Shown here: positions 1 through 64,000 of the stretch, one piece after another
Layout of the letters: each line of letters begins with the position of its first letter
How positions within the stretch are numbered: position 1 is the first letter of the stretch
Origin: Methanomassiliicoccus sp.
Lineage (GTDB): Archaea > Thermoplasmatota > Thermoplasmata > Methanomassiliicoccales > Methanomassiliicoccaceae
Assembly: GCA_033485155.1 (NCBI GenBank)
Contig: JAWQJJ010000001.1
Coordinates: 372,001-436,000 of the forward strand
Direction: 5' to 3'
Length of the DNA stretch: 64,000 nucleotides
Program-made: the position numbers and the translations under genes
The notes under the pieces: model-generated
Seen by the model: only the letters and a program-made list of their open reading frames with translations
Databases searched by the model: none
What the model was told of the DNA's origin: nothing

Positions 1-5
1 TGGCC

Positions 6-905
6 ATGATGAAGCAGATGCTCCCCTCCGGCGACGACGAGACCTTCATCGAGGAGGTATTCCTCGAGTACATGCGCAACATCGATCGGATGAACGCGCT
101 ACTAAAGCGGAGCAGGGACATCCAGCAGGTGATCGACCTCATGGGGAAGTTGGACGTGGAGTATGGGGCACACCAGGACCGCGCCAAGAGCTTCGCCCCT
201 TCGGAGGCGTACGATCTCGGGCTATCCAGCGACCTCCGTCACGTTCTCCCGGTCGAGCTCCTCAAGCTCAAGGTCCCCATCCTCAGAGTCCTATTCTTCT
301 CCCAGCTGCTGGAAGGGAACCTGCTGACCTACGAACTCCGGGGGCTCAACTGGAACGACGCGCCGGAGAAGCGGAAGAAGGGGCCGATCATCGCCCTCAT
401 CGACGCCTCAGGCTCCATGGGCGGGCAGCCGGAGCTGATCGCCAAAGCTTTCATCCTCATGCTGGCAAAGCGCATGGAGCGGGAGGGAAGAGACATCAAG
501 GTCATCCTCTTCGCCGCCTCCGACTGGAAGCTGGAGATCAACCTGGCGGACAAGATGAAGGTGGCCAAGAGCCTCCTGGACACCATGTGCCTCAGTTTCG
601 AAGGTTACACCGACTTCAATTCCGCGCTGCGCCTCGGGCTGGAAGCGGTCAAGGGGGATAAGTGGAACGGCGCGGACGTGCTGTTCTTCACCGACGGCGA
701 GTCCAAAGTATCCGACGAAGGGCTGGTCCGGGAGTGGAACGACTTCAAGAAGCGGACCAGCTCCAGGATCTTCACCCTCATAGTGAACAACGTGAACGCG
801 GGGGGCCTGGAGAAAGTATCCGATAAGATATGGACGCTCCCCACTGGTACCTGGGACGTCGAGGGCAGCCCGTCCAGCATCATAAAATTGGTGGCCCGGG
901 GCTGA
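6..905 (+). CDS. VWA-domain protein, ViaA/CoxE-like (probably 5'-truncated by window edge)
   Basis: The reading frame is open to the first bases of the window, so the true start probably lies upstream; about 299 residues are visible. The C-terminal half is a von Willebrand A domain with a metal-ion (MIDAS) site: DASGSM near residue 135, a later Thr in GYTDF, and the Asp in FFTDGES. The helical N-terminal part and overall form resemble ViaA/CoxE-type VWA proteins, which usually work with a MoxR/RavA AAA+ ATPase in metallocofactor insertion or complex remodelling. The partner is not in the window; it may lie upstream. The family call rests on the VWA motifs; the partner is inferred. Confidence 0.75.
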   Translation: MMKQMLPSGDDETFIEEVFLEYMRNIDRMNALLKRSRDIQQVIDLMGKLDVEYGAHQDRAKSFAPSEAYDLGLSSDLRHVLPVELLKLKVPILRVLFFSQLLEGNLLTYELRGLNWNDAPEKRKKGPIIALIDASGSMGGQPELIAKAFILMLAKRMEREGRDIKVILFAASDWKLEINLADKMKVAKSLLDTMCLSFEGYTDFNSALRLGLEAVKGDKWNGADVLFFTDGESKVSDEGLVREWNDFKKRTSSRIFTLIVNNVNAGGLEKVSDKIWTLPTGTWDVEGSPSSIIKLVARG

Positions 906-954
906 CGCTCCTGGAAGGAGACTATCAATAATCCGGCGTCAGGTCGGATTTGCT

Positions 955-1728
955 ATGATCGTGCTGCTTTCGTATCCCATCACCGGACGGACCCCGCTGT
1001 TCCCCGGAACAGCGCCGGTGGAACTAGGCACAGATGATGGTCCTGAGCGTCCCACGCCGGTGTCCACCGTGGTCCGCTTCAACGCCCATTCGGGCACCCA
1101 CATCGATGCTCCCAGACATTTCTGTCCGCTAGGGTTGACAGTCCAAGAGGCGATCGGGCCGATCAACGAATACGCCACAGTCCTGTGCCTCGATGTGCCG
1201 GCCGAAGGCACTATGGCGCTGACTGAGGGGCATCTCCCTCACATGCCCGCCTCTCATCAGGTGGACGGCGTCCTCATCCGGACCGGCACTCATCGGCGCC
1301 GTGCAGATGCTCAGGCATACAGTGCGGACCACCCGTTTCTCACATCCCCTCTGACCCGCCATCTGGTAGAGTGGTTCCCCCGCCTGAGGATACTGGGCAT
1401 CGACTGCGTATCTCTCGCTCACCCCGATCATGTCGATGAAGGAGCCGAGGTGCACAGGGCTCTTCTCTGCAGGGATCGGCCGATTCTCATCCTGGAGGAT
1501 ATGGACCTTTCATACAACGGCCTCGCTCGAACGTCGTTCAGGCTCATCGTCGTCCCCGTGCTGCACGACCGGCTCGATGGCACTCCGGCGGTCGTGCTTG
1601 CCATCCTTCCTGATCCTTGGTCAGAAGAGCAGGTCGTACAGTTAGAAGGAGGCAAAAAAGACAAAGAACGAGATGGCGACGACCATGGCGGCAATAGTCG
1701 CCCTGGACGGCCTGACCCAGGGCGGTAG
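955..1728 (+). CDS. Cyclase-family (kynurenine formamidase-like) metal hydrolase
   Basis: This 257-residue protein carries the hallmark HSGTHIDAPRHF metal-binding motif (about residues 44-55) of the cyclase family, PF04199, which includes kynurenine formamidase and related amidohydrolases that use two metal ions. The substrate cannot be told from sequence. The family normally ends near AILPDP (about residue 222). Here the frame runs on about 35 more residues of low-complexity basic and acidic sequence, antisense to the Nramp remnant on the other strand. That tail was probably gained when the neighbouring locus was rearranged. The ATG at 955 gives the standard N-terminus; a weak purine stretch precedes it. 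Confidence 0.8.
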   Translation: MIVLLSYPITGRTPLFPGTAPVELGTDDGPERPTPVSTVVRFNAHSGTHIDAPRHFCPLGLTVQEAIGPINEYATVLCLDVPAEGTMALTEGHLPHMPASHQVDGVLIRTGTHRRRADAQAYSADHPFLTSPLTRHLVEWFPRLRILGIDCVSLAHPDHVDEGAEVHRALLCRDRPILILEDMDLSYNGLARTSFRLIVVPVLHDRLDGTPAVVLAILPDPWSEEQVVQLEGGKKDKERDGDDHGGNSRPGRPDPGR

Positions 1729-2598
1729 TCTGGGGACGTTCAGGTACAGGGCGGTAATCGATACGAAGGGAATCTGGATCGCCTCAATGGAGCCGGCCAG
1801 GATCAGGAACTCAACCGGTTCTGGCCTGATGATGATGGCTACTGCAGGCACGATCCCCATGAGCCCGAAAAGGAGGATGAACCGCACGTCCTGGGCCGGA
1901 CCGGGGTCGATCGTGGGGCGAGCTGTTTTAACAGGAGGCCGAGGCTCTCGGTGAACATTCGGCTCCATCCGTCCAAGTTGGTGATGACCGGGCTCCAGAA
2001 GGCGATGAACGCCGCCACGATCATCGTCCATGTGCCCACCGGCCCCCACACTGCACCGAGCAGTCGGCTCAGCACATCGGTGACCGCATCACCCTCTGGC
2101 ACCAGACCTTCCGGCCGTAGCAGCTCGGTCCCCAACACCAGGAGGGAGATGAGGAGGACCAGGATAAGGGCCGAGGAAACGACGGTGGATGTGGTCATTA
2201 ACCTAATCCATCTCTTTGCTTCCGACACCTCATGCTCGTTCAGGGGTGCATACTTGTCTGCCGTCATTCCATTAGGAGTACCTTCCCTCCCTTCATGCTC
2301 ACCCAGAGCCGCCCCGAACCCGCGCGCCGATAGCCAGTACGAGAACCAGATAAGTCCGGCCGCTCCGGACATCATGAACCCGATCCATGGCAGGATCTCG
2401 CTCAGGTCCAGCCCCTCAACGCTGGAGTAGAGGCCCTGAACAAGAGTGGCCGGTGCGGAGAACAGAAGGCCTGCAGTGATCACCAGGGCGATGGCTAGCA
2501 CCAGGATCCACAGGACGGCGTAATCGTACAGCGAAGCGATCCTCGGAGTGAAGAGGAGTTTCCCTGTGGCGATCGCCGAGGTCATCCATATTATGCCC
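1642..2598 (-). pseudogene. Nramp-family metal transporter remnant (N-terminal truncation, internal deletion, frameshift)
   Basis: Two overlapping minus-strand frames together resemble an Nramp-type divalent metal transporter. The first begins with the typical N-terminal stretch GIIWMTSAI (about 2590) but passes directly from the first helices into a mid-protein helix region, so roughly a third of the protein appears missing. Near 1905-1930 the frame shifts, and the C-terminal helices (FILLFGLMGIVPA to the TAA at 1642) continue in another frame. There is no start codon of its own; the N-terminus is fused out of frame to an oxidoreductase fragment. It is most likely a decayed gene. A sequencing error could explain the frameshift but not the deletion and fusion together. 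Confidence 0.7.
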
Positions 2599-2904
2599 GC
2601 TCCCGACCGCCATCCAGAACCTGCGGGGAAACATCTCGGCAAGGGTGGCCGCGGCCTGCGCCACTATGGCCGGGTTGTACCTCTGCACCGGCGCGGTAAT
2701 CACCCCGAACGGAATGCGGGTGACCTGGATTGCCGCCCCCAGCCAAGACCACACGAACCCACTGTGGCCCTGCTCGCGGCTCCAAGGATGAAAATGGTCG
2801 GAGGACAAAGCACCGTTGAAACCTGCCGCCTCCGCCTTTCTGACCAATTCGAGCAGACGGCTCGGCGGGAACTGTTCATGGGAAGCGTGGTAGCCGACGA
2901 TCAT
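2599..2904 (-). pseudogene. Luciferase-like flavin oxidoreductase, N-terminal fragment only
   Basis: The first ~104 residues from the ATG at 2904 match the N-terminus of the bacterial-luciferase-like (LLM) superfamily, close to the 'flavin revert' subgroup with SSDHFHPW and GHSGF motifs, ending at FWMAVGSG. Full-length members are about 320 residues. After the GSG the similarity stops and the sequence becomes Nramp-like in a different frame, with the junction near 2595-2600. In its own frame it runs to a stop at 2416 as unrelated residues. The fragment keeps its start but cannot form the TIM-barrel active site. It looks like the product of a deletion that joined two neighbouring genes. Confidence 0.7.
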
Positions 2905-2914
2905 TGATGTTCCT

Positions 2915-2958
2915 CGGTCCGACGATCATTCATAGATGGCTGAGGTCATGTCGGACCG
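2915..2958. repeat. 9-bp perfect inverted repeat upstream of the oxidoreductase fragment
   Basis: CGGTCCGAC (2915-2923) and GTCGGACCG (2950-2958) are perfect inverted copies 26 nt apart, just 5' of the minus-strand oxidoreductase fragment. CGACGATCATT also occurs twice nearby (about 2896 and 2920). This may be a leftover operator or a rearrangement scar. The rest of 2959-3150 shows no gene or clear signal. Confidence 0.4.
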
Positions 2959-3150
2959 GTGTCCCTTCGTACAGGAGATATTAATCCCTGTTTTGTCGCC
3001 CGGTCGTTCAACAGCGCCTTTGGCCGCAGGAACGCGCCATTGCCTTCGAGCCATAACGCGATCAGGAACGGCATCCGCTCGCGGTCGAGAACGGTCCGAT
3101 GCCAAAACCATCATTCCGTGGGAGCCTACTGGCCTGGTAAGGCGCTCATG

Positions 3151-3258
3151 TCAGGCGTACATCATGTAGATGATGAAACCGGCGGCCACCGAGGCGATCT
3201 CTCCGGCGATGCACAAGACGGTGACGATCAACTTGCTCAAACTCTCGCCCCTTCGCAT
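3151..3258 (-). CDS. Possible 35-residue single-span membrane protein
   Basis: A short minus-strand frame from ATG 3258 to TGA 3151 encodes a basic N-terminus (MRRGESLSK) followed by about 24 mostly hydrophobic residues ending FIIYMMYA. An in-frame GTG at 3273 would add five residues. This is the layout of a small single-span membrane protein. No strong ribosome site is visible; a weak TATA-like stretch lies near 3318-3330. It sits alone in a 586-nt gap. I do not recognise it. Hydrophobicity and frame are seen; that it is expressed is inferred. Confidence 0.35.
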   Translation of the reverse strand: MRRGESLSKLIVTVLCIAGEIASVAAGFIIYMMYA

Positions 3259-3429
3259 TAGCTTCGGTTCCACGGCTATCTAACCCTTTCTGAGGTCGCT
3301 GCGATGGGGCGAGACCATTTTCAAATAGGCGACATGCTTATCCCGACGTAGGTTGGAACAAATGGGCCGCCGAAGCGCTTCAGTCTGTTCATCGATCCGC
3401 TTCCGCAGCTTCAGCTTTGTTTTTTGACG

Positions 3430-3456
3430 GCCTGCGCGTGAGCACGCGGCAGGCCT
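3430..3456 (+). promoter_or_regulatory. Strong hairpin in the leader of ADH synthase
   Basis: GGCCTGC (3430-3436) pairs with GCAGGCC (3450-3456), and GCGT (3437-3440) with ACGC (3445-3448), closing a GAGC tetraloop with one bulged G. It lies 34 nt before the ATG of the ADH synthase gene. No T tract follows it on either strand, so it does not look like a terminator. A leader control element is possible. Confidence 0.45.
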
Positions 3457-3490
3457 GATCGTTCCACCATGTACCACGAGGTGAAATGGC

Positions 3491-4288
3491 ATGAGCTATA
3501 CTGGAAAGGCAGTGCGTTTGGAAAGGATTATCAACAGGGATACCGGCAGGACGGTCATCGTCCCGATGGACCACGGGATGAGCCTGGGCCCCATAAGCGG
3601 GCTGGAGAGCATGGGCGATACGGTCAACAAGGCCGCCGAGGGGGGCGCCAATGCCGTCCTGGGCCATCTGGGACTGGCTCTCCATGGTCATCGGCGGCAC
3701 GGCAAGGACATCGGGCTGATCATGCACCTGTCGGCCTCTACCTCCCTGTCCCCGGACCCCAACGACAAGGTGCTGGTGACCACGGTGGAGGAAGCGATCA
3801 AGATGGGCGCCGACGGTGTCTCGGTTCACATCAACGTCGGGGCGGAGACCGAGGGTGAGATGCTGAGGGCGCTGGGCACAACATCCATGAAGTGCCGGGA
3901 GTGGGGGATGCCCTTGGTGGCCATGATGTATCCCCGGGGCCGGAAGATCGCCGCAGAGAGGTCCGCCGAGTACGTGAAGATCGCGGCCCGGGCGGCGGCG
4001 GAGCTGGGGGCGGACATCGTGAAGACGAGCTATACTGGTAGCGTGGAGACCTTCCGGGAGGTCGTGCGGGGGTGCCCCGTGCCGGTAGTTGTCGCCGGAG
4101 GCCCTCGGATGGACACCACCGAGCACATCCTGGAGATGGTACGCGACTCCATCGAGGCGGGGGGAGCGGGAGTGGCCATCGGCCGTAACGTGTTCCAGGC
4201 GAACGACATGGTGGGCATGCTGAAAGCAATCTCCTCGGTCGTCCACGAGGACGCCACGGTGGAGGAGGCGATGCGGCTCATCAAGTGA
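3491..4288 (+). CDS. aroA': 2-amino-3,7-dideoxy-D-threo-hept-6-ulosonate (ADH) synthase
   Basis: This 265-residue DhnA/FbaB-type class I aldolase matches the archaeal ADH synthase that starts the alternative shikimate route (condensing 6-deoxy-5-ketofructose 1-phosphate with aspartate semialdehyde). Visible marks are the N-terminal LERI...[12 protein letters not shown] block, the Schiff-base lysine in DIVKTSYTG (about residue 178) and the phosphate-binding VVVAGG and GVAIGRN loops. The start at 3491 is set by a strong GAGGTGA site 6 nt upstream. It is monocistronic; the next gene is convergent. A fructose-bisphosphate aldolase is the main alternative, but the N-terminal signature favours ADH synthase. 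Confidence 0.85.
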
Positions 4289-4303
4289 ACGTCGGGTAGG
4301 CGA

Positions 4304-5044
4304 TCACCTCTCCCTCCACCTCGACTTGCGGATGCCGATGTACAGGAACACGAGGGTCAGGGAGAGGACCACTGCCGCGTCCAGGACCATGGTTCCCAAA
4401 GGCACGACCACGAAGCCGGCCAGGGCCTGCACAAGGCGGGCGGTGTAGGTCGTGGGCGAGAGGTAGGCGAGCCACTGGAAAGGTTGGGGGATGAGGTTCA
4501 GCGGGTAGTACACCGGGGCCAGGGTGGAGAACAGGGTGGTGATGAGCCGTGAAAACCCGAAGCTCTGCACAATGTCCGAAGACACCGTGGCCAGGGCGAA
4601 GCCCAAGGACACCGAGGTGAGGAACATGAGCAGCATGACCACGGCGATGGCTAGGGCCTGTATCGCGGTCACCGGGACGAACAGGGCGAAGAGCGCGATC
4701 AGGATGACGAGGGCGGGGGAGCTATAGATAAGCTCGGAGAGCGCCATCCCCGCCACGTACGACCCGGCGCCGGTGGGGGACGCTACCACCATCTCCTGCA
4801 GCCGGAAGTCGTTCTTGAGGTGGGAGAGGTCGGCCTGCAGGAACATTCCGCTCTGGAACATGGTCATGATCATGCCTCCCAGGATGGCCACTCCCAGCAG
4901 CTCGCCGCGGCTCACAAAGAAGATGAGGATGAGGAAGGAGAGCGGCGAGATGAGGGTGTTGATCAAGATCACAGGATAGTTTCTCATCTCGTAGATAGCG
5001 TTCACCAGGATCGAGGCCAGGAGCTGGCTGGAGAGCTTGCTCAT
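4304..5044 (-). CDS. ABC-2 type transporter permease
   Basis: The 246-residue protein has about six hydrophobic segments, typical of an ABC-2 exporter permease, with a short cytoplasmic N-terminus (MSKLSSQLLASI). The ATG at 5044 overlaps the TGA of the upstream ATPase gene (ATGA), so the two are translationally coupled. A longer open frame continues upstream to 5650 but is only the out-of-frame complement of the ATPase gene. With the ATPase it would form a simple drug-, lipid- or polysaccharide-type exporter; the substrate is not evident. Confidence 0.88.
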   Translation of the reverse strand: MSKLSSQLLASILVNAIYEMRNYPVILINTLISPLSFLILIFFVSRGELLGVAILGGMIMTMFQSGMFLQADLSHLKNDFRLQEMVVASPTGAGSYVAGMALSELIYSSPALVILIALFALFVPVTAIQALAIAVVMLLMFLTSVSLGFALATVSSDIVQSFGFSRLITTLFSTLAPVYYPLNLIPQPFQWLAYLSPTTYTARLVQALAGFVVVPLGTMVLDAAVVLSLTLVFLYIGIRKSRWRER

Positions 5045-5961
5045 TCCCCTCCCTCCCCGTTCTCGCCGTCCAACTTTCTTCCTACCGCCTGATAGAAGAT
5101 GTCCTCCAGCGAGACCGGGTTCAGGGAAAACCGTACCCCCCTGGAGATGAGGGCTTTGGACAGAGTATGGGAACCCTCCTCGGTGGTCATGACCTGAGAG
5201 AACCCATCCCTGCCCACCATCACCCGGCCCTCGAACGGGGGGAGCTCGATGCCGGTCGGGAACCGGAGCACATACTGGTGCCCGATCCCCGTTCTCAGCT
5301 CGTCCATCGTTCCCAAGGCCAAAAGCCGGCCGCTGTCCAGGATCCCGATGCGGCCGGCGATGGCCTCGGCCTCCTCCAGATAGTGGGTGGTCATGAACAG
5401 GAAGCGGTCCTTGCTTATCTCCATCAACAGGTCCCACAGCTCCTTGCGGGAAATGGGGTCCAGGCCGGTGCTCGGCTCGTCCAGGAATATGAGGTCCGCA
5501 CCCGAGGCGATGACCATGGCCACAAGGGTCTTCCGCTTCATCCCTCCGGACAGCATGCGGTTCAGACGGTCGGCGTGCTCCTGAATGCCCACCAAAGCCA
5601 CGGCTTCCCGGGCCTTGCTCTTCGCCTCCCGGTACCCCATCCCCCGCCAAAGCAGATAGGAGGTGATCATCTGCACCGGGGACATCCAGGGGATGGTCCT
5701 CCCCTCCTGTGGAACCACCGCCATGCGGTTCCTCAGCTCGGCCGCATCGTCCATCACGTCCAGCCCGTCGATGGTCGCCCGCCCGGTGCTGGGCTCCAGA
5801 AGGGTTGACAGGATCCTTGTCAGCGTGGTCTTTCCCGCCCCGTTCCGCCCGATGAGAGCGAAGATGCCCGTGGTCGGAATGGTGAAGCTGACCGCGGAGA
5901 GCGCTTCCTTTCCGTTGTCATAGACCTTGGCTAAATCTTGGCAGGAGATCTCGTTGACCAT
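5041..5961 (-). CDS. ABC transporter ATP-binding protein (ABC-2 exporter)
   Basis: This 306-residue ATPase has Walker A GRNGAGKT (about residues 38-45), the LSGGM signature, Walker B LIFLDEP followed by STGLD, and the switch His in MTTHYLEEAE. The C-terminal ~80 residues form the extra domain common in CcmA/NatA-type exporters. It overlaps the permease gene by 4 nt and is the first gene of this two-gene operon. The upstream 204-nt region to the divergent gene at 6166 holds the promoters of both. Confidence 0.92.
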   Translation of the reverse strand: MVNEISCQDLAKVYDNGKEALSAVSFTIPTTGIFALIGRNGAGKTTLTRILSTLLEPSTGRATIDGLDVMDDAAELRNRMAVVPQEGRTIPWMSPVQMITSYLLWRGMGYREAKSKAREAVALVGIQEHADRLNRMLSGGMKRKTLVAMVIASGADLIFLDEPSTGLDPISRKELWDLLMEISKDRFLFMTTHYLEEAEAIAGRIGILDSGRLLALGTMDELRTGIGHQYVLRFPTGIELPPFEGRVMVGRDGFSQVMTTEEGSHTLSKALISRGVRFSLNPVSLEDIFYQAVGRKLDGENGEGGE

Positions 5962-6165
5962 CGCCCCCCTCCATCCGAACCTGGGAGTAGATGGTCTTTC
6001 CGGTATTTTTCTCAGGATGCCGCAAGCGGCCCAGGAGGATCGACGCCGGTGGCCGTCCTTCTCGCCCTATCCTTTTCATCGAGATAGGCGTAGGAGATTT
6101 TCTTTCACCCTCTACGCATGATTATTATACCGTTAGATTAAGTATATTCTCCCGGAGGAAAAAGG

Positions 6166-6474
6166 ATGCTAGTGATGCAGGTGACAAGGCACCCGGCCGA
6201 TCTTTGCCCCGCCTACCACGATAAGTTCCGGGAGATAACCGTGCAATGGTACGAGAACATCGAGAGCATAGCCTCAAAGTTCGGAGTGAAGTTCCTGGGG
6301 TCCTGGGACGACCATGCCGATCATAGCGTGTACGTGCTCTACGACACTCCCAGCATGGACAACCTCATGGGGATGATGATGGACCCCGTGGCGTCGGGCC
6401 CCATGGCCTTCTGCAGCGGCCGGGTGTTCCCGGTGTTCGATCACCAGACGACCTTGAACATGATAAAGAAATGA
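6166..6474 (+). CDS. Small conserved archaeal protein, DUF3303-like
   Basis: A 102-residue soluble protein with a dimeric alpha-beta barrel feel: an N-terminal strand (MLVMQVTRHPADLCP), a helix, a GSWDDHADHSVYVLYD strand pair and a Met-rich helix. It resembles the short DUF3303-like proteins of unknown role. GGAGG at about 6151-6155 fits ATG 6166; ATG 6175 is the alternative. A TATA-like stretch (AAGTATATT) lies about 20 nt further up, and a strong hairpin plus T tract follows the gene, so it is probably a single-gene transcript. Confidence 0.65.
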   Translation: MLVMQVTRHPADLCPAYHDKFREITVQWYENIESIASKFGVKFLGSWDDHADHSVYVLYDTPSMDNLMGMMMDPVASGPMAFCSGRVFPVFDHQTTLNMIKK

Positions 6475-6486
6475 GCTGTTCGTTCC

Positions 6487-6513
6487 GGCGGCGATGCCCC
6501 CGCCGCCCTTTTT
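6487..6513 (+). terminator. Hairpin-plus-T-tract terminator
   Basis: GGCGGCG (6487-6493) pairs perfectly with CGCCGCC (6501-6507) over a 7-nt loop, followed at once by CTTTTTCTTC. It ends the DUF3303-like gene and insulates the downstream CobW gene. Confidence 0.7.
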
Positions 6514-6582
6514 CTTCACTTTCGTTGCTGGGGAGCAAAAGTTTTATCAGCGCCCATCGTTGACGGGCGTTAAGTGGAAATC

Positions 6583-7656
6583 ATGACCACAAGGATCGCT
6601 ATCCTGGGAGGGTTCCTCGGATCGGGGAAGACCACCCTTATGATCAAGCTCGCCACCGAGCTAGCCAAGTCCGGCAGCGCGGTCGGTCTCATCACCAACG
6701 ACCAGGGGGAGACCCTGGTGGACACCCAGTACTCGAGGGACATGGGGTTCAACGTGGCCGAGGTGCTTCGGGGATGCTTTTGCTGCAAGTTCAACGACCT
6801 GATCATGTCCGCCCGCGGCCTGGTCGCCGACCATAAGCCAGACTTCATCATCGCCGAGCCGGTGGGCAGCTGCACCGACCTCCAGGCGACGGTGATGGCC
6901 CCCTTGCGGTCGATTTATGGCGACGAGTTCGAGGTCGCTCCGCTGATGGTCCTGGTGGATGCCGGATCGCTCAAGGAGGCGGTCCCCGACCCCGAGACGC
7001 TGAACGGTTACCTGCGCAAGCACCAGATCGAGGAGGCCGAGGTTGTGGTCCTTTCCAAGGTCGATACCGTGGAGCAGAAGGACCTGGCGGCATTGCGGGA
7101 GGTGCTGAGGAACTACAATCCCTCGGCCGAGATCATCGATTATTCAGCGGTCAGCGGTGATGGGGTAAAGGCCATCCTGGAGACTGTGCGCTCGGGCAGG
7201 AGGTCGCAGCATTCGCCAGTGGACATCGATTACGACCGCTATGCGGCGGCAGAGGCGGAGCTGGGGTGGTACAACGGCACCTTCCGCTTCACCCTGCCAG
7301 CCAGGACCGATTCCTACGACGTCGCTCTCAAGCTCATCGGCTACATTTCCTCGCAGTACGGGGATGCTGACCTGGCGCACGTCAAGCTCATCCTCCGGTC
7401 GGAGAAGAACGCCCTGAAGATGAACCTGGTGAACGGCAACGTCAACGTCGACGGGGTCAAGGGGTCCCGGTACGGTGAGGGAGCGACGGTGCTGAACCTC
7501 AACGCTCGTGTGGTATCCTCGCCGGACAAGCTCGCCGAGGTCATACGGGAAGCGGTGCGGATCGCCCTAGACGCCCCCCGGGTGGAGGTAGAGGGCTTCG
7601 AGGATACCTGCTTCTCCCCGTCCCGCCCCAATCCTACCCACCGCATGACCGATTGA
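6583..7656 (+). CDS. CobW/COG0523-family GTPase (metallochaperone-like), paralogue 1
   Basis: The N-terminal G domain has the P-loop GGFLGSGKTT (about residues 8-17), the ITNDQG switch, the GCFCCK metal-binding CxCC motif (about residue 67), AEPVGS and SKVD. The C-terminal ~150 residues are family-specific. COG0523 GTPases deliver Zn, Co or other metals to target enzymes; here a corrinoid or metal-insertion role would suit the organism, but the target is unknown. ATG 6583 is preferred over GTG 6574 because it gives the MTTR start shared with the second paralogue. A TATA-like AGTTTTATC lies near 6540, followed by a 5-bp CGCCC/GGGCG hairpin (6551-6569) in the leader. Confidence 0.82.
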   Translation: MTTRIAILGGFLGSGKTTLMIKLATELAKSGSAVGLITNDQGETLVDTQYSRDMGFNVAEVLRGCFCCKFNDLIMSARGLVADHKPDFIIAEPVGSCTDLQATVMAPLRSIYGDEFEVAPLMVLVDAGSLKEAVPDPETLNGYLRKHQIEEAEVVVLSKVDTVEQKDLAALREVLRNYNPSAEIIDYSAVSGDGVKAILETVRSGRRSQHSPVDIDYDRYAAAEAELGWYNGTFRFTLPARTDSYDVALKLIGYISSQYGDADLAHVKLILRSEKNALKMNLVNGNVNVDGVKGSRYGEGATVLNLNARVVSSPDKLAEVIREAVRIALDAPRVEVEGFEDTCFSPSRPNPTHRMTD

Positions 7657-7686
7657 TCTTACGGCCGGGAGCGGCCAGTAAAACTT

Positions 7687-7716
7687 TTCAAATATTTGAG
7701 TGTTCATTCAAATATT
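7687..7716 (+). promoter_or_regulatory. Tandem 10-bp repeats abutting the regulator's start codon (candidate operator)
   Basis: TTCAAATATT occurs at 7687-7696 and again at 7707-7716, exactly 20 bp apart (two helical turns). The second copy directly abuts the ATG at 7717. The first overlaps the palindrome CAAATATTTG (7689-7698), which also sits where a TATA box for a leaderless transcript would be. This layout suits autoregulation. Confidence 0.55.
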
Positions 7717-8349
7717 ATGGCCGGGTGCAAGATCGAGATCGCATACATCGACCCGGAGGTCTACACCTCTATCGTGAACCACGACATGCGGCGTTCCATC
7801 CTCCGAAACCTGTACGTAATGGCGCTGGACCATCCGGTGACCAAACAGGAGCTGGCCGATCGGGTGAACATAGGCTACCATCAGCTGGTGTATCAGCTCA
7901 GCCACCAGCTACGCGACTTCTGGACGGTGGTGGATGAGAAGAAGGTGCGGGGCACCAGGCAGGAATACTTGGCCCCGGCGGCCCCTGGAACCATTCACAT
8001 TACTATCGGCAGGGACGGAAGGATCTTCGTGGTCGATCCCCTGGCCAACCTCTTCGGGCCGCTGGCCAAGGTTGGCACAAGATGCGACGGGTGCTCGCCT
8101 AAGGAGATGGAGCGCTGCTTGGAATTCGTCCGAAACGGATGCTGCTATAGCTCGGAGCCCTCGGCGGAGGAAAGGGCCACCTTGGCGGCCAACGGTCGGG
8201 AGGGCACCATACGGCCGGTGGACATGGCCATACTGTGCGCGCTGAAAGGGGTGGCCAGCCGGAAGGCTTGCACCGTCAGCATTCCCTGCGACAGCTGCCC
8301 GTTCCTGCGGCGAGCCATATGCATCGATGGCCTGAGCGATCAAAGCTAG
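7717..8349 (+). CDS. Winged-helix regulator with Cys-rich C-terminal sensor region
   Basis: Residues ~10-90 form an ArsR-like winged helix (VTKQELADRVNIGYHQLVYQL recognition region, then a wing). The C-terminal ~120 residues are rich in Cys: CDGC, MERC, GCC, ILC, KAC, CDSC and AIC. This looks like a metal, Fe-S or cofactor sensing site. It lies between two CobW paralogues on the same strand and may control them. ATG 7717 is chosen because the TATA-like stretch at 7685-7698 would put the transcript start there; ATG 7696 would add seven residues. I do not recognise a named family for the C-terminal region; the sensing role is inferred. Confidence 0.7.
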   Translation: MAGCKIEIAYIDPEVYTSIVNHDMRRSILRNLYVMALDHPVTKQELADRVNIGYHQLVYQLSHQLRDFWTVVDEKKVRGTRQEYLAPAAPGTIHITIGRDGRIFVVDPLANLFGPLAKVGTRCDGCSPKEMERCLEFVRNGCCYSSEPSAEERATLAANGREGTIRPVDMAILCALKGVASRKACTVSIPCDSCPFLRRAICIDGLSDQS

Positions 8350-8373
8350 AAAAGCCATTTATCCAACAATGCC

Positions 8374-9456
8374 ATGGCCGAAGGGATGACCACGAGGACG
8401 CGTTTCGCTGTGATCGGCGGCTACCTGGGGGCGGGGAAGACCACCCTCCTGGTCGGCCTTGCTCGCTATTTGAAGGAGAGGCACGGGAAGGACGTGGCCA
8501 TTATCACCAACGACCAGGGGCACATACTTGTAGACACCCAGTACGCCTCTGAGGCCGGCTTCGACGTCCGGGAGGTCATGGGCGGCTGCTTCTGTTCGAC
8601 CTTCCCCGAGTTCGTGAAGAACGCTCGCTCCATGGTCCAAACCAGCAGGCCGGACGTCATCCTTGCCGAACCCATCGGCACCTCCACCAACATCCTGTCC
8701 TCGGTGGTAGAGCCCCTGCGAGCGCAGTACCCTGAGGAGTTCGACGTCGCGCCGTTCCTCGTCGTCGTCGATGCCACCCGGGCGGCCGGGATGGAGAGCT
8801 CGAAGCGCCTGATACCCGCGCACCAGGTGAGGGAGGCCGAGGTCGTCCTACTATCCAAGGCCGACCGCTTAGATGATCAGGGGGTGGAGCGAGCCATGGA
8901 GGCGGTGAAGGCTCTGGCCCCCGACGCCAAAGTGATGCCCTACTCTGCCCGGACCGGTCAGGGGATGCAGGACATCGCATCCCTGGTGCTCTCGGCGGAG
9001 CGGAGCGCCAAGGTGCGAATGAGCGAGGACCACAAGCGGTTCGCGGCGGAGAAGTCCGCCATGTCGTGGTACTCTTCCACCAGCAGGGTGGTGCCCTCGG
9101 AGCGCGTTGACCTCTACGACCTGGCGACCTCGGTGCTGCGGGCAGCGGCGGATTCGTTCCCGGCGGAAGATCTCGCCCACGTCAAGGTAATGATCACTTC
9201 CCCCCGGGTGGGAGCGAAGATGTCCCTGGTGGCCGATTCAGTCCAGACTGACGGAGTGCGGGGCTCCCGCTACCTGGCAGAGGAAGCGAGGCTGGTCGTC
9301 AACGCCCGGGTCATGGCGACCCCCAAGCGTCTGGGCGAGGTGATGCGGGGCGCGGTGGAGACCCTGCCCACGAAGTTCGCCCTGACGGTGGGCGACACGA
9401 CCGAGTCCTGCTACTCTCCCCGACCCGAAACACCGATGTTCATATCCGGCCTCTAG
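8374..9456 (+). CDS. CobW/COG0523-family GTPase, paralogue 2 (lacks the last Cys of CxCC)
   Basis: A 360-residue paralogue of the GTPase at 6583, collinear over its length: P-loop GGYLGAGKTT, ITNDQG, AEPIGT, SKAD and the same C-terminal RGSRY motif. The metal-binding motif reads GCFCST instead of GCFCCK, so one of the three usual metal-binding Cys is missing. That suggests a different metal or a different task. ATG 8374 gives the longest frame; a TATA-like TTTATCC near 8358 would place a leaderless start at ATG 8386 (MTTRTR), matching paralogue 1. It follows the Cys-rich regulator by 24 nt. Confidence 0.82.
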   Translation: MAEGMTTRTRFAVIGGYLGAGKTTLLVGLARYLKERHGKDVAIITNDQGHILVDTQYASEAGFDVREVMGGCFCSTFPEFVKNARSMVQTSRPDVILAEPIGTSTNILSSVVEPLRAQYPEEFDVAPFLVVVDATRAAGMESSKRLIPAHQVREAEVVLLSKADRLDDQGVERAMEAVKALAPDAKVMPYSARTGQGMQDIASLVLSAERSAKVRMSEDHKRFAAEKSAMSWYSSTSRVVPSERVDLYDLATSVLRAAADSFPAEDLAHVKVMITSPRVGAKMSLVADSVQTDGVRGSRYLAEEARLVVNARVMATPKRLGEVMRGAVETLPTKFALTVGDTTESCYSPRPETPMFISGL

Positions 9457-9474
9457 GCCGGCATCTATCTTTTA
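9446..9474 (+). terminator. Probable terminator hairpin over the CobW2 stop codon
   Basis: CCGGCC (9446-9451) pairs with GGCCGG (9456-9461) across a TCTA loop that includes part of the TAG stop, followed by ATCTATCTTTT. Stem of six G-C pairs and a T-rich tail. Confidence 0.5.
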
Positions 9475-9504
9475 CTGGTGCAAGGGGCCTGGGGAAGTCG
9501 TTGA

Positions 9505-9553
9505 CCCCGGCGCACATTGTTGGTGCTTTTCTCGCGTTCCGGTGACGCCGGGG
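9505..9553. repeat. 8-bp GC-rich inverted repeat in the cobW2-lrp gap
   Basis: CCCCGGCG (9505-9512) and CGCCGGGG (9546-9553) are perfect inverted copies around a 33-nt stretch. They lie between the CobW2 terminator and the Lrp promoter. A structured RNA end or an operator is possible; nothing more can be said. Confidence 0.4.
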
Positions 9554-9591
9554 CGTAGTTTTCACCAAAAATCGACGGCTGGGTCAAAAGG

Positions 9592-9597
9592 TATAAA
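9592..9597 (+). promoter_or_regulatory. TATA box of the Lrp-type regulator gene
   Basis: TATAAA preceded by a purine-rich BRE-like CAAAAGG. Transcription would begin near 9618-9622, which excludes ATG 9612 as start and supports ATG 9633. Confidence 0.6.
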
Positions 9598-9632
9598 TCG
9601 CTGGCTGTTCAATGAAACGAATGAGGCAAGCA

Positions 9633-10076
9633 ATGGTCGCTGTAGACGATATGAACCATCGCATCCTGAAGCTGCTGATGATGGATGGCAAGATGACCTA
9701 CCGCGAGATAGCCTCCAAGCTTCGCAGGTCGCCGTCGACGGTGCGCGACCGGATCAGGCGGATGGAGGACTACAAGGTGGTCCTAGGCTACGCCGCCATC
9801 GTGAACAACGAGCTCATGGGCATGCGGTCGGACGCCATCGTGTTGGCCAATGTAGGGGACGGGGTGTCGGTGAAGGACCTCCGCAAGCTCCATGAGGTCG
9901 ACGGAGTCATGGAGGTCCTGCTGGTAAGCGGCGGGAAGAGGGTCATGGTCCGGCTGCACGCGCCGGACAATCACACCCTTGACAATACCATTGCCACGTC
10001 CATCATGCCCCTGGGGTTGAAGGACGTGGAGGTCCGCATCGTCCTCGAGTCGGTGATGCGGTTCCCCGGCGTCTAG
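9633..10076 (+). CDS. Lrp/AsnC-family transcription regulator
   Basis: 147 residues. An N-terminal helix-turn-helix (MNHRILKLLMMDGKMTYREIASKL, then SPSTVRDRIRRME) is followed by an AsnC/RAM ligand-binding domain (VLANV...VMEVLLVSGGKRVMVRLHA). The gene converges on the glutamate synthase operon with its stop overlapping the gltB3 stop by a few bases, so it is a natural candidate regulator of nitrogen assimilation. The ligand is unknown. The start is chosen from the TATA position; ATG 9612 is upstream of the expected transcript start. Confidence 0.85.
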   Translation: MVAVDDMNHRILKLLMMDGKMTYREIASKLRRSPSTVRDRIRRMEDYKVVLGYAAIVNNELMGMRSDAIVLANVGDGVSVKDLRKLHEVDGVMEVLLVSGGKRVMVRLHAPDNHTLDNTIATSIMPLGLKDVEVRIVLESVMRFPGV

Positions 10077-10894
10077 GGCCAAACCATGGTGGGATCGAAC
10101 CGGCCCCGGAACGGTCGGGATGACATGGGCATGATCTTGGAGTATCTCTCCCAGTCCCGCTCCTCGGTCATCCCGAAGGAACGCTCGAAATCGGACAGCA
10201 GTTCCTCGATCGCCTCGCGATCCTCCGCTTCCAAGGGGCACAGTTTGGCCCCTGTCCCCAGCTGGTGCTCGTCGACCCGGCCGTGAACATAGATCACGCC
10301 GCCGTGCATGCCGGCGCCGATGAAGGTGCCGACCGGAGACTCGGCCTCGGGGACGCCGTGGCCGAGCACGAGCACCGTGCCGCCGGCCATGTACTCGCCG
10401 AGGTAATCGCCGGTGCTCCCGCCTATGACCACCGATGGCTTGGACGAGCCGAAGGCCTTCATGTGGATGCCCACGCGGTAGCCGGAACTCCCCTTGACCA
10501 GAATGCGGCCGCCGCGGGCCGCCAGGCCGGTGACGTCCCAAGCGTTGCCGTGGATCACGATGCGGCCCGAGGACATGGTATTGCCGGTCATGTCCTGAGC
10601 ATTTCCGAACACCTCTAGAGTGGGACCGTCCATGAACGCCCCCAGGTCGTTGCCTGGGGTGCCCTTGATGCCGATATATAGGCATCGGTTCGTCGCCGCC
10701 GAGGCGATGTACCGCTGCCCCATGACCCCTTCCAGGATGATGCGGTCAGCGCCCTCGCCGATGGCCTTGCGGACCTCGATGTTCAGCTCCCGCTGGTCGA
10801 TGGGCCTGCCCCATTGGTCCCGACCGGACACGTCGATGGTCGTCTCCTTCACCCCGTCGAGCACGACGGTCTTGGTAAGTATCGTGCCATCCAT
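10073..10894 (-). CDS. gltB3: Glutamate synthase, GXGXG (domain 3) subunit
   Basis: 273 residues made of the right-handed beta-helix repeats seen in the C-terminal domain of glutamate synthase alpha subunits and in formylmethanofuran dehydrogenase subunit C: GNAQDMTG, GNAWDVTG, GGSTGDYLGEYM and GAGMHGG. In archaea the glutamate synthase domains are often separate genes. It is the last gene of the gltB1-B2-B3 operon, 4 nt after gltB2, and overlaps the convergent Lrp gene by 4 nt. The order amidotransferase, synthase, GXGXG makes FwdC unlikely. Confidence 0.9.
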   Translation of the reverse strand: MDGTILTKTVVLDGVKETTIDVSGRDQWGRPIDQRELNIEVRKAIGEGADRIILEGVMGQRYIASAATNRCLYIGIKGTPGNDLGAFMDGPTLEVFGNAQDMTGNTMSSGRIVIHGNAWDVTGLAARGGRILVKGSSGYRVGIHMKAFGSSKPSVVIGGSTGDYLGEYMAGGTVLVLGHGVPEAESPVGTFIGAGMHGGVIYVHGRVDEHQLGTGAKLCPLEAEDREAIEELLSDFERSFGMTEERDWERYSKIMPMSSRPFRGRFDPTMVWP

Positions 10895-10898
10895 GTGC

Positions 10899-12455
10899 TC
10901 ACCCCCACCCCTCGCCGACGTGCTTCACGCCCATGACCTCGGCGATCTTTTGGTTCGGCCCGAAGTACCTCAGCCGGTCGCGGTTACCGACCAGCGATTC
11001 GACGGCGTCGATGCCCATGGCTCCCATGACCTCCTTCAGTTCCTCGTTCCAGGCGTGGAACAGACGGGTGACCCGCCTTGCCCCGATCTCGGGGTCCAGG
11101 CGGGAGGTGAGTTCCGGTCTCTGGGTGGCGATGCCCCAGGCGCACAGCCCGCGGTGGCAGGACTGGCAGACCTGGCACCCCATGGCGATGAGGGCGGAGG
11201 TGCACACCATGGCCACGTCCGCCCCCAGGGCGATGACCTTTATCATGTCCGCGGCGCTGCGGATGGACCCGCCGGCGCAGACGGTAACGCGGTTCCTCAG
11301 CCCCTCCTCGTTGAGCCGTTTGTCGACGACCGCGGTGGCGACCTCGATGGGCAGACCGGCGTGGTCCCTGATAACCCTAGGCGTGGAGCCAGTGCCGCCA
11401 CGGAACCCGTCGATGGTGATGAAGTCGGCGCCCGCCCGCACCACGCCCGAGGCGATCGCCGCCACGTTATGCACGGCGGCGATCTTGACCCCCACCGGAA
11501 CGCGGTACTCCACGCTCTCCTTGAGCGCGGCGATCAGCTGCTGAAGGTCCTCGATCGAGTAGATATCATGATGAGGGTAGGGAGACAGCGCATCGGTCCC
11601 CAGAGGGATCATCCTGGTCTGCGAGATGAGGTCGCTGACCTTCTCTCCCGGCAGGTGCCCCCCGTGGCCTGGCTTGGCGCCCTGCCCGACCTTGATCTCC
11701 ACCGCCGCGGTGCGTCTCAGGTATTCCGGGGTCACGCCGAAGCGGCCTGACGCCACCTCGCCATTAATATGGTCGGCGAACTGGAGGAAGTCCGCGTGCA
11801 GGCCCCCCTCCCCCGAGCCGGCCAGTATGTTGAGGTCCTTGGCCGCTTGGAACAGTGATCGCTGGCAGTTGTAGCTGACCGCACCCAGGGAGATGTGGCC
11901 GAACATGATGGGCATGTCCATGGCCACCACCGGCCCCGAACCGTCGCTCTCCGTCACGTACCCATCGCCGGAGAGCATGACTCTCGAGGACCGCCGGCCG
12001 ACGTAGGTACGGGTCTCCACCTGCTCCCTGAGAGGATCGATGGACGGATTGGTGACCTGGGCCGCATCCAGAATGAGGTCGTCGAAGATCATGCCATAGG
12101 GCATGTCTGTGCCGCAGGAGCACAACAGGACCCCACCCGAGGACGCCTGGGCGTTTATGCCCTGGCGGACCCGCTCGGTGTAGCTGGCGTGGGGTGGAAG
12201 CCCGGACGGCACGGTGGCGATCTCGATGCATCGGGCCGGGCACATGGCCGAGCAACGCTGGCAGGCCACGCAACCGCCCTTGTAGACCACCCGGTCGTCC
12301 TTCCATTCCAGAGCCCCGAAGCTGCACTCCTTGACACATCGCTTGCAGTTCAGGCAGGCGTTGCGGTCGATGATCGGTCGGAACTTGTCCGGGATGATGC
12401 GGTCGAAGACCCTCTCCTTGTCGTCCAGGGAAGCGTGCGCGGGCGCGTTCATCAC
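10899..12455 (-). CDS. gltB2: Glutamate synthase, FMN-binding synthase subunit with N-terminal ferredoxin domain
   Basis: 518 residues. The N-terminus carries two [4Fe-4S] motifs (CLNCKRCVKEC and CVACQRCSAMCPARC, residues ~34-74). The core is the FMN TIM barrel of glutamate synthase (GQGAKPGHGGHLPG, then FITIDGFRGGTG), and the region CQVCQSCHRGLC supplies the 3Fe-4S-type cysteines. It makes glutamate from 2-oxoglutarate and ammonia passed on by the amidotransferase subunit, taking electrons through its own ferredoxin domain; no gltD-like flavoprotein gene is beside it. Its ATG overlaps the stop of gltB1 by 4 nt. Confidence 0.93.
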   Translation of the reverse strand: MMNAPAHASLDDKERVFDRIIPDKFRPIIDRNACLNCKRCVKECSFGALEWKDDRVVYKGGCVACQRCSAMCPARCIEIATVPSGLPPHASYTERVRQGINAQASSGGVLLCSCGTDMPYGMIFDDLILDAAQVTNPSIDPLREQVETRTYVGRRSSRVMLSGDGYVTESDGSGPVVAMDMPIMFGHISLGAVSYNCQRSLFQAAKDLNILAGSGEGGLHADFLQFADHINGEVASGRFGVTPEYLRRTAAVEIKVGQGAKPGHGGHLPGEKVSDLISQTRMIPLGTDALSPYPHHDIYSIEDLQQLIAALKESVEYRVPVGVKIAAVHNVAAIASGVVRAGADFITIDGFRGGTGSTPRVIRDHAGLPIEVATAVVDKRLNEEGLRNRVTVCAGGSIRSAADMIKVIALGADVAMVCTSALIAMGCQVCQSCHRGLCAWGIATQRPELTSRLDPEIGARRVTRLFHAWNEELKEVMGAMGIDAVESLVGNRDRLRYFGPNQKIAEVMGVKHVGEGWG

Positions 12456-13576
12456 AGCACCCCCTTGAACGGGGCCTCGGTGCCGTTCCGTATCAGGCCT
12501 TTACCCACGGAGGCAATCATCGGGCTCCCAGGGTCACCGACCCAGGTCTCCGCATCCTCCTCGACGATGCGCACAGCGCATTCCTCCGAGGCGGCGAACA
12601 GGCGCTTGTTGTCGGCGCTGCGGCCGAACAACAGCGGGCGCAGCTTCTTGCGGTCGGCCATGGCGATCATGGTGATGTCTGGTTGTCCCCTACCGACCAG
12701 GATGGAGAAGGGGCCATTGAGGAACGCTTCCTTGTAGGTGATCCGCAGCTGCTCCGCCAGGGCCCTGCTCTTAGGATCCATGCGCTCAATCTCGTCATGG
12801 TAGCGGGGGGCCAGGGCGAACGCTGCCACCTGCGGGGGCAGGTTGTGCCGGCGCACCAGGAGGTCCCACAGGTAGGTGACGACCTCGGTGTCGGTCAGGA
12901 GCGAGCACTTGTAGCCATGCATCTCCACCAGCTTCTTGTTCACCCCATATGAGGTGATCTCACCGTTATGGCAGACGGACCAGTCCAGTAGGCTGATAGG
13001 GTGCGCGCCGGCCCACCACCCGGGAGTGTTGGTGGGAAACCTCGAGTGGGAGAGCCACATCTGGGCCGAGTAGCGACCGAGCTCGTAGAACTCGGCCACC
13101 TCATAGGAGTAACCATTGCCCTTGAACACCGCCATGTCCTTGCCGCTGGAAACGCACATGGCGTTGGGTATGCCGTTGTTGATGCCCATGACGACGTCAA
13201 CGACGCACTCGTCAGGGCCCTGGCCTTTGATCAAGTAGCTACTGGACAGCGGATCGGGTTGGAAGAAATATCTCCACACGATGGGGTACGGAGGCCTCAT
13301 GGAGGGGACCTTCCGGGTAGGAACTCTCTCGTCCTTGACGATGTCGCCCCGGTCCTTAAGGTATTCCTCGACGCAGCACATGGCGTTCTCATCATCGAAG
13401 AAGAACTGCAGGCAGTAGAGATCCTTGAGGTCCTCGGGGAACAGCCCGTAGGCAGAGTACCCAGACCCCAATCCGTTCTCCCTCTCCCTCATTGTGGTCA
13501 GCATCCTGGAGATGACCTCCCCGGACATCTTGCCCCCGCTCACGTCGATGGTTCCGGCGATGCCGCAGCCACCCAT
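12452..13576 (-). CDS. gltB1: Glutamate synthase, glutamine amidotransferase (class II) subunit
   Basis: About 374 residues from ATG 13576, beginning MGGCGIAG. Class II amidotransferases need the Cys at the mature N-terminus; here it follows Met-Gly-Gly, so processing is required. An alternative ATG at 13681 adds 35 Arg/Gly-rich residues that could be a propeptide, as in bacterial GltB. Other marks are SRFPTNTPGWWAGAHP and CHNGEI, which bind glutamine. It releases ammonia from glutamine for gltB2 and is the first gene of the operon. Confidence 0.9.
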   Translation of the reverse strand: MGGCGIAGTIDVSGGKMSGEVISRMLTTMRERENGLGSGYSAYGLFPEDLKDLYCLQFFFDDENAMCCVEEYLKDRGDIVKDERVPTRKVPSMRPPYPIVWRYFFQPDPLSSSYLIKGQGPDECVVDVVMGINNGIPNAMCVSSGKDMAVFKGNGYSYEVAEFYELGRYSAQMWLSHSRFPTNTPGWWAGAHPISLLDWSVCHNGEITSYGVNKKLVEMHGYKCSLLTDTEVVTYLWDLLVRRHNLPPQVAAFALAPRYHDEIERMDPKSRALAEQLRITYKEAFLNGPFSILVGRGQPDITMIAMADRKKLRPLLFGRSADNKRLFAASEECAVRIVEEDAETWVGDPGSPMIASVGKGLIRNGTEAPFKGVL

Positions 13577-13749
13577 TATGTATTCGAGACCGGGCGGCCG
13601 CGCCGCCCCGTAGCTCGGTAGTGATGGCAGATCGTTCCTGCCGCCGCCTCTGCCCTGTTCCTGGGACCTCATTCCTTCCACTCCTTTGCCCGTTTGCTAG
13701 CGCACCCCGATCGATACGCCCAATATTTTGCGACAACTTGCACGGCTTT

Positions 13750-13767
13750 TTAACCGTTGTTGGTTAA
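13750..13767. promoter_or_regulatory. Inverted repeat TTAACC-N6-GGTTAA (candidate operator)
   Basis: Perfect 6-bp arms with a 6-nt spacer, upstream of gltB1 on the minus strand. It shares the AACC/GGTT core with the repeat at 13811-13833, and its minus strand contains the best TATA-like stretch (GGTTAAAAAG) for the operon. Confidence 0.5.
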
Positions 13768-13810
13768 GAGATTCTAATGCGACTTAAAATTTACGCGGTT
13801 CGTATATTTT

Positions 13811-13833
13811 TGTAACCAAATTTTTAGGTTACA
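13811..13833. promoter_or_regulatory. Inverted repeat TGTAACC-N9-GGTTACA (candidate operator)
   Basis: Perfect 7-bp arms around AAATTTTTA, between the divergent gltB operon and the HTH-CBS gene. The AACC/GGTT arms resemble those at 13750-13767, so one protein may bind both. Confidence 0.5.
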
Positions 13834-13852
13834 TCTATTCATGCCTAGTCAA

Positions 13853-13870
13853 AATAGATATTTATCTATT
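13853..13870. promoter_or_regulatory. Palindrome AATAGATA-TT-TATCTATT
   Basis: Perfect 8-bp arms with a 2-nt centre in the AT-rich 576-nt gap (13577-14152). A second palindrome, TACTGGCCAGTA, is at 14038-14049. Apart from these sites and the promoters the gap shows no gene. Confidence 0.45.
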
Positions 13871-14107
13871 ACGCCATAACGGTGAGTTATATCGGAAGCA
13901 TATCTGCCTCGGTGCTTCGGGGCGATCAAAGTGCACCTAAAATGGCGAGGGAGGAACGGACCGCCTGATAATTCCATAGCGGAACCCCTCTTCGTTCCAT
14001 GTTGAGTCATTGTAGAATGTATCTATTAATCGGTATTTACTGGCCAGTATTAAAATTGATTATTTATATATAATTATTTTGGCCGCAAAAATTTGTAATA
14101 TAAGAAT

Positions 14108-14117
14108 CTATATACGT
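14108..14117 (+). promoter_or_regulatory. TATA-like box of the HTH-CBS regulator gene
   Basis: ATCTATATAC lies about 40 nt before the ATG at 14153, in a strongly AT-rich stretch. It would start transcription near 14137. Confidence 0.45.
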
Positions 14118-14152
14118 CATAAGCATAGCATCGCTCGCAGGATGTTAGTGCC

Positions 14153-14785
14153 ATGTCGTCCCTCAGTTTAACCCTCATCCCCCAGCTCCCCGATCTGGAA
14201 GAGATCCGGCAGATGAGGAAGCGCCTCGATCTCTCCCAGAGGGAACTGGCGTCCCTGGCCGGGGTATCCCAGTCGCTGATCGCCAAGATCGAGAAAGGCA
14301 GCATCGACCCCTCCTACGACAATGTTCGCAAGATCTTCAACGCCTTCGAGGGCATACTGAAGAAGCGGGCGCTGGAGGGGAAGAACATGGGTGCCCGGTT
14401 TACCGTGGGCGATCTTGCCACCCGTGGGGTTGTGTCGATCTCCCCCGATGCCTCTCTGGCCGAAGCGGTGGACAAGATGATGAAAGGCCGCTTCACCCAG
14501 TTGCCGGTTATGGTCGGAGACCGCATCGTGGGAGGGGTCACCGACGATCGCATCAGGGACTATACCATCGAGCAGACCAGGAACCAGCGGATGTCCTACG
14601 ACGAGGTCATGCAGACCCGAGTGGAGGCGATCATGGAGGCCCCGTTCCCCATACTTTCTGAGGACACGCCCATCGAACTGGCATCCCTCCACCTGCAAAG
14701 GGAGGAGGCGGTCCTCATCACCCGGCGGGGGACCATCGTGGGCATCCTTACCAGCGCAGACTTCCTTGATCTGGGGCTGCACTGA
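14153..14785 (+). CDS. XRE-type HTH regulator with tandem CBS domains
   Basis: 210 residues: a helix-turn-helix at ~18-70 (LDLSQRELASLAGVSQSLIAKIEKG) and two CBS domains from ~80 to the end (GVVSISPDASLAEAV... and FPILSEDTPIEL...). CBS pairs usually bind adenine nucleotides or S-adenosylmethionine, so this protein probably couples a metabolite signal to DNA binding. This architecture is common in archaea. It is followed 4 nt later by a rRNA-type methyltransferase and then Csl4, so it may be cotranscribed with RNA genes. Targets are unknown. Confidence 0.88.
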   Translation: MSSLSLTLIPQLPDLEEIRQMRKRLDLSQRELASLAGVSQSLIAKIEKGSIDPSYDNVRKIFNAFEGILKKRALEGKNMGARFTVGDLATRGVVSISPDASLAEAVDKMMKGRFTQLPVMVGDRIVGGVTDDRIRDYTIEQTRNQRMSYDEVMQTRVEAIMEAPFPILSEDTPIELASLHLQREEAVLITRRGTIVGILTSADFLDLGLH

Positions 14786-14789
14786 CATC

Positions 14790-15401
14790 ATGAAGAAGAA
14801 CGAACTGGAGCGAAAGCTTCAGATGGTTTCCCCGCATACCAATCCCAAGGTCCAGCTGGAACAGTATTCCACCCCGGCGGCGGTGGCTGCGGACATGCTA
14901 TTCACCGCATTCTCCTTCGGTGACATCGACGGCCGGAGGGTGGTGGATCTAGGATGCGGAGGCGGCATACTGTCCATCGGGGCGGCACTCCTGGGCGCGT
15001 CAACGGTGACCGGCGTGGAGGTCGATCCCGCTGCAGTGGCCGACGCCCGGATGAACATGGCCCAGGCCGGCGTGGAGGTCGATATGCTCCTAGCGGATGT
15101 GGGCGAGGTGGCATTGAGTGCGGACACGGTGATAATGAATCCCCCCTTCGGGGCCCAGAGGCGCAACGCCGATCGTCCGTTCCTCGAGGCAGCGGTACGC
15201 ATCGCCCCCCGCGTCTACTCGCTTCACAACGCCAGGACGGTTGAGTTCCTTCTCAAGATGATATCGGCCATGGGCTGTGAGGTCTTCTTCCAGAAAAGCT
15301 ATAAATTCGAGATACCTCACATGTTTGAGTTCCACGATAAGAGGAAAAAAGAGATAGAGGTTGCACTGTTGTGCATCAGTTCATTGGATGTGACAAAATG
15401 A
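14790..15401 (+). CDS. METTL5-like N6-adenine RNA methyltransferase
   Basis: 203 residues. Motif I DLGCGGGILSIGA (about residue 53) binds SAM, and the catalytic NPPFG (about residue 115) marks an N6-adenine methyltransferase. The short length, N-terminal QLEQYSTPAAVAA and C-terminal helical region match archaeal homologues of human METTL5, which methylates small-subunit rRNA. Activity on rRNA here is inferred. ATG 14790 is chosen because it removes eight unrelated residues and starts 4 nt after the previous stop. Its TGA overlaps the csl4 start (ATGA). Confidence 0.85.
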   Translation: MKKNELERKLQMVSPHTNPKVQLEQYSTPAAVAADMLFTAFSFGDIDGRRVVDLGCGGGILSIGAALLGASTVTGVEVDPAAVADARMNMAQAGVEVDMLLADVGEVALSADTVIMNPPFGAQRRNADRPFLEAAVRIAPRVYSLHNARTVEFLLKMISAMGCEVFFQKSYKFEIPHMFEFHDKRKKEIEVALLCISSLDVTK

Positions 15402-15955
15402 GCAGGAAGATGGTCTTACCCGGCGACGAGGTCGCTGTTGCCGAGGAATACATGCCCGCGGAGGGCACTTATGAGCAGGATGGAAAGATCCTGTCAAGCC
15501 TGGCCGGAGAATTGGATCTGGACCAGGAAGAGAAGGTGGCCAAGGTATCGCCCAAGAACCCCCTGGTCACCCTGAAGAACGGGGACAGCGTGTTCTGCCG
15601 CATCACCGATGTAAGGGCGAGCATGGCCATCTGCGATATCTTCGCCGCGGAAGGCAAGGAACGGGAGATCACCGGCGAGACATCGGCGACGATCCATGTG
15701 TCCAAGCTCTCGTCTGAGTACGTCCAAGACGTGGGGAAGGAGTACCGTCCGGGCGATCTGGTACGGGCTAAGGTCATCCAGATCAGGCCATCGGTCCAGC
15801 TGTCTACTCAGGAGGCCCACTTCGGAGTGGTCAAGGCGCTGTGCCGTAAGTGCCGGCAGCCGATGACCAGGCAGGGCAAGAACATGCGCTGCGAGCCCTG
15901 CGAGCGCACCGAGACTCGTAAGGTCGCCGACGATTACGGCGATATCAACTTCTGA
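15398..15955 (+). CDS. csl4: Exosome complex RNA-binding subunit Csl4
   Basis: 185 residues: an N-terminal domain (LPGDEVAVAEEYMPAEGTY), an S1-like RNA-binding domain (GDSVFCRITDV to DLVRAKVIQI), and a C-terminal zinc ribbon (CRKCRQPM...MRCEPC). Csl4 caps the archaeal exosome and guides RNA to the Rrp41/42 ring. ATG 15398 overlaps the stop of the METTL5-like gene. A perfect 7-bp hairpin follows at 15964-15984 (ACGCCGG/CCGGCGT), possibly its transcript end, although a T tract is lacking. Confidence 0.95.
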   Translation: MSRKMVLPGDEVAVAEEYMPAEGTYEQDGKILSSLAGELDLDQEEKVAKVSPKNPLVTLKNGDSVFCRITDVRASMAICDIFAAEGKEREITGETSATIHVSKLSSEYVQDVGKEYRPGDLVRAKVIQIRPSVQLSTQEAHFGVVKALCRKCRQPMTRQGKNMRCEPCERTETRKVADDYGDINF

Positions 15956-16163
15956 ACGACCGTACGCCGGCGGAGATCCGGCGTGTCAAAATTCTCTACT
16001 TCTTGGTCGGTCAGAAAGCATTGTCGCCAAGGGAACGTCCCGGCGACGGCGGGTGCATGGTATAAGAAGAATGGAAGTAGGCGCCCTTAGGGCCCGATCA
16101 GCTCTGTGGACGGCCAGCGTTACTTCGTTGCCTATCCTGTATGGCGCAGTCCAGTCACACCAA

Positions 16164-16328
16164 TTAGATGCTCTCCCTTCTGAGCTCGGGCGGGAGGGCC
16201 TTGCACCGCGCTTCGTACCAGTCCTCGAAGATAGGTACGGGGTCCGCTGTGAGCCTGGCCCTCTGGCCACGCTCGAAGGCTTCCAACATCAGTCGCTTGA
16301 TCATGTCCGCTTCGCTCTTTGATCTCAT
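16164..16328 (-). CDS. Small (54-residue) hypothetical protein with strong expression signals
   Basis: This minus-strand frame encodes a charged, helical 54-residue protein (MRSKSEADMIKRLMLEAFERG...). ATG 16328 is preceded 8 nt upstream by a full GGGGAGGT ribosome site, and a TATA-like ATCTATATAC lies near 16363-16372. ATG 16346 would add six residues but falls upstream of the ribosome site. I do not recognise the family. The flanking gaps (15956-16163 and 16329-16686) show only promoter-like AT-rich sequence for this gene and the kinase downstream. Confidence 0.6.
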   Translation of the reverse strand: MRSKSEADMIKRLMLEAFERGQRARLTADPVPIFEDWYEARCKALPPELRRESI

Positions 16329-16686
16329 ACTATGGGACCTCCCCATGGTCGCGTCTTCTAAAATGTATATAGATTATTGAATATAAATTACTATAGATAT
16401 TATTGTAGGTTCCATAGAAATTCACACGATTGCCACCGGCAGTCTCGTTTTAACGGACGCCCAAGTTGCTTGCATGGCCACCAGTCCACTTGTCCGATTG
16501 GATTGCCGTTGCAATATTATCAATGAAAATATATACTGACAATTATTTTATATCTTGATTGTATGGTTTCATTCTTCTAGCCAACTAGATGGCTCTCGCA
16601 AACGGTCATCCCTACGAACATACCGATAAAGCGTTAGGGATCGTTCCCAGAGACTTCACCCGACATTGCACCGCGGTAGGTTTGAC

Positions 16687-19284
16687 ATGAAACTATTGCA
16701 GAAGACCATTGCTGTCATCGTCATATCGGTCATCGTGATGATCCTGCTCGATGTAGTGGCCTTGAACTATTTCATCGGCGAGGATGTCCGCAAGACCGAA
16801 ACTAGAGAGGCCAGCAATCTGCTGAATCGGGTGAATACGGCGATGGTCAGCGAAGTGAACTCGTTGGGCGTGGATTGCTTCAACTGGGCTGCCTGGAACG
16901 ATACGTATGCCTTCGTCCAGGACCCCAACCAGGGTTACATCGATGCCAACTTCAACGCCGCTGGGCTAGCGACCATCAATCATACCATCGTCCTAATAAT
17001 CAATGAAACAGGCACGGATGTCTTACATATTCATTACGATACGAATAATAGGACCCAGGATCAGTTCCCTTCTGGCGATCTTACGTTCCTGATGAACGAC
17101 GGGGTCCTTCAGGACCATACTATCTCGAGGAAGATCACGGGAATAATCAATCTCCCATCCGGCCCTTATTTGATCTCATCATGCGCTATCGTGAATTCTG
17201 ATGCCACTGGGCCTGTCATGGGTTCGATCATTTTCGGCAATAGAATCGATGCGGCGATGCTTGGTAAGATTTCTTCGGCCAGTGGAGCACCGGTATCTAT
17301 AATCAGCATCAACGGCTCGATCGGAACCACCGAGCAAGCGGCAGCCCGAGATCACCTCATGAGGTCATCGTCCGTGTATATAGCGGACGTCAATTCCAGC
17401 ATAGCGCTCTGTTACGGCAGTATGAACGACGTCCATGGCCAAACAGGAATACTGATATCGGCCGAACTCCCGAGGGATGCATACGCTCAAGGGATGAGCG
17501 CGTTAACGATGGCATCTGAGGCAACCATCGCCTTTGGTTTCGTGGTCGTGGTCATCGCCCTGATTTCCATGAACAAGGCGGTCGTATCCAGGATAATCGG
17601 GTTGGGAGACGACGTCAGACGGATCGGGAACGGCAACTCCTCTACTCAAAGCATATCGGTCCAAGGTGATGACGAGATCCACTCCCTCTCAGAAGAGATC
17701 AACGGTATGCTCCGGTCCATAGAAAAGAGGACCAAGGACCTGATGGAAAGCGAAGGGCGATACAAGTCAGTGATGGAGCAGTCGGTTGGGGCGATAATAA
17801 TCATCGATCCGGAGACCAACTCATTGATCGAAGCGAACAACGCTTTCTTCAAGCTGTTCGGTTACAACAAGGAGGATATACCGAAGCTGACGCTCGATCT
17901 GATAAATCCTGCCAACAGGTCAAAAATGGCGGCAATTTTACAATGCATCAATGAGAACGGTTCCGTGGTCGGGGCGGAACTGTCCCTCCAGCATCAGAAC
18001 GGCAATACCATCGATGTCGAGCTCTATGGAAGCTACATCGAATATAAGGGAAAAAAGGTCTACTGCATAACCGGGTGGGATGTCACCGAGCGGAATCAGG
18101 TGGAAGCGGCCAAGGATCGCATGGAGAAGCTCGAATCGGTAGGAAAATTGGCCGGAGGCATAGCTCACGATTTTAACAATCTGCTGACAGGGATCATGGG
18201 CAACATATCCTTATTGAAGGAGCAACTGGGTTCCGTGTCGCGTGCCTGCGACCGCCTGGAGGATACGGAGATCGCCGCTCTCAGAGCCAGGGAGATCGCT
18301 CAGGAACTCCTATCATTGTCCAGGGGCGGAGAGCCGATAAAGCAACCGGTCAACGTCCAAGAGATACTGCGGACCTGTGCTCATTTCTCATTTCAGGGGA
18401 CCAAGGTGAAATATGAGTTTCACTTCCCCGACGATCTATCGTCAATAAATGCTGATCCGGGCCAGATAAGTCGGGTATTCTTCAACCTCTTCATCAATGC
18501 CAAGGATGCCATGCCCGATGGCGGAAGCGTGGAGGTATCGGCCACCAATTTTATTCTTGATCACTCGGGCATCAATTCTTTGTCTCCCGGAAAGTACGTA
18601 TCGATTACGGTCAAGGATTCGGGGCCGGGCATTCCAATCGACGTGCTTCCGAAGATCTTCGAACCATACTTCACCACCAAGAAGACCGGTGCGGGCATGG
18701 GTCTGTATGTTGTCTTTGCCACCATCAAGAGGCATGGGGGAGCCATTGTGGTCGAATCGACCGTGGGTAAGGGAACGGCCTTCCATGTTTATCTGCCAGC
18801 ATCTGGTACCATTCCGGCCAAGGCCCCCGAAAGGTTGCCGGTACCAAAGAGCATCCACAGCCAGAATGGCGCCAGAGTATTGATCATGGACGATCAGGAC
18901 GCAATACTGGACGTGACCAGCGACATCCTTCACGAACTGGGCTATGAAGTAGGAATGGCTCGGGACGGTAACGAAGCACTGCAGCAGTATCGTAAATCGA
19001 TGGATGAGGGAAGGAAATATGACCTGGTCATCATGGACCTCACGATACCTCAGGGCATGGGAGGGAAGGAGGCGGTCAAGAGGCTCTTGGAGATCGATCC
19101 CAAGGCCAAAGCGGTCGTATCCTCGGGGTATTCTGAAGATCCCATCATGGCGAACTACAAGGCTTACGGGTTCGTCGGTGTATTGCCCAAACCATTTCAA
19201 ATGAACGACCTGGCGAATGAAGTGCAGAAGGCGTGCCAGTATCGTCAAGCCGGTGAAGATGGTGCAGAACAAAGCGCCATCTGA
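16687..19284 (+). CDS. Membrane hybrid sensor histidine kinase (CHASE4-HAMP-PAS-HisKA-HATPase-REC)
   Basis: 865 residues from ATG 16687. A membrane helix (residues ~6-27) is followed by an extracytoplasmic CHASE4-like domain to ~270 (FNWAAWNDTYAFVQ signature), a second helix at ~275-295, HAMP, and PAS from ~353. HisKA has the phospho-His near 494 (GGIAHDFNNLLTG). The HATPase has ILRTC..., FFNLFINAKDAM and GAGMGLYVV. A C-terminal receiver holds the acceptor Asp near 784 (VIMDLT). The ligand is unknown, and no DNA-binding response regulator is nearby. ATG 16666, 21 nt further up, is the alternative start. Confidence 0.9.
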   Translation: MKLLQKTIAVIVISVIVMILLDVVALNYFIGEDVRKTETREASNLLNRVNTAMVSEVNSLGVDCFNWAAWNDTYAFVQDPNQGYIDANFNAAGLATINHTIVLIINETGTDVLHIHYDTNNRTQDQFPSGDLTFLMNDGVLQDHTISRKITGIINLPSGPYLISSCAIVNSDATGPVMGSIIFGNRIDAAMLGKISSASGAPVSIISINGSIGTTEQAAARDHLMRSSSVYIADVNSSIALCYGSMNDVHGQTGILISAELPRDAYAQGMSALTMASEATIAFGFVVVVIALISMNKAVVSRIIGLGDDVRRIGNGNSSTQSISVQGDDEIHSLSEEINGMLRSIEKRTKDLMESEGRYKSVMEQSVGAIIIIDPETNSLIEANNAFFKLFGYNKEDIPKLTLDLINPANRSKMAAILQCINENGSVVGAELSLQHQNGNTIDVELYGSYIEYKGKKVYCITGWDVTERNQVEAAKDRMEKLESVGKLAGGIAHDFNNLLTGIMGNISLLKEQLGSVSRACDRLEDTEIAALRAREIAQELLSLSRGGEPIKQPVNVQEILRTCAHFSFQGTKVKYEFHFPDDLSSINADPGQISRVFFNLFINAKDAMPDGGSVEVSATNFILDHSGINSLSPGKYVSITVKDSGPGIPIDVLPKIFEPYFTTKKTGAGMGLYVVFATIKRHGGAIVVESTVGKGTAFHVYLPASGTIPAKAPERLPVPKSIHSQNGARVLIMDDQDAILDVTSDILHELGYEVGMARDGNEALQQYRKSMDEGRKYDLVIMDLTIPQGMGGKEAVKRLLEIDPKAKAVVSSGYSEDPIMANYKAYGFVGVLPKPFQMNDLANEVQKACQYRQAGEDGAEQSAI

Positions 19285-19438
19285 ACTGAGCGGCGAAAAA
19301 AGTGGACAAGGGGGTGGGGGAAGGGACATTTTCGATGGCTGCCCATGCCCAGCCTTGGGCTGAGCGGAGACGCGATCATATCAGAAGAAATTTCTATAAA
19401 GAATATTTAATATATTTAAAAGAGGACTGCTCACCCCT

Positions 19439-20746
19439 ATGGCGATGACAAGTGGCTCGAAAGGTCTTATCATCGATGTTGAGCCTCAACCTACAGACGC
19501 CCGGGATCAGAATAATTGTTTAAGCTCTTACTTCGAGTTCAGGGACGTTGTGGAAGTGGATAAGCTCCAGAAGGTCGTCGATGATTTCTATGAGCTCACG
19601 AATATGGGTATCGCCATAATACGGATGGATGGTCGGATCATAGTTCAGGCAGGATGCCACAAGATCTGTACCCAATTCCATAGGAAGGATCCTCGGTCAC
19701 GGGAAAATTGCATCGAGAGCGAAACCCGTCCCACCTTATACCTGGAGGAGGGAGAAAATTACTGTTATAGGTGCAAGAACCTGATGCGACACGTGGTCAC
19801 GCCACTTTTCATCGATGGACAGCACATTGGAAATATCTTCATAGGACAATTTTTCTTCGACGACGAAGACCCTGACATCAGTCTTTTCGTCGAGCAAGCG
19901 GAAAGGTTCGGCTATAGAAAGGAGGATTATCTGGCAGCTCTGGGGGCCGTTCCCCGGTGGAACAGGGCAAAGGTCGAGGCAGCGACCCGTTTTTGTGCGA
20001 ACCTATCGGCCCTCATCTCTATGCTTTATCTGAACAAGCTCAGCCTGATGAAAGAGAACGCAGAACGGAGGAGGTTCGAAGAGGCCTATAGGCGCGCGAA
20101 TGAGAAGCTGAATTTACTCGGCAACATCACCAGGCACGACATAAACAACCAATTGATCGTGCTCAAAGGCAATCTGGACCTCACCAAGAACCGCGTTACG
20201 GACAATGCGACCCTGGCCCGAATGGACAAGATAGAGAAGGCGGCCAACAATATCTGGGCCCAGATAAACTTCACCAAAGACTATCAAAACCTAGGGACCG
20301 TAGCACCAAGCTGGCAAAATGTAAGTGAGCTGGTAGCAGGAGATAACAAGTTGCTCGATGTCAAAAATATCGAAGTTTGCGAGAGAGGTCGCAATCTGGA
20401 ACTCTTCGCCGACCCGATGCTGGGCAAGGTGTTCTACAATCTCCTTGAGAACAGCGTCAAGTATGGAGGGAAACCCGTCTCAGCCCGGTTTTGTTGTGCT
20501 GATGGTGACAATGGCGATCTCCTCATCACCTATGAGGATGATGGAGAAGGAGTACCTTATGCTGAGAAGGAACGTATATTCGAGCGGGGTTATGGAAAAG
20601 GCACAGGCCTTGGCCTCTTCCTCTCCAAAGAGATACTGGCGATCACTGGCATTTCTCTACGGGAGAATGGGATACCTGGCAAAGGAGCCAGATTCGAGAT
20701 GAGGGTGCCGAAAGGCATGTTCAGGTTCAATCCCGTCGGATCATAA
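19439..20746 (+). CDS. PocR-domain sensor histidine kinase (soluble)
   Basis: 435 residues without membrane helices. Residues ~35-195 form a PocR ligand-binding domain, with Cys at CHKICTQFH, RENC and the CYRCKNLMRHVVTP strand, typical of PF10114. A linker helix leads to a HisKA region with phospho-His in NITRHDINNQL (about residue 232) and a HATPase (VFYNLLENSVKYGG, DDGEGVP, GKGTGLGLFLS). PocR kinases are frequent in methylotrophic methanogens and may sense small C1 or C3 compounds; the ligand here is not known. A TATA-like stretch lies near 19397-19420. Confidence 0.88.
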   Translation: MAMTSGSKGLIIDVEPQPTDARDQNNCLSSYFEFRDVVEVDKLQKVVDDFYELTNMGIAIIRMDGRIIVQAGCHKICTQFHRKDPRSRENCIESETRPTLYLEEGENYCYRCKNLMRHVVTPLFIDGQHIGNIFIGQFFFDDEDPDISLFVEQAERFGYRKEDYLAALGAVPRWNRAKVEAATRFCANLSALISMLYLNKLSLMKENAERRRFEEAYRRANEKLNLLGNITRHDINNQLIVLKGNLDLTKNRVTDNATLARMDKIEKAANNIWAQINFTKDYQNLGTVAPSWQNVSELVAGDNKLLDVKNIEVCERGRNLELFADPMLGKVFYNLLENSVKYGGKPVSARFCCADGDNGDLLITYEDDGEGVPYAEKERIFERGYGKGTGLGLFLSKEILAITGISLRENGIPGKGARFEMRVPKGMFRFNPVGS

Positions 20747-20856
20747 GATCCAGATCAACTGCATTTCCCAAGCGCTATCTATCTGAATAATCAGATTTGC
20801 TCCTCAGGAGTGCAAGTTCAAATAGAACACTATTGTATTTTCAAATTAGGATAAAA

Positions 20857-21324
20857 ATGACCAATCTGCATCTGTCAAAGATTGAAGCGTCCGATTTCAT
20901 AAATCCAGTATATGTGGATATCGCAGTGAAGATCAACAAGGGAAAATTGGCCGAGAAAGGGCCGAACATCGATAAGATGTACAGCCTGATGATTCAGACA
21001 CTTGACAATGCACTCTCCGATGAGTTTTGGATGAAGAAGGAGCTCGGCGCTTTCCGGGACGTAGTGGACGCCTTCCCTGACGCGTACAATATGATTGAAG
21101 AGTGTTTTTTCGAAGAATATTCGAATACCAACAGGAACAGGGAGGTCTGTACCATCATCAACGATTATGTCAGGGATTACCTGATCGGCATGACAAAAAT
21201 TGTCTCGGCACATCCGGATGCGGAGGATGAGGAGGCAATAATGAACGAGGCAAAGCAGTTGGCTATGGATCTCAAGCACGAACTATACCTGGGATTGGGC
21301 ATTCGTTTTGATGAATGGCAGTGA
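20857..21324 (+). CDS. Hypothetical helical protein downstream of the sensor kinase
   Basis: 155 residues, predicted mostly helical, acidic, with no membrane segment and no motif I recognise. ATG 20857 follows AGGATAAAA, a modest ribosome site, and removes 20 AT-rich codons that look non-coding. It lies 110 nt after the PocR kinase on the same strand and shares the lower GC of the kinase genes, so it may be an output or accessory partner; that is speculation from position only. Confidence 0.6.
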   Translation: MTNLHLSKIEASDFINPVYVDIAVKINKGKLAEKGPNIDKMYSLMIQTLDNALSDEFWMKKELGAFRDVVDAFPDAYNMIEECFFEEYSNTNRNREVCTIINDYVRDYLIGMTKIVSAHPDAEDEEAIMNEAKQLAMDLKHELYLGLGIRFDEWQ

Positions 21325-21528
21325 ACCCCTCGTTCCCTGATAGTGGCCGGTAATGTCCTGATGTTCGTAGCTTCGATAAAGGCCATGGGATCACGGGATC
21401 ACTTGCTCGTCAGAAGCAGACGACGACCCCACGCGCCCCGCTTGCTACCCTCAACCCTTCGCCAGCGTTACCTTCTTGGAATATCCTTATATCGCACGTT
21501 GTGCTTAGGCAAAAACCGGGGTTGGACC

Positions 21529-21705
21529 ATGACCAAGAGCAATGAGGACCTCATACGCGAGATCAACGAGCTTCGGAACGAGATGAAGCAGATGAAGGAG
21601 GTCCTCAACGTATTGTTCTCTTTGGTCGTCGAGGCCGACGAAGGCGACGATGACGAGATCGAGTACCCCACTTTCGTCCAGGATATCCCCCGGATCAATA
21701 ACTAA
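21529..21705 (+). CDS. Small acidic coiled-coil protein
   Basis: 58 residues: a heptad-like helix (LIREINELRNEMKQMKEVLNVLFSLVVEA) and an acidic, Pro-containing tail (EGDDDEIEYPTF). ATG 21529 is about 42 nt after a TATA-like CTTATATCG (21488-21496). It is probably cotranscribed with the ThiI-like gene 41 nt downstream. Unknown function. The longer frame upstream of 21529 looks non-coding. Confidence 0.55.
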   Translation: MTKSNEDLIREINELRNEMKQMKEVLNVLFSLVVEADEGDDDEIEYPTFVQDIPRINN

Positions 21706-21746
21706 GCAGCTCCGAGTGCATTTCTCATGACCAGGGGTGACGGAAG

Positions 21747-22394
21747 ATGAAGGCAGTATGTCTGCTGTCGGGGGGCATCGACTCCCCAGTGGCAGCATAT
21801 GTGATGGAACGCAACGGCGCGGACATCGCCCTCCTGCATATGGACAATCGCCCGTATGCCGACTGCTCGGCCGTCAACAAGGCTCTGAGCCTGGCGTCCC
21901 GTTTGGAGGAGGCGATGGGCAAACCCATCGATCTTTATGTCGCTCCCCACGGTGTCAACCAACTGCTCATCCATGAACGCTGTCAGCACAATCTGCAGTG
22001 CGTGCTGTGCAAGCGCACAATGCTCAAGACTGCGAGGAACCTGGCCCGTCGCCTGGGAGCCGATGCGGTGGTGACCGGCGAATCGCTGGGCCAGGTGGCG
22101 TCGCAGACCCTGTACAACATAGTCTCGGAGCAGTCCGGACTGGAGTTCCCGGTGGTCCGTCCCCTCATCGGGCTGGACAAGCTGGAGATCGAGGCCATTG
22201 CCAAGCGCATAGGGACCTACGAGATCTCGATCCAGAAGGGCTCCCCGTGCACCATCGTCCCCCACCGCCCGGCCACCATGGCCACGCCCGAGCTGATGGT
22301 GGCGCAGGAGAAGCGGCTGGATATCGAGAGGATCGCCCTGCACGCGGCGGACGAAGCGTTCGTGGTCAGAAGACCGAGCAGCTCTCCAACCTAG
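21747..22394 (+). CDS. ThiI-type PP-loop ATPase domain protein (stand-alone, no THUMP domain)
   Basis: 215 residues. The ATP-pyrophosphatase loop SGGIDSPVAAY (residues ~8-18) is that of ThiI, which adenylates uridine-8 of tRNA for 4-thiouridine formation. ThiI proteins carry an N-terminal ferredoxin-like and THUMP RNA-binding region; here only the PP-loop part is present, as in several archaeal versions. Conserved cysteines (CQHNLQCVLCKRTM and SPCTIVP) may hold an Fe-S cluster or act in sulfur transfer. Activity on tRNA is inferred. Its 3' end overlaps the convergent gene by 29 nt. Confidence 0.8.
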   Translation: MKAVCLLSGGIDSPVAAYVMERNGADIALLHMDNRPYADCSAVNKALSLASRLEEAMGKPIDLYVAPHGVNQLLIHERCQHNLQCVLCKRTMLKTARNLARRLGADAVVTGESLGQVASQTLYNIVSEQSGLEFPVVRPLIGLDKLEIEAIAKRIGTYEISIQKGSPCTIVPHRPATMATPELMVAQEKRLDIERIALHAADEAFVVRRPSSSPT

Positions 22395-22617
22395 ACTGGT
22401 CCAGCATATCAGGGGTGACCCGGTTGATGTATCGTGCCTGTACCCTCGAGATGTAGAGGATGTTGTTGCCGACCTTCACCTTGAGGTCCGTCTCCTTCGG
22501 CGCCTTGACCGAGATGGGCACGATGACTGGTCCTGAGCAAGAGGTGGAGACCCGATAGTCCCGCTTGTTCTTCTGGATAAAATCAACAACCTCCTGATCG
22601 ACCGATATGCTCTGCAT
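22366..22617 (-). CDS. Conserved small hypothetical protein (83 residues)
   Basis: An all-beta-looking 83-residue protein with a central TSCSGPVIVPISVKAPKETDL stretch and ILYISRVQARYINRV near the C-terminus. I recall similar small archaeal proteins but no assigned role. It is divergent from nob1 with a 70-nt shared promoter region, and its 3' end overlaps the ThiI-like gene by 29 nt. The only other cysteine is near the C-terminus (SCSVF). Confidence 0.65.
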   Translation of the reverse strand: MQSISVDQEVVDFIQKNKRDYRVSTSCSGPVIVPISVKAPKETDLKVKVGNNILYISRVQARYINRVTPDMLDQSRLESCSVF

Positions 22618-22687
22618 GGGTGAGCATTAAGGGCTTGATATTTAGCGGTTGCGAAGTTATTTCCCATTGACCTGTGATGCCCTTTTC

Positions 22688-23152
22688 GTGAGATTTGTCC
22701 TTGACACATCGGCGTTGTTCTCGATGCAGGATATCCCCCCTGGCGAGGCGTACGTGACTCCTGGGGTCATCGCCGAATTGAGAAAGTACAAGGACCCTCG
22801 ATTGACGTTCTGGGAGGATATGCTGAGGGTCACGTCGCCATCTCCCCAGGCGGCGGAGGCGGTCCGCAAGGCAGCAGTGCGCACCGGGGACGACGCCAGG
22901 TTGTCGCCCACCGATCTCGAGGTCCTCGCCCTCGCCATGGACTTGAAGGCCGAGCTGCTGACCGACGACTACTCGATACAGAACCTGGCCCGAGTCATGG
23001 GCATCAGGTTCCGTGGCGTGGGGATGAAAGAAATAAAGGAAGTGGTGCACTGGAAGTACCGATGCACCGGTTGTCGCAGAGAGTGGGATGAGAACCATCC
23101 CGACTGCCCCATCTGCGGAAGCCCGCTGCGCTCCTCCCGATCACGGAAATGA
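22688..23152 (+). CDS. nob1: rRNA endonuclease Nob1 (PIN domain plus zinc ribbon)
   Basis: 154 residues from GTG 22688. The PIN domain has the acidic residues in RFVLDTSAL, the E of PGVIAELRKY and the D of LLTDDYSIQNLA. A C-terminal zinc ribbon (CTGCRREW...CPICG) completes the Nob1 form. Nob1 cuts the 3' end of 16S rRNA during small-subunit maturation. The GTG start is chosen because homologues begin directly at the first PIN strand; the longer TTG frame from 22649 adds unrelated residues. The gene is divergent from a small conserved gene and overlaps the convergent lipid reductase by 12 nt. Confidence 0.92.
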   Translation: MRFVLDTSALFSMQDIPPGEAYVTPGVIAELRKYKDPRLTFWEDMLRVTSPSPQAAEAVRKAAVRTGDDARLSPTDLEVLALAMDLKAELLTDDYSIQNLARVMGIRFRGVGMKEIKEVVHWKYRCTGCRREWDENHPDCPICGSPLRSSRSRK

Positions 23153-24226
23153 AGGCCGGCAGCGGAGGATGTTGCCCATCCGCCGCTCCCCGAGGAAGCG
23201 CATGGAGAACTCGAGACGGCGAGGGCCGCCGAAGAACAGGGACGCCAGCATCTTGGTGTGCACTGCGGTGCGCAGGGGCTTGTACACCTGCCGCTTCCAG
23301 CTCTCCTCGTACCGTGTGAGGGGCGTGCCGTCGCGCAGATGATCGGCGATGCTCCGGCCGGCGATGCGGCCACATATCATGGCGATGGGGATGCCTCCAC
23401 CGTTTACCGCCATCACATGGCCGGCGGCGTCCCCGACCAGGAGGCCGGACGCGGTGCAGGTCTGTCTGAGCGGCCCGTTGGACGGCACGTACTTGCCGAA
23501 AGGCCGCCCTTTGACCTCTAGATGCCTCTGCTCCAGGAACTCCTGGAAATAATCGCCCACCCGGCCGCCGGAGAACCGCGGAGCCACGCCCACCCCCACG
23601 TTCGCGCCGTGCTTCTTTGGAAGCACCCAGGCGTAGGCGCCGGGGGCAAGGCCGCCGAAATGCATCTCCATGACCGGCTCGAAGTCCCCGATTGCCTGAG
23701 AGGTCACCGCCGGATACAGGTCGGCGTTCCTCGGGAGCCCCAGGCCCATGGCCACCTTGGAGATCGGGCCGTCGGCACCGACCACCACCCGGGCGCGGTA
23801 TGTCTCGTCTCTGGTGCTGACCTCGCCCTCCTTGACCGAGGTGACCTGGCTGGCAGTCTTGATGACTGCCCCGGCCTTCACCGCCTTAGATGCCAGGTAC
23901 TTGTCGAAGCGGTCCCGATCGGTGGTGTATCCTCGGAAGGGCACATCGAAGAAGTGCCCGGTGGGGGACACGATGCGGAACAGGTCCATCTCCCGAGAGA
24001 TGTACTCCTGGGGGATGTCGAATACCGGGTCGAGGTCCTCTGCCCGGGGGAAGGAGTCCTTGATCTCCTCCACCATAGGCATGAACTCACCGCATGCCAC
24101 CGGCTCCCCCACGACCTTTTTGCGTTCGAGAACCAGCACCCGTGCTCCGCCCAGGGCGGCATGCTCGGCGGTGCTCGATCCGGCAGGTCCGGAGCCGACG
24201 ATGACTACGTCGAAGTCGGTATTCAT
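23141..24226 (-). CDS. Digeranylgeranylglycerophospholipid reductase (geranylgeranyl reductase family)
   Basis: 361 residues with an N-terminal FAD motif (GSGPAGSSTAEHA), CGEFMP substrate region, a VGADGP motif and GDAAGHVMAVNGGGIPIAM, typical of archaeal geranylgeranyl reductases that saturate ether-lipid isoprenoid chains using a low-potential donor such as ferredoxin. Its ATG overlaps the stop of the polyprenyl synthase by 1 nt (TGATG), so the two are coupled in lipid synthesis. Other family members reduce other isoprenoids; the lipid role is the best fit by context. Confidence 0.9.
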   Translation of the reverse strand: MNTDFDVVIVGSGPAGSSTAEHAALGGARVLVLERKKVVGEPVACGEFMPMVEEIKDSFPRAEDLDPVFDIPQEYISREMDLFRIVSPTGHFFDVPFRGYTTDRDRFDKYLASKAVKAGAVIKTASQVTSVKEGEVSTRDETYRARVVVGADGPISKVAMGLGLPRNADLYPAVTSQAIGDFEPVMEMHFGGLAPGAYAWVLPKKHGANVGVGVAPRFSGGRVGDYFQEFLEQRHLEVKGRPFGKYVPSNGPLRQTCTASGLLVGDAAGHVMAVNGGGIPIAMICGRIAGRSIADHLRDGTPLTRYEESWKRQVYKPLRTAVHTKMLASLFFGGPRRLEFSMRFLGERRMGNILRCRPSFP

Positions 24227-25197
24227 CAGTAGGTCCGCTCCAGGACCGTCCCGGCGAGGGCGACCAGCGAGTCACGGTATGTCGAGGGCGGCAGGTCCTT
24301 GAGCGCGTCGAGGGCGGCGTCCCTGAGCCTGATGGCATGGTCCCTGGCCCTGTCCAGGGCATCGGTTGCCCGCACAAGGGCCAGAACCTCATCGATCTCC
24401 TCTTCGGTCTTGTGATCCTTCTTGAATACCTCGGCGATGCGGTCCGAGCCCGGATAATGGCCCTGCATGGCTATCATCAGGGGGAGGTTGGCCTTGCTGT
24501 CCAGTACATCCATGCCCAGTGGCTTGCCTAGGGCGTTGGGCTTACCAATGATGTCCAGGATGTCGTCGACGATCTGGAAGGCATAGCCGATATTGAGGCC
24601 GTAGCGCCCCAGGGCCTCGATCTGGCTGGACGATCCCTCGCCGATGTAGGCGCCGACTCTGGCGCTGGCCTCGATGGGGCGGGCGGTCTTGCCCCCGATG
24701 ATGCTCATGTAGGTCTCCAGGGGGGTCTCCGTGCGGTGCTCGACTTCGATCTGCAGGATCTCGCTCTCGGCCATGGCCGAGCAGGACTCGGCGACGATCT
24801 CCACGACCTCCTGGGTCTCCATGGCCCCGCCCAGGCGGAAGCCCTGCACGAACAGAAAGTCGCCGGTGATCAGCGCCCTCTGCAGGCCGTACTTACGGTA
24901 TGCGGCGATATTCCCCCGGCGGGTGTCGGCGCCATCGTTGATGTCGTCATGCACTAGGGTGGCCGAATGGATGAGTTCGAAGGCGGCGGCGAGCTGGATG
25001 ATCTTCTGTCGTTCCTTTCCGCCCACGCAGTAGAACGAAAGAAGGGCGATTCCCGGCCTCATCCGCTTGCCCCCCGAGTTGATCACATGCATCGCTATCT
25101 CGGTCAAAAGGGGCTGTCGGGATTGGACGCTGTTCCTGATCTCCGCTTCCACCAGGCGGAGTTCCTCAGCTACAGAAGCGTCCCAGCTTGCTACCAT
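24226..25197 (-). CDS. idsA: Trans-polyprenyl diphosphate synthase (GGPP-type)
   Basis: 323 residues with both aspartate-rich motifs of trans-isoprenyl synthases: VHDDINDGADTRRG (about residue 85) and FQIVDDILDIIG. It makes the prenyl chains for archaeal lipids, coupled with the reductase downstream. The fifth and fourth residues before the first motif are Ala and Thr rather than aromatic, so products of C20 or longer are expected; exact length cannot be read from sequence. ATG 25197 gives the standard N-terminus. Confidence 0.92.
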   Translation of the reverse strand: MVASWDASVAEELRLVEAEIRNSVQSRQPLLTEIAMHVINSGGKRMRPGIALLSFYCVGGKERQKIIQLAAAFELIHSATLVHDDINDGADTRRGNIAAYRKYGLQRALITGDFLFVQGFRLGGAMETQEVVEIVAESCSAMAESEILQIEVEHRTETPLETYMSIIGGKTARPIEASARVGAYIGEGSSSQIEALGRYGLNIGYAFQIVDDILDIIGKPNALGKPLGMDVLDSKANLPLMIAMQGHYPGSDRIAEVFKKDHKTEEEIDEVLALVRATDALDRARDHAIRLRDAALDALKDLPPSTYRDSLVALAGTVLERTY

Positions 25198-25360
25198 GGG
25201 GCGTGATAATACTGAGGGATTACTTAACGCTTATCGGGCCCTTCAGCCCCTGTCGGGAATGGTTCCACCGAAGTGAATAAAAATCGGCCTCCGGCCTCCG
25301 GTCACGCCCCCAACGGCCATGCGGCAACCTTTATGACCGCAGCGTTCCGAACTCAACTGC

Positions 25361-25789
25361 ATGATGGAGAATACCGAGCACGTCACTGAGGCGCGGGTCA
25401 TGGATCTCATGAGGCCCGATCCTGCCACGGTGCCCTACGAGGGCACGCTGAACGATGCCCTGGAGGCCATGATCGAGCGGGACAGCGGCAGCGTGCTGGT
25501 GATGGACGACGGTCGGCTGGCGGGCCTCATCGGGGACACCGACATCGCACGGCTGGTGGTAAGGGGGGTGGACCTGAAGAGGGCCCTGGTGCGAGATTTC
25601 GTCACCGCCTGCATCCTTACCGGGAACCAACCTTGCGTGCAGATCCGGCGGGATGACAGCGTGACCAATGCCCTCCGAGTCATGGATTCCTGGGCCGCGA
25701 ATCAGATAGTAGTGGTAAATGAAAAAGACGAAGTGGTCGGGACGATCTCCGTCCTCGACGCGCTAAAAGGTTGGAAGAAAGAGGTTTGA
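25361..25789 (+). CDS. Tandem CBS-domain protein
   Basis: 142 residues consisting of two CBS domains only (RVMDLMRPDPATVP... and ...QPCVQIRRDDSVTNALRVM). Such proteins bind adenine nucleotides or SAM and regulate partners by contact. A TTTATGA box at 25330-25336 puts transcription start at the ATG, so it is probably leaderless. Its stop is 4 nt from the stop of the convergent fpoN. A partner is not evident. Confidence 0.88.
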   Translation: MMENTEHVTEARVMDLMRPDPATVPYEGTLNDALEAMIERDSGSVLVMDDGRLAGLIGDTDIARLVVRGVDLKRALVRDFVTACILTGNQPCVQIRRDDSVTNALRVMDSWAANQIVVVNEKDEVVGTISVLDALKGWKKEV

Positions 25790-25793
25790 GCCC

Positions 25794-27260
25794 TCAGATC
25801 GGGAACAGGGTCCTAGCGGCCTGGCTGCAGATATCGATGACCGGGTTGGGCCACAGGCCAATGGCGATGGTGGCGATGACGCAGATGGCGATCGCGACGC
25901 TCATCGACATTGGGATCTTCAGCTTCTCCGTGCTGACGCCTTCGTCCACGAACATGTACTTGATCACGCGTACGTAATAGTACAGGGACAGGGCGCTGTT
26001 CAGGATACCGGCCACGGCCAGCCACATCATCCACTGCTGACCGGCGACCTGTGCGGCGTCGATGGCAGAGGAGAACAGTATGACCTTGGACCAGAACCCG
26101 GACAGCGGCGGTATGCCGGCCAGGGCGAAGAGGAAGATGGCCATGGACAGCGCGATGAGCGGAGCCCGGCGGGCCAGTCCCTTGTAGTCCGAGATGTTCT
26201 CGCCCAGTGCCACATAGGACAGCGCGGCCACAATCATGAACGCCCCGCCCTTCATGAAGGCGTGGGTTATGATGTGGAAGATGCCGCCCTCCACGGCGAA
26301 CTGGGTGGCTACGGCTATGGCGATGATCATGTACCCGGCTTGACCGATGGACGAGTAGGCCAGCATGCGCTTGATGTTGGTCTGCTGCAGCGCCACCACG
26401 TTACCGATGGTCATGGTCAGGATCGCCAGCACGCCGGCCAGGACCTGCCAGTCGGCCTTCAAGGCGATGAGTGCCACTATGAAGACCTTGAACATCAGCA
26501 CCATGCCCATCTTCTTGGAGCCCGCTGCGAGCAGGCCGGAGATGGGAGTAGGCGCTCCCTCGTACACATCGGGCGCCCACATGTGGAAGGGCACGATGGC
26601 GACCTTGAAGCCGAAACCGGCGACCAGGAGGGCGATGGCCATCCAGGCAGCGGGGTCAAGCCCCGAGGGCATCGCCGCGAGGGCGGCATTGACGCCGGCG
26701 AGGTTGGTGGTCCCGGTGATCCCGTACAGCAGGGATATGCCATACAGGGACAGCGCGGACGACAGCCCACCTATGACCAGGTACTTCACCGAGGCCTCGG
26801 CGCCCCGCTTGTCCTTCTTGCGGAAGGCTACCAGGGCGAAGGTGGAGATCGAAGCGACCTCCAGGCCGACGTACAGGGTGATCAGGTCCACGGCCATGGC
26901 CGTCAGCATCATGCCGGCGGTAGCCAGCATGATGAGGGCGAAGTACTCCGCCTGATGGCGGTCCTTCTCGATATATCTGGCCGAGGTCAGGACGGTGATG
27001 AGGGCCACGGACTGGAATACCAGGGCGAACAGGGCGGCGAACACGTCGAACTGTAGGAGCGGGGTGTTCGGGCCGCCCATGGGCACCGGGTAGCCGTTCA
27101 TCATATAGTAGAGCACAAGGCCCATGGAGGCGAGGATGCCCACCACGGACACCCCGGCCACCGCCCGGCTGGACTTGGCGACCAAATGCACCGCGGGCAA
27201 TGCCGCGGCGAAGGCCACCATGATCAGCACAGGGTACAACGCACTGTAGTCTAGAGCCAT
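25794..27260 (-). CDS. fpoN: Fpo/Nuo complex membrane subunit N
   Basis: 488 residues, about 14 membrane helices, of the Mrp-antiporter-like family (NuoN/FpoN), with a conserved HAFMKGGAF region and a Lys in helix 8 (FKVAIVPFHMWAPDVYEGAPTP). It is one of three proton-pumping modules. The ribosome site GGGGTGATC lies inside the end of fpoM, 4 nt from the start. It is the last gene of the operon. Confidence 0.95.
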   Translation of the reverse strand: MALDYSALYPVLIMVAFAAALPAVHLVAKSSRAVAGVSVVGILASMGLVLYYMMNGYPVPMGGPNTPLLQFDVFAALFALVFQSVALITVLTSARYIEKDRHQAEYFALIMLATAGMMLTAMAVDLITLYVGLEVASISTFALVAFRKKDKRGAEASVKYLVIGGLSSALSLYGISLLYGITGTTNLAGVNAALAAMPSGLDPAAWMAIALLVAGFGFKVAIVPFHMWAPDVYEGAPTPISGLLAAGSKKMGMVLMFKVFIVALIALKADWQVLAGVLAILTMTIGNVVALQQTNIKRMLAYSSIGQAGYMIIAIAVATQFAVEGGIFHIITHAFMKGGAFMIVAALSYVALGENISDYKGLARRAPLIALSMAIFLFALAGIPPLSGFWSKVILFSSAIDAAQVAGQQWMMWLAVAGILNSALSLYYYVRVIKYMFVDEGVSTEKLKIPMSMSVAIAICVIATIAIGLWPNPVIDICSQAARTLFPI

Positions 27261-27261
27261 A

Positions 27262-28758
27262 TTAGATCACCCCGGTCAGGATGCGGGGAATCGACGGCAC
27301 GATGATGTCCATTATCAGCCGGGGATAGATGCCGAACAGGGCGATCAGGCCGATCAGGACCGCCAGGGGGACGGTCTCGAACCAGTATGCATCGTGGATG
27401 TGCTCGGTGTCGATCTTGGTGGTAAGGTTGCCGAAGATCGAGCGCTGCATGGCCCACAGGTAGTACGCTGCGGTCAGGGCCACGCTGGCGATCGGGATCA
27501 TGACCCACAGGCCCGCCCAGTCGTAGGTGGCAGTGAGGACGGAGAACTCGGCCATGAACCCCACCAGGCCGGGAAGCCCGAGGGATGCCATGAACCCCAT
27601 CATCATTACCGTGGACACGATGGGTATCTTGGGGGCCAGGCCGCCCAGCAGAGGGATCTCTCTGGTCCCCGCCTTGTGCTGGAACATGCCGCAGGTCATG
27701 AAGAGGACGGCCGTAATCAGACCGTGGGCGAACATCTGGAACACCGCCGCTGCCATGCCCAGATCGGTCATGGTAGCGATGCCCAGGAGCACTATGCCCA
27801 TGTGGCTGATCGAAGAGTAGGCGACCATCTTTTTTAGGTCGGTCTGCGCCAGACAGGCGAACGCGCCGTAAATCATCGACACCACGCCAATGGCCGCGAT
27901 GAGAACCTGGCCTTCCATTGTGATGTTGGGGAAGGTCCAGACGCAGATCCTGATGATACCGTAGGACCCCATCTTCAGCAGCAGTCCAGCCAGCAGGACC
28001 GACCCAGCGGTCGGGGCCTGCACGTGGGCATCAGGCAGCCAAGTATGGAACGGTACCATCGGCATCTTGACGATGAAGCCGAAGAACAGCGCTGCGTAGA
28101 TGATGACCTGGATGGCGTGACCCATGTCACCGGACACCGTGGCTATCTGACCCATATCGAAGCTGGGATGGCCCAGCAGGGGGCTCGCGGTGAAGTACAG
28201 GGCGAATATGCCCAGCAGCATGACCAGCGAGGCCACGTGGGTATATATGAAGAACTTAATGGACGCATAGGCCCGGTTCGGTCCTCCCCATATCGCTATG
28301 AGGAAGTACATCGGGATCAGCACAACCTCCCAGAAGATGTAGAAGAGGAAGTAGTCCAGGGACATGAACACGCCCAGGACGCCCAGGTCCAGCAGGAGCA
28401 TGAGGCCCATGTAGGACCGGGTCTTCTCCTCCACATCCCAGGAGAATATGACGGCCAGGAAGACGAGCAGTGCGGACAGGAAGACCATCAGGATGCTGAT
28501 GCCGTCCACGCCCAGGTGGTACGAGATGCCCAGCTGGCTGACCCACTCATAGTTCTCCTCGAACTGGAACGACGTACCCAGCGGCGCGCTGAGCGAGAAG
28601 TTCATGGTCACGAGGGTCGCGAGGACCAGAGTGATCCCGGAAAAGACCAAGGCCAGGTACTTGGCGACCTTGGGGTTCTTACCCAGGCCGATCGTTACCA
28701 GCGCTCCTACGAACGGGACGATCAGCAGCAGGGAAAGTATGGGAATGTTTTCGAACAT
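27262..28758 (-). CDS. fpoM: Fpo/Nuo complex membrane subunit M
   Basis: 498 residues, about 14 helices, antiporter-like (NuoM/FpoM), with the conserved Glu in the FWEVVLIPMYFLI helix and VPFHTWLPDAHVQAPTAGS. It pumps ions in the membrane arm. Its ribosome site (GGAGGCGTGATC) is within the end of fpoL. Confidence 0.96.
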   Translation of the reverse strand: MFENIPILSLLLIVPFVGALVTIGLGKNPKVAKYLALVFSGITLVLATLVTMNFSLSAPLGTSFQFEENYEWVSQLGISYHLGVDGISILMVFLSALLVFLAVIFSWDVEEKTRSYMGLMLLLDLGVLGVFMSLDYFLFYIFWEVVLIPMYFLIAIWGGPNRAYASIKFFIYTHVASLVMLLGIFALYFTASPLLGHPSFDMGQIATVSGDMGHAIQVIIYAALFFGFIVKMPMVPFHTWLPDAHVQAPTAGSVLLAGLLLKMGSYGIIRICVWTFPNITMEGQVLIAAIGVVSMIYGAFACLAQTDLKKMVAYSSISHMGIVLLGIATMTDLGMAAAVFQMFAHGLITAVLFMTCGMFQHKAGTREIPLLGGLAPKIPIVSTVMMMGFMASLGLPGLVGFMAEFSVLTATYDWAGLWVMIPIASVALTAAYYLWAMQRSIFGNLTTKIDTEHIHDAYWFETVPLAVLIGLIALFGIYPRLIMDIIVPSIPRILTGVI

Positions 28759-28759
28759 C

Positions 28760-30739
28760 TTAGATCACGCCTCCAAAGAGGAAGAGGAGGATGACGATGA
28801 TCGACACCCCCGCAATGACGAGGGCCGCGTATGACTGTACGAAGCCGGTCTGCCCCTTGCGCAGGAAGTTGCCCAGCTTGACTGTCACCTTGGCGAACCC
28901 GTTGACAATTCCGTCGACGATCTTCCGGTCGATCCAGTCCACGACCTTGGCGACCCCATAGACGACCTTGAGGCCGATCCAGTCGTAGGCGGCGGTGAAG
29001 CCGTACCTCGCGAGGAGGATGTCGTAGATCTTCCGGCGGGCCGGTGTGGCCACATAGACGTCGGGGTTCCAGGCCTTCCGATCGTAGTACATGTAGGCCA
29101 CGAAGATACCTCCCAGCCCAGCTGCTATCGACAGATAGGTGAGCCAGTGGGTGAAGGTCTCGATCAGGGTATCTACCGGCGCGACGTACTCGAACTCGAT
29201 CGGTCCGACCAGGGTGGGCACCATGATGTTCATGAAGCCCATGAATATGGCGATCAGGCCGGAGAACAGCGCCAGGAACCCGAGGATGACCAGCGGACCG
29301 GTCATGACCTTAGGCGCCTCGTGCGCGTGGTCGTAGGCGTGGTGGTCCCTCGGCTCGCCCCTGAACGTCATGAACCATAGGCGGAACATGTAGAAGGCGG
29401 TGAGGAACGCAGTGACCAGCGCCATGATGTATAGCAGATAAAACAGGGGGTTGTGCTCCCCTGCCTCGTATACCACTGCCAGGATATCGTCCTTGGAGAA
29501 GAACCCGCTAAGGAACGGGAACCCAGCGATGGACAGACAACCGAACAGCATCACCGTGGAGGTGATCTTCAGCTTCTTGCCCAGCCCACCCATCAGCCTC
29601 ATGTCCTCGGTGTGCACGGCGTGGATGACCGCACCGGCGCTAAGGAAGAGCAGGGCCTTGAAGAACGCGTGGTTCATCAGGTGGAACATGCCGGCAGTGT
29701 AACCGGCGTTGGACACATCCAACGACAGCAGGTATCCGCCGGTCCCCAGCGCCAGGAACATGTAGCCCAGCTGGCTGATGGTGGAATAGGCGAGCACCCG
29801 CTTGATGTTGGGGTTGTTCAGCGCCATGGTGGCGGTAAACAGGGCGGTGAATCCGCCGATTATGGCTACGATCAGCATGGTGTCCGGGGTGTGGACCATG
29901 ACGGGGTAGGACCTCGCCACCAGGTACACACCGGCCTTGACCATGGTCGCCGCATGGATAAGGGCCGATACGGTGGTCGGGCCCTCCATGGCATCGGGCA
30001 ACCAGTCGTGCAGCGGGAACTGTGCCGACTTGCCGATAGCGCCGCCGAAGATGAAGAACGTGCCCAGGGTGAGCAGGTCGTTCCCTCCGCTGAAGGCGCT
30101 GACGTTGTTGAAGATATAGTCGAAATCCAGGTTGCCCTGGAAACCGACGAAGAAGATGAACAGGCCCAGCATGAACATGATGTCCCCGATCCGGGTGACC
30201 AGGAACGCCTTCTTGGCCGCGGAAGCGGCCGAGGGCTTGGTGTTCCAGAACCCGATGAGCAGGTAGGAACAAAGACCCACAAGCTCCCAGAAGATGAACA
30301 TCTGCAGGTAGTTCGATGCCAGGACCAGTCCGAGCATCACGCCGATGAAGAGGGAGATGACCGCATAGTAGCGGCGCTTCTTCACACCCTCCTCGTGCAT
30401 GTAGCCGATAGAGTAGATGACGACCAGTGTGGCCACGAAGGACACAACGATCAGCATCAGGGCGGTCAGCGTATCGATGTATATGCCCATGTTGAAGGTG
30501 AACCCGGGCACGGTCATCCAGGTCATGGACTGCTTGAACACGCCCTCGGGATACCCACCGGACAGTATCTCATACGCTACCATCAGGGAGATGAAGCAGG
30601 AGATCGCCGCCATCAGGATGGCGAAGTACCCGCCGTTCTCTATCTTTTTAAAGAGTTTATTCCCCAGGAATCCGACCAGGACGAAGGAAACCAGCGGAAA
30701 GATGGGGATCAACCAAGCAAGCTCGCTCCAGTACATCAT
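28760..30739 (-). CDS. fpoL: Fpo/Nuo complex membrane subunit L
   Basis: 659 residues, antiporter-like with an extended C-terminal part including the long lateral helix region typical of NuoL/FpoL. Marks are FWELVGLCSYLLIGFW, FPLHDWLPDAMEGPTTVSALIHAATMV and FKALLFLSAGAVIHAVHTEDMR. ATG 30739 overlaps the TAA of fpoK; an in-frame GTG two codons earlier is less likely. Confidence 0.96.
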   Translation of the reverse strand: MMYWSELAWLIPIFPLVSFVLVGFLGNKLFKKIENGGYFAILMAAISCFISLMVAYEILSGGYPEGVFKQSMTWMTVPGFTFNMGIYIDTLTALMLIVVSFVATLVVIYSIGYMHEEGVKKRRYYAVISLFIGVMLGLVLASNYLQMFIFWELVGLCSYLLIGFWNTKPSAASAAKKAFLVTRIGDIMFMLGLFIFFVGFQGNLDFDYIFNNVSAFSGGNDLLTLGTFFIFGGAIGKSAQFPLHDWLPDAMEGPTTVSALIHAATMVKAGVYLVARSYPVMVHTPDTMLIVAIIGGFTALFTATMALNNPNIKRVLAYSTISQLGYMFLALGTGGYLLSLDVSNAGYTAGMFHLMNHAFFKALLFLSAGAVIHAVHTEDMRLMGGLGKKLKITSTVMLFGCLSIAGFPFLSGFFSKDDILAVVYEAGEHNPLFYLLYIMALVTAFLTAFYMFRLWFMTFRGEPRDHHAYDHAHEAPKVMTGPLVILGFLALFSGLIAIFMGFMNIMVPTLVGPIEFEYVAPVDTLIETFTHWLTYLSIAAGLGGIFVAYMYYDRKAWNPDVYVATPARRKIYDILLARYGFTAAYDWIGLKVVYGVAKVVDWIDRKIVDGIVNGFAKVTVKLGNFLRKGQTGFVQSYAALVIAGVSIIVILLFLFGGVI

Positions 30740-31041
30740 TACCACCTCAGCAGGTTGATTTCGTCAAGACCGATGGTATCCCTGGTCTTGTACAGATTCA
30801 ATACTATGGCCAGACCGACCGCGACCTCCGCGGCGGCGATCGCGATCGACACGAGCGCGAAGACCATTCCATTCAGGTTGCCCGAGAATGCGGAGAATGT
30901 CACGAAGTTGATGTTCGCGGCGTTCAGCATCATCTCGATACACATCAGCACGACGATGGCGTTCTTCTTGGTGAGCACGCCGACCGCGCCGATGACGAAC
31001 AGGATGGCCGAAAGGCCGATGAAGTACTCGATCGCTATCAT
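30739..31041 (-). CDS. fpoK: Fpo/Nuo complex membrane subunit K
   Basis: 100 residues, three helices, the standard length of NuoK. Conserved acidic residues in membrane helices are visible (CIEMMLNAANINFV and AAAEVAVGLAIVL). ATG 31041 overlaps the stop of the J2 gene (ATGA). A longer frame to 31188 is only shadow sequence. Confidence 0.95.
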   Translation of the reverse strand: MIAIEYFIGLSAILFVIGAVGVLTKKNAIVVLMCIEMMLNAANINFVTFSAFSGNLNGMVFALVSIAIAAAEVAVGLAIVLNLYKTRDTIGLDEINLLRW

Positions 31042-31268
31042 TCCTTCTCCTCCTGAGCGATGAATACTCCTCCCAGCATGGAAACGAACAGCACTATGCC
31101 TACGACCATAACGGCGAGGCCGTACTCGTTGAACAGGGTGCTGCTCAAATCGTAGTTGTTGGTCATGGTCAAGGACCCGGCCGGCCATTGGGCGGTCAGG
31201 AGCGCTCCTAGCACGACCACCAGGAACGCCACGAGGGTGATCCCGACAAAGACGTTGCGCTTATTCAT
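31038..31268 (-). CDS. fpoJ2: Fpo/Nuo complex subunit J, C-terminal half
   Basis: 76 residues with two membrane helices corresponding to the last part of NuoJ (LFNEYGLAVMVVGIVLFVSMLGGVFIA). NuoJ is split into two genes, as in several Thermoplasmatota. ATG 31268 is preceded by GGAGGT 7 nt upstream; the GTG one codon earlier is the alternative. It overlaps the J1 stop and the K start. Confidence 0.9.
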   Translation of the reverse strand: MNKRNVFVGITLVAFLVVVLGALLTAQWPAGSLTMTNNYDLSSTLFNEYGLAVMVVGIVLFVSMLGGVFIAQEEKE

Positions 31269-31533
31269 CACGGTTACCTCCCAGCAGACGGCGCTTGGTG
31301 AGCATGATACCGAACAGCATCAGGACTGCCACCGCCCCGACGTATATGGTGATCTGGATCATGGCCAGATATTCCGCATTGAGGAAAATGTACACCAAAC
31401 CGACACATAGGAAGGTCAGGGTGAGCCACACCACGCTACGGACGATCTCCTTGGACCATATGACCGCCACGGCCGCGATTATGGTCACGGCGGCGATGAT
31501 CAGGAAGAATAGTAAATCCCACTCGATTGGCAT
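31261..31533 (-). CDS. fpoJ1: Fpo/Nuo complex subunit J, N-terminal half
   Basis: 90 residues with three helices matching the first part of NuoJ, including the YVGAVAVLMLFGIML motif. A GGAGGTG site sets ATG 31533, which overlaps the stop of fpoI by 1 nt. GTG 31536 is an alternative. Confidence 0.9.
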   Translation of the reverse strand: MPIEWDLLFFLIIAAVTIIAAVAVIWSKEIVRSVVWLTLTFLCVGLVYIFLNAEYLAMIQITIYVGAVAVLMLFGIMLTKRRLLGGNRDE

Positions 31534-32282
31534 CACTGCACCTCCTGCATCTTCAAGGCATCCTTGGGACAGACCTCAACGCAGGTCTCGCAGGAGACGC
31601 ACTTCTCCTTGTCGAATACCGGGCGCTTGATCGGCCTGCCCTTCTCGTTGACCCCGACCTCGACCATCTTGACCGCATCTACTGGGCAGTCCTTGGCACA
31701 TCGGGAGCAGCTTATGCACTTCTTATCTTCCACCACCGGTATGTCCACGTTCTTGACATGGGGCCGGGGGGCGACCCCCTTCTTCAGCTCCGAGGGCAGC
31801 ACTTCCTCGATATGCACCTCGTTTCCGGGGACTCCAGGGAACTGCAGCTTGTAGGGATCGTAGATCATTTCTTCCCTCGTAAAGGAGGACAGTTCGTATT
31901 CCGGGGTCACGATCATGGCGTCGGTGGGGCAGTACTCGGCGCAGTAGCCGCACATCATGCACCTGCCGACGTTGACCCGAGGCCGCTTGACCTTGGCCGG
32001 AGGCTTGCCCTCCTCGTGCTTAAGGTCCTCGACCTCGATGAGTTCGATGCATCGGTTGGGGCAGATGCGCATGCAGATGCCGCACCCGATGCACTTGTCG
32101 AATATCAGTCCCGGCCGGCCGCGGAATACGTCCGGGAGGACGAGCTTCTCCCAGGGGTACTGGACCGTGTTTGGCCGGTGCCTGCTGGCCTTGTAGGTCT
32201 GCTTCAGGGTCAGCCACATGGGCTTAAAGATAAAGCCAGTAAGGCCGAGCTCCTTTTGTCTATTCTTTTTCTTCTCAGCCAT
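31533..32282 (-). CDS. fpoI: Fpo/Nuo complex subunit I with four [4Fe-4S] motifs (extended)
   Basis: 249 residues, longer than the usual ~130-180. The normal NuoI pair of motifs is present (CIGCGICMRICP, about residue 63, and CMMCGYCAEYCP). After a ~60-residue linker come two more (CISCSRCAKDCP and CVSCETCVEVCP), a second ferredoxin-like domain at the C-terminus. NuoI passes electrons to the N2 cluster in subunit B. In complexes without FpoF or NuoEFG the extra domain could be the docking point or entry cluster for ferredoxin; that is inferred. ATG 32282 overlaps the fpoH stop by 1 nt. Confidence 0.93.
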   Translation of the reverse strand: MAEKKKNRQKELGLTGFIFKPMWLTLKQTYKASRHRPNTVQYPWEKLVLPDVFRGRPGLIFDKCIGCGICMRICPNRCIELIEVEDLKHEEGKPPAKVKRPRVNVGRCMMCGYCAEYCPTDAMIVTPEYELSSFTREEMIYDPYKLQFPGVPGNEVHIEEVLPSELKKGVAPRPHVKNVDIPVVEDKKCISCSRCAKDCPVDAVKMVEVGVNEKGRPIKRPVFDKEKCVSCETCVEVCPKDALKMQEVQ

Positions 32283-33373
32283 CACAACCACCCCAGGGTC
32301 TTGAAAACGATAGCAATGGCGATGTTGAGAGAGGCCAGGGGCAACAGTCTCTTCCAGCCGAGGTTCAGGATCTGGTCGGTCCTGATTCTGGGCATCGCTC
32401 CTCTGATCCAGATGATGATGCCGAACACGATGAACATCTTCAGCAGGAACCATATGCCATCGGGGACGAAGTTCAGGAAGCTCGGCATGTCCCATCCACC
32501 CAGGAACAGAAGGGTGAAAAGAGAGGCTCCGACGAACCCCCGGGCATACTCGGACATCATGATGAGTCCGAACCTCATTCCACCATACTCCGTCTGCCAG
32601 CCTTCGACCAGTTCGGCTTCGGCCTCTGGCAGGTCGAACGGAACTCGCTCCAGCTCAGCTATCATGGAGATGGTGAAAACCAAGGCGCCGATGATCATCG
32701 GCACGATAAGCCATACATTGTCCTGCTGCCATTGGACTATATCAAAAAAGTTGAGGCTGCCAGCGAGGATGATGACGCCGACCACGGACAGCAACAGCGG
32801 AACCTCGTAAGCGATGGTCTGGGCGGCCGCACGCATCCCTCCGATGAGGGTATACTTGTTGTTGGACGCCCAGCCTCCCAACAGGACCGCGAAGGGCACG
32901 ATGCCGAACAGCGCGAATGTCAGCAGGACTCCCAGCTGGGAGTTCGACATGTAGAACCCTGGGCTGTATGGGATGGTAACGAACATCAGCAACGAGATGC
33001 CTATGATGAGCACCGGGGCGACGTTGTAAACAAGGCTATCCGCCGCTTCTGGTACGATGTGCTCCTTTACCAACACCTTGAGGGCATCGGCGAAGTTCTG
33101 GAACAGGCCGATCGGACCGACCTGGGTACCGCGGCGGTCCATAAGCCGGCCAAGCTCCTTCCTCTCCTGCCAGATCAAGGTGATTGATACCAGCATGCCT
33201 ACTATGAACACGATCAGTCCAACAATGAGGATGGTCACGAAGTTGAGGACGCCGGGGGTACCGAGCCAGTGCTGTACGCCATGGAAACCTATCCATCCGA
33301 CAATCGCTCCGATGATGTCGACCATCAACCAGTGAACGAGACCGCCTAATAACTGCCAAATGTCGAGATACAT
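32282..33373 (-). CDS. fpoH: Fpo/Nuo complex membrane subunit H
   Basis: 363 residues with about eight helices, of the NuoH/complex I subunit 1 family that forms the quinone channel. Marks include DRRGTQVGPIGLFQNFADALKVLVKE and the ERVPFDLPEAEAELVEGWQTEY loop. ATG 33373 is preceded by a full GGTGATC ribosome site within the end of fpoD; GTG 33382 would overlap the fpoD stop (GTGA) and is the alternative. Confidence 0.95.
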   Translation of the reverse strand: MYLDIWQLLGGLVHWLMVDIIGAIVGWIGFHGVQHWLGTPGVLNFVTILIVGLIVFIVGMLVSITLIWQERKELGRLMDRRGTQVGPIGLFQNFADALKVLVKEHIVPEAADSLVYNVAPVLIIGISLLMFVTIPYSPGFYMSNSQLGVLLTFALFGIVPFAVLLGGWASNNKYTLIGGMRAAAQTIAYEVPLLLSVVGVIILAGSLNFFDIVQWQQDNVWLIVPMIIGALVFTISMIAELERVPFDLPEAEAELVEGWQTEYGGMRFGLIMMSEYARGFVGASLFTLLFLGGWDMPSFLNFVPDGIWFLLKMFIVFGIIIWIRGAMPRIRTDQILNLGWKRLLPLASLNIAIAIVFKTLGWL

Positions 33374-33378
33374 TATGA

Positions 33379-34464
33379 TCACCTATCCGTCTCGCCCATG
33401 CAGACATCGATCATGCCCAGGATTGAGGGGACATCGGCAACCTTGTAGCCCTGGAGCAGGTACTTTGAGCCCGAGAGGATCACATACAAGGGGCTCCTGA
33501 CCTTCACACGGAAGGGCTGGTCGGTGCCATCACCGATGATATAGATGAGACTCTCCCCACGGGGGTCCTCCATCCTGGCGAATCCAGTGCCCACCGGGGC
33601 GTTGCGAGGCGGCTTTACTCTTATGGGGCCGTCCTTGGGCATCTTCTTCAGTATGTCCCTGACGATCTGCATGGACATCCTCATCTCGTCCATGCGCACG
33701 CGGTAACGGGCATAGGTGTCGCCTTCCTCGGCAGTGCACATGTGCCAGTCCAGTTCGTCGTAGATCTCGTAGGGGTCGTTGTGGCGAATATCATACTTCA
33801 CGCCGCTGGCTCTCAGGACCGGGCCGGTGAAACCGAGATTGATGGCATCCTTACCGGACATTGGGGCAAGGCCCTCCATCCTCATGCGGAAGACCTTGTT
33901 GCGGTCCACCAGATCCTCATACTCGTCCATCCTCTTCTCGAAGTAATCGAGGGTGCGGACGAGGTCACGTTCCCAGTTGGGGGGAGCGGCGTTCCTCACG
34001 CCGCCGATGCGGCAATAATTATAGGTCATCCTGGCCCCGCACAGCGACTGGAACAGGTCCAGGAACATCTCCCTTTCGCGAATGGCGTACAGGAAGATGG
34101 TCAGGTTACCCAGGTCCGGCCCGATGGCGGCGAGCCACATGAGGTGGTTACCGATCCTCTGCAGCTCATCGGACATCGCCCGAATGTATTTCGCCCGCTC
34201 GGGAACCTCTACTCCCATGAGATCCTCGGCGGCCATGCAATACACGTGGCTCCAGGTGAAAGAGGAGCCGTAGCACAACCGGTCGGCCATGGGGATGATC
34301 TGGGGGTAACGGCGGTTCTCCACCATCTTCTCCCAGCCGCGGTGCAGGTAGCCGATGACCGGCTCTGCGTCGGTGATGGTCTCACCGTCGACCTTGACCC
34401 TCATATTCCACAGCCCATGAGTCATGGGGTGCTGAGGGCCCATGTTTATCCACATCTCTGCCAT
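33379..34464 (-). CDS. fpoD: Fpo/Nuo complex subunit D
   Basis: 361 residues of the NuoD/49-kDa family, beginning with the conserved GPQHPMTHG loop of the quinone site. Hydrogenase-type CxxC nickel ligands are absent, as expected for complex I rather than a hydrogenase. C and D are separate genes. It lies 2 nt after fpoC. Confidence 0.96.
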   Translation of the reverse strand: MAEMWINMGPQHPMTHGLWNMRVKVDGETITDAEPVIGYLHRGWEKMVENRRYPQIIPMADRLCYGSSFTWSHVYCMAAEDLMGVEVPERAKYIRAMSDELQRIGNHLMWLAAIGPDLGNLTIFLYAIREREMFLDLFQSLCGARMTYNYCRIGGVRNAAPPNWERDLVRTLDYFEKRMDEYEDLVDRNKVFRMRMEGLAPMSGKDAINLGFTGPVLRASGVKYDIRHNDPYEIYDELDWHMCTAEEGDTYARYRVRMDEMRMSMQIVRDILKKMPKDGPIRVKPPRNAPVGTGFARMEDPRGESLIYIIGDGTDQPFRVKVRSPLYVILSGSKYLLQGYKVADVPSILGMIDVCMGETDR

Positions 34465-34465
34465 C

Positions 34466-34930
34466 TTAATCCCTCCCCTTGTCGCAGTCCTTCCTCATCG
34501 GGAAGAAGGTGTAGTCGGCCGGGAGCAGGAGCCTCTCCAGCTTGGGGTGCCCCTTGAAAATGATGCCGAACATGTCATAGGCCTCCCTCTCATGCCAGTT
34601 CGCTCCTCCCCACAGGGGGGCGATGGAGTCGACCTCGGGGTTGTCGCGGGGAAGGTCCACCACGATCTCGGCGGTGATGTTGCTAGTATAGGAAGTCAGG
34701 TGGTAGACCGCCTGCATACGATCGCACCGGTCAACACCGGTGACGAGGCTGCATTGGTCGAAGCCTAGCTGTTCCTTCATCATCTTGGCGAGGTTCAACA
34801 AGGAACCCTTGTCCGCAGTCATGAACAGGCGCCGCGGCTTGGTCTTGCTCTCGAACTTGACCGCGGTGGGGAACGCCTCGGAGATCTTGCTCTTCACTTG
34901 CTCAACAGTATAGGAAACGTCTTCTGCCAT
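34466..34930 (-). CDS. fpoC: Fpo/Nuo complex subunit C
   Basis: 154 residues of the NuoC/30-kDa family with the C-terminal signature WHEREAYDMFGIIFKGHPKLERLLLP. It supports the D subunit in the peripheral arm. Confidence 0.95.
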   Translation of the reverse strand: MAEDVSYTVEQVKSKISEAFPTAVKFESKTKPRRLFMTADKGSLLNLAKMMKEQLGFDQCSLVTGVDRCDRMQAVYHLTSYTSNITAEIVVDLPRDNPEVDSIAPLWGGANWHEREAYDMFGIIFKGHPKLERLLLPADYTFFPMRKDCDKGRD

Positions 34931-34939
34931 GCTCCCACC

Positions 34940-35503
34940 TCAGTCTTCCATGAACGCGCCGATCTTCGACTTCTTGATCTTCTGGTGCAATTTGAGGAAC
35001 CCGTCGATGAGAGCCTCTGGCCTCGGGGGGCAACCGGGGATGTAGACGTCCACCGGGATGAAAGTGTCAACGCCCTGGACCACATTGTAGGAATCGTACC
35101 ACGGGCCGCCGGAGATGGCGCATTCGCCCATGGCGATGGTCCACTTGGGTTCGGGCATCTCCTCGTAGAGTCGCCGGAGGGATGGCCTCAGCTTCTTGGT
35201 GACCCAGCCATTGACCAGCAAGACATCGCACTGCCTTGGTGAGGATCTGAAGACCAGCCCCAGCCTCTCGTTGTCATAACGGGGACCGGAGCAGGCAGCC
35301 ATCTCCAGGGCGCAGCACGCAATGCCGAAGTGCAGCGGGTACATCGAGTTACGGACGCCCCAGTTCAGAAGGGGATCCATCGTCTTGTCGAGCGCCTTCT
35401 TTACGCCGGTGGCGCGGACGATGTCGTCCATGACGTTCGTGGACCACGCCACGAACTCCTTGGCGCTCATTGCGATAGCATTGGGGTACGCGCTCAAATC
35501 CAT
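34940..35503 (-). CDS. fpoB: Fpo/Nuo complex subunit B (N2 cluster)
   Basis: 187 residues with the N2 [4Fe-4S] ligands: the tandem CC in IACCALEM, the Cys in MGECAISGG and CPPRPEAL near the C-terminus. It passes electrons from FpoI to the membrane carrier. It overlaps fpoA by 10 nt. Confidence 0.96.
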
Positions 35504-35853
35504 ATTCTCTCCTCCTTCTTTAGGGCGTAGAACACCCCAACCAGGAGCAATCCGAAGAAGGCAAGCATCAGCATCTTTGCGTCAAAGGAGAGGTTGGCGA
35601 AGTCCAAGGCCCAGATCATCAAGAAAATGGTCACAATGTCAAAAACAACGAAAATGATTGCGAACATATAGAACTGGAAATGGAACTGGACCCGGGCTAC
35701 TCCGATGGGGACCTCACCGCACTCGTAGGTCTCCCGCTTCAAAGCCGTCATTCTGGTAGGTCTGAAGAATTTCGTCATCCAGAACGCAAAAGCGGGCGTG
35801 CCTAGAGCTATAACTGCAAAGATTGCTATTGGCAAATAGGTGTCCAAGAGCAT
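35494..35853 (-). CDS. fpoA: Fpo/Nuo complex membrane subunit A
   Basis: 119 residues, three helices, with the NuoA motif [13 protein letters not shown] and the acidic [11 protein letters not shown] helix. It is the first gene of the 12-gene operon. A TATA box lies 26 nt upstream of the ATG, so the transcript is probably leaderless. Confidence 0.95.
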
Positions 35854-35875
35854 TGATGCGAGAATAGTAAGCCTC

Positions 35876-35881
35876 TATAAA
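35876..35881 (-). promoter_or_regulatory. TATA box of the fpo operon
   Basis: On the minus strand TTTATA within CGTATTTATAG, centred 26 nt before the fpoA ATG at 35853. It implies a leaderless fpo transcript. Confidence 0.6.
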
Positions 35882-36098
35882 TACGTTATCCGGCGTTAAC
35901 AATCTGGCCATTCTGGATGGGTGCCATTGGAGGCCAAAAAAGGGTACAAATTTGACAAAAATAAAACACGTATTATCAAAGAACGGAATATGATAATGTC
36001 CTGTCCCAACCACCTCTCCCCGCCCCCGCGAGGACTGTGGAAAGTATAAGTGCCTCGGCCTATAAGTTCGATTTTAAGAATGGAGAGGAGTGCGGAAC

Positions 36099-36656
36099 AT
36101 GAGGGTCGCGATATTCACCGAGGACATGTACGAGGACGTCGAGTTTTGGTATCCCTACTACCGCCTCAAGGAGGCAGGGCACCACCCGGTAGTGATCGGT
36201 TCCGGTCGAAAGGAAGGCTTCGAGGGCAAGCACGGAGTGCCTAACAAGGCCGATATGTCGATCAAGGACGCCCGTTCTGCGGACTTCGACGCAGTGGTGG
36301 TCCCGGGAGGCTACGCTCCCGACAAGATGCGTCTGCACCCAGAGTTCGCGCAGCTCGTACGCCTGGTGCACGATGAGGGCAAACTGGTGGCATCGCTGTG
36401 CCACGGCCCGTGGATCCTAGCGTCGGCGGGCATCCTGAACGGGCGCAAGGTCACTTGCTGGCCATCCCTCAAGGACGACATGATGAACGCCGGGGCGCGG
36501 TACCAGGACCAGGCGGTCGTGGTCGACGGAAACATCATCACCTCGCGCATGCCCGACGACCTGCCCGTGTTCATGGCTGAGGTGGTCCGCTTCCTCGGGC
36601 CGGGTCAGGAAGCGAGGGGCGAGCGGATCACCACGGTCTCGGCAAGCGGCCGTTGA
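36099..36656 (+). CDS. DJ-1/PfpI-family protein
   Basis: 185 residues. The nucleophile-elbow Cys with following His (SLCHGPW, about residue 105), an N-terminal acidic residue (TEDMYEDVEF) and VVPGGYAPDKMR match the PfpI/DJ-1 family, which includes glyoxalase-like, deglycase-like and protease-like members. The exact activity is unknown. ATG 36099 follows GGAGAGG; GTG 36090 is the alternative. A TATA-like CCTATAAG is near 36059. Confidence 0.88.
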   Translation: MRVAIFTEDMYEDVEFWYPYYRLKEAGHHPVVIGSGRKEGFEGKHGVPNKADMSIKDARSADFDAVVVPGGYAPDKMRLHPEFAQLVRLVHDEGKLVASLCHGPWILASAGILNGRKVTCWPSLKDDMMNAGARYQDQAVVVDGNIITSRMPDDLPVFMAEVVRFLGPGQEARGERITTVSASGR

Positions 36657-36737
36657 CCGGGTGACAGGTTTAAGACATATCGGACCATTAATGCCCCGTC
36701 AACACGCCGCACGGGCGTCACATACATTGGTGATATG

Positions 36738-37547
36738 ATGAGCAAGAGGTTCGGGTTCATTGGTGCCGGCAACATGGCCGAGGCGATGATGAAAGGTATG
36801 ATATCTTCAGGCGTATGCACCCCCAGCGAGCTCATCGCCAGCGAGGTCGTTCCCGAGCGACGGGACTATGTGGCCCGCACTCTGGGGATATCGGTCACCG
36901 CCGATAACGTGGAGGTGGTCAGGGAGGCCAACACCATCGTGCTGGCAGTGAAGCCCAATATCGTCGCTCCGGTCCTCGACGAGCTGAAGCCAATGCTCGG
37001 GGCGGACCATCTGGTGATCTCAATCGCCGCGGGGGTCAAGATCTCGTTCATCGAGGCTCACCTCAACTGGGGAGTAAGGGTCATCCGGGTGATGCCCAAC
37101 CAGCCCTGCCTGGTAGGGGCTTCAGCCTCTGCCTTTGCCTTGGGCAAGTCGGCTAAGAAGGAGGACAAGGACACCGTGCAGAAGATCCTCGACTCCGTAG
37201 GGGTCGCCTTCGCCATGGACGAGAAGCTGCTCGATGCCGTCACCGGCCTGAGCGGTAGCGGCCCGGCGTACATCTACCTAGTCATCGAGGCCCTGGCCGA
37301 CGGCGGGGTGCTGGCCGGTCTGCCGCGGGACGTGGCCCAGACCCTGGCGGCCCAGACCGTGCTGGGTGCGGCCAAGACGGTGCTCGAGGTGAAGGGCCAT
37401 CCGGCGCAGTTCAAGGACATGGTCACCTCGCCGGCGGGCACCACCATCGAGGGCATGCGGGTGCTGGAAGAGGCGGCAGTGCGCGGGGCGTTCATGGATG
37501 CGGTGGACGCCGCCACCAAGCGGTCCCAGGAGCTGGGTAAGAGCTAA
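36738..37547 (+). CDS. proC: Pyrroline-5-carboxylate reductase
   Basis: 269 residues. The Rossmann motif [15 protein letters not shown] (residues ~5-19), VKPN, IAAGV and the C-terminal [14 protein letters not shown] signature identify ProC, the last step of proline synthesis. ATG 36738 (MSKRFG) follows GGTGATATG; ATG 36735 is adjacent and equally possible. It overlaps the convergent radical SAM gene by 4 nt. No proA or proB is nearby. Confidence 0.94.
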
Positions 37548-39271
37548 CCGGACCTCGGTCTCCGCCGGAACACCAGGGAGTACATCACTTTGGGGATGGA
37601 ACGGAACACGCTGGGGGAATCCCATTCCAGGTCCCTCTTCTGGCAGATGGTCGATTCCATGAGATCATCGCCCCTCTGCTTTAACCTCGCCAAGGTGGCC
37701 TCCCTTTCATTTCGATCCTTCAGCTCCATGGCCAGGTCGACCTCGCCCATAAGCTGGCGGGCGTCCATGGACCTCGCCTCCCTTTCTTTCAGCTCTTCGG
37801 CGGTCATGAGGCCGACCTCGACCCGGACCTGATTGAGGAGATCCGCGGCGTCGTAGGACGCCTGAACGATCTGGTCCCTTGTGAGGTTGACGGTCTCGTA
37901 CGACAGCACATCCCTCCAGTTGGGGTTCTCCAGCCGGGCCCGGTGCTCCTCCAGGGTGCGGGCAAACAGGCGGTAGCCGAACTTCCCGGGGTTCTCGAAG
38001 GCGAAGCTGCCAGGGTCCAGGAACGGAGCGAGGGGGGAGGTATATATCAGGAGACGGTGGTCGTTGCCGTTCTGAGCGTACAGCTTGCGAGTGTAGTTAG
38101 CGGACTCGATGGCCGAGGAAGGGGTCTGCTCGGGCAGGCCGATCATGAAGAACATATCGAACCGCTGGCAGTCGTTGGCCAGTGCGTTGCTTATGCTCTT
38201 CTCCATCGACGCGTTGTCGAACCGCCGCCCCAGGGCATTTCGGACCTTCTCCTCGTGGGAGTCCGGTGAGAACTGAATGGAGTAGCGGTCGAAGGTCTGC
38301 CGGGCCTCCTCGAAGTAGGAGGCGGGGGCGGGGGTGAACAGCTCCAGGACGACGTTGTCGTCCACGCCCAGCTCGCGGCACCGGCGGAAGAACCGCTCCG
38401 AATAACGGTCCCCGTTCTGCCTGACGTCACCGACAACAAAGACCGGGGCATCGATGAACGCTTGCACGTCGGCGATGTCCTGGGCCACGTTCTCCGGGCT
38501 GCGGAAGGCGGGCCGGGTCCGACCCAGCACTCTGCGCATAGCTCCGCAGCTGCCGCCGCAGACCGCGCAGCTCTGGTTGCATCCACGGACGGTGAACACC
38601 GCGGTCAGCGGGTAGCGGTCCCAGTCCTTGAACGGCTTGGCTCCCTCAAGGTCGCGGTGCCTGATCACCGACTTGATGATCCAGCCGTAGTCGATGTCCA
38701 AGTAGTCGAGGTCCTCCGGCACGCAGGTTAGGGGGTTCACGGTAACCTTGCCGTCCCTCTTCCAGGTCAGGTTGGGGACCGAGGACAGGTCCCCGCCCTT
38801 CTCCAGCGCAGCCATGAGATTGGCCAGGGGCTCTTCGACGGAGTCACCTCTTAGCACAAGGTCCACTTGAGGGTAGGTTATGAGCTCCTCGTGGAAATAG
38901 GAGGACGAGAACCCGCCGAACAGTACCTTGGACTCAGGGTGCAGCTTCTTGACGATATCGGCCACCGCCAGCGAGCCGTGGGCGTGGGGGAGCCAGTGGA
39001 GATCGATGCCGAAGACGTCCGCGCGCAGCTTGCCCAGCAGGGCCTCGACGTCCAGCCGGCGATCGTTCAGCATCATGCTGGCCAGATTGATGATGCGCAC
39101 CCGGTAGCCTTCCTTGCTCAGCCGATTGGCCATGGTGGTGAAGCCGAAGGGGTACATCTCGAAGACCGGGGTCGACGGCACCAGATCGCTTACCGGGCCG
39201 TAGAAGATGGAGCGCTTCCTGAAATCGTAGACGCTGGGAGCATGTAAGAAGATGATGTCTTCCCGGTGCAT
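37544..39271 (-). CDS. B12-binding-domain radical SAM protein (Ta0216-like)
   Basis: 575 residues. The N-terminal ~170 residues look like a cobalamin-binding Rossmann domain, although the DxHxxG motif is replaced by [10 protein letters not shown]. The radical SAM core has [10 protein letters not shown] (about residue 223). The C-terminal ~130 residues are charged and helical. It resembles the B12/radical SAM protein family named after Thermoplasma Ta0216, whose function is not known. It is downstream of uppS on the same strand, so a lipid or cofactor role is possible but not shown. Confidence 0.82.
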
Positions 39272-39321
39272 GGGCTACCTCTGAACTAGATGGGCTAAGG
39301 TAGGTCGCTACAAATAGGTTG

Positions 39322-40134
39322 TTATTTCCCGAACCTGCGCTGCCGCAGCTGGTAGGAGCGGATGGCCCTCAGGAAATCGATCTTGCGGAAGCCAGGCCAG
39401 TAGACGTCGGTGAAGTATAGTTCGGCGTAGGCCAGCTGCCATAGCAGGAAGTTGGAGATGCGCTCCTCGCCTGAGGTCCGCAATATGAGGTCGGGGTCTG
39501 GGAAGTCCGCAGTGTATAGATAGTTGGAGAAGGTCCGTTCGTCGATATCGTCGACCTCCAGCTCCCCATCTTTGACCTTCTGGGCGATCTGCTTGATGGC
39601 CTGGATGATCTCCTGCCGCGAACCGTAGGCGGTGGCGATGTTGTAAAAATAGTTCGAGTATCCTGCGGTCTTCCTCTCGGCGTAGTCGATAGCCTCTTTG
39701 ACGTTATCTGGCAGAAGGTCCTTCTGGCCCAGCACGGTGACCTTGATCTGGTAGCGGTGGACGCGCTCATCATCGCCCAGCCGGTAGAAGTTGTCCTCGA
39801 ACAGCTTCATCAGGCTCTCCACCTCATCGAGGTCTCGCTTGAGGTTCTCGGTGGAGAACGCGTACACCGTAAGGACCTTCACTCCCAGCTCCATGCACCA
39901 ATCCAGAAGCTCCTCCAGCTTGTCCTTCCCCTTGGCGTGACCCTCGGCTGTGGTAAGGCCGAACTCCTTGGCGAAGCGGCGGTTGCCGTCCATGATGACC
40001 GCCACGTGGTTAGGCATCTTACTCTCCCGGACCTCCTTCATCAGCCGCTTCTCGTAGGCGTTATATGCTGTGCTGGCAATGACTCTGGAGATCTCATCCT
40101 TGATCGCCTTGCCCTCCTCGTGCTCTTCGGACAT
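39322..40134 (-). CDS. uppS: Cis-prenyltransferase (undecaprenyl/tritrans-polycis-type diphosphate synthase)
   Basis: 270 residues with an archaeal N-terminal extension of ~40 residues before the catalytic HVAVIMDGNRRFAKE block. Other marks are the YAFSTENLKR motif and the C-terminal DLILRTSGEERISNFLLWQLAYAELYF. It makes the long polyprenyl carrier for glycan assembly. It lies 12 nt after the marker 11-like gene. Confidence 0.94.
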   Translation of the reverse strand: MSEEHEEGKAIKDEISRVIASTAYNAYEKRLMKEVRESKMPNHVAVIMDGNRRFAKEFGLTTAEGHAKGKDKLEELLDWCMELGVKVLTVYAFSTENLKRDLDEVESLMKLFEDNFYRLGDDERVHRYQIKVTVLGQKDLLPDNVKEAIDYAERKTAGYSNYFYNIATAYGSRQEIIQAIKQIAQKVKDGELEVDDIDERTFSNYLYTADFPDPDLILRTSGEERISNFLLWQLAYAELYFTDVYWPGFRKIDFLRAIRSYQLRQRRFGK

Positions 40135-40146
40135 GACCGTTCCGGC

Positions 40147-41100
40147 CTACCGCAATGCATCCTCGGGCAGTCCAGCCGCTTCCAACCCCAGGTCGAAGCA
40201 GCCGATCCCGGCCACCGCCCCGATGGTCCCCCGCTTACCGGTGACCTCGACCAGGCGCACGCCGTTGCGCTCGGCCACCCCTCGGGCCTCCTCGACCTTG
40301 AGGATCTCCCGCTTGGCCTTCCTGCCGTAGCTCACGACCTCCTCCGGGACCTTGAGGCCCTGGAAGACGGCGAGAGTGGTGTTCTCGCTCACAGTATGGT
40401 CCTTGATGAACTTGATGACTTCCTCGGTCAATGCCGGGACGTCCCCTTCCGCGACGGCAAATGAGACCCCTACCGCCACGCAGTTGGTGGTCTTCTCCGG
40501 CACATTGGGGTTGAGCTGCACGATCTTGTGCTCAAGGTAATGCCCCAGCTTTATCGCTCTGGCCATCTGGAGCATGAGAACCCACGATGCCCCCTTCTCC
40601 TTGGTGTCGGTGTCGTCTACGGAATAGATTACCCGGACCAGCTTAGGGGTGACCACGCTGACCTCGACCCGGTGGGCGCCTCCGATCTTGACATCATCGG
40701 GGTATACTGCCTCGATGGTCCCGGGCCCCTGAGGCATGCATGCCCCTATTCCAACGCTGGCTCCGGCCAGGCCGACCCAGGTGGTGATGACCCGGTCGCC
40801 CTCGACCCGCAGCGCCTTCAGACCCTGGCCTCCCACATCCTTTGACGCGGGGCCGAAGCTGACCTCCCGTTCGCCGATGATCGCATCCATGATCAGGGTG
40901 GTGCCCTCGACCCGAATGTCGGTGAGCGCTCCTCCCGCCCGCCGGCGGTTCGCCGCGTCCCATTCCACCGGGCCCTTGGCCATGCACTCTTCGATGATGG
41001 TAGCCACGCCGTTCCTCTCATCCACCAGGGTATAGATGCCCTTGCAGAACAATTTGCCGTACTTGCTGGTTATCTGGTCTGGCGTCAATACAACGGACAT
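40147..41100 (-). CDS. Methanogenesis marker protein 11-like
   Basis: 317 residues with a YSVDDTDTKEKGASW motif resembling the DDTD catalytic region of TiaS, followed by LNPNVPEKTTNC. Length and layout match methanogenesis marker 11, a protein of unknown role found mostly in methanogens. It is the main hint of methanogenic ancestry in this window besides the Fpo complex. The marker assignment is from memory of motifs; a TiaS-related protein of other function is the alternative. Confidence 0.65.
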   Translation of the reverse strand: MSVVLTPDQITSKYGKLFCKGIYTLVDERNGVATIIEECMAKGPVEWDAANRRRAGGALTDIRVEGTTLIMDAIIGEREVSFGPASKDVGGQGLKALRVEGDRVITTWVGLAGASVGIGACMPQGPGTIEAVYPDDVKIGGAHRVEVSVVTPKLVRVIYSVDDTDTKEKGASWVLMLQMARAIKLGHYLEHKIVQLNPNVPEKTTNCVAVGVSFAVAEGDVPALTEEVIKFIKDHTVSENTTLAVFQGLKVPEEVVSYGRKAKREILKVEEARGVAERNGVRLVEVTGKRGTIGAVAGIGCFDLGLEAAGLPEDALR

Positions 41101-41208
41101 AGGGACACGCCCTCCAGCGGGTAACGCCTTTAATACTGATATCCATAAAAAGACTTTCCTTGAGGCCCCTTACCTCCAAGACCGGCGTGTCCGGCCTGGC
41201 CGTGGAGG

Positions 41209-42060
41209 TCACTCCAGGACGGCGACGTTCCTGGCCGGTAGGTCGCTGAGGTTGAGCAACATCGAACGTCCAGTGCGGTCATCACGGTAGATCATGAATC
41301 GACCCTTGACGCCCAGCACCTCGCCGCGATGAACTCCCTCGGTCCTCGCCGCTTGGGGTGGGGACCTCGGCATCGTCCGCAGCGGATAGGCGTCGAGGAA
41401 CGTGAGCTCAGCCTCCACAGGCTGCCGCCAGCGGCCGATGCGATCGAGATAATGCTCATGCACATGCTGCATCGCCTCCTTCGAGGGCCGCCCGGTCCAC
41501 GTCCTCGCCACCCTCGAGATCCTGATCTCCTGAGGGATCTTGAAACGACGGGATGTTTCTTTTTCTAGGGTCCGGGCCTCCCGACGGTCCCGGCACTCGA
41601 AGATCGGCCGCACCGCGTCCGCCCCCTGCTCGATGGCCCGCTCCCTCAGCCTCGAGGCGCTGGTCATGCCCACCTTGATAAGGTTGCCGAAGGAGGCGAG
41701 GTACACCAGATGCCTCCGGACGCAGAACTCGGGATGATCGCAACGGTCTCCGTTGCATTGTGGCTCGAAGACACAATCAAGCACCGGGATCCAGGGCGCA
41801 GCGCACGCTTGGCAGGTCTCGAACCGACCAACCCGCCGGTCGGCAGGACAGGGGCGGTAGCCATGCTCGTCGAACCGCCCCACGCACGTCCTCTCGCCCC
41901 CCACGGCGAGGGCAAGGCGGTCGAGGGGCAGCTCATCGACCTTGCGGGCCGCCCGATCATAAATGGTAAGATGCGGTTCAAAATCGTCCCAGTGGTAGGA
42001 CAGGATGTGCTTGTCGAGCGGGAACGCCGCCTCCCCGCCCTGAACCGCGCGCTCAGGCAT
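41209..42060 (-). CDS. DUF2797 protein, Cys-rich with GIY-YIG-like region
   Basis: 283 residues. The N-terminal half has many Cys (CVGRFDEHGYRPCP, CQACAAP, CNGDRCDHPEFC) likely to bind zinc. The middle has YLASFGNLIKVGMTSASRLRERAIEQGAD, a GIY-YIG nuclease-like stretch. This is the DUF2797 family; its function is unknown, though nucleic-acid contact is likely. Confidence 0.82.
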   Translation of the reverse strand: MPERAVQGGEAAFPLDKHILSYHWDDFEPHLTIYDRAARKVDELPLDRLALAVGGERTCVGRFDEHGYRPCPADRRVGRFETCQACAAPWIPVLDCVFEPQCNGDRCDHPEFCVRRHLVYLASFGNLIKVGMTSASRLRERAIEQGADAVRPIFECRDRREARTLEKETSRRFKIPQEIRISRVARTWTGRPSKEAMQHVHEHYLDRIGRWRQPVEAELTFLDAYPLRTMPRSPPQAARTEGVHRGEVLGVKGRFMIYRDDRTGRSMLLNLSDLPARNVAVLE

Positions 42061-42107
42061 GCTTCAGAAGTGAGCGGGGAGCGTTATCATTCTTACGGTA
42101 GGGAGGC

Positions 42108-42782
42108 TCAATCGGTCTCCTCTTCTTCCACCACGAGCTCCTCCTCTTCGGCCTTCCGCAGGAAGTCTGCAGGGACCTCTCGGACCAGGAAGACGGTGCG
42201 GGCGGCCCTCTGGACCTCGACCCCCGAGGCGATGAGCGCCACGGTATCGATCTCCAGGATGATGGGCTCGTCGGTGCGTACCTGGCCGGCCTTGAGGGCA
42301 TCGCCGTAGGTCTTGGAGAGGTGGACCATCTTGCGGTCGGACGGCTTCAGGCCGGTCTCCAGAATAATGTCTGCTTCTTCGGGAGTGGTCGGATAGAACA
42401 GCGCCTCGGGGATGTTGTCGGTCGGCAGCCTGAGGTCCAGGTTCAAGGAGTGACCGTAGGTCGCTCGGATCAAGTCGTTGCTCACCTGATACCGCCCCTT
42501 GGGGTCCGTCTCAATGAGCGCGATGATGTGGTGCGGCCTGAGCCAGTGATAGCGGGGGTTGTACCGCTTGATCGCGGCTATGAAATCCCGGATGGAGACG
42601 AAGCCTTGCTCGTCCATCTTCAGGTTGAACTTGTCAGGGAAGTGGCGGAGAGCTCCGGCCATGGTCCTTCCGATCCGCTCGAGCTCCTCGTCGCTCATCA
42701 GGAATCGGCCCTCCTCGCCGCAGACCGGGCACTTCTCGCCCCGGAAGTATCCGTGTTCGGTGCACTCTCTCAGCATCTGCAT
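42108..42782 (-). CDS. kptA: RNA 2'-phosphotransferase, KptA/Tpt1 family
   Basis: 224 residues. An N-terminal zinc-finger-like part (ECTEHG...KCPVCG) precedes the KptA core: LRHFPDKFNL, DEQGFVSIRDFI, IRATYGHSLNLDL and MVHLSKTYGDAL. KptA removes a 2'-phosphate using NAD+. Start ATG 42782 or 42776: the TATA-like box on the minus strand (42802-42807) sets transcription near 42780, so a leaderless start is likely. In archaea without a 2'-phosphate ligation step the natural substrate is not settled. Confidence 0.9.
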   Translation of the reverse strand: MQMLRECTEHGYFRGEKCPVCGEEGRFLMSDEELERIGRTMAGALRHFPDKFNLKMDEQGFVSIRDFIAAIKRYNPRYHWLRPHHIIALIETDPKGRYQVSNDLIRATYGHSLNLDLRLPTDNIPEALFYPTTPEEADIILETGLKPSDRKMVHLSKTYGDALKAGQVRTDEPIILEIDTVALIASGVEVQRAARTVFLVREVPADFLRKAEEEELVVEEEETD

Positions 42783-42899
42783 GGGGTATGAACGCGAATT
42801 CTTAATAGTTTTCCATGGGCAGTACGCCCCCGCGGCCACATACCCGGAAGATTAATCTTTTAGAATTATTATAAATGATATTGAAAATATATCGAAACC

Positions 42900-42905
42900 T
42901 ATATA
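42900..42905 (+). promoter_or_regulatory. TATA box of the hypothetical gene at 42928
   Basis: TATATA centred 25-26 nt before ATG 42928, in an AT-rich gap between two divergent genes. Supports a leaderless transcript. Confidence 0.6.
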
Positions 42906-42927
42906 GGGGGCTTGCTACAAAGCAGGT

Positions 42928-43551
42928 ATGATGTTGGGCACCGAGTTGTCGGGGGTAAGCTCCCCGGCTCGCAGCGTGGAGAGCGCCGCCGGGAGTGAAA
43001 CGATTCTTCCTCCTCAGCTGCTGAGATGGATGTCGGTGGACAGGGGAGCCATGAATCGGTTCTTCCGGGGAGACCGCTCCACCGACCGTGACCGGTGCCC
43101 AGGTACCATGCCGGTGATGTTCCCGGCCGAGGTTCCCTACCTCCCCTCCGACACGGTGGCGGTGAGCATGGGTCCGCTGCCCCGCGAGGACATCATCGGG
43201 GAGTTTACCGATCTCTTCCGTGATGCCTGTCTTAAGAGGGATCCCGAGGTGATAATGGAGTCAGCTCTGTGGTTCTACTCCAACCCTCGCAACTTCGACC
43301 AGGCGGCGATGGGCGGTCTGTTGCCGCCGAGCGATGGAGCGCGGAGCGCCGCTAACGTTCAGGGCTCGGTGGTCATCATGGGAGGCCCCCCGGAGCTTAA
43401 GGGAAGGCAGATGGAGGGCACCATCGAGGTCCTGGGGCCGGGGGACGATCAATACGATTTCCTGCTCCAGGCCTGGAATCTATTCGTGGCCAGGAACGGC
43501 GGCGCGGCCAAGGGCGAAATGGACAGAGCATGTCTGTTTCGCATTGACTGA
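42928..43551 (+). CDS. Hypothetical protein
   Basis: 207 residues with no motif I recognise. The central part has PCxxR-free helical regions (DIIGEFTDLFRDACLKRDPEVIMESALWFYSNP) and a Gly-rich section before a C-terminal helix (DDQYDFLLQAWNLFVARNGG). The TATA box 26 nt upstream of ATG 42928 argues that it is a real, leaderless gene. It is monocistronic, convergent with folD. Confidence 0.55.
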   Translation: MMLGTELSGVSSPARSVESAAGSETILPPQLLRWMSVDRGAMNRFFRGDRSTDRDRCPGTMPVMFPAEVPYLPSDTVAVSMGPLPREDIIGEFTDLFRDACLKRDPEVIMESALWFYSNPRNFDQAAMGGLLPPSDGARSAANVQGSVVIMGGPPELKGRQMEGTIEVLGPGDDQYDFLLQAWNLFVARNGGAAKGEMDRACLFRID

Positions 43552-43581
43552 TTACCAGCTACAGGCCCCGCCGCTTCAGCC

Positions 43582-44472
43582 CTAGTATTCGACCCCAGCG
43601 GCCCGGCAGGCCGCCATCACCGCGTTCTTCATCAGCATGATCCTGGTCATGGGACCGACGCCTGCTGGCACCGGAGTGATGGCCGAAGCCTTCTGGGCTA
43701 CGGCGTCGAAGTCCACGTCGCCCACCCACCGGTAGCCGTTCTTGGCCGTGGGGTCCTCCACTCGGTTGGTGCCCACGTCAACGACCACCGCCCCTTCCTT
43801 GATCATGTCCGCTGTGATGAACTTCGGGGAACCAATGGCTGCGACGACGATGTCCCCGGTCCGCACGATGGCATCGAGGCCTTGAGTGCGCGAGTGGCAA
43901 ACCGTGACCGTGGCGTTGGAGCCCTTCCTCTTCTGCATAAGTATGGCTGCCAGCGGCTTGCCCACGATATTGCTGCGGCCGACGATGACCACGTGCTTGC
44001 CGTCGGGGTCGTTCCCGGAGTGGACCAGCATCTCCTGGATGCCGTGCGGGGTGGCCGGCAGGAACACAGGGTTGCCGATCAGCATCCTCCCGACGTTGAT
44101 GGGGTGGAAGCCATCGGCGTCCTTGGCCGGATCGATGCGCATGATGACCTTGTTCTCATCGATGTGCTTGGGAAGAGGCAGCTGCACGAGGAAGCCATGT
44201 ATGGCCGGATCGGCGTTAAGTTCGTCGACCGTCTCCAGCACCTTCGCCTCCGGCGTGTCCGCCGGCAGAAGGATGGTACGGGAGTAGATCCCTAGTTCCT
44301 GGCATGATTTGGCCTTGTTGCGGACGTACTGCTGGGATGCCGGGTCTTCTCCTACCAGCACAACGGCGAGACCCGGGATGACCCCCCGCTCCTTGAGCTC
44401 TGCAATCTTTATCCTCAGCTCCTGCTTTATCTGCTCCGCGACCTCGGGACCGTGAATGACATTGGCAACCAT
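43582..44472 (-). CDS. folD: Methylene-tetrahydrofolate dehydrogenase/cyclohydrolase
   Basis: 296 residues. The catalytic Lys sits in QQYVRNKAKSC (about residue 55), followed by FLVQLPLPKHI, the NADP-binding GRSNIVGKPLA motif and the PVPAGVGPMT C-terminal signature. FolD interconverts 5,10-methylene-, methenyl- and 10-formyl-tetrahydrofolate. With fhs and metF nearby it completes the folate C1 route here, in an archaeon where methanopterin would be the usual carrier. Confidence 0.95.
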   Translation of the reverse strand: MVANVIHGPEVAEQIKQELRIKIAELKERGVIPGLAVVLVGEDPASQQYVRNKAKSCQELGIYSRTILLPADTPEAKVLETVDELNADPAIHGFLVQLPLPKHIDENKVIMRIDPAKDADGFHPINVGRMLIGNPVFLPATPHGIQEMLVHSGNDPDGKHVVIVGRSNIVGKPLAAILMQKRKGSNATVTVCHSRTQGLDAIVRTGDIVVAAIGSPKFITADMIKEGAVVVDVGTNRVEDPTAKNGYRWVGDVDFDAVAQKASAITPVPAGVGPMTRIMLMKNAVMAACRAAGVEY

Positions 44473-44581
44473 CGGTGGGACCTCAGCACGGTAGGCACGG
44501 TGCGGTTCTTAATCTTGGCGTCGCCTCGCCGCAGGATCATGGTCCCACATGGCCACGAAAGCCTAGTGTCAGCCGCCGGGA

Positions 44582-45466
44582 TCAGGTGGCCACGGGGTCC
44601 GGCTTTCTCATCAGGCGGGAGAGGAACGACCTCTTCGGTTGCTCCAGGCCGAACTTGCCCGCCCTTACCAGCGGTCCGGAGAGGTACAGCCAGCTCCCGT
44701 CCTCGGTCCGGCCATTATTCCCAAGGGCGGCCAAGACGTCGCTGTCCCTTCTGATCCCCGCGAGGCAGGCCTCGGCGACATTTCCGGGATAGTCCCTGGA
44801 GACCATGTCCGGTACGCTGCAGTAGCGTCGGTCGAGCACCGCGCCAATGGGAACCCCTATCTTGACCAGGAACCTGATCAAGCTCTCGTCGTCGCACACC
44901 TTAAGCTCTGCAGACTCTCCGGGCAGGGCCGGCCCCAGAAGGTACTCCTTTCCCACACGCTCTGGAGGGATCAGCTCGCCGCGGGGGCCGATGAGCGCCC
45001 TTGGAACCATCTCGAAGCCGACGGCCCTGCCTGCCTTATCCCGCACCTGCCTCACACCGAAGGCATCTGACCCCGATGCCACGAGATCGACATCCAGGTA
45101 GAACCCCTTGGTTCGCGTCGTCCCGTCGGGGCGGGCGTACTCCGCACCCAACGACCAGGATGTGGAGATGGCATACGCCCAGCAGACATCCGCGTTGAGT
45201 TCTCGAGCGAGCCGGGCGATGTCTGTATCCATCATGACGCTGCTGCTCTCAAAGAAGGTCCAACTATCAAGCTCCGTCACTAGGAAGGAGCGCCCCATCC
45301 CCTTCCTCTCCTTTTCCAGCTCCGATGCCTGCTGGAACAGCCGGCGTGCGTCCGCCCTCATGTGCCGGTGCGTGGCATCGGCCGAAAAGCCTAAGGACGC
45401 CAGCACCGTTCCCGCTACCCCCGCCCCGGTCCTCTTGACCGCAAGGAAACCCCAGTTGAACCCCAA
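44582..45466 (-). CDS. Hypothetical protein between folD and fhs
   Basis: 294 residues starting at TTG 45466, supported by a GGAAGGTG site 7 nt upstream; the next ATG would remove 35 residues. No known motif is seen; acidic and Gly-rich loops (ESSSVMMDTDIARLA, YLDVDLVASGSD) suggest a soluble alpha/beta protein. A TATA-like GTATATTTATAG is upstream on the minus strand. Its place between C1 genes could be chance. Confidence 0.6.
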   Translation of the reverse strand: MGFNWGFLAVKRTGAGVAGTVLASLGFSADATHRHMRADARRLFQQASELEKERKGMGRSFLVTELDSWTFFESSSVMMDTDIARLARELNADVCWAYAISTSWSLGAEYARPDGTTRTKGFYLDVDLVASGSDAFGVRQVRDKAGRAVGFEMVPRALIGPRGELIPPERVGKEYLLGPALPGESAELKVCDDESLIRFLVKIGVPIGAVLDRRYCSVPDMVSRDYPGNVAEACLAGIRRDSDVLAALGNNGRTEDGSWLYLSGPLVRAGKFGLEQPKRSFLSRLMRKPDPVAT

Positions 45467-45656
45467 TCAACGCACCTTCCTTGAAATTAGATGTAATATA
45501 TATTTCTATAAATATACTTTTACTCTTGAACATCTGTGCGCCGCCCCTATCCTTATAGATAATTGGAAAACATGCTTTCATCGGGGCCCTTGCCCTCTTA
45601 GAAGCTCTTACATCCCCCCGAACTGTATTTCTAACGCCTTTGCGTTCCCTCCTAGA

Positions 45657-47339
45657 ATGAAGGCCGACATCGATATCGCTCAGGAGGCCGTCATGCAGCC
45701 CATCGAAGGCATCGCCGACACCATCGGCCTGTCCCGAGACGATCTGGAGCTGCACGGCCGGTATATGGCTAAGGTCCCTCTGGAGGTCCTCCGCCGCCTC
45801 GACGGCCGGAAGGACGGAAAGCTCGTCCTGGTCACCGCCATCACCGCCACCAAGGCCGGGGAAGGGAAGACGGTCACCTCCATCGGCCTGATGGAGGCTC
45901 TGGGGCACATCGGGGTCAAGGTCATGGGCGCCTTGCGGGAGCCGTCGATGGGGCCGGTGTTCGGCATCAAGGGGGGAGCCACCGGCGGAGGGATGGCTCA
46001 GGTCTATCCGATGTGGGACATCGATCTGCATTTCACCGGGGACATCCACGCGGTCACCTCGGCGCATAACCTTTTATCGGCCATGGTGGACAACCACATC
46101 GCCCACCGTAACGAGCTGGAGATCGACCCCACCCGGGTGGTGTGGAAGAAGGCCATGGACATGAACTGCCGGGAGCTGCGGGAGATCGTGGTGGGGCTAG
46201 GGGGACGGCAGGTGGGCGGGGTGCCGCACGAGAGCGGTTTTGTCATCACCGCGGCGTCGGAGATAAGTGCCATCCTGGCCTTGGCAACGTCGGTCGGGGA
46301 CCTTCGGGCGCGGTTGGAGCGCATCGTGGTCGCATACAACATGAGAGGTGAACCGGTCCGCGCCGGTCAGCTCGACTGCGTGGGCGCGATGCTCGTCCTG
46401 CTGAAGGACGCCATCAAACCCAACCTGGTGCAGACCCTCGAGGGCCAGCCGGTCTTCGTCCATGGGTTCCCGTTCGCCAACATCGCCCACGGCAACAACA
46501 GCCTGTTGGCCACCCGGTACGCCCTGAAACTGGCCGACGTGGTGGTCACCGAGGGAGGCTTCGCTTCCGACCTGGGGGCGGAAAAGTTCTTCGACATCGT
46601 CTGCCGGGAGGGCGGGTTCAGGCCGGACTGCGCGGTCATCGTCGCCTCCATCCGGGCGCTGCAGATGCACGGCGGAGCGTGCCTCCAGGATGCCGTGGGG
46701 TGCGAGGGACCGGACCTCGCCTCGCTGCAGAGAGGCTTCTCCAACCTGGACAAGCATATCGAGAACGTTCGCAAGTATGGGGTGCCGGCGGTGGTGGCCC
46801 TCAACCGCTTCGGCACCGACACCGAAGAGGAGATCCTGGCGGTGCGGGAGCACTGCGCCCGGCTGGGGGTGCCCTGCGCCCTCTCCGAGGTCTTCACCCG
46901 GGGAGGGGAAGGCGGGAAGGAGCTGGCGGAGATGGTCATGGAGGTATTGGGCACCCAACGCAGCGACTTTAGGCCGCTCTATGCCACTGGCCTCAGCATC
47001 GAGGAGAAGATCCGGATCATCGCCACCGAGATCTATGGGGCCAAGGACGTACGGTACATCGGCACCGCCCTCCGCGACATCCGGGCCATCGAGCTGGCTG
47101 GCAACGACAAGCTGCCGGTGTGCATGGCCAAGACCCAGCTGTCCCTCACTGACGACCCCAAGCTCAAGGGCGCGCCCCGGGGGTGGACCCTTACGGTGAA
47201 GGAAGTCCTCCTCTCCGCCGGAGCCGGGTTCATTGTTCCGCTGTGTGGAGACATAATGCTCATCCCCGGCCTTCCGTCCGAGCCGGCGGCCAAGCGTATC
47301 GATTATACCGACGATGGTCGGTTCGTCGGCCTGAGCTGA
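45657..47339 (+). CDS. fhs: Formate-tetrahydrofolate ligase
   Basis: 560 residues, the normal length. The ATP site GEGKTVTSIGL (about residue 70) and REPSMGPVFGIKGGATGGG are the family hallmarks. It makes 10-formyl-tetrahydrofolate from formate. ATG 45657 is chosen; the open frame continues upstream to 45108 but that part is antisense to another gene. Fhs is common in acetogenic bacteria and uncommon in archaea. Its end overlaps the convergent DUF3786 gene by 37 nt. Confidence 0.96.
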   Translation: MKADIDIAQEAVMQPIEGIADTIGLSRDDLELHGRYMAKVPLEVLRRLDGRKDGKLVLVTAITATKAGEGKTVTSIGLMEALGHIGVKVMGALREPSMGPVFGIKGGATGGGMAQVYPMWDIDLHFTGDIHAVTSAHNLLSAMVDNHIAHRNELEIDPTRVVWKKAMDMNCRELREIVVGLGGRQVGGVPHESGFVITAASEISAILALATSVGDLRARLERIVVAYNMRGEPVRAGQLDCVGAMLVLLKDAIKPNLVQTLEGQPVFVHGFPFANIAHGNNSLLATRYALKLADVVVTEGGFASDLGAEKFFDIVCREGGFRPDCAVIVASIRALQMHGGACLQDAVGCEGPDLASLQRGFSNLDKHIENVRKYGVPAVVALNRFGTDTEEEILAVREHCARLGVPCALSEVFTRGGEGGKELAEMVMEVLGTQRSDFRPLYATGLSIEEKIRIIATEIYGAKDVRYIGTALRDIRAIELAGNDKLPVCMAKTQLSLTDDPKLKGAPRGWTLTVKEVLLSAGAGFIVPLCGDIMLIPGLPSEPAAKRIDYTDDGRFVGLS

Positions 47340-47929
47340 TCGCCGGTCACCCGGGTCAAGCGGTCGACGACCCATGTCCCCGCCTCTGCCAGGTCCTCGA
47401 CGGGTAGAAAGAGAGGAGCGGTCGCATCGAAGAGCAGGGTGGCGGTCCCCGGGACCTCCTCGTCGCCCTCCCGAAGGAACAACGTCACCGGGAGGCGGGG
47501 TAACACCCAGAGGATAAACGCCGAATTTCCCGACCGTTCCGCCCCCATCTTGTCCAGCGCTTGTAAGAGCGGGGCGGGGTGTCGGCGATAGAGCTCTCCG
47601 AGCACGTCGTTCACCCTCGATTTGAACGCTGCATAATAGACTGCGCCCCCGTGCAGCTGGCGGAATGAAAGGAGGTTCCCCGAGGGTACCGTCCCGGAGG
47701 CTAGAACGAGATAGTGGAGGACCAGGATGGTCACGGCTTCGTCGACGTTCTCTCCCTCGATGCTCATCCTCCTTTCCTCCAGGCATATGACGCACCTTTG
47801 GTCCAGGAGGTCTAGCATGATCATCCCCTTCTCCACAGTTACTCCGGCATCGGCGGCCAGGGCGGAATGGTCCCGGCCTTCGAGCGTCGTCCATGCCGCT
47901 TCTAGCGCTGCCCGGAACGCGCCGGCCAT
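47303..47929 (-). CDS. DUF3786 protein
   Basis: 208 residues resembling DUF3786: ILVLHYLVLASG, LLSFRQLHGGAVYYAAF, PRLPVTLFLREGDEEVPGTATLLFDATAPLFLPVEDLAEAG. Members occur in anaerobes with corrinoid C1 metabolism and have no known activity. There is a 9-nt gap to the deacetylase upstream, so they may be cotranscribed. It converges on fhs with a 37-nt overlap. Confidence 0.75.
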   Translation of the reverse strand: MAGAFRAALEAAWTTLEGRDHSALAADAGVTVEKGMIMLDLLDQRCVICLEERRMSIEGENVDEAVTILVLHYLVLASGTVPSGNLLSFRQLHGGAVYYAAFKSRVNDVLGELYRRHPAPLLQALDKMGAERSGNSAFILWVLPRLPVTLFLREGDEEVPGTATLLFDATAPLFLPVEDLAEAGTWVVDRLTRVTGDQLRPTNRPSSV

Positions 47930-47938
47930 GATCGCTCC

Positions 47939-48760
47939 TCACCGATCAGCGGCGTTCGAACGGAGGTACTCCGCCACGGTCACCAGCTCGATCCCTCGAT
48001 CCATCGCTCCCTCCAGCACCCTCCTCACCTTGGCCAGCTCCCGCCCCATGCGGTTCGCTCCGCACTCCCCGTCCAGGGACTCGGCGATGTGCCAGCTGTG
48101 ATCGGCGAGGACTAGCAGACCATCGTCGTGAAGAGACATGAGGTGGAGGTAATCGTCCGGTCCCCGGCGCCCCTCATGCATCGGCCAGAGGTAGGACTGA
48201 AGCCGTCGCCCGGTCGCATCCCGGCCCTGGGCCAGAGGAACCTCCAGGAGGGGGCTGGTCAGGCGGTACGGCCTCAATCCCGCCCCCACCTCGCCGAACC
48301 GCGTGGAATCGTACCGCAGGCCGCGCTGCATCAGCACTCTGGCCACCGTATCATCGATGTGCTGGTAGGGGCAGCGGAAGCCCTCCGGGCAGAAGCCGAA
48401 AGCTCCCTCGACCGCGGACAGGGAGCGGCCTACGATGGCGTCCAACCACTCTTCGGACAGCCGGACCCCGGTGCTTTCCCCGGTCAGATCCTCATGCTCG
48501 TAGCCGTGGGCCGCGACCTCGTGGCCCTGCATGAGGTTACGAAGCTTTAGCTCGCCGGAAAGGACCTCCGCGGCTCGGCCCTCCCAGAAGAAAGTGCCCC
48601 TGACGCCTAGGTCGTCCAGCATCTCAACCAGTGCCTGCAGCCCCTTCCTGGTGGAGGTGTAGCGGGTAACGGTGCTCCTCCGGCACAAACTCTCCACATT
48701 CCCCGCCCTGGCCTCATTGACGTCCCGGTCCACGTCCACCGTGAAGGCGGCATAGCGCAT
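47939..48760 (-). CDS. Polysaccharide deacetylase-family protein
   Basis: 273 residues with NodB-homology motifs: TVDVDRD (catalytic/metal Asp), HEVAAHGYEHEDL (metal-binding His pair) and RCPYQHIDD. It is likely a metal-dependent N-deacetylase on a glycan or lipid-linked sugar; the substrate is unknown. No signal peptide is seen, so it would act in the cytoplasm. It precedes the DUF3786 gene. Confidence 0.85.
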   Translation of the reverse strand: MRYAAFTVDVDRDVNEARAGNVESLCRRSTVTRYTSTRKGLQALVEMLDDLGVRGTFFWEGRAAEVLSGELKLRNLMQGHEVAAHGYEHEDLTGESTGVRLSEEWLDAIVGRSLSAVEGAFGFCPEGFRCPYQHIDDTVARVLMQRGLRYDSTRFGEVGAGLRPYRLTSPLLEVPLAQGRDATGRRLQSYLWPMHEGRRGPDDYLHLMSLHDDGLLVLADHSWHIAESLDGECGANRMGRELAKVRRVLEGAMDRGIELVTVAEYLRSNAADR

Positions 48761-48813
48761 GCTGTAGCATGGACCCCGGAATAATTAACAGTTTCAGCAT
48801 AGCGAAAACGCCA

Positions 48814-48858
48814 ATATTAAATAGCCAAAATCGATGAGAATGGCCAGGCTGTGGGGTG
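48814..48858 (+). promoter_or_regulatory. TATA-like box and ribosome site of the hdrA-mvhD-metVF operon
   Basis: ATATTAAATA (48814-48823) would start transcription near 48845; GGGGTG (48853-48858) precedes ATG 48864 by 5 nt, which fixes that start over the longer frame from 48834. Confidence 0.55.
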
Positions 48859-48863
48859 TGGCG

Positions 48864-49871
48864 ATGAATCAGGTCCTCATATTGGGCGGCGGCGCTTCCG
48901 GTCTTGCTGCCGCGGTCGAGCTGTCCCGCCGCGGTCTGCCCTCGACGGTGGTGGAGAGCGATCCCTCGCTGGGCGGAATGGCCTCCCAGCTATCATGTAA
49001 GGGCTCGCCGTCCTGCCAGCACTGTGACGCCTGCCATCCCTACGACCTGAGGAGGGAGGCCCTGCTCAACCCTCTGATCAATCTCATCACCGCCGCCGAG
49101 GTAGGGTACGTGGGCCGCAACCGGGAGGGGTTCCGGGCCACGATTAGAAGTCCCGAGGGCTGCGAGGACTATGACTTCCGAGGGGTCATCATCGCTGTTG
49201 GAGCCATGCCCTACGACCCCGGAAAGGACGCCCGCCTTAGATATCGGGAATGCCCCAACGTCCTGTCGTCCCTGGAGGTGGAGAGATCGCTGGCGGAAAC
49301 CAATGCCCTCACCGTGCCCTCGACTGGCAGGGTCCCGGAGAGTATGGCGATCATACAGTGCGTGGGGTCCAGGGACGCCCAGCGGGGGATGCCATACTGC
49401 TCCAAGGCCTGCTGCAAGTACGCCTCCAAAATTGGACGGAGGCTCCGCCACCTGTACCCGGACCTGAGGCTCACCTTCTTCTTCATGGACTGGAGGCCGA
49501 TGGACCGCTCCGAGCCGACGCCGGAGGAATGGGCTGCCGAAGATGAGCTGGTCCGGGCGGTACGCTCCCGGCCCTCGGAGATCTTGGAAGGCGATCGGCC
49601 GACGGTACGATATGCAACCCCGGCCGACAGCGTGGTCGAGGAGAGCTTTGACGTCGTCATGCTGTCCGTTGGCCTGGTCCCCCGGCCGGACACACCTCGT
49701 CTGGCCGTGGCGTTCGGGCTTGAGGTGGACGCGCAGGGCTACCTCCGCTCAGACCTCGAGGACGTCATCGTGGCCGGCACCTGCGGCGGGCCCAAGGACC
49801 TGAGGGAGAGCATGGAGGAGGGCACCACCGCGGGCGGGCGGATGGCCGCCCTGCTGGAGGCGAGGCCATGA
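48864..49871 (+). CDS. HdrA-like FAD protein, N-terminal part of a split HdrA
   Basis: 335 residues. The FAD-binding GGGASGLAAAVELSRRG is at the N-terminus. Cys motifs typical of HdrA follow: CKGSPSCQHCDAC and, near residue 170, CVGSRD...YCSKACC. HdrA bifurcates electrons between ferredoxin and a second acceptor. Here HdrA seems divided over two genes; this one lacks the C-terminal ferredoxin part, which is in the next gene. It overlaps that gene by 4 nt (ATGA). Confidence 0.85.
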   Translation: MNQVLILGGGASGLAAAVELSRRGLPSTVVESDPSLGGMASQLSCKGSPSCQHCDACHPYDLRREALLNPLINLITAAEVGYVGRNREGFRATIRSPEGCEDYDFRGVIIAVGAMPYDPGKDARLRYRECPNVLSSLEVERSLAETNALTVPSTGRVPESMAIIQCVGSRDAQRGMPYCSKACCKYASKIGRRLRHLYPDLRLTFFFMDWRPMDRSEPTPEEWAAEDELVRAVRSRPSEILEGDRPTVRYATPADSVVEESFDVVMLSVGLVPRPDTPRLAVAFGLEVDAQGYLRSDLEDVIVAGTCGGPKDLRESMEEGTTAGGRMAALLEARP

Positions 49872-50947
49872 TGGCCCCCGTGGTCCTGGTGGTCGGATCC
49901 GGCGCATCGGCCCTGGAGGCGGTGCGGGAGGTCGTGCGCCAGGGCGGGATGGCCACGCTGGTCCGGGACGGTAGCATGCTCCGTCAATGCGCCCTGCGGA
50001 CCCCCGGGGGGTTCGATGTGGTCGACGCAGAGCTTCTCGCCATCGATGGCTCTCCCGGCAGGTTCACGGCGAGGCTCAGCAGCGACGGCGAGGAGATGGT
50101 CTTGGAGTGTTCGGCCATCGTTCTGGCCCCCGAACGGGAAAGACGTCCGGCCGCTCCCGGCACGGCATCGCTGGAGGAGGTCGAGGACCGCAAGGTCTGC
50201 CGGGACCCGCGGAGCGTGGCCTTCGTTCTGTGGCCGGGGACGTCCCGCTCGGCCTTCATCCGTGCGGTCGCCGCGGCTAGGGGGCTGCGGGCCGGTCCGA
50301 GGAGGCCGCAGACCGTTGTGTTCGCTCCGGAGATGGCCGCCTACGGCGTCGACGAGCTGATCTATCGACAGGCTCAGGACGAGGGCGTGATCTTCGTCCG
50401 CTCCGACGAGCCGGAGGTGATCGCCGCCCCGCCCCTGGTCGTGGCGTTGGACCACATCACCGAGCAGATCATAGAGGTAAGGCCGGACCTCCTGGTGGTC
50501 GAAGAGCCTTCCACCCTAACGGGCGAGGTCAGGGTCCCGCCCGCCGGGTTCACCGTCCTCATGGGGCCGCCCAGCAGAGGGGTGGTCAGCACCATGCGGG
50601 AAGGCATCGCCACCCCTGGTCCGGAGGAGGAACGCTTGGACGGGGAAACGGTCACCGGGGCGAGGGCCGCCGCTACCCGCGCGCTTACCCTGGCAAAGTT
50701 CCCGCCGAACCGCCACCCGTGGGCGGCGATCGTCGACCGTGATAAGTGCGCGGCCTGCCTGACCTGCGCCCGGGTCTGCCCCTTCGGCGCCGCCCGCCCC
50801 GGAGAGGAGGGCAAGGCTACTATCGACGGGGCGCTGTGCCAGGCCTGCGGGATATGCGTGGGGGCCTGCCCCGGCCGGGCTCTGTCGCTGCCTAATTATG
50901 GCGGCGTCCCCGAGGTCGGGAACACGCTAATGGAGGCCCGCCAATGA
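49868..50947 (+). CDS. HdrA-like protein, C-terminal part with 2x[4Fe-4S] domain
   Basis: 359 residues. An N-terminal Rossmann-like stretch (VVGSGASALEAVREV) is followed by a second domain and then a C-terminal ferredoxin domain (CAACLTCARVCP and CQACGICVGACP, about residues 296-340). Its order and coupling with the previous gene suggest the two together make a complete HdrA-like bifurcating unit. A stand-alone pyridine nucleotide:ferredoxin module is the other reading. It overlaps both neighbours by 4 nt. Confidence 0.82.
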   Translation: MMAPVVLVVGSGASALEAVREVVRQGGMATLVRDGSMLRQCALRTPGGFDVVDAELLAIDGSPGRFTARLSSDGEEMVLECSAIVLAPERERRPAAPGTASLEEVEDRKVCRDPRSVAFVLWPGTSRSAFIRAVAAARGLRAGPRRPQTVVFAPEMAAYGVDELIYRQAQDEGVIFVRSDEPEVIAAPPLVVALDHITEQIIEVRPDLLVVEEPSTLTGEVRVPPAGFTVLMGPPSRGVVSTMREGIATPGPEEERLDGETVTGARAAATRALTLAKFPPNRHPWAAIVDRDKCAACLTCARVCPFGAARPGEEGKATIDGALCQACGICVGACPGRALSLPNYGGVPEVGNTLMEARQ

Positions 50948-51351
50948 CTGAACCGATTATCGCCCTGTTCATCTGCAAGAACGCTCGGACCGCCCTCGCC
51001 AGCCCGTACGGCATGGAGCAGACCCCTCCGGGAGTGGAGGTCATCGAGCTGCCCTGCTCCGGCCGGGTGGACGAGGTAATGGTCCTCAAGGCCCTACGTC
51101 AGGGAGCCTGGGCGGCGATGGTGGTGGCCTGTCTGGACGGCAACTGCAAGTACCGCATCGGCAGCTACCAGGCCCGGAGGAGGGTAGACGAGGTCCGCTC
51201 CCTGCTGGCGCAGCTCGGTCTGGAGAAGGAGAGGGCCAGGTTCTTCAGTGTAGCCTCCAACCAGCACGCCTGGCTGGCGGAGGCGGTGCAGAGGACGAAG
51301 GAAGCGGCACGGGCATGGGGACCGATAAGGATACTGGAGGGTGACGGATGA
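50944..51351 (+). CDS. mvhD: MvhD/FlpD-like [2Fe-2S] electron-transfer protein
   Basis: 135 residues. It has four Cys in the usual MvhD places: FICKNA, LPCSGRVD, CLDGNCKY. The second Cys of the usual CxxC is missing, but four ligands remain for a [2Fe-2S] cluster. MvhD passes electrons to or from HdrA. In this operon it would link the split HdrA to MetV/MetF. Overlaps both neighbours by 4 nt. Confidence 0.87.
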   Translation: MTEPIIALFICKNARTALASPYGMEQTPPGVEVIELPCSGRVDEVMVLKALRQGAWAAMVVACLDGNCKYRIGSYQARRRVDEVRSLLAQLGLEKERARFFSVASNQHAWLAEAVQRTKEAARAWGPIRILEGDG

Positions 51352-52049
51352 TCATCGCCGAGCGGAAGGACCTGGGACAGATAGTAGAGATGCTTGAAGG
51401 CAAAGAGAGGGTCCTGGTGGCGGGATGCCGCTCCTGCGTGTCGATCTGTCACGCCGGGGGGGAGAAGGAGGTCGCCACCCTGGCCGAGGTGCTGAGGCTC
51501 CAGGCGATGAACGAGGGCCGGGAGCTGGAGGTCACCGAAGCCACCGTAGAGCGGCAGTGCGAGAAGGAGTGGGTGAGGGAGATCGGACGCCAGGTAGCGG
51601 ACAGCGATATCGTCCTCAGTCTAGCCTGCGGGGTCGGAGTGCAGGTCATGCAGGAGTTTTATCCTACGGTGATGACAGTGCCGGGCCTCAACACCTCCAA
51701 CATGGGCGCTCCGGAGGAGCAGGGCATCTACATGGAAAAGTGCGGAGGATGCGGGGACTGCGTCCTCCACCTCACCGGCGGGGTGTGCCCGGTGGCGAGG
51801 TGCTCGAAGTCGCTGCTCAACGGCCCGTGCGGGGGCTCCCAGGACGGCCGGTGCGAGGTCAACCGGGACCTGCCATGTGGGTGGGACCAGATCTACCACA
51901 GCCTGGAGCGGCTCGGTCGGCTGGATCTGCTCGAGGTGAACATCCCTCCCAAGAATTGGATCCCATCCCGGTCAGGCGGGCCGCGCCGCATCGTCCGCGC
52001 GTCCATCGTGCAGGGGAACGAGGAGAAGAGGGCAGGGGGCGGAGCATGA
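51348..52049 (+). CDS. metV: MetV-like zinc/iron-sulfur subunit of methylene-THF reductase
   Basis: 233 residues. Many Cys in order: AGCRSCVSICH near the N-terminus, EKCGGCGDCVLH, GVCPVARC, GPCGG and GRCEVNRDLPCGW. This is the MTHFR C-terminal-like protein (MetV) that accompanies MetF in acetogens and carries Fe-S or zinc sites. It stabilises MetF and passes electrons to it. Overlaps metF by 4 nt. Confidence 0.9.
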   Translation: MIIAERKDLGQIVEMLEGKERVLVAGCRSCVSICHAGGEKEVATLAEVLRLQAMNEGRELEVTEATVERQCEKEWVREIGRQVADSDIVLSLACGVGVQVMQEFYPTVMTVPGLNTSNMGAPEEQGIYMEKCGGCGDCVLHLTGGVCPVARCSKSLLNGPCGGSQDGRCEVNRDLPCGWDQIYHSLERLGRLDLLEVNIPPKNWIPSRSGGPRRIVRASIVQGNEEKRAGGGA

Positions 52050-52957
52050 GGTCCGGCAGCGATCTGGAATCGACTCTGGAGTGTGTTCGTGATACGGCGA
52101 CCACCGAGATCGGTCCCCCGAAGTCGGCCGGGGCCGAGCACGTGCGAAAGAAGGCTAAGGCACTCAAGGGCTACGCCGATGCCTTCAACCTGACCGATAA
52201 CCAAACCGCCATCGTCCGCCTGTCGAGCCTGGCTTCGTCGGTGGTGTGCCTGCAGGAAGGGGCGGAGCCGGTCATGCAGATGACCTGCCGCGACCGCAAC
52301 CGCATCGCCATGCAGTCCGATCTGCTGGGCGCAGCGGCGCTGGGCGTCAGGAACGTGCTGTGCATCTCCGGCGACCATCAGACCTTCGGCAACCAGAAGG
52401 AGGCGAAGAACGTCTACGACATCGACCCTGTGCAGCAGCTGATGGTATTTCGCCAGATGCGCGACCTAGGACAGGTTTGGGGCGGTGATGTCCTGGAAGA
52501 GCGGCCCAGGGTGTTCCTGGGAGCGGCGGCCAATCCCTTCGCTGATCCCTTCGAATTCCGTGTGACTCGCCTGGCCAAGAAGATCAACGCCGGCGCTGAC
52601 TTCATCCAGACGCAGGCGATCTTCGACCTCGACCGCTTCGAGAGGTTCATGGCCATGGTGAGGGAGCGGGGACTGGACCAGAAGGTCCACATCCTCGCCG
52701 GGGTCATCCCCCTCCGTTCGGCCAACGCCGCGAGGTACATGAAAACCAAGGTCTCGGGGATGAGCGTGCCGGACGAGATCGTGGACCGCATGAAGGGCGC
52801 CGCGGACCCTAAGAAGGAGGGCGTGAGGATATGCGTGGAGACGATCGAGAGACTGAAGGACATCCCCGGAGTTCATGGCGTCCACATAATGGCCATAGGA
52901 TGGGAGGACATTGTACCGACCATCGTGCAGGAGTGCGGCCTCATGCTTCGGTCCTGA
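52046..52957 (+). CDS. metF: 5,10-Methylene-tetrahydrofolate reductase
   Basis: 303 residues of the FAD-dependent MTHFR barrel (MQMTCRDRNRIAMQSDLLGAAALG, CISGDHQTFG, FIQTQAIFDLDRFERFM and LAGVIPL). It reduces methylene-THF to methyl-THF. ATG 52046 overlaps the metV stop; the longer frame upstream is antisense-like shadow of metV. It is the last gene of the five-gene operon. In acetogens the HdrA/MvhD/MetV/MetF set forms a large complex. Confidence 0.95.
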   Translation: MRSGSDLESTLECVRDTATTEIGPPKSAGAEHVRKKAKALKGYADAFNLTDNQTAIVRLSSLASSVVCLQEGAEPVMQMTCRDRNRIAMQSDLLGAAALGVRNVLCISGDHQTFGNQKEAKNVYDIDPVQQLMVFRQMRDLGQVWGGDVLEERPRVFLGAAANPFADPFEFRVTRLAKKINAGADFIQTQAIFDLDRFERFMAMVRERGLDQKVHILAGVIPLRSANAARYMKTKVSGMSVPDEIVDRMKGAADPKKEGVRICVETIERLKDIPGVHGVHIMAIGWEDIVPTIVQECGLMLRS

Positions 52958-53061
52958 GCTGCCCCTCGTGCTAAATGCAACTGCTACGGTCGGAACGAGG
53001 GCGCCCTGAGCCGCATCGACCCATATACAGTCGCTTCCATTCGATGCCTTCATCCACGCGC

Positions 53062-53835
53062 TTATTTCTCGCAGATATCGCAGTACTCGCACCAGCGGCA
53101 CAACGGCCCCTGGCGGCAGGGGAACGAGGCGGTAGACTCGATGCACTCGATGAGCCCGGAGACCTTTGCCTCGAGATTCCCGAGCTCCTCAGTGGTGCGG
53201 GACGAGGTCAGCTCCTTGTCGTGGGCAAGGTAGTGCCACTTGAGGCGCACTTCGCGGGCGTCCGGAAAGTTCTGACGCACTCCGATCTCGTAGAGGGCGA
53301 GCTGGCGATCCCCCTTCAGGTCCCCGGGGGTGGGTAGCCGGCGTCCGGTCTTGAAGTCGTGGACCTCGTACACACCCTCGCCCATGGATCTCAGCATGTC
53401 GATGTAGCCGACGAAGCGGTGCCTGCCGCCCACCGTGAACTGCAGCTCGTGCTCCATTCCCACTACCTTGCCGTGATTGAAGGGATGGTACCGTCGGTGA
53501 TACGCCTGCAGACCGACCCTCGCCCCCATGCGGTAGTCCGAACAGCTCGTGCCCCGCTTCACGACCTTGACGCACGCTTCGTCATAGTGTTCCTTCCAGA
53601 GAGACTCGAAATGCTCCAGGAGCTCCTTGGAGGTCAGGACCCGGCCATCGGCGGCCTCCTCGTGCAGGCGCTGCAGGGATAGGTGCACCAGCGTGCCGGT
53701 GAACGCCTCGATGCCCTGCATCTCCTCCACCTCGACCTCTTCAATGTAACGGTACTGATACCGGCGGGGGCACTGCTCGAAGCAGCTTAGCCGGGAGTGG
53801 GAGTAAGTGTGAGAGGTCTGCGGTTCATCAACCAT
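53062..53835 (-). CDS. PD-(D/E)XK nuclease, RecB/Cas4-like, with C-terminal Fe-S cysteines
   Basis: 257 residues from ATG 53835. An N-terminal SCFEQCPRRYQYRY motif supplies the first Cys. The nuclease core has GTLVHLSLQRL, FVGYIDMLRS and VHDFKTGRR (catalytic DxK-type). The C-terminus has CRQGPLCRWCEYCDIC. Together they form the AddB/Cas4-style [4Fe-4S] nuclease form. It is a single gene with no CRISPR or recBCD neighbour. The role is likely DNA repair or recombination. The longer frame from 53883 is less likely. Confidence 0.85.
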   Translation of the reverse strand: MVDEPQTSHTYSHSRLSCFEQCPRRYQYRYIEEVEVEEMQGIEAFTGTLVHLSLQRLHEEAADGRVLTSKELLEHFESLWKEHYDEACVKVVKRGTSCSDYRMGARVGLQAYHRRYHPFNHGKVVGMEHELQFTVGGRHRFVGYIDMLRSMGEGVYEVHDFKTGRRLPTPGDLKGDRQLALYEIGVRQNFPDAREVRLKWHYLAHDKELTSSRTTEELGNLEAKVSGLIECIESTASFPCRQGPLCRWCEYCDICEK

Positions 53836-53909
53836 AACGTTTACCTTGCCGTCCCCGCCTCGACAGGGAGCGGTCCAGCTCACGGGTGCGTCGGCTATAT
53901 AGGTTTGCT

Positions 53910-54686
53910 TCAGTCCCTCAAGAAGTCGTCACAGTACAGCCGCTCGTTCAGAAGCACGTGACCCGCCTTGATGGTGGCCATCAGTTCGGGGTCCTCAGGA
54001 TCGCAGATGGCGGCGCTCAGGCCCGCCCCCAGGAGCATGGCCAGGAAGGTGCGGTTTATCAGGCTCCGCTGCTTGGTGCCGTTGGATACGTTGCTCAGCC
54101 CAACCACCGTGCGGGGCGCGGGGTCGTTGAGCACCTGGAACATCTGGACTGCCTGGATGACCTTCTTTCCCTGATCCTGGGCGGCGTTGGTCGGCAGTAC
54201 CAGAGGGTCGAGGAACAGGCGGTCGGGCATGATGTCATACTCCATGGCCTTGGTCATCATGAGCATGGCCATCTCGGCCCGAGCATCCGCGGAGTTCGGT
54301 ACACCGCGCTCATCCATGCACAGGCAGATGATCTCGGCCTCGTACTCCTTGCACAGGGGAAAGAAACGGTCCATGCGCTTCACTTCCGCGGTGGTGGAGT
54401 TCATGATGACCTTATTGGTGGCGGCCTTGAGCCCAGCCTCCATAGTCTTGGGGCCGGAGGTGTCGAGGGACAGCGGCACCGGCACCACCTCCTGCACGGT
54501 CCTCACCAACCAATCCATGGCCGCCGGGCCGTCCTCGCGGCCGGGGCCGACATTGACGTCCAGGGCCTGGGCGCCGTGCTCCACCTGGCTCAGGGCCAGG
54601 TCCTGGATGAACTTCGCGTCGCGATGGTCGATGGCCCTGCCGACGGAAGTGAAGAGGCCGTTGATCCTTTCTGAGATGATGAACAT
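53910..54686 (-). CDS. acsE: AcsE-like methyl-THF:corrinoid methyltransferase (pterin-binding family)
   Basis: 258 residues from ATG 54686, starting FIISERINGLF as in AcsE. Marks of the pterin-binding barrel are ALDVNVGPG (with the Asn/Asp), PLSLDTSG, NSTTAE and GLSNVSNG. It would move the methyl group from methyl-THF to a corrinoid protein of CODH/ACS. Only TTG starts lie further upstream; using TTG 54782 would add 32 residues, with a TATA-like stretch near 54787 in favour. The corrinoid partner is not in the window. A MtrH-like protein for methanogenic transfer is the main alternative. Confidence 0.85.
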   Translation of the reverse strand: MFIISERINGLFTSVGRAIDHRDAKFIQDLALSQVEHGAQALDVNVGPGREDGPAAMDWLVRTVQEVVPVPLSLDTSGPKTMEAGLKAATNKVIMNSTTAEVKRMDRFFPLCKEYEAEIICLCMDERGVPNSADARAEMAMLMMTKAMEYDIMPDRLFLDPLVLPTNAAQDQGKKVIQAVQMFQVLNDPAPRTVVGLSNVSNGTKQRSLINRTFLAMLLGAGLSAAICDPEDPELMATIKAGHVLLNERLYCDDFLRD

Positions 54687-54826
54687 GATTATCGGGGCGA
54701 AGAAGGTTACTATCTGATAAAAGGGTTCCTGCCCGTCGTATCCGGCCAGGATCTCCCTGGCGATGTCGCGAACTCTCCCCAAAGTAATTATGGTCGGGGG
54801 AGGATAGGACCACCACGGTGAGGCAA

Positions 54827-55162
54827 ATGCCGCGCGACTACGACGACGAGGAGCGGAACGAGGAAGGCCTGGAGGATGAGGAGCTCGAGGAAGGGGCCGA
54901 AGAGCCGCCGGTGATGGCGGAGGACGCCGTGGTGGATGTGGCGTTCGGCGAGCCCGAGGACGGTCCCGAGGAGGAGGGCAGGGTCCTTGACTGGGTGGCC
55001 AGTTTCCCGCCCGGGGAGTTCCAGCGCCAGGTCGCCGATCTGTTCCTCTCGGACGGGGAGATCTACATCATGATGGACAAGCTCACCGTGGTCCTGCCGC
55101 TCGTGGAACTGTTCCGGCTGCTGGAGAACTCGGGAGCGGTTCGCAGGGACGAGGGCCTGTGA
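54827..55162 (+). CDS. Small acidic hypothetical protein
   Basis: 111 residues: an N-terminal half almost entirely Glu, Asp and Gly (residues 1-60), then a helical part (WVASFPPGEFQRQVADLFL, IMMDKLTVVLPLVELFRLL). It is divergent from the AcsE-like gene. ATG 54827 follows GGTGAGG; GTG 54818 is possible. No family recognised. Confidence 0.5.
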   Translation: MPRDYDDEERNEEGLEDEELEEGAEEPPVMAEDAVVDVAFGEPEDGPEEEGRVLDWVASFPPGEFQRQVADLFLSDGEIYIMMDKLTVVLPLVELFRLLENSGAVRRDEGL

Positions 55163-55276
55163 GCCCGCCGGGCCGCCGGGAAGCCCCCGCGGCCGGCAAC
55201 CTTCATTAACACCTTTTTGATATCCACATGGCAAACTGTTCTGTCGGCTTGCCTCGTTCGCTTTGGAGGTTATGAT

Positions 55277-56833
55277 TTGGTCAAGATCGAACGCGCCTTG
55301 ATAAGCGTGTCCAACAAGGATGGAATCGTCGATTTCGCCCGCGGGTTGAAGGACCATGGTGTGGAGATTATCTCCACTGGGGGCACCGCGCTGCTCCTCG
55401 AACGTAACGGCATCAAGACGGTCAGCATCTCCGACGTAACTGGCTTTCCAGAGATGATGGACGGCAGGGTCAAAACGCTGCATCCCAACATCCACGCCGC
55501 GCTGCTCGCCCGTCGGGACCACCCCGACCACATGAGGCAGCTGGAGAAGATGAAGGTCAAGAAGATCGACATGGTAGTGGTGAACCTCTACCCCTTCCGG
55601 GACACCGTGCTCAAGCCCAATGTGTCGCTGGAGGAGGTGGTCGAGAACATCGACATCGGTGGACCGTCGATGATCCGGGCCGCAGCGAAGAACTACCAGG
55701 CGGTAGCGGTGGTCACCGAACCCTCGCGCTACGGACCGCTGCTGGAGGAGATGAGCATCGGCGGGGGCAGCATCGGCGAGGAGACGCTGAAGTCCCTTAT
55801 GCTGGAGGCCTTCCGCTCCACCGCCAACTACGACGCGTTGATAGCCCAGCACCTGGCCACCGAGTTCCCGGGCCCCCAGTTCCCTGGCGGCCTCACTGTG
55901 GGCATGGAGAAGGTGCAGGACCTGCGCTATGGCGAGAACCCCAGCCAGAAGGCGGCGTTCTACGGCGACCCCTTCGTGACCGGGGTCGCGGTCTCCAAGA
56001 TGAAGCAGCTGCACGGTAAGGAGCTGTCATTCAACAACATCCTGGACATCGAATCCGCGCTCTCCCTCCTGAGGGAGTTCGAGGACCGCGCCTGTGCCGT
56101 GGTGATCAAGCACACCAATCCCTGTGGCATCGCCTGCAATGACCAGATCTACGACGCGTTCATGGTCGCCTACAACGTCGATCCCCTTGCGGCCTACGGC
56201 TGCGTGATCGGGTTTAACCGCGAGTGCGACCTGCGCACCGCCGAGGAGATTTCCAAGCACTTCGTGGAGATCGTCTTCGCCCCGTCCTTCGACCCCGCGG
56301 CCCTAGAGCTGCTGAGCAAGAAAAAGAATATCCGGTTGATGACCACCCCCGGACCGATCACCCTCGCAGACGCCCCCACCATTAAGATGAAGTACATCAA
56401 GGGCGGCATGCTGGTGCAGACCGCGGACAACTACCAGGTCACCGAGGCCAACCTCAAGGTGGTCACCAAGCGCGCCCCCACTCCTGAGGAGATCAAGGCC
56501 ATGCTCTTCGCCAACCGGGTATGCAAGCACATATGGTCCAACACCGTCATCCTGGCCAAGGGTGAGCAGGTCGTGGGCATCGGCGCCGGCCAGATGTCCC
56601 GCGTGGACTCGTCGTTCATCGCCGCCCACAAGGCCGGGGAGAACGCCAAGGGCTCGGTCATCGCCTCCGACGCCTTCTTCCCCTTCCGTGACGGCGTGGA
56701 CGAGGCGGCCAAGGCCGGAGCCACGGCGATCATCCAGCCCGGCGGGAGCATCCGGGACCAAGAGGTTATCGACGCGGCCAACGAGTACAACATGGCCATG
56801 GTGTTCACCGGGGTCAGGATCTTCCGCCACTGA
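55277..56833 (+). CDS. purH: Bifunctional AICAR formyltransferase/IMP cyclohydrolase
   Basis: 518 residues from TTG 55277: GGAGGT sits 6 nt before TTG, and PurH proteins start close to IERALISVSNK. N-terminal MGS-like IMP cyclohydrolase domain (GTALLLERNG, TGFPEMMDGRVKTLHP, YPF) and a C-terminal AICAR formyltransferase (YGENPSQKAAFYG, KHTNPCGIA, DAFFPFRDG). It uses 10-formyl-THF to complete IMP. This fits the folate pathway made by fhs and folD. Confidence 0.96.
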   Translation: MVKIERALISVSNKDGIVDFARGLKDHGVEIISTGGTALLLERNGIKTVSISDVTGFPEMMDGRVKTLHPNIHAALLARRDHPDHMRQLEKMKVKKIDMVVVNLYPFRDTVLKPNVSLEEVVENIDIGGPSMIRAAAKNYQAVAVVTEPSRYGPLLEEMSIGGGSIGEETLKSLMLEAFRSTANYDALIAQHLATEFPGPQFPGGLTVGMEKVQDLRYGENPSQKAAFYGDPFVTGVAVSKMKQLHGKELSFNNILDIESALSLLREFEDRACAVVIKHTNPCGIACNDQIYDAFMVAYNVDPLAAYGCVIGFNRECDLRTAEEISKHFVEIVFAPSFDPAALELLSKKKNIRLMTTPGPITLADAPTIKMKYIKGGMLVQTADNYQVTEANLKVVTKRAPTPEEIKAMLFANRVCKHIWSNTVILAKGEQVVGIGAGQMSRVDSSFIAAHKAGENAKGSVIASDAFFPFRDGVDEAAKAGATAIIQPGGSIRDQEVIDAANEYNMAMVFTGVRIFRH

Positions 56834-56839
56834 CCCGGC

Positions 56840-57328
56840 CTAACCCTTTCCCGCCAGCTCGAAGGGCCTCAAGGTGACCACGGAGCGGACCTGGGAGAAG
56901 CGACTCTCGTTGGAGCACACCACCGCCCCGGGGATCGTCCTCCCGATGGCCAGTACCAGCGCGTCAACCATGGAAAGCCCCTCGGACCGGCGTCCGAGCT
57001 TGTTCCCCTTGCCCAGGCGGAAGTAGTTGCTCTCCCTGATGAGATCCACGGCGACCATGGCATGCTCCCGTTCCACCGCCTGCACCGTGATGTTCGGTAG
57101 CGCGAGCAATCCTACCAGGGTCTTCCTGGCCCGGTGAGGGTCCTTGGTCACGTCCAGGACCACATAGTAGATCTCGACCAGCACCGGCGTGGGCAGGATA
57201 CCGGTGAAGTCTCCCTGTTCCACCCTTCTCAGGAGCTCGATGGAGCCCCGGCTCCGGGCGTCGCCGGAGCGCACGAAGGCATCGATGATGACGTTGGTAT
57301 CGATGACCACGGGCCTAGGAGCGGGCAT
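56840..57328 (-). CDS. PIN-domain protein (VapC-like)
   Basis: 162 residues. PIN-domain acidic residues are in VIDTNVIIDAF, the Glu in PVLVEIYYVV and the Asp in SMVDALVLA. It is likely a toxin-like or RNA-processing endonuclease. It shares a 14-nt overlap with the small Cys-containing coiled-coil gene upstream. A conventional VapB-type antitoxin is absent, so a toxin-antitoxin pair is only a possibility. Confidence 0.85.
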   Translation of the reverse strand: MPAPRPVVIDTNVIIDAFVRSGDARSRGSIELLRRVEQGDFTGILPTPVLVEIYYVVLDVTKDPHRARKTLVGLLALPNITVQAVEREHAMVAVDLIRESNYFRLGKGNKLGRRSEGLSMVDALVLAIGRTIPGAVVCSNESRFSQVRSVVTLRPFELAGKG

Positions 57329-57548
57329 CCCTCACCTTCTTCCGCAGCTCCTGAACGTCCGCGACGCAATCGTCCAGGCAGCCGATGAGGTCATCGCAAG
57401 AGGTGCACTCCCCGCTGCCCGCCGCCTCCTGCCCCTGCAGCACGGCCCGCTCGAGCCTCTTGATCCTGGCTTCCAGGCGGTCCATGCGACCCTCGAGGTC
57501 CCCGAGCCCTTTCTTTCGCATCGTCCTTCCTTTACTCGTTCTCGTCAT
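57315..57548 (-). CDS. Small coiled-coil protein with Cys cluster, paired with a PIN protein
   Basis: 77 residues from ATG 57548: a basic N-terminus, a coiled-coil (LEGRMDRLEARIKRLERAVLQ), and a Cys cluster (CTSCDDLIGCLDDC), likely a zinc or Fe-S site. A TATA-like GATTTATC near 57578-57585 and a GGGGGT stretch support the ATG 57548 start; ATG 57521 would remove nine residues. It overlaps the PIN gene by 14 nt. It could be its antidote or cofactor-sensing partner; that is inferred. The gap 57549-57854 otherwise holds only promoters and the palindrome at 57813. Confidence 0.5.
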   Translation of the reverse strand: MTRTSKGRTMRKKGLGDLEGRMDRLEARIKRLERAVLQGQEAAGSGECTSCDDLIGCLDDCVADVQELRKKVRDARS

Positions 57549-57812
57549 CGGACCCCCCGTAACGAATGGGCGGTCGGGGGATAAATCGTGCGCGCTTGCG
57601 ACCCTCTTTCCGTCTACGAGGTGCACCCCAAGACGCTCGAGATGGTCGACGGGCCCCATTCGTGCCCCAGGGCTATGGTCCCGTTGTGTCCAAGGAAGAC
57701 GGTCGGGCCGTTCTCCCGCTCCGCTCACGAACGACGCAGGGGACTGGGACGGTTGGGGTAAGACTAAAAAGGAAAAACGCTCTCCCACACCCCGTCGCTC
57801 CTGGGCCGATCT

Positions 57813-57830
57813 TGGTCCGGCTCCGGACCA
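57813..57830. promoter_or_regulatory. Near-perfect palindrome TGGTCCGG-CT-CCGGACCA in the ppcA leader
   Basis: Perfect 8-bp arms with a 2-nt centre lie 25-42 nt before ATG 57855 of PEP carboxylase, downstream of the probable TATA-like stretch (57763-57778). It suits a dimeric repressor. Confidence 0.5.
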
Positions 57831-57854
57831 GATTTGGAGAGGCGCGACAGGTAC

Positions 57855-59333
57855 ATGGTGATGGATGTGGATCCCAAGATACCCCGCTGCATGAGCACCC
57901 AGCATCCCGACAACGTCAACGCCCCTTTCTTCGCTGAGAGCGCGGAGATGGGAGGGGAGGATGAGATCCAGGAAGCGTACTATGTGTTCTCTCACCTGGA
58001 CTGCGAGGAGCAGATGTGGGACTGCGAGGGGAAGGAGGTCGACAGCTTCGTGGTGAAGAAACTCCTCACCAAGTACGACTGGTACTTCCGGGAGAAGCGG
58101 CTGGGAAAGGACGTCTTCCTTACCCTCAGAGTCCCCAACCCCGCAGTGGAGAAGGATGAGGCCAAGATCCTGTTGGAGACGCTAGAATCCATACCCCGTT
58201 CATTCGATACCGCCAAGCTGTTCTACACCGACGACGTCCCCCCAATCTTCGAGGTCATCCTGCCGATGGCCGCTTCATCCACCTCCCTGGATCGCATCTA
58301 CCGCTACTACCACGACTTCGTGGTCGGCAAGCAGCACATGACCTTTGGCGGGACCAAGGGTACCCTGGCCGACTGGATCGGCACCTTCGAGCCGGAGAAT
58401 ATCAACGTCATCCCGCTGTTCGAGGACCTCGAGCACATGATGAACGCGCACAACATCACCAGGGACTACATGAAGGACAAGGACCTGGCCCACCAGCGGG
58501 TGTTCCTGGCCCGCTCCGACCCGGCAATGAACTATGGGCAGGCCAGCGCGATCCTCATGAACAAGGCCGCGCTGTACAATCTCCAGCTGTTGGAAGAGGA
58601 GACGGGGGTCAGCATCCAGCCCATCATCGGGGTCGGATCCGCACCTTTCCGCGGTAACCTCAAACCGAGCAATGTCGACCATATCATGGAAGAATACCCA
58701 TCGGTGCAGACTTTCACCGTGCAGTCGGCGTTCAAGTACGACTACTCGCACGACGAGGTCCGCAAGGGCATCCAGGCCATCAACGAAGGACAGCGGCACA
58801 AGGCCATGGAGGTCGATACCAAGCGGTGCGAGGAGATCATCGCCAAGTGCTCCGCGTCGTACCGGGAGAAGATTGTGAAGCTGGCGCCGCTCATAAACGA
58901 GGCCGCGAACTACGTTCCGAGGAGGAGGAAGAGGAAGCTGCACATCGGCCTGTTCGGTTACTCTCGGAGCCTGGAAGGAATCGTCCTGCCGCGGGCCATC
59001 GGCTTCTGCTGTGCCTTCTACTCGATCGGCATTCCCCCGGAGATCCTGGGACTTGATGCCCTGGACGACAGTGACCTTGACTACCTGAGGCAGGTAAGCC
59101 CCCACTTCGACGACAACATGAAGGACGCCCTGCAATTCATGAACCCCGCCTCCATCAAGACCCTGCCGCTCAAGGTCCGCATGTCCATCGACAACCTGGG
59201 GCTCGACTACGAGATCAATGAGGAGCACCGCAAGATCACCTCACTGATCATGGAGAGCCTCAAGAACAGCACCGGGAAGGGCCTGGAAGGATCGGTGCTG
59301 AGGGCCGCCCACCTAAGAGGGTTCCTGGGTTGA
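57855..59333 (+). CDS. ppcA: Phosphoenolpyruvate carboxylase, archaeal type
   Basis: 492 residues, the archaeal-type PEPC (about half the bacterial length). Visible are the N-terminal PRCMSTQHPDN motif, the GGTKGTLADWIGTFEPEN region, IGVGSAPFRGN and the C-terminal LEGSVLRAAHLRGFLG. It carboxylates PEP to oxaloacetate. ATG 57855 was chosen from two near ATG codons and the shift to family similarity. Confidence 0.95.
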   Translation: MVMDVDPKIPRCMSTQHPDNVNAPFFAESAEMGGEDEIQEAYYVFSHLDCEEQMWDCEGKEVDSFVVKKLLTKYDWYFREKRLGKDVFLTLRVPNPAVEKDEAKILLETLESIPRSFDTAKLFYTDDVPPIFEVILPMAASSTSLDRIYRYYHDFVVGKQHMTFGGTKGTLADWIGTFEPENINVIPLFEDLEHMMNAHNITRDYMKDKDLAHQRVFLARSDPAMNYGQASAILMNKAALYNLQLLEEETGVSIQPIIGVGSAPFRGNLKPSNVDHIMEEYPSVQTFTVQSAFKYDYSHDEVRKGIQAINEGQRHKAMEVDTKRCEEIIAKCSASYREKIVKLAPLINEAANYVPRRRKRKLHIGLFGYSRSLEGIVLPRAIGFCCAFYSIGIPPEILGLDALDDSDLDYLRQVSPHFDDNMKDALQFMNPASIKTLPLKVRMSIDNLGLDYEINEEHRKITSLIMESLKNSTGKGLEGSVLRAAHLRGFLG

Positions 59334-59387
59334 ACTCCTGGTAGCCAGGTCGTTGCCTTAAATAACTCGATGGGACCTTTCACTCCC

Positions 59388-61277
59388 ATGGCCCACACGG
59401 TCACCTTCTTCCCGGGAAGCATCGTCGCCAGCGTTCAGGATGGCCAGACCATACTGGACGCGGCGGTGGCGGCGGGGGTGCAGATCAACAGCGTGTGCGG
59501 GGGCAAGGGAACCTGCGGCAAGTGCCTGGTGATCGTCGACGGGCCGTCGGAGTCGGAGCCCGGCCACCTGACCGATGAGGAGAGCCGTCTGGGATATCGT
59601 CTGGCGTGCAGGACGGTGGTACGCGGCGACCTGTCGGTGTTCATACCTGAAGAGTCCCAGGTCAGCGAACATCAGATCCTCGCCCGGTACCACGGGCGGG
59701 AGGCGGAAGACCTCACTCCGCTCACCGAGGTGCGTCGTCTAGATCTTGCAGCCCCCTCTCTGGAGGACAACCTCGCCGACCTCGAACGGGTCACCTGTGC
59801 CCTAGGCAACCCCGACCTCGTGGTACCCCTGCCCCTGCTGCGCGATTTGCCTGCGGTGCTGCGGGAAGGGGGCTGGCAGCTCTCGGTCATGCTCTCCCAC
59901 CTGGACGGGACGGAGAGGCTGATGGCCATCGAGAAGGGCTCCAAGGCCATCCCCAACTATGGTCTGGCGGTCGACGTCGGCACCACCACAGTGGTCGCCG
60001 AGCTAATAGATCTAGCCACCGGTCGGACCGTGGCTCAAGCCTCCGACTATAACCGCCAGCTGGTGTGCGGCGAGGACGTGCTATCGCGCATCGCCTATGC
60101 CGAGGAGAAAGGACTGGAGCGTCTCACCGAGCTGGTCGTCGATACCATCAACGGGCTCATCAACCAGCTGTGCGCGGAGAGAGACAAGAAGAGACGCTTC
60201 CATTCCGGCACATGCGACGAGGACATCGCCTCCATAGTAATCAGCGGCAACACCACCATGGTGCACATGCTCCTTGGGCTTGATCCCAAGAACATCCGGT
60301 ACGCGCCGTACATCCCTATCACCAACGTCCCGCCGGTGATGACCGCCTCGGAGGTCGGCCTGCGGGCGCAACCCGACGCACCGGTGTTATGCGTACCCGG
60401 GCGAGCAGGGTACGTGGGCGGGGACATCACCTCTGACATCCTGCTGTCGGGGATGCACCACCGGGACGAGCTGACGCTGCTGATCGATGTTGGCACCAAC
60501 GGCGAGGTCGTTCTCGGCAATAGGGAATGGATCATCGGCTGTTCGACCTCGGCGGGCCCGGCCTTCGAGGGCGGTGAGGTCTCCTGTGGCATGCGGGCGA
60601 TGAGCGGAGCCATCGACAAGGTCGCCATCGACGAGCGCGAGATCAGCGTGACCACCATCGGTGGGGGGAAGCCCCGGGGCATCTGCGGTTCGGGGCTAAT
60701 CGATCTCCTCGCCCAGATGTTCTCCCAAGGCTACCTAGACAAGAAGGGGCGTATCGACACCGAGCGCTCGGAGAGGGTCCGCTCCACCGGTCGGGGAATG
60801 GAGTTCATCGTCCATCGTCAGCCCGGGGGAAGGACATTGGCGGTAAGCGACGATGACATTGCCAGCGTCATCCGTACTAAGGCGGCGATCTACGCCGGGT
60901 GCGCGGTGCTCCTACAGGCCGTGGACCGCAGCTTCTCCGACCTGGACAGGGTCTGCATCGCCGGCGGTTTCGGCAACTATGTCAACATCGAGAACGCCCA
61001 GACCATCGGCCTCCTGCCGGACCTTCCGAGCTCCAAGTTCGAGCTATTGGGCAACGCCTCCCTGGGCGGGGCCCGGCTGTGCCTGCTGTCCGAGGCGATG
61101 AGGAGGGAGACCATGGACATCTACTCCATGATGACCTACCTGGACCTGTCGTCGTCCACCGCGTTCTTCGACCAGTACTCCTCGGCGCTCTTCCTGCCGC
61201 ATACCGACCTTGAGCAATTTCCCACGGTCCGGGACCGCCTCGGTGCGGCCAAGAGCGGGCGAGGCCCCGATTCATAA
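59388..61277 (+). CDS. Corrinoid-activating ASKHA ATPase with N-terminal [2Fe-2S] (RACE/DUF4445)
   Basis: 629 residues. An N-terminal [2Fe-2S] domain (CGGKGTCGKC...LACR) is followed by a linker and a C-terminal ASKHA ATPase domain (VDVGTTTVVAELID, NTTMVH, DVGTNGEVVLG, GICGSG). Such proteins reductively reactivate corrinoid methyl carriers (AcsC/D, MtxC types). A TATA-like TTAAATAA 26 nt upstream of ATG 59388 supports a leaderless start. It shares the block with the MetE-like and CooC-like genes. Confidence 0.9.
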   Translation: MAHTVTFFPGSIVASVQDGQTILDAAVAAGVQINSVCGGKGTCGKCLVIVDGPSESEPGHLTDEESRLGYRLACRTVVRGDLSVFIPEESQVSEHQILARYHGREAEDLTPLTEVRRLDLAAPSLEDNLADLERVTCALGNPDLVVPLPLLRDLPAVLREGGWQLSVMLSHLDGTERLMAIEKGSKAIPNYGLAVDVGTTTVVAELIDLATGRTVAQASDYNRQLVCGEDVLSRIAYAEEKGLERLTELVVDTINGLINQLCAERDKKRRFHSGTCDEDIASIVISGNTTMVHMLLGLDPKNIRYAPYIPITNVPPVMTASEVGLRAQPDAPVLCVPGRAGYVGGDITSDILLSGMHHRDELTLLIDVGTNGEVVLGNREWIIGCSTSAGPAFEGGEVSCGMRAMSGAIDKVAIDEREISVTTIGGGKPRGICGSGLIDLLAQMFSQGYLDKKGRIDTERSERVRSTGRGMEFIVHRQPGGRTLAVSDDDIASVIRTKAAIYAGCAVLLQAVDRSFSDLDRVCIAGGFGNYVNIENAQTIGLLPDLPSSKFELLGNASLGGARLCLLSEAMRRETMDIYSMMTYLDLSSSTAFFDQYSSALFLPHTDLEQFPTVRDRLGAAKSGRGPDS

Positions 61278-61360
61278 TGTAATAAAATCGGCAACAGAAT
61301 TAAAATAGGACCCCCGTTTTCGCACGCTTCAACACACAGATAATTTCTGAGGCGAGATCG

Positions 61361-62056
61361 ATGAACGTACTCCATTCCCCCTACCATTCCATGATCGAGA
61401 TGGCGAGATCGATATCCCGCTCCGGTCGCACCGGCGACAAGGGCACCAAGGTAGAGGCCGAGGGAGTCGTCGCCGAGATCATCGGCCCCGCCGATCAGGC
61501 CTTCACCGCGAGCTACGGCCTCAACTACTGGAGCCTCCTGAAGGGGGTGCTCAATGAGTACGTCACGTCCCGCGGCTACCAGGATCGCTTCGTGGTGAAG
61601 GGGGCCCCGTTCAACTGGCACTCCACCGTTGGTGCCAGGTGCTCGGCGGTCATCCTTCGGAAGGGTTTCTACAAGGGCGACGCCCGGGTCGAGCCCGAGC
61701 TGTTCCTGGAGGCCGGCATGCTGAGCATCATCAAGCCCCAGCGGTTCGGGGTGGCATGCGGCTTCCACTACCTCCCCTCGCCTGAGGGCGACAGCAGCCG
61801 GTTCGTGCAGGGCGTCCTCAGCGACAGCACCACTAGGGCGATGGCCTGGGACCTCTCCTGCGATGGGTTCGTCAATCCCGCCTTCCGCTCCGGCCTGCCG
61901 GCGGGCACCTGGAACGTGAACGCGGTGCTGGCCAAGATGTGGCCGGAGGATCGTCTCCCCGCCGACCTCAAGCAAAACGTGTTCCGGGCCTTCGACGAAC
62001 TCTTTCCTCTATTCGACCGCATAGTCTCCATCCCCGAGGCCCCGTCCTCGAACTAA
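61361..62056 (+). CDS. Hypothetical protein in the corrinoid gene block
   Basis: 231 residues without a motif I recognise. Aromatic-rich strands (ASYGLNYWSLLKGV, GVACGFHYLPSPEGD) and a lone Cys (GARCSAV) are seen. ATG 61361 follows GAGGCGAGAT, a fair ribosome site, and a TATA-like ATTAAAATAG is near 61299. It lies between the corrinoid activator and the SAM methyltransferase. Confidence 0.6.
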   Translation: MNVLHSPYHSMIEMARSISRSGRTGDKGTKVEAEGVVAEIIGPADQAFTASYGLNYWSLLKGVLNEYVTSRGYQDRFVVKGAPFNWHSTVGARCSAVILRKGFYKGDARVEPELFLEAGMLSIIKPQRFGVACGFHYLPSPEGDSSRFVQGVLSDSTTRAMAWDLSCDGFVNPAFRSGLPAGTWNVNAVLAKMWPEDRLPADLKQNVFRAFDELFPLFDRIVSIPEAPSSN

Positions 62057-62114
62057 GTACGGGACGAAGGTTCGTCGGTAGGCTATTATTAGCCCGTCAT
62101 GGAATGATGTCACG

Positions 62115-62888
62115 ATGAAAGCGGTCCACCCATCGGCCCGACCGGAGGAGGTGTTCGCGCGGCGGGCATCGAAGTATGCAACCAGCAAGGTGCACGACGA
62201 CAGGGTCACCCTATCCTGGTTGGTCGACGCGGCCTCCCCGGCCCATGACGAGGTGGCGCTGGACATCGGCACCGGGGCCGGTCACACCGCCCTGGCGCTG
62301 GCCCCCCGGGTACGCAAGGTGGAGGCGATCGATGTCACCGAGGAGATGCTGAGGGAAGCGAGAAAGCTGGCCCGCAAGCGGGGCATCGAGAACGTCGATT
62401 TTCACACCGGGGACGCGATGGCTTTGCCGTATGGGGACAGGAGCTTCGACATCGTGACCTGCCGCCGGGCTGCGCACCACTTCACCGACCTAGAGCAGGC
62501 GCTGGGCGAGATGGCAAGGGTCCTAAAGCTCGGCGGCCGCCTGGTCATAGACGACCGCAGCGTCCCCGAGGACGAGGAGGTGGACGAGCTCATAAACCGC
62601 ATGGACGCGCTGCACGACCCCTCCCATGTCCGCGACCGCAGTCCCTGCGAATGGTCCTCCCTGATCCGGACCACCGGACTGGAGCCCATGATCTTCCGCC
62701 CCTACCGCCGGCGGATACCGCTGTCCCACTTCACTGACATGGTGGACCCCCGGACGGAGTCGGCGATGTGCGATCTGGTAGCGGGCGCGTCCGAGCACGC
62801 CAAGGGAGTCCTGGCGCTGGAGATAACCGACGGCTGCGTACTCTTAGACAACTTCTTCGTTCTCATCTCCGCGTTCAAGGCGCGGTGA
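62115..62888 (+). CDS. Class I SAM-dependent methyltransferase (UbiE/Methyltransf_11-like)
   Basis: 257 residues with motif I LDIGTGAGHTALAL, AIDVTEEML, DAMALPYGDRSFD and LGEMARVLKLGGRLVIDD. The substrate is unknown. A TATA-like CTATTATTA (62083-62091) is 26 nt before ATG 62115, so it is probably leaderless. Confidence 0.88.
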   Translation: MKAVHPSARPEEVFARRASKYATSKVHDDRVTLSWLVDAASPAHDEVALDIGTGAGHTALALAPRVRKVEAIDVTEEMLREARKLARKRGIENVDFHTGDAMALPYGDRSFDIVTCRRAAHHFTDLEQALGEMARVLKLGGRLVIDDRSVPEDEEVDELINRMDALHDPSHVRDRSPCEWSSLIRTTGLEPMIFRPYRRRIPLSHFTDMVDPRTESAMCDLVAGASEHAKGVLALEITDGCVLLDNFFVLISAFKAR

Positions 62889-62939
62889 AGGCCTGCCGCC
62901 TCCCTAATATTTATTAGACGCGCGGAAGGTACGGCAACC

Positions 62940-63962
62940 ATGGCCTGGAACTGCGCACCCAGTGTTATTGGGTCGCTCCCCCACACCGACCCGGCGAGGG
63001 CGGTCGACCTGATCATGGACAGCCTGCGCTCGATCCCGACCTGGCCGCAGCTGCCCAACATGGGCTTCCGAGAGAACATGTATGCGCAGTACGCCCGCTA
63101 CCTGCCGGGGGCGCAGATCGACGAAGTCCGGAAGAAGATCCGTGTGAACCTCTCGGACTACGATCCCGAGGACGTGTACATGCGGATCCTGTCCGAGGAC
63201 GTCGATTCATTCTCTTTGCCCGAGGACAGCTTCGCCGGCTTCCACGAGTTCATGTCCCGCGACCTCCCGCCCACCGCGCTCGCGGTGAAAGGCCAGGTCA
63301 CCGGGCCGGTGTCCATGGGCTTGCAGCTGACCGATCAGAACGACCGCCCGGTGCTGTACGACGAGACGTACGCGGAGATAATCCGCAAGTGCTTGAACCT
63401 CATGGCCCGGTGGCAGGAGAGGGAGCTGCGCAAGAAGAGCCAGCAGGTGATCACCTTCTGGGACGAACCATACCTGTCGATGATGGGCACGCCCTTCGCC
63501 AGCGTGTCCCAGGACGACGTCCGGGCGTGGATGGCCGATGTGAGCACCGGCCTGGAGGGCTTGACCGGCGTGCACTGCTGTGCCAACACCGACTGGCCGT
63601 TCGTCATGTCCCTGGGGATCGACTTCCTATCCTTCGACGCCTACGACTATGGGTACACCATCGTGCTGTACCCTGAGGAGATCCAGCGGTTCCTCGAGAG
63701 GGGCGGGTCCCTGGCCTGGGGGGTGGTCCCCAACAGCGAGGAGAAGCTGGCCAACGAGAGCGTCAGCTCGCTCGTTGGGTCCATGGAGAGCATGTTCGCC
63801 AATCTGGGCTCTAAAGGAGTGGATACGGACTTGCTGGCCCGGCAGAGCATGATCACCCCGCAGTGCGGCCTGAGCGGGCTGGACGAGAGAGGTGCAGGAA
63901 AGGTAATGGAGCTGCTGCGGGGTGTATCCAGCGCCCTCGCCTCCAAATATTCGCTCGGATGA
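62940..63962 (+). CDS. MetE-like (core methionine synthase) methyltransferase
   Basis: 340 residues of the MetE/UroD-like barrel without the N-terminal half of MetE. Zinc ligands are visible in GVHCCANTDW (HxC) and TPQCGLSG. Core-MetE proteins in anaerobes take the methyl group from methyl-corrinoid proteins rather than methyl-folate; the neighbouring corrinoid activator supports this. The methyl donor and acceptor are inferred. A TATA box at 62906-62914 is about 26-30 nt before ATG 62940. Confidence 0.8.
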   Translation: MAWNCAPSVIGSLPHTDPARAVDLIMDSLRSIPTWPQLPNMGFRENMYAQYARYLPGAQIDEVRKKIRVNLSDYDPEDVYMRILSEDVDSFSLPEDSFAGFHEFMSRDLPPTALAVKGQVTGPVSMGLQLTDQNDRPVLYDETYAEIIRKCLNLMARWQERELRKKSQQVITFWDEPYLSMMGTPFASVSQDDVRAWMADVSTGLEGLTGVHCCANTDWPFVMSLGIDFLSFDAYDYGYTIVLYPEEIQRFLERGGSLAWGVVPNSEEKLANESVSSLVGSMESMFANLGSKGVDTDLLARQSMITPQCGLSGLDERGAGKVMELLRGVSSALASKYSLG

Positions 63963-63964
63963 CC

Positions 63965-64000
63965 ATGACCTTCATCGTGGCGGTGGCTGGCAAGGGCGGA
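63965..64000 (+). CDS. cooC: CooC-like P-loop ATPase, first 12 codons only (cut by window edge)
   Basis: Starting 2 nt after the MetE-like stop, the 12 visible residues MTFIVAVAGKGG give the opening of the deviant Walker A loop (GKGGxGK), as in CooC/AcsF nickel-insertion ATPases, MinD and NifH. In this context CooC (CODH/ACS maturation) is most likely. Only the first 36 nt are seen. Confidence 0.5.
   Translation, partial: MTFIVAVAGKGG

Follow-up and report, generated by a model that had tools for sequence, protein, structure and literature searches.

In Wood-Ljungdahl metabolism it has yet to be settled how methylene-THF reductases of the MetVF type are supplied with electrons and whether electron bifurcation lets them conserve energy. 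This question is raised by an operon in a 64,000-nucleotide stretch of the genome of Methanomassiliicoccus sp. (hereafter the window), for which a bifurcating reductase composed of a split HdrA, MvhD, MetV and MetF had been proposed. The operon spans positions 48864-52957 of the forward strand and comprises five open reading frames (ORFs) free of internal stops (Table 1). As anticipated, all four junctions are 4-nt ATGA overlaps, and a purine-rich GGAGG-like stretch precedes each of the four downstream starts. The start at 48864 is favoured over an in-frame ATG at 48834 because of a TATA-like stretch seen by eye near 48813-48823. Since the same gene set and order recur in several families of the order, the arrangement is far above chance.

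Table 1. Genes of the operon and of its surroundings, in window coordinates
Feature	Position	Strand	Length (aa)	Remarks
FolD, methylene-THF dehydrogenase/cyclohydrolase	43582..44472	-		from sequence; neighbour in most relatives
Fhs, formate-THF ligase	45696..47339	+		from sequence; start approximate, longest ORF begins 45108
DUF3786 protein	47303..47929	-		conserved neighbour
Polysaccharide-deacetylase-fold protein	47939..48760	-		divergent conserved neighbour
ORF1, HdrA module 1	48864..49871	+	335	TrxR-like fold, GGGASG motif
ORF2, HdrA module 2	49868..50947	+	359	degenerate TrxR-like domain and C-terminal 2x[4Fe-4S] ferredoxin domain
MvhD/FlpD	50944..51351	+	135	predicted [2Fe-2S] docking subunit
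MetV	51348..52049	+	233	Fe-S partner of MetF; 13 Cys
MetF	52046..52957	+	303	methylene-THF reductase catalytic subunit (flavin)
AcsE-like pterin-binding methyltransferase	53910..54782	-		start codon approximate

Pfam and NCBIfam searches upheld the predicted identity of all five products: ORF1 is an HdrA-like FAD protein (best match NF040770 HdrA2, 9.7e-44), ORF2 is HdrA-like with two [4Fe-4S] motifs (2.7e-16), and the remaining three are MvhD/FlpD (1.4e-29), MetV (DUF5981, 2.7e-34) and the MTHFR MetF (1.3e-38). MetF (PF02219) and MetV (PF12225) are encoded together, as in MetVF-type MTHFR, and share one unit with HdrA and MvhD as in the complex of Moorella and Sporomusa, which bears out the suggested link to acetogen-type MetVF sets. 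The hdrBC genes that belong to that cluster are lacking: neither hdrB nor hdrC adjoins the operon, as had been noted, nor does either lie beside the split ORF1/ORF2 pair in any of the relatives scanned. MetV has no solved structural relative recognizable by sequence, and a search with ORF2 against the genome contigs collection returned one distant bacterial match.

The original prediction regarded ORF1 and ORF2 as the FAD half and the ferredoxin half of a single divided HdrA. A split does exist in the broad sense that there are two HdrA proteins, but the division into halves has to be abandoned, because each protein has its own TrxR-like fold and both are larger in relatives. The AF2 model of ORF1 (pLDDT 93.8) superimposes with a TM-score of ~0.9 on HdrA and on 6tjr, while the model of ORF2 (pLDDT 87.0) finds HdrA chains as its top Foldseek matches, so that the second protein passes the test set for it beforehand, namely a fold corresponding to the C-terminal portion of an HdrA. 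The structure 6tjr is that of the 349-aa sHdrA of Hyphomicrobium denitrificans, which belongs to a sulfur-oxidation system; it aligns with ORF1 from end to end (1-323 to 1-332; TM 0.89/0.88, 26% identity) and, like ORF1, has no inserted ferredoxin, but it lacks the CKG..C..C..C motif of ORF1. The genome of the window also carries a fused 1006-aa HdrA, encoded with MvhD-MvhG-MvhA, whose modules follow the order [TrxR + inserted ferredoxin]-[N-domain, TrxR, C-terminal ferredoxin]. A phylogeny of HdrA modules unites ORF1 with the N-modules (UFBoot 100) and leaves ORF2 outside this group, on long branches. By fold, module order and phylogeny, ORF1 and ORF2 are thus two paralogous, separately encoded HdrA modules, ORF1 matching the N-terminal and ORF2 the C-terminal module of the fused double form. 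The architecture also brought QmoA/QmoB to mind; the literature search found no link of these proteins to MetVF, and neither qmoC nor aprAB was recognized around the operon.

The pattern of conserved and missing residues indicates what the pair may do. The cysteines of the ORF1 CKG..C..C..C motif (C45, C51, C54 and C57) are invariant in 39 ORF1 proteins, and C57 occupies the position of Cys197 in M. wolfeii HdrA, as deduced from the alignment. For the first two of them the HdrA structures show no counterpart; ORF1 may therefore bind a separate cluster. Within the pair the Cys197 equivalent occurs in ORF1 only, as in the tandem or fused heterodimeric HdrA of ANME archaea, which likewise consists of two complementary paralogs (PMC9012536). 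ORF1 also possesses the ligands of the TrxR [4Fe-4S] cluster (C166, C179, C183 and C184, all four kept in every aligned row), whereas ORF2 lacks the TrxR-cluster cysteines and the K409 equivalent in every split form. The two C-terminal clusters of ORF2 (C294/297/300/304 and C324/327/330/334) are invariant across the aligned relatives, and the four cysteines of MvhD (C11, C38, C63 and C68) are kept throughout.

The ferredoxin branch of HdrA is formed by an N-terminal cluster, to which the partner contributes Cys197, together with an inserted ferredoxin domain (PMC9012536), and the window has neither. The insert is absent from ORF1, and the N-terminal cluster domain, which in ANME resides on the paralog without Cys197, is absent from ORF2 throughout the window family. 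Other families have retained it, so that their ORF2, unlike that of the window family, matches the ANME partner; wherever this domain is readily aligned three cysteines are kept, in agreement with the published fourth ligand from the partner HdrA (PMC9012536). Since both domains are present in related genomes and missing here, the predicted bifurcation is doubtful.

Because the branch is gone from both proteins, the most likely reading, to which we assign a probability of about 0.55, is that the operon encodes a single MetVF-type complex for methylene-THF reduction, in which the HdrA unit has become an unbranched conduit, derived from a bifurcase and probably no longer one itself. ORF1 and ORF2 would form an asymmetric heterodimer descended from a double HdrA, with MvhD as the adaptor for electron entry. 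Electrons would pass from the donor to the [2Fe-2S] cluster of MvhD, the C-terminal ferredoxin of ORF2, the flavin, of which at least one is predicted to remain, the TrxR [4Fe-4S] cluster in ORF1, predicted to be the single one remaining in the pair, and then MetV, which would deliver them to MetF for reduction of methylene-THF. Heterodimer formation, path, donor and direction are all deduced, from the gene content, the domain losses, the conserved residues and the predicted folds; in Sporomusa, HdrA, MvhD and MetVF interact in pulldowns (PMC9430772).

As to the donor, H2 appears likeliest, as the hydrogenase adaptor of HdrABC-MvhAGD is MvhD and no F420 module of the FrhB type was found in the genome. 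The MvhAG hydrogenase of the same genome would then dock on the MvhD of the operon. Against this proposal, the operon has no hydrogenase gene and its MvhD has diverged from the catabolic one. F420H2 supplied via an FrhB-type subunit was rejected, as PF04432, the FrhB-type F420 dehydrogenase domain, has no match in the genome.

Comparison with characterized systems underlines both the kinship and the reduction. The MetVF-HdrCBA-MvhD complex of Moorella thermoacetica and Sporomusa ovata also unites MetV, MetF, MvhD and an HdrA with two TrxR modules, and the HdrA of S. ovata is devoid of the inserted ferredoxin domain, like ORF1 (PMC9430772). The window set differs in being archaeal, in lacking HdrB and HdrC, in encoding HdrA by two genes, in a second module without the TrxR cluster and in the loss of the N-terminal cluster domain from its family. 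Judged by sequence it may work like these acetogen reductases, short of the HdrBC of the six-subunit complex and of a ferredoxin-reducing HdrA domain. In HdrA and MvhD it resembles the methanogen HdrABC-MvhAGD (PDB 5odc, 8rvu), with the same fold and most of the cofactor ligands, but it has neither HdrBC nor the ferredoxin branch, and its electron acceptor would, from the context, be MetVF. Gene clusters with MetFV, HdrA and MvhD have been noted for Ca. Syntrophoarchaeum (PMC9012536); the window pair is set apart from the ANME HdrA by its tie to MetVF and by the loss, in its family, of both the N-domain and the inserted ferredoxin.

A survey of 400 genomes from the class found MetV (PF12225) in 71, and the loci around it form a graded series. 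Two families (f23, f31) have HdrC-HdrB-fused HdrA-MvhD-MetV-MetF, and other loci have fused HdrA-MvhD-MetVF, including one (G170) whose 1470-aa HdrA has, like the one described for Moorella, a GltD-like insert. The split pair with the ferredoxin insert in ORF1 and the N-domain in ORF2 is found in f2, f3, most of f6, f8 and f24; genera g27 and g28 have lost the insert and kept the N-domain; all loci of the window family (f1), together with genus g25, are without either; and family f5 has MetVF alone near FolD/AcsE, with ORF1, ORF2 and MvhD absent. The Cys-motif gap of ORF1 measures 166-178 residues with the insert and 101-115 where it was lost. Among the 42 loci in which both proteins were readable, 26 keep both domains (counting one, L105, whose diverged N-domain was recognized by eye), three the N-domain only, 13 neither and none the insert only, a correlation that is not to be taken as a statistic, as the loss events are few. 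The fused HdrA of HdrBC-bearing genomes keeps both TrxR clusters, which suggests that loss of the second exit cluster accompanies loss of HdrBC. At three further loci (L106, L112, L113) MetVF stands with a polyferredoxin-MvhD fusion and no HdrA; MetVF can therefore apparently pair with MvhD without the HdrA flavin, in agreement with the conduit reading. Neither the split branch-less form nor the graded series was found described in the literature searched, which comprised sources outside subscription.

In a tree of MetV and MetF the window family (UFBoot 99) and a group of g25, g27 and g28 (UFBoot 100) stand apart, implying two losses of the insert and two of the N-domain. Placing all insert-less sequences in one clade is not significantly worse on the MetVF tree (p-AU 0.08), and the ORF1 tree places these sequences weakly together (support 60), so one and two insert losses are both compatible with the data. 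It is tempting to propose that the class retains the stepwise dismantling of a bifurcating MTHFR as living intermediates and that the window enzyme, once a bifurcase, now merely conducts electrons like a wire, an idea we hold at slightly less than even odds. HdrBC would have been lost along with the splitting of the double HdrA, then the inserted ferredoxin, then the N-terminal cluster domain (the state of the window) and finally the whole of HdrA and MvhD; this direction depends on a root placed at the midpoint and on the outgroups, whose architectures are complete.

The strongest objection to an unbranched conduit comes from ORF1 itself, which keeps its four-cysteine motif and, in E140 and K189, the equivalents of the flavin-proximal E356 and K409, the pair that marks bifurcating flavins by the rule given in PMC9430772. 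Some splitting chemistry is therefore possible, and the complex might still bifurcate if an external ferredoxin or flavodoxin, or the four-cysteine cluster of ORF1, replaced the lost domains; the ~41 kJ/mol left between H2 and methylene-THF (PMC9430772) would favour this, as would the invariance of the motif. We nevertheless consider it unlikely, given that the known route to ferredoxin has lost both its domains and that the K189 position is occupied by Q, H or R in 4 of 11 ORF1 members of the window family. Moreover, the motif is just as present in full-branch relatives and thus did not evolve to take the place of the lost domains. Slightly less likely still is that MetVF works by itself with reduced ferredoxin, with ORF1, ORF2 and MvhD as a co-transcribed accessory or a decaying module. 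The f5 genomes, with their solitary MetV-MetF, fit such an arrangement, and the MetVF of C. ljungdahlii is reported to depend on reduced ferredoxin (PMC8515935); yet translational coupling has been retained, and the invariance of the ORF1 cluster residues and ORF2 ferredoxin cysteines across the aligned relatives indicates that the HdrA module is under selection.

A partner encoded elsewhere has also to be weighed: an unlinked HdrB2-HdrC2 (C1:352926 region) might complete an HdrABC-type complex with ORF1 and ORF2 and provide a thiol/disulfide electron partner. No HdrA gene was recognized beside HdrB2C2, which is found in most of the same families, but six genomes (G009, G010, G011, G012, G016, G005) and genus g30 possess ORF1/ORF2 without an HdrB2 match (E<=1e-60), so the distribution among genomes disfavours an obligate partnership. 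ORF2, besides, has lost the cluster from which a second HdrC would be supplied, and HdrB2C2 adjoins MvhD and HdrD-like genes of its own, which makes this option quite improbable.

The order of the operon genes with FolD, Fhs and AcsE is conserved across relatives. The 2.8 Mb genome (GC 60.5% in the window) contains mcrA, encodes a CODH-like protein and carries AcsB, AcsC and AcsD ~4-9 kb past the window end; this gene content is consistent with a methanogen possessing a folate Wood-Ljungdahl pathway of bacterial type. A folate branch of the pathway has already been reported for Methanomassiliicoccales (PMC10804542). An Fpo-like cluster was noticed by eye inside the window. The methyl-THF produced would feed the AcsE-like methyltransferase, acetyl-CoA synthase and core methionine synthase. 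Our analysis adds an electron module, new with respect to the literature searched, to folate-based Wood-Ljungdahl metabolism in methyl-reducing methanogens, and the series supplies matched enzymes with and without the ferredoxin branch on the same MetVF core, on which the bifurcation hypothesis is directly testable. If the conduit reading is true, the window enzyme would stand for a functional class not previously recognized among HdrA-linked MTHFRs.

At three loci the MetV-MetF pair immediately follows a polyferredoxin-MvhD fusion of 395-396 amino acids, and no HdrA was recognised in the surroundings of any of these loci; the fusion is an adaptor variant without flavin. In a relative within the class (G170, locus L140), MvhD, MetV and MetF adjoin a 1470-aa fused double HdrA carrying a GltD-like insert, which is similar to the Moorella HdrA (PMC9430772).

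The window's own genome encodes, next to a corrinoid-protein-like gene, a protein without a flavin domain in which the N-terminal cluster domain of HdrA is combined with two [4Fe-4S] motifs and an MvhD part. It also contains orphan HdrB2-HdrC2, HdrD-like and MvhD genes, with no HdrA gene recognised at that locus.

Features of the own genome (window; contigs C1, C14) and of relatives (L106, L112, L113); L, locus, with coordinates within each locus
Feature	Location	Strand
Polyferredoxin-MvhD fusion	L106 3626-4816	-
Polyferredoxin-MvhD fusion	L112 5313-6503	-
Polyferredoxin-MvhD fusion	L113 5089-6276	-
HdrA N-terminal cluster domain + MvhD, 382 aa	C14, L067 6381-7529	+
HdrB2-HdrC2, HdrD-like, MvhD	L065 3924-7465 (C1:352.9-356.5 kb)	-
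DUF3786	window 47303-47929	-
Polysaccharide-deacetylase fold	window 47939-48760	-
RACo-type corrinoid activator	window 59370-61277	+
Core (MesB-like) methionine synthase candidate	window 62940-63962	+
AcsC, AcsD, AcsB	L064 6208-10640 (C1, about 4-9 kb beyond window end)	-
CODH, apart from AcsC/AcsD/AcsB	C1:533497	

In most genomes of the order, the DUF3786 and polysaccharide-deacetylase-fold genes lie between Fhs and the operon. In the window, the corrinoid activator and the methionine synthase candidate are found downstream of the operon. Together with the separate CODH, AcsC, AcsD and AcsB make up a complete bacterial-type acetyl-CoA synthase set in the genome of a methanogen.
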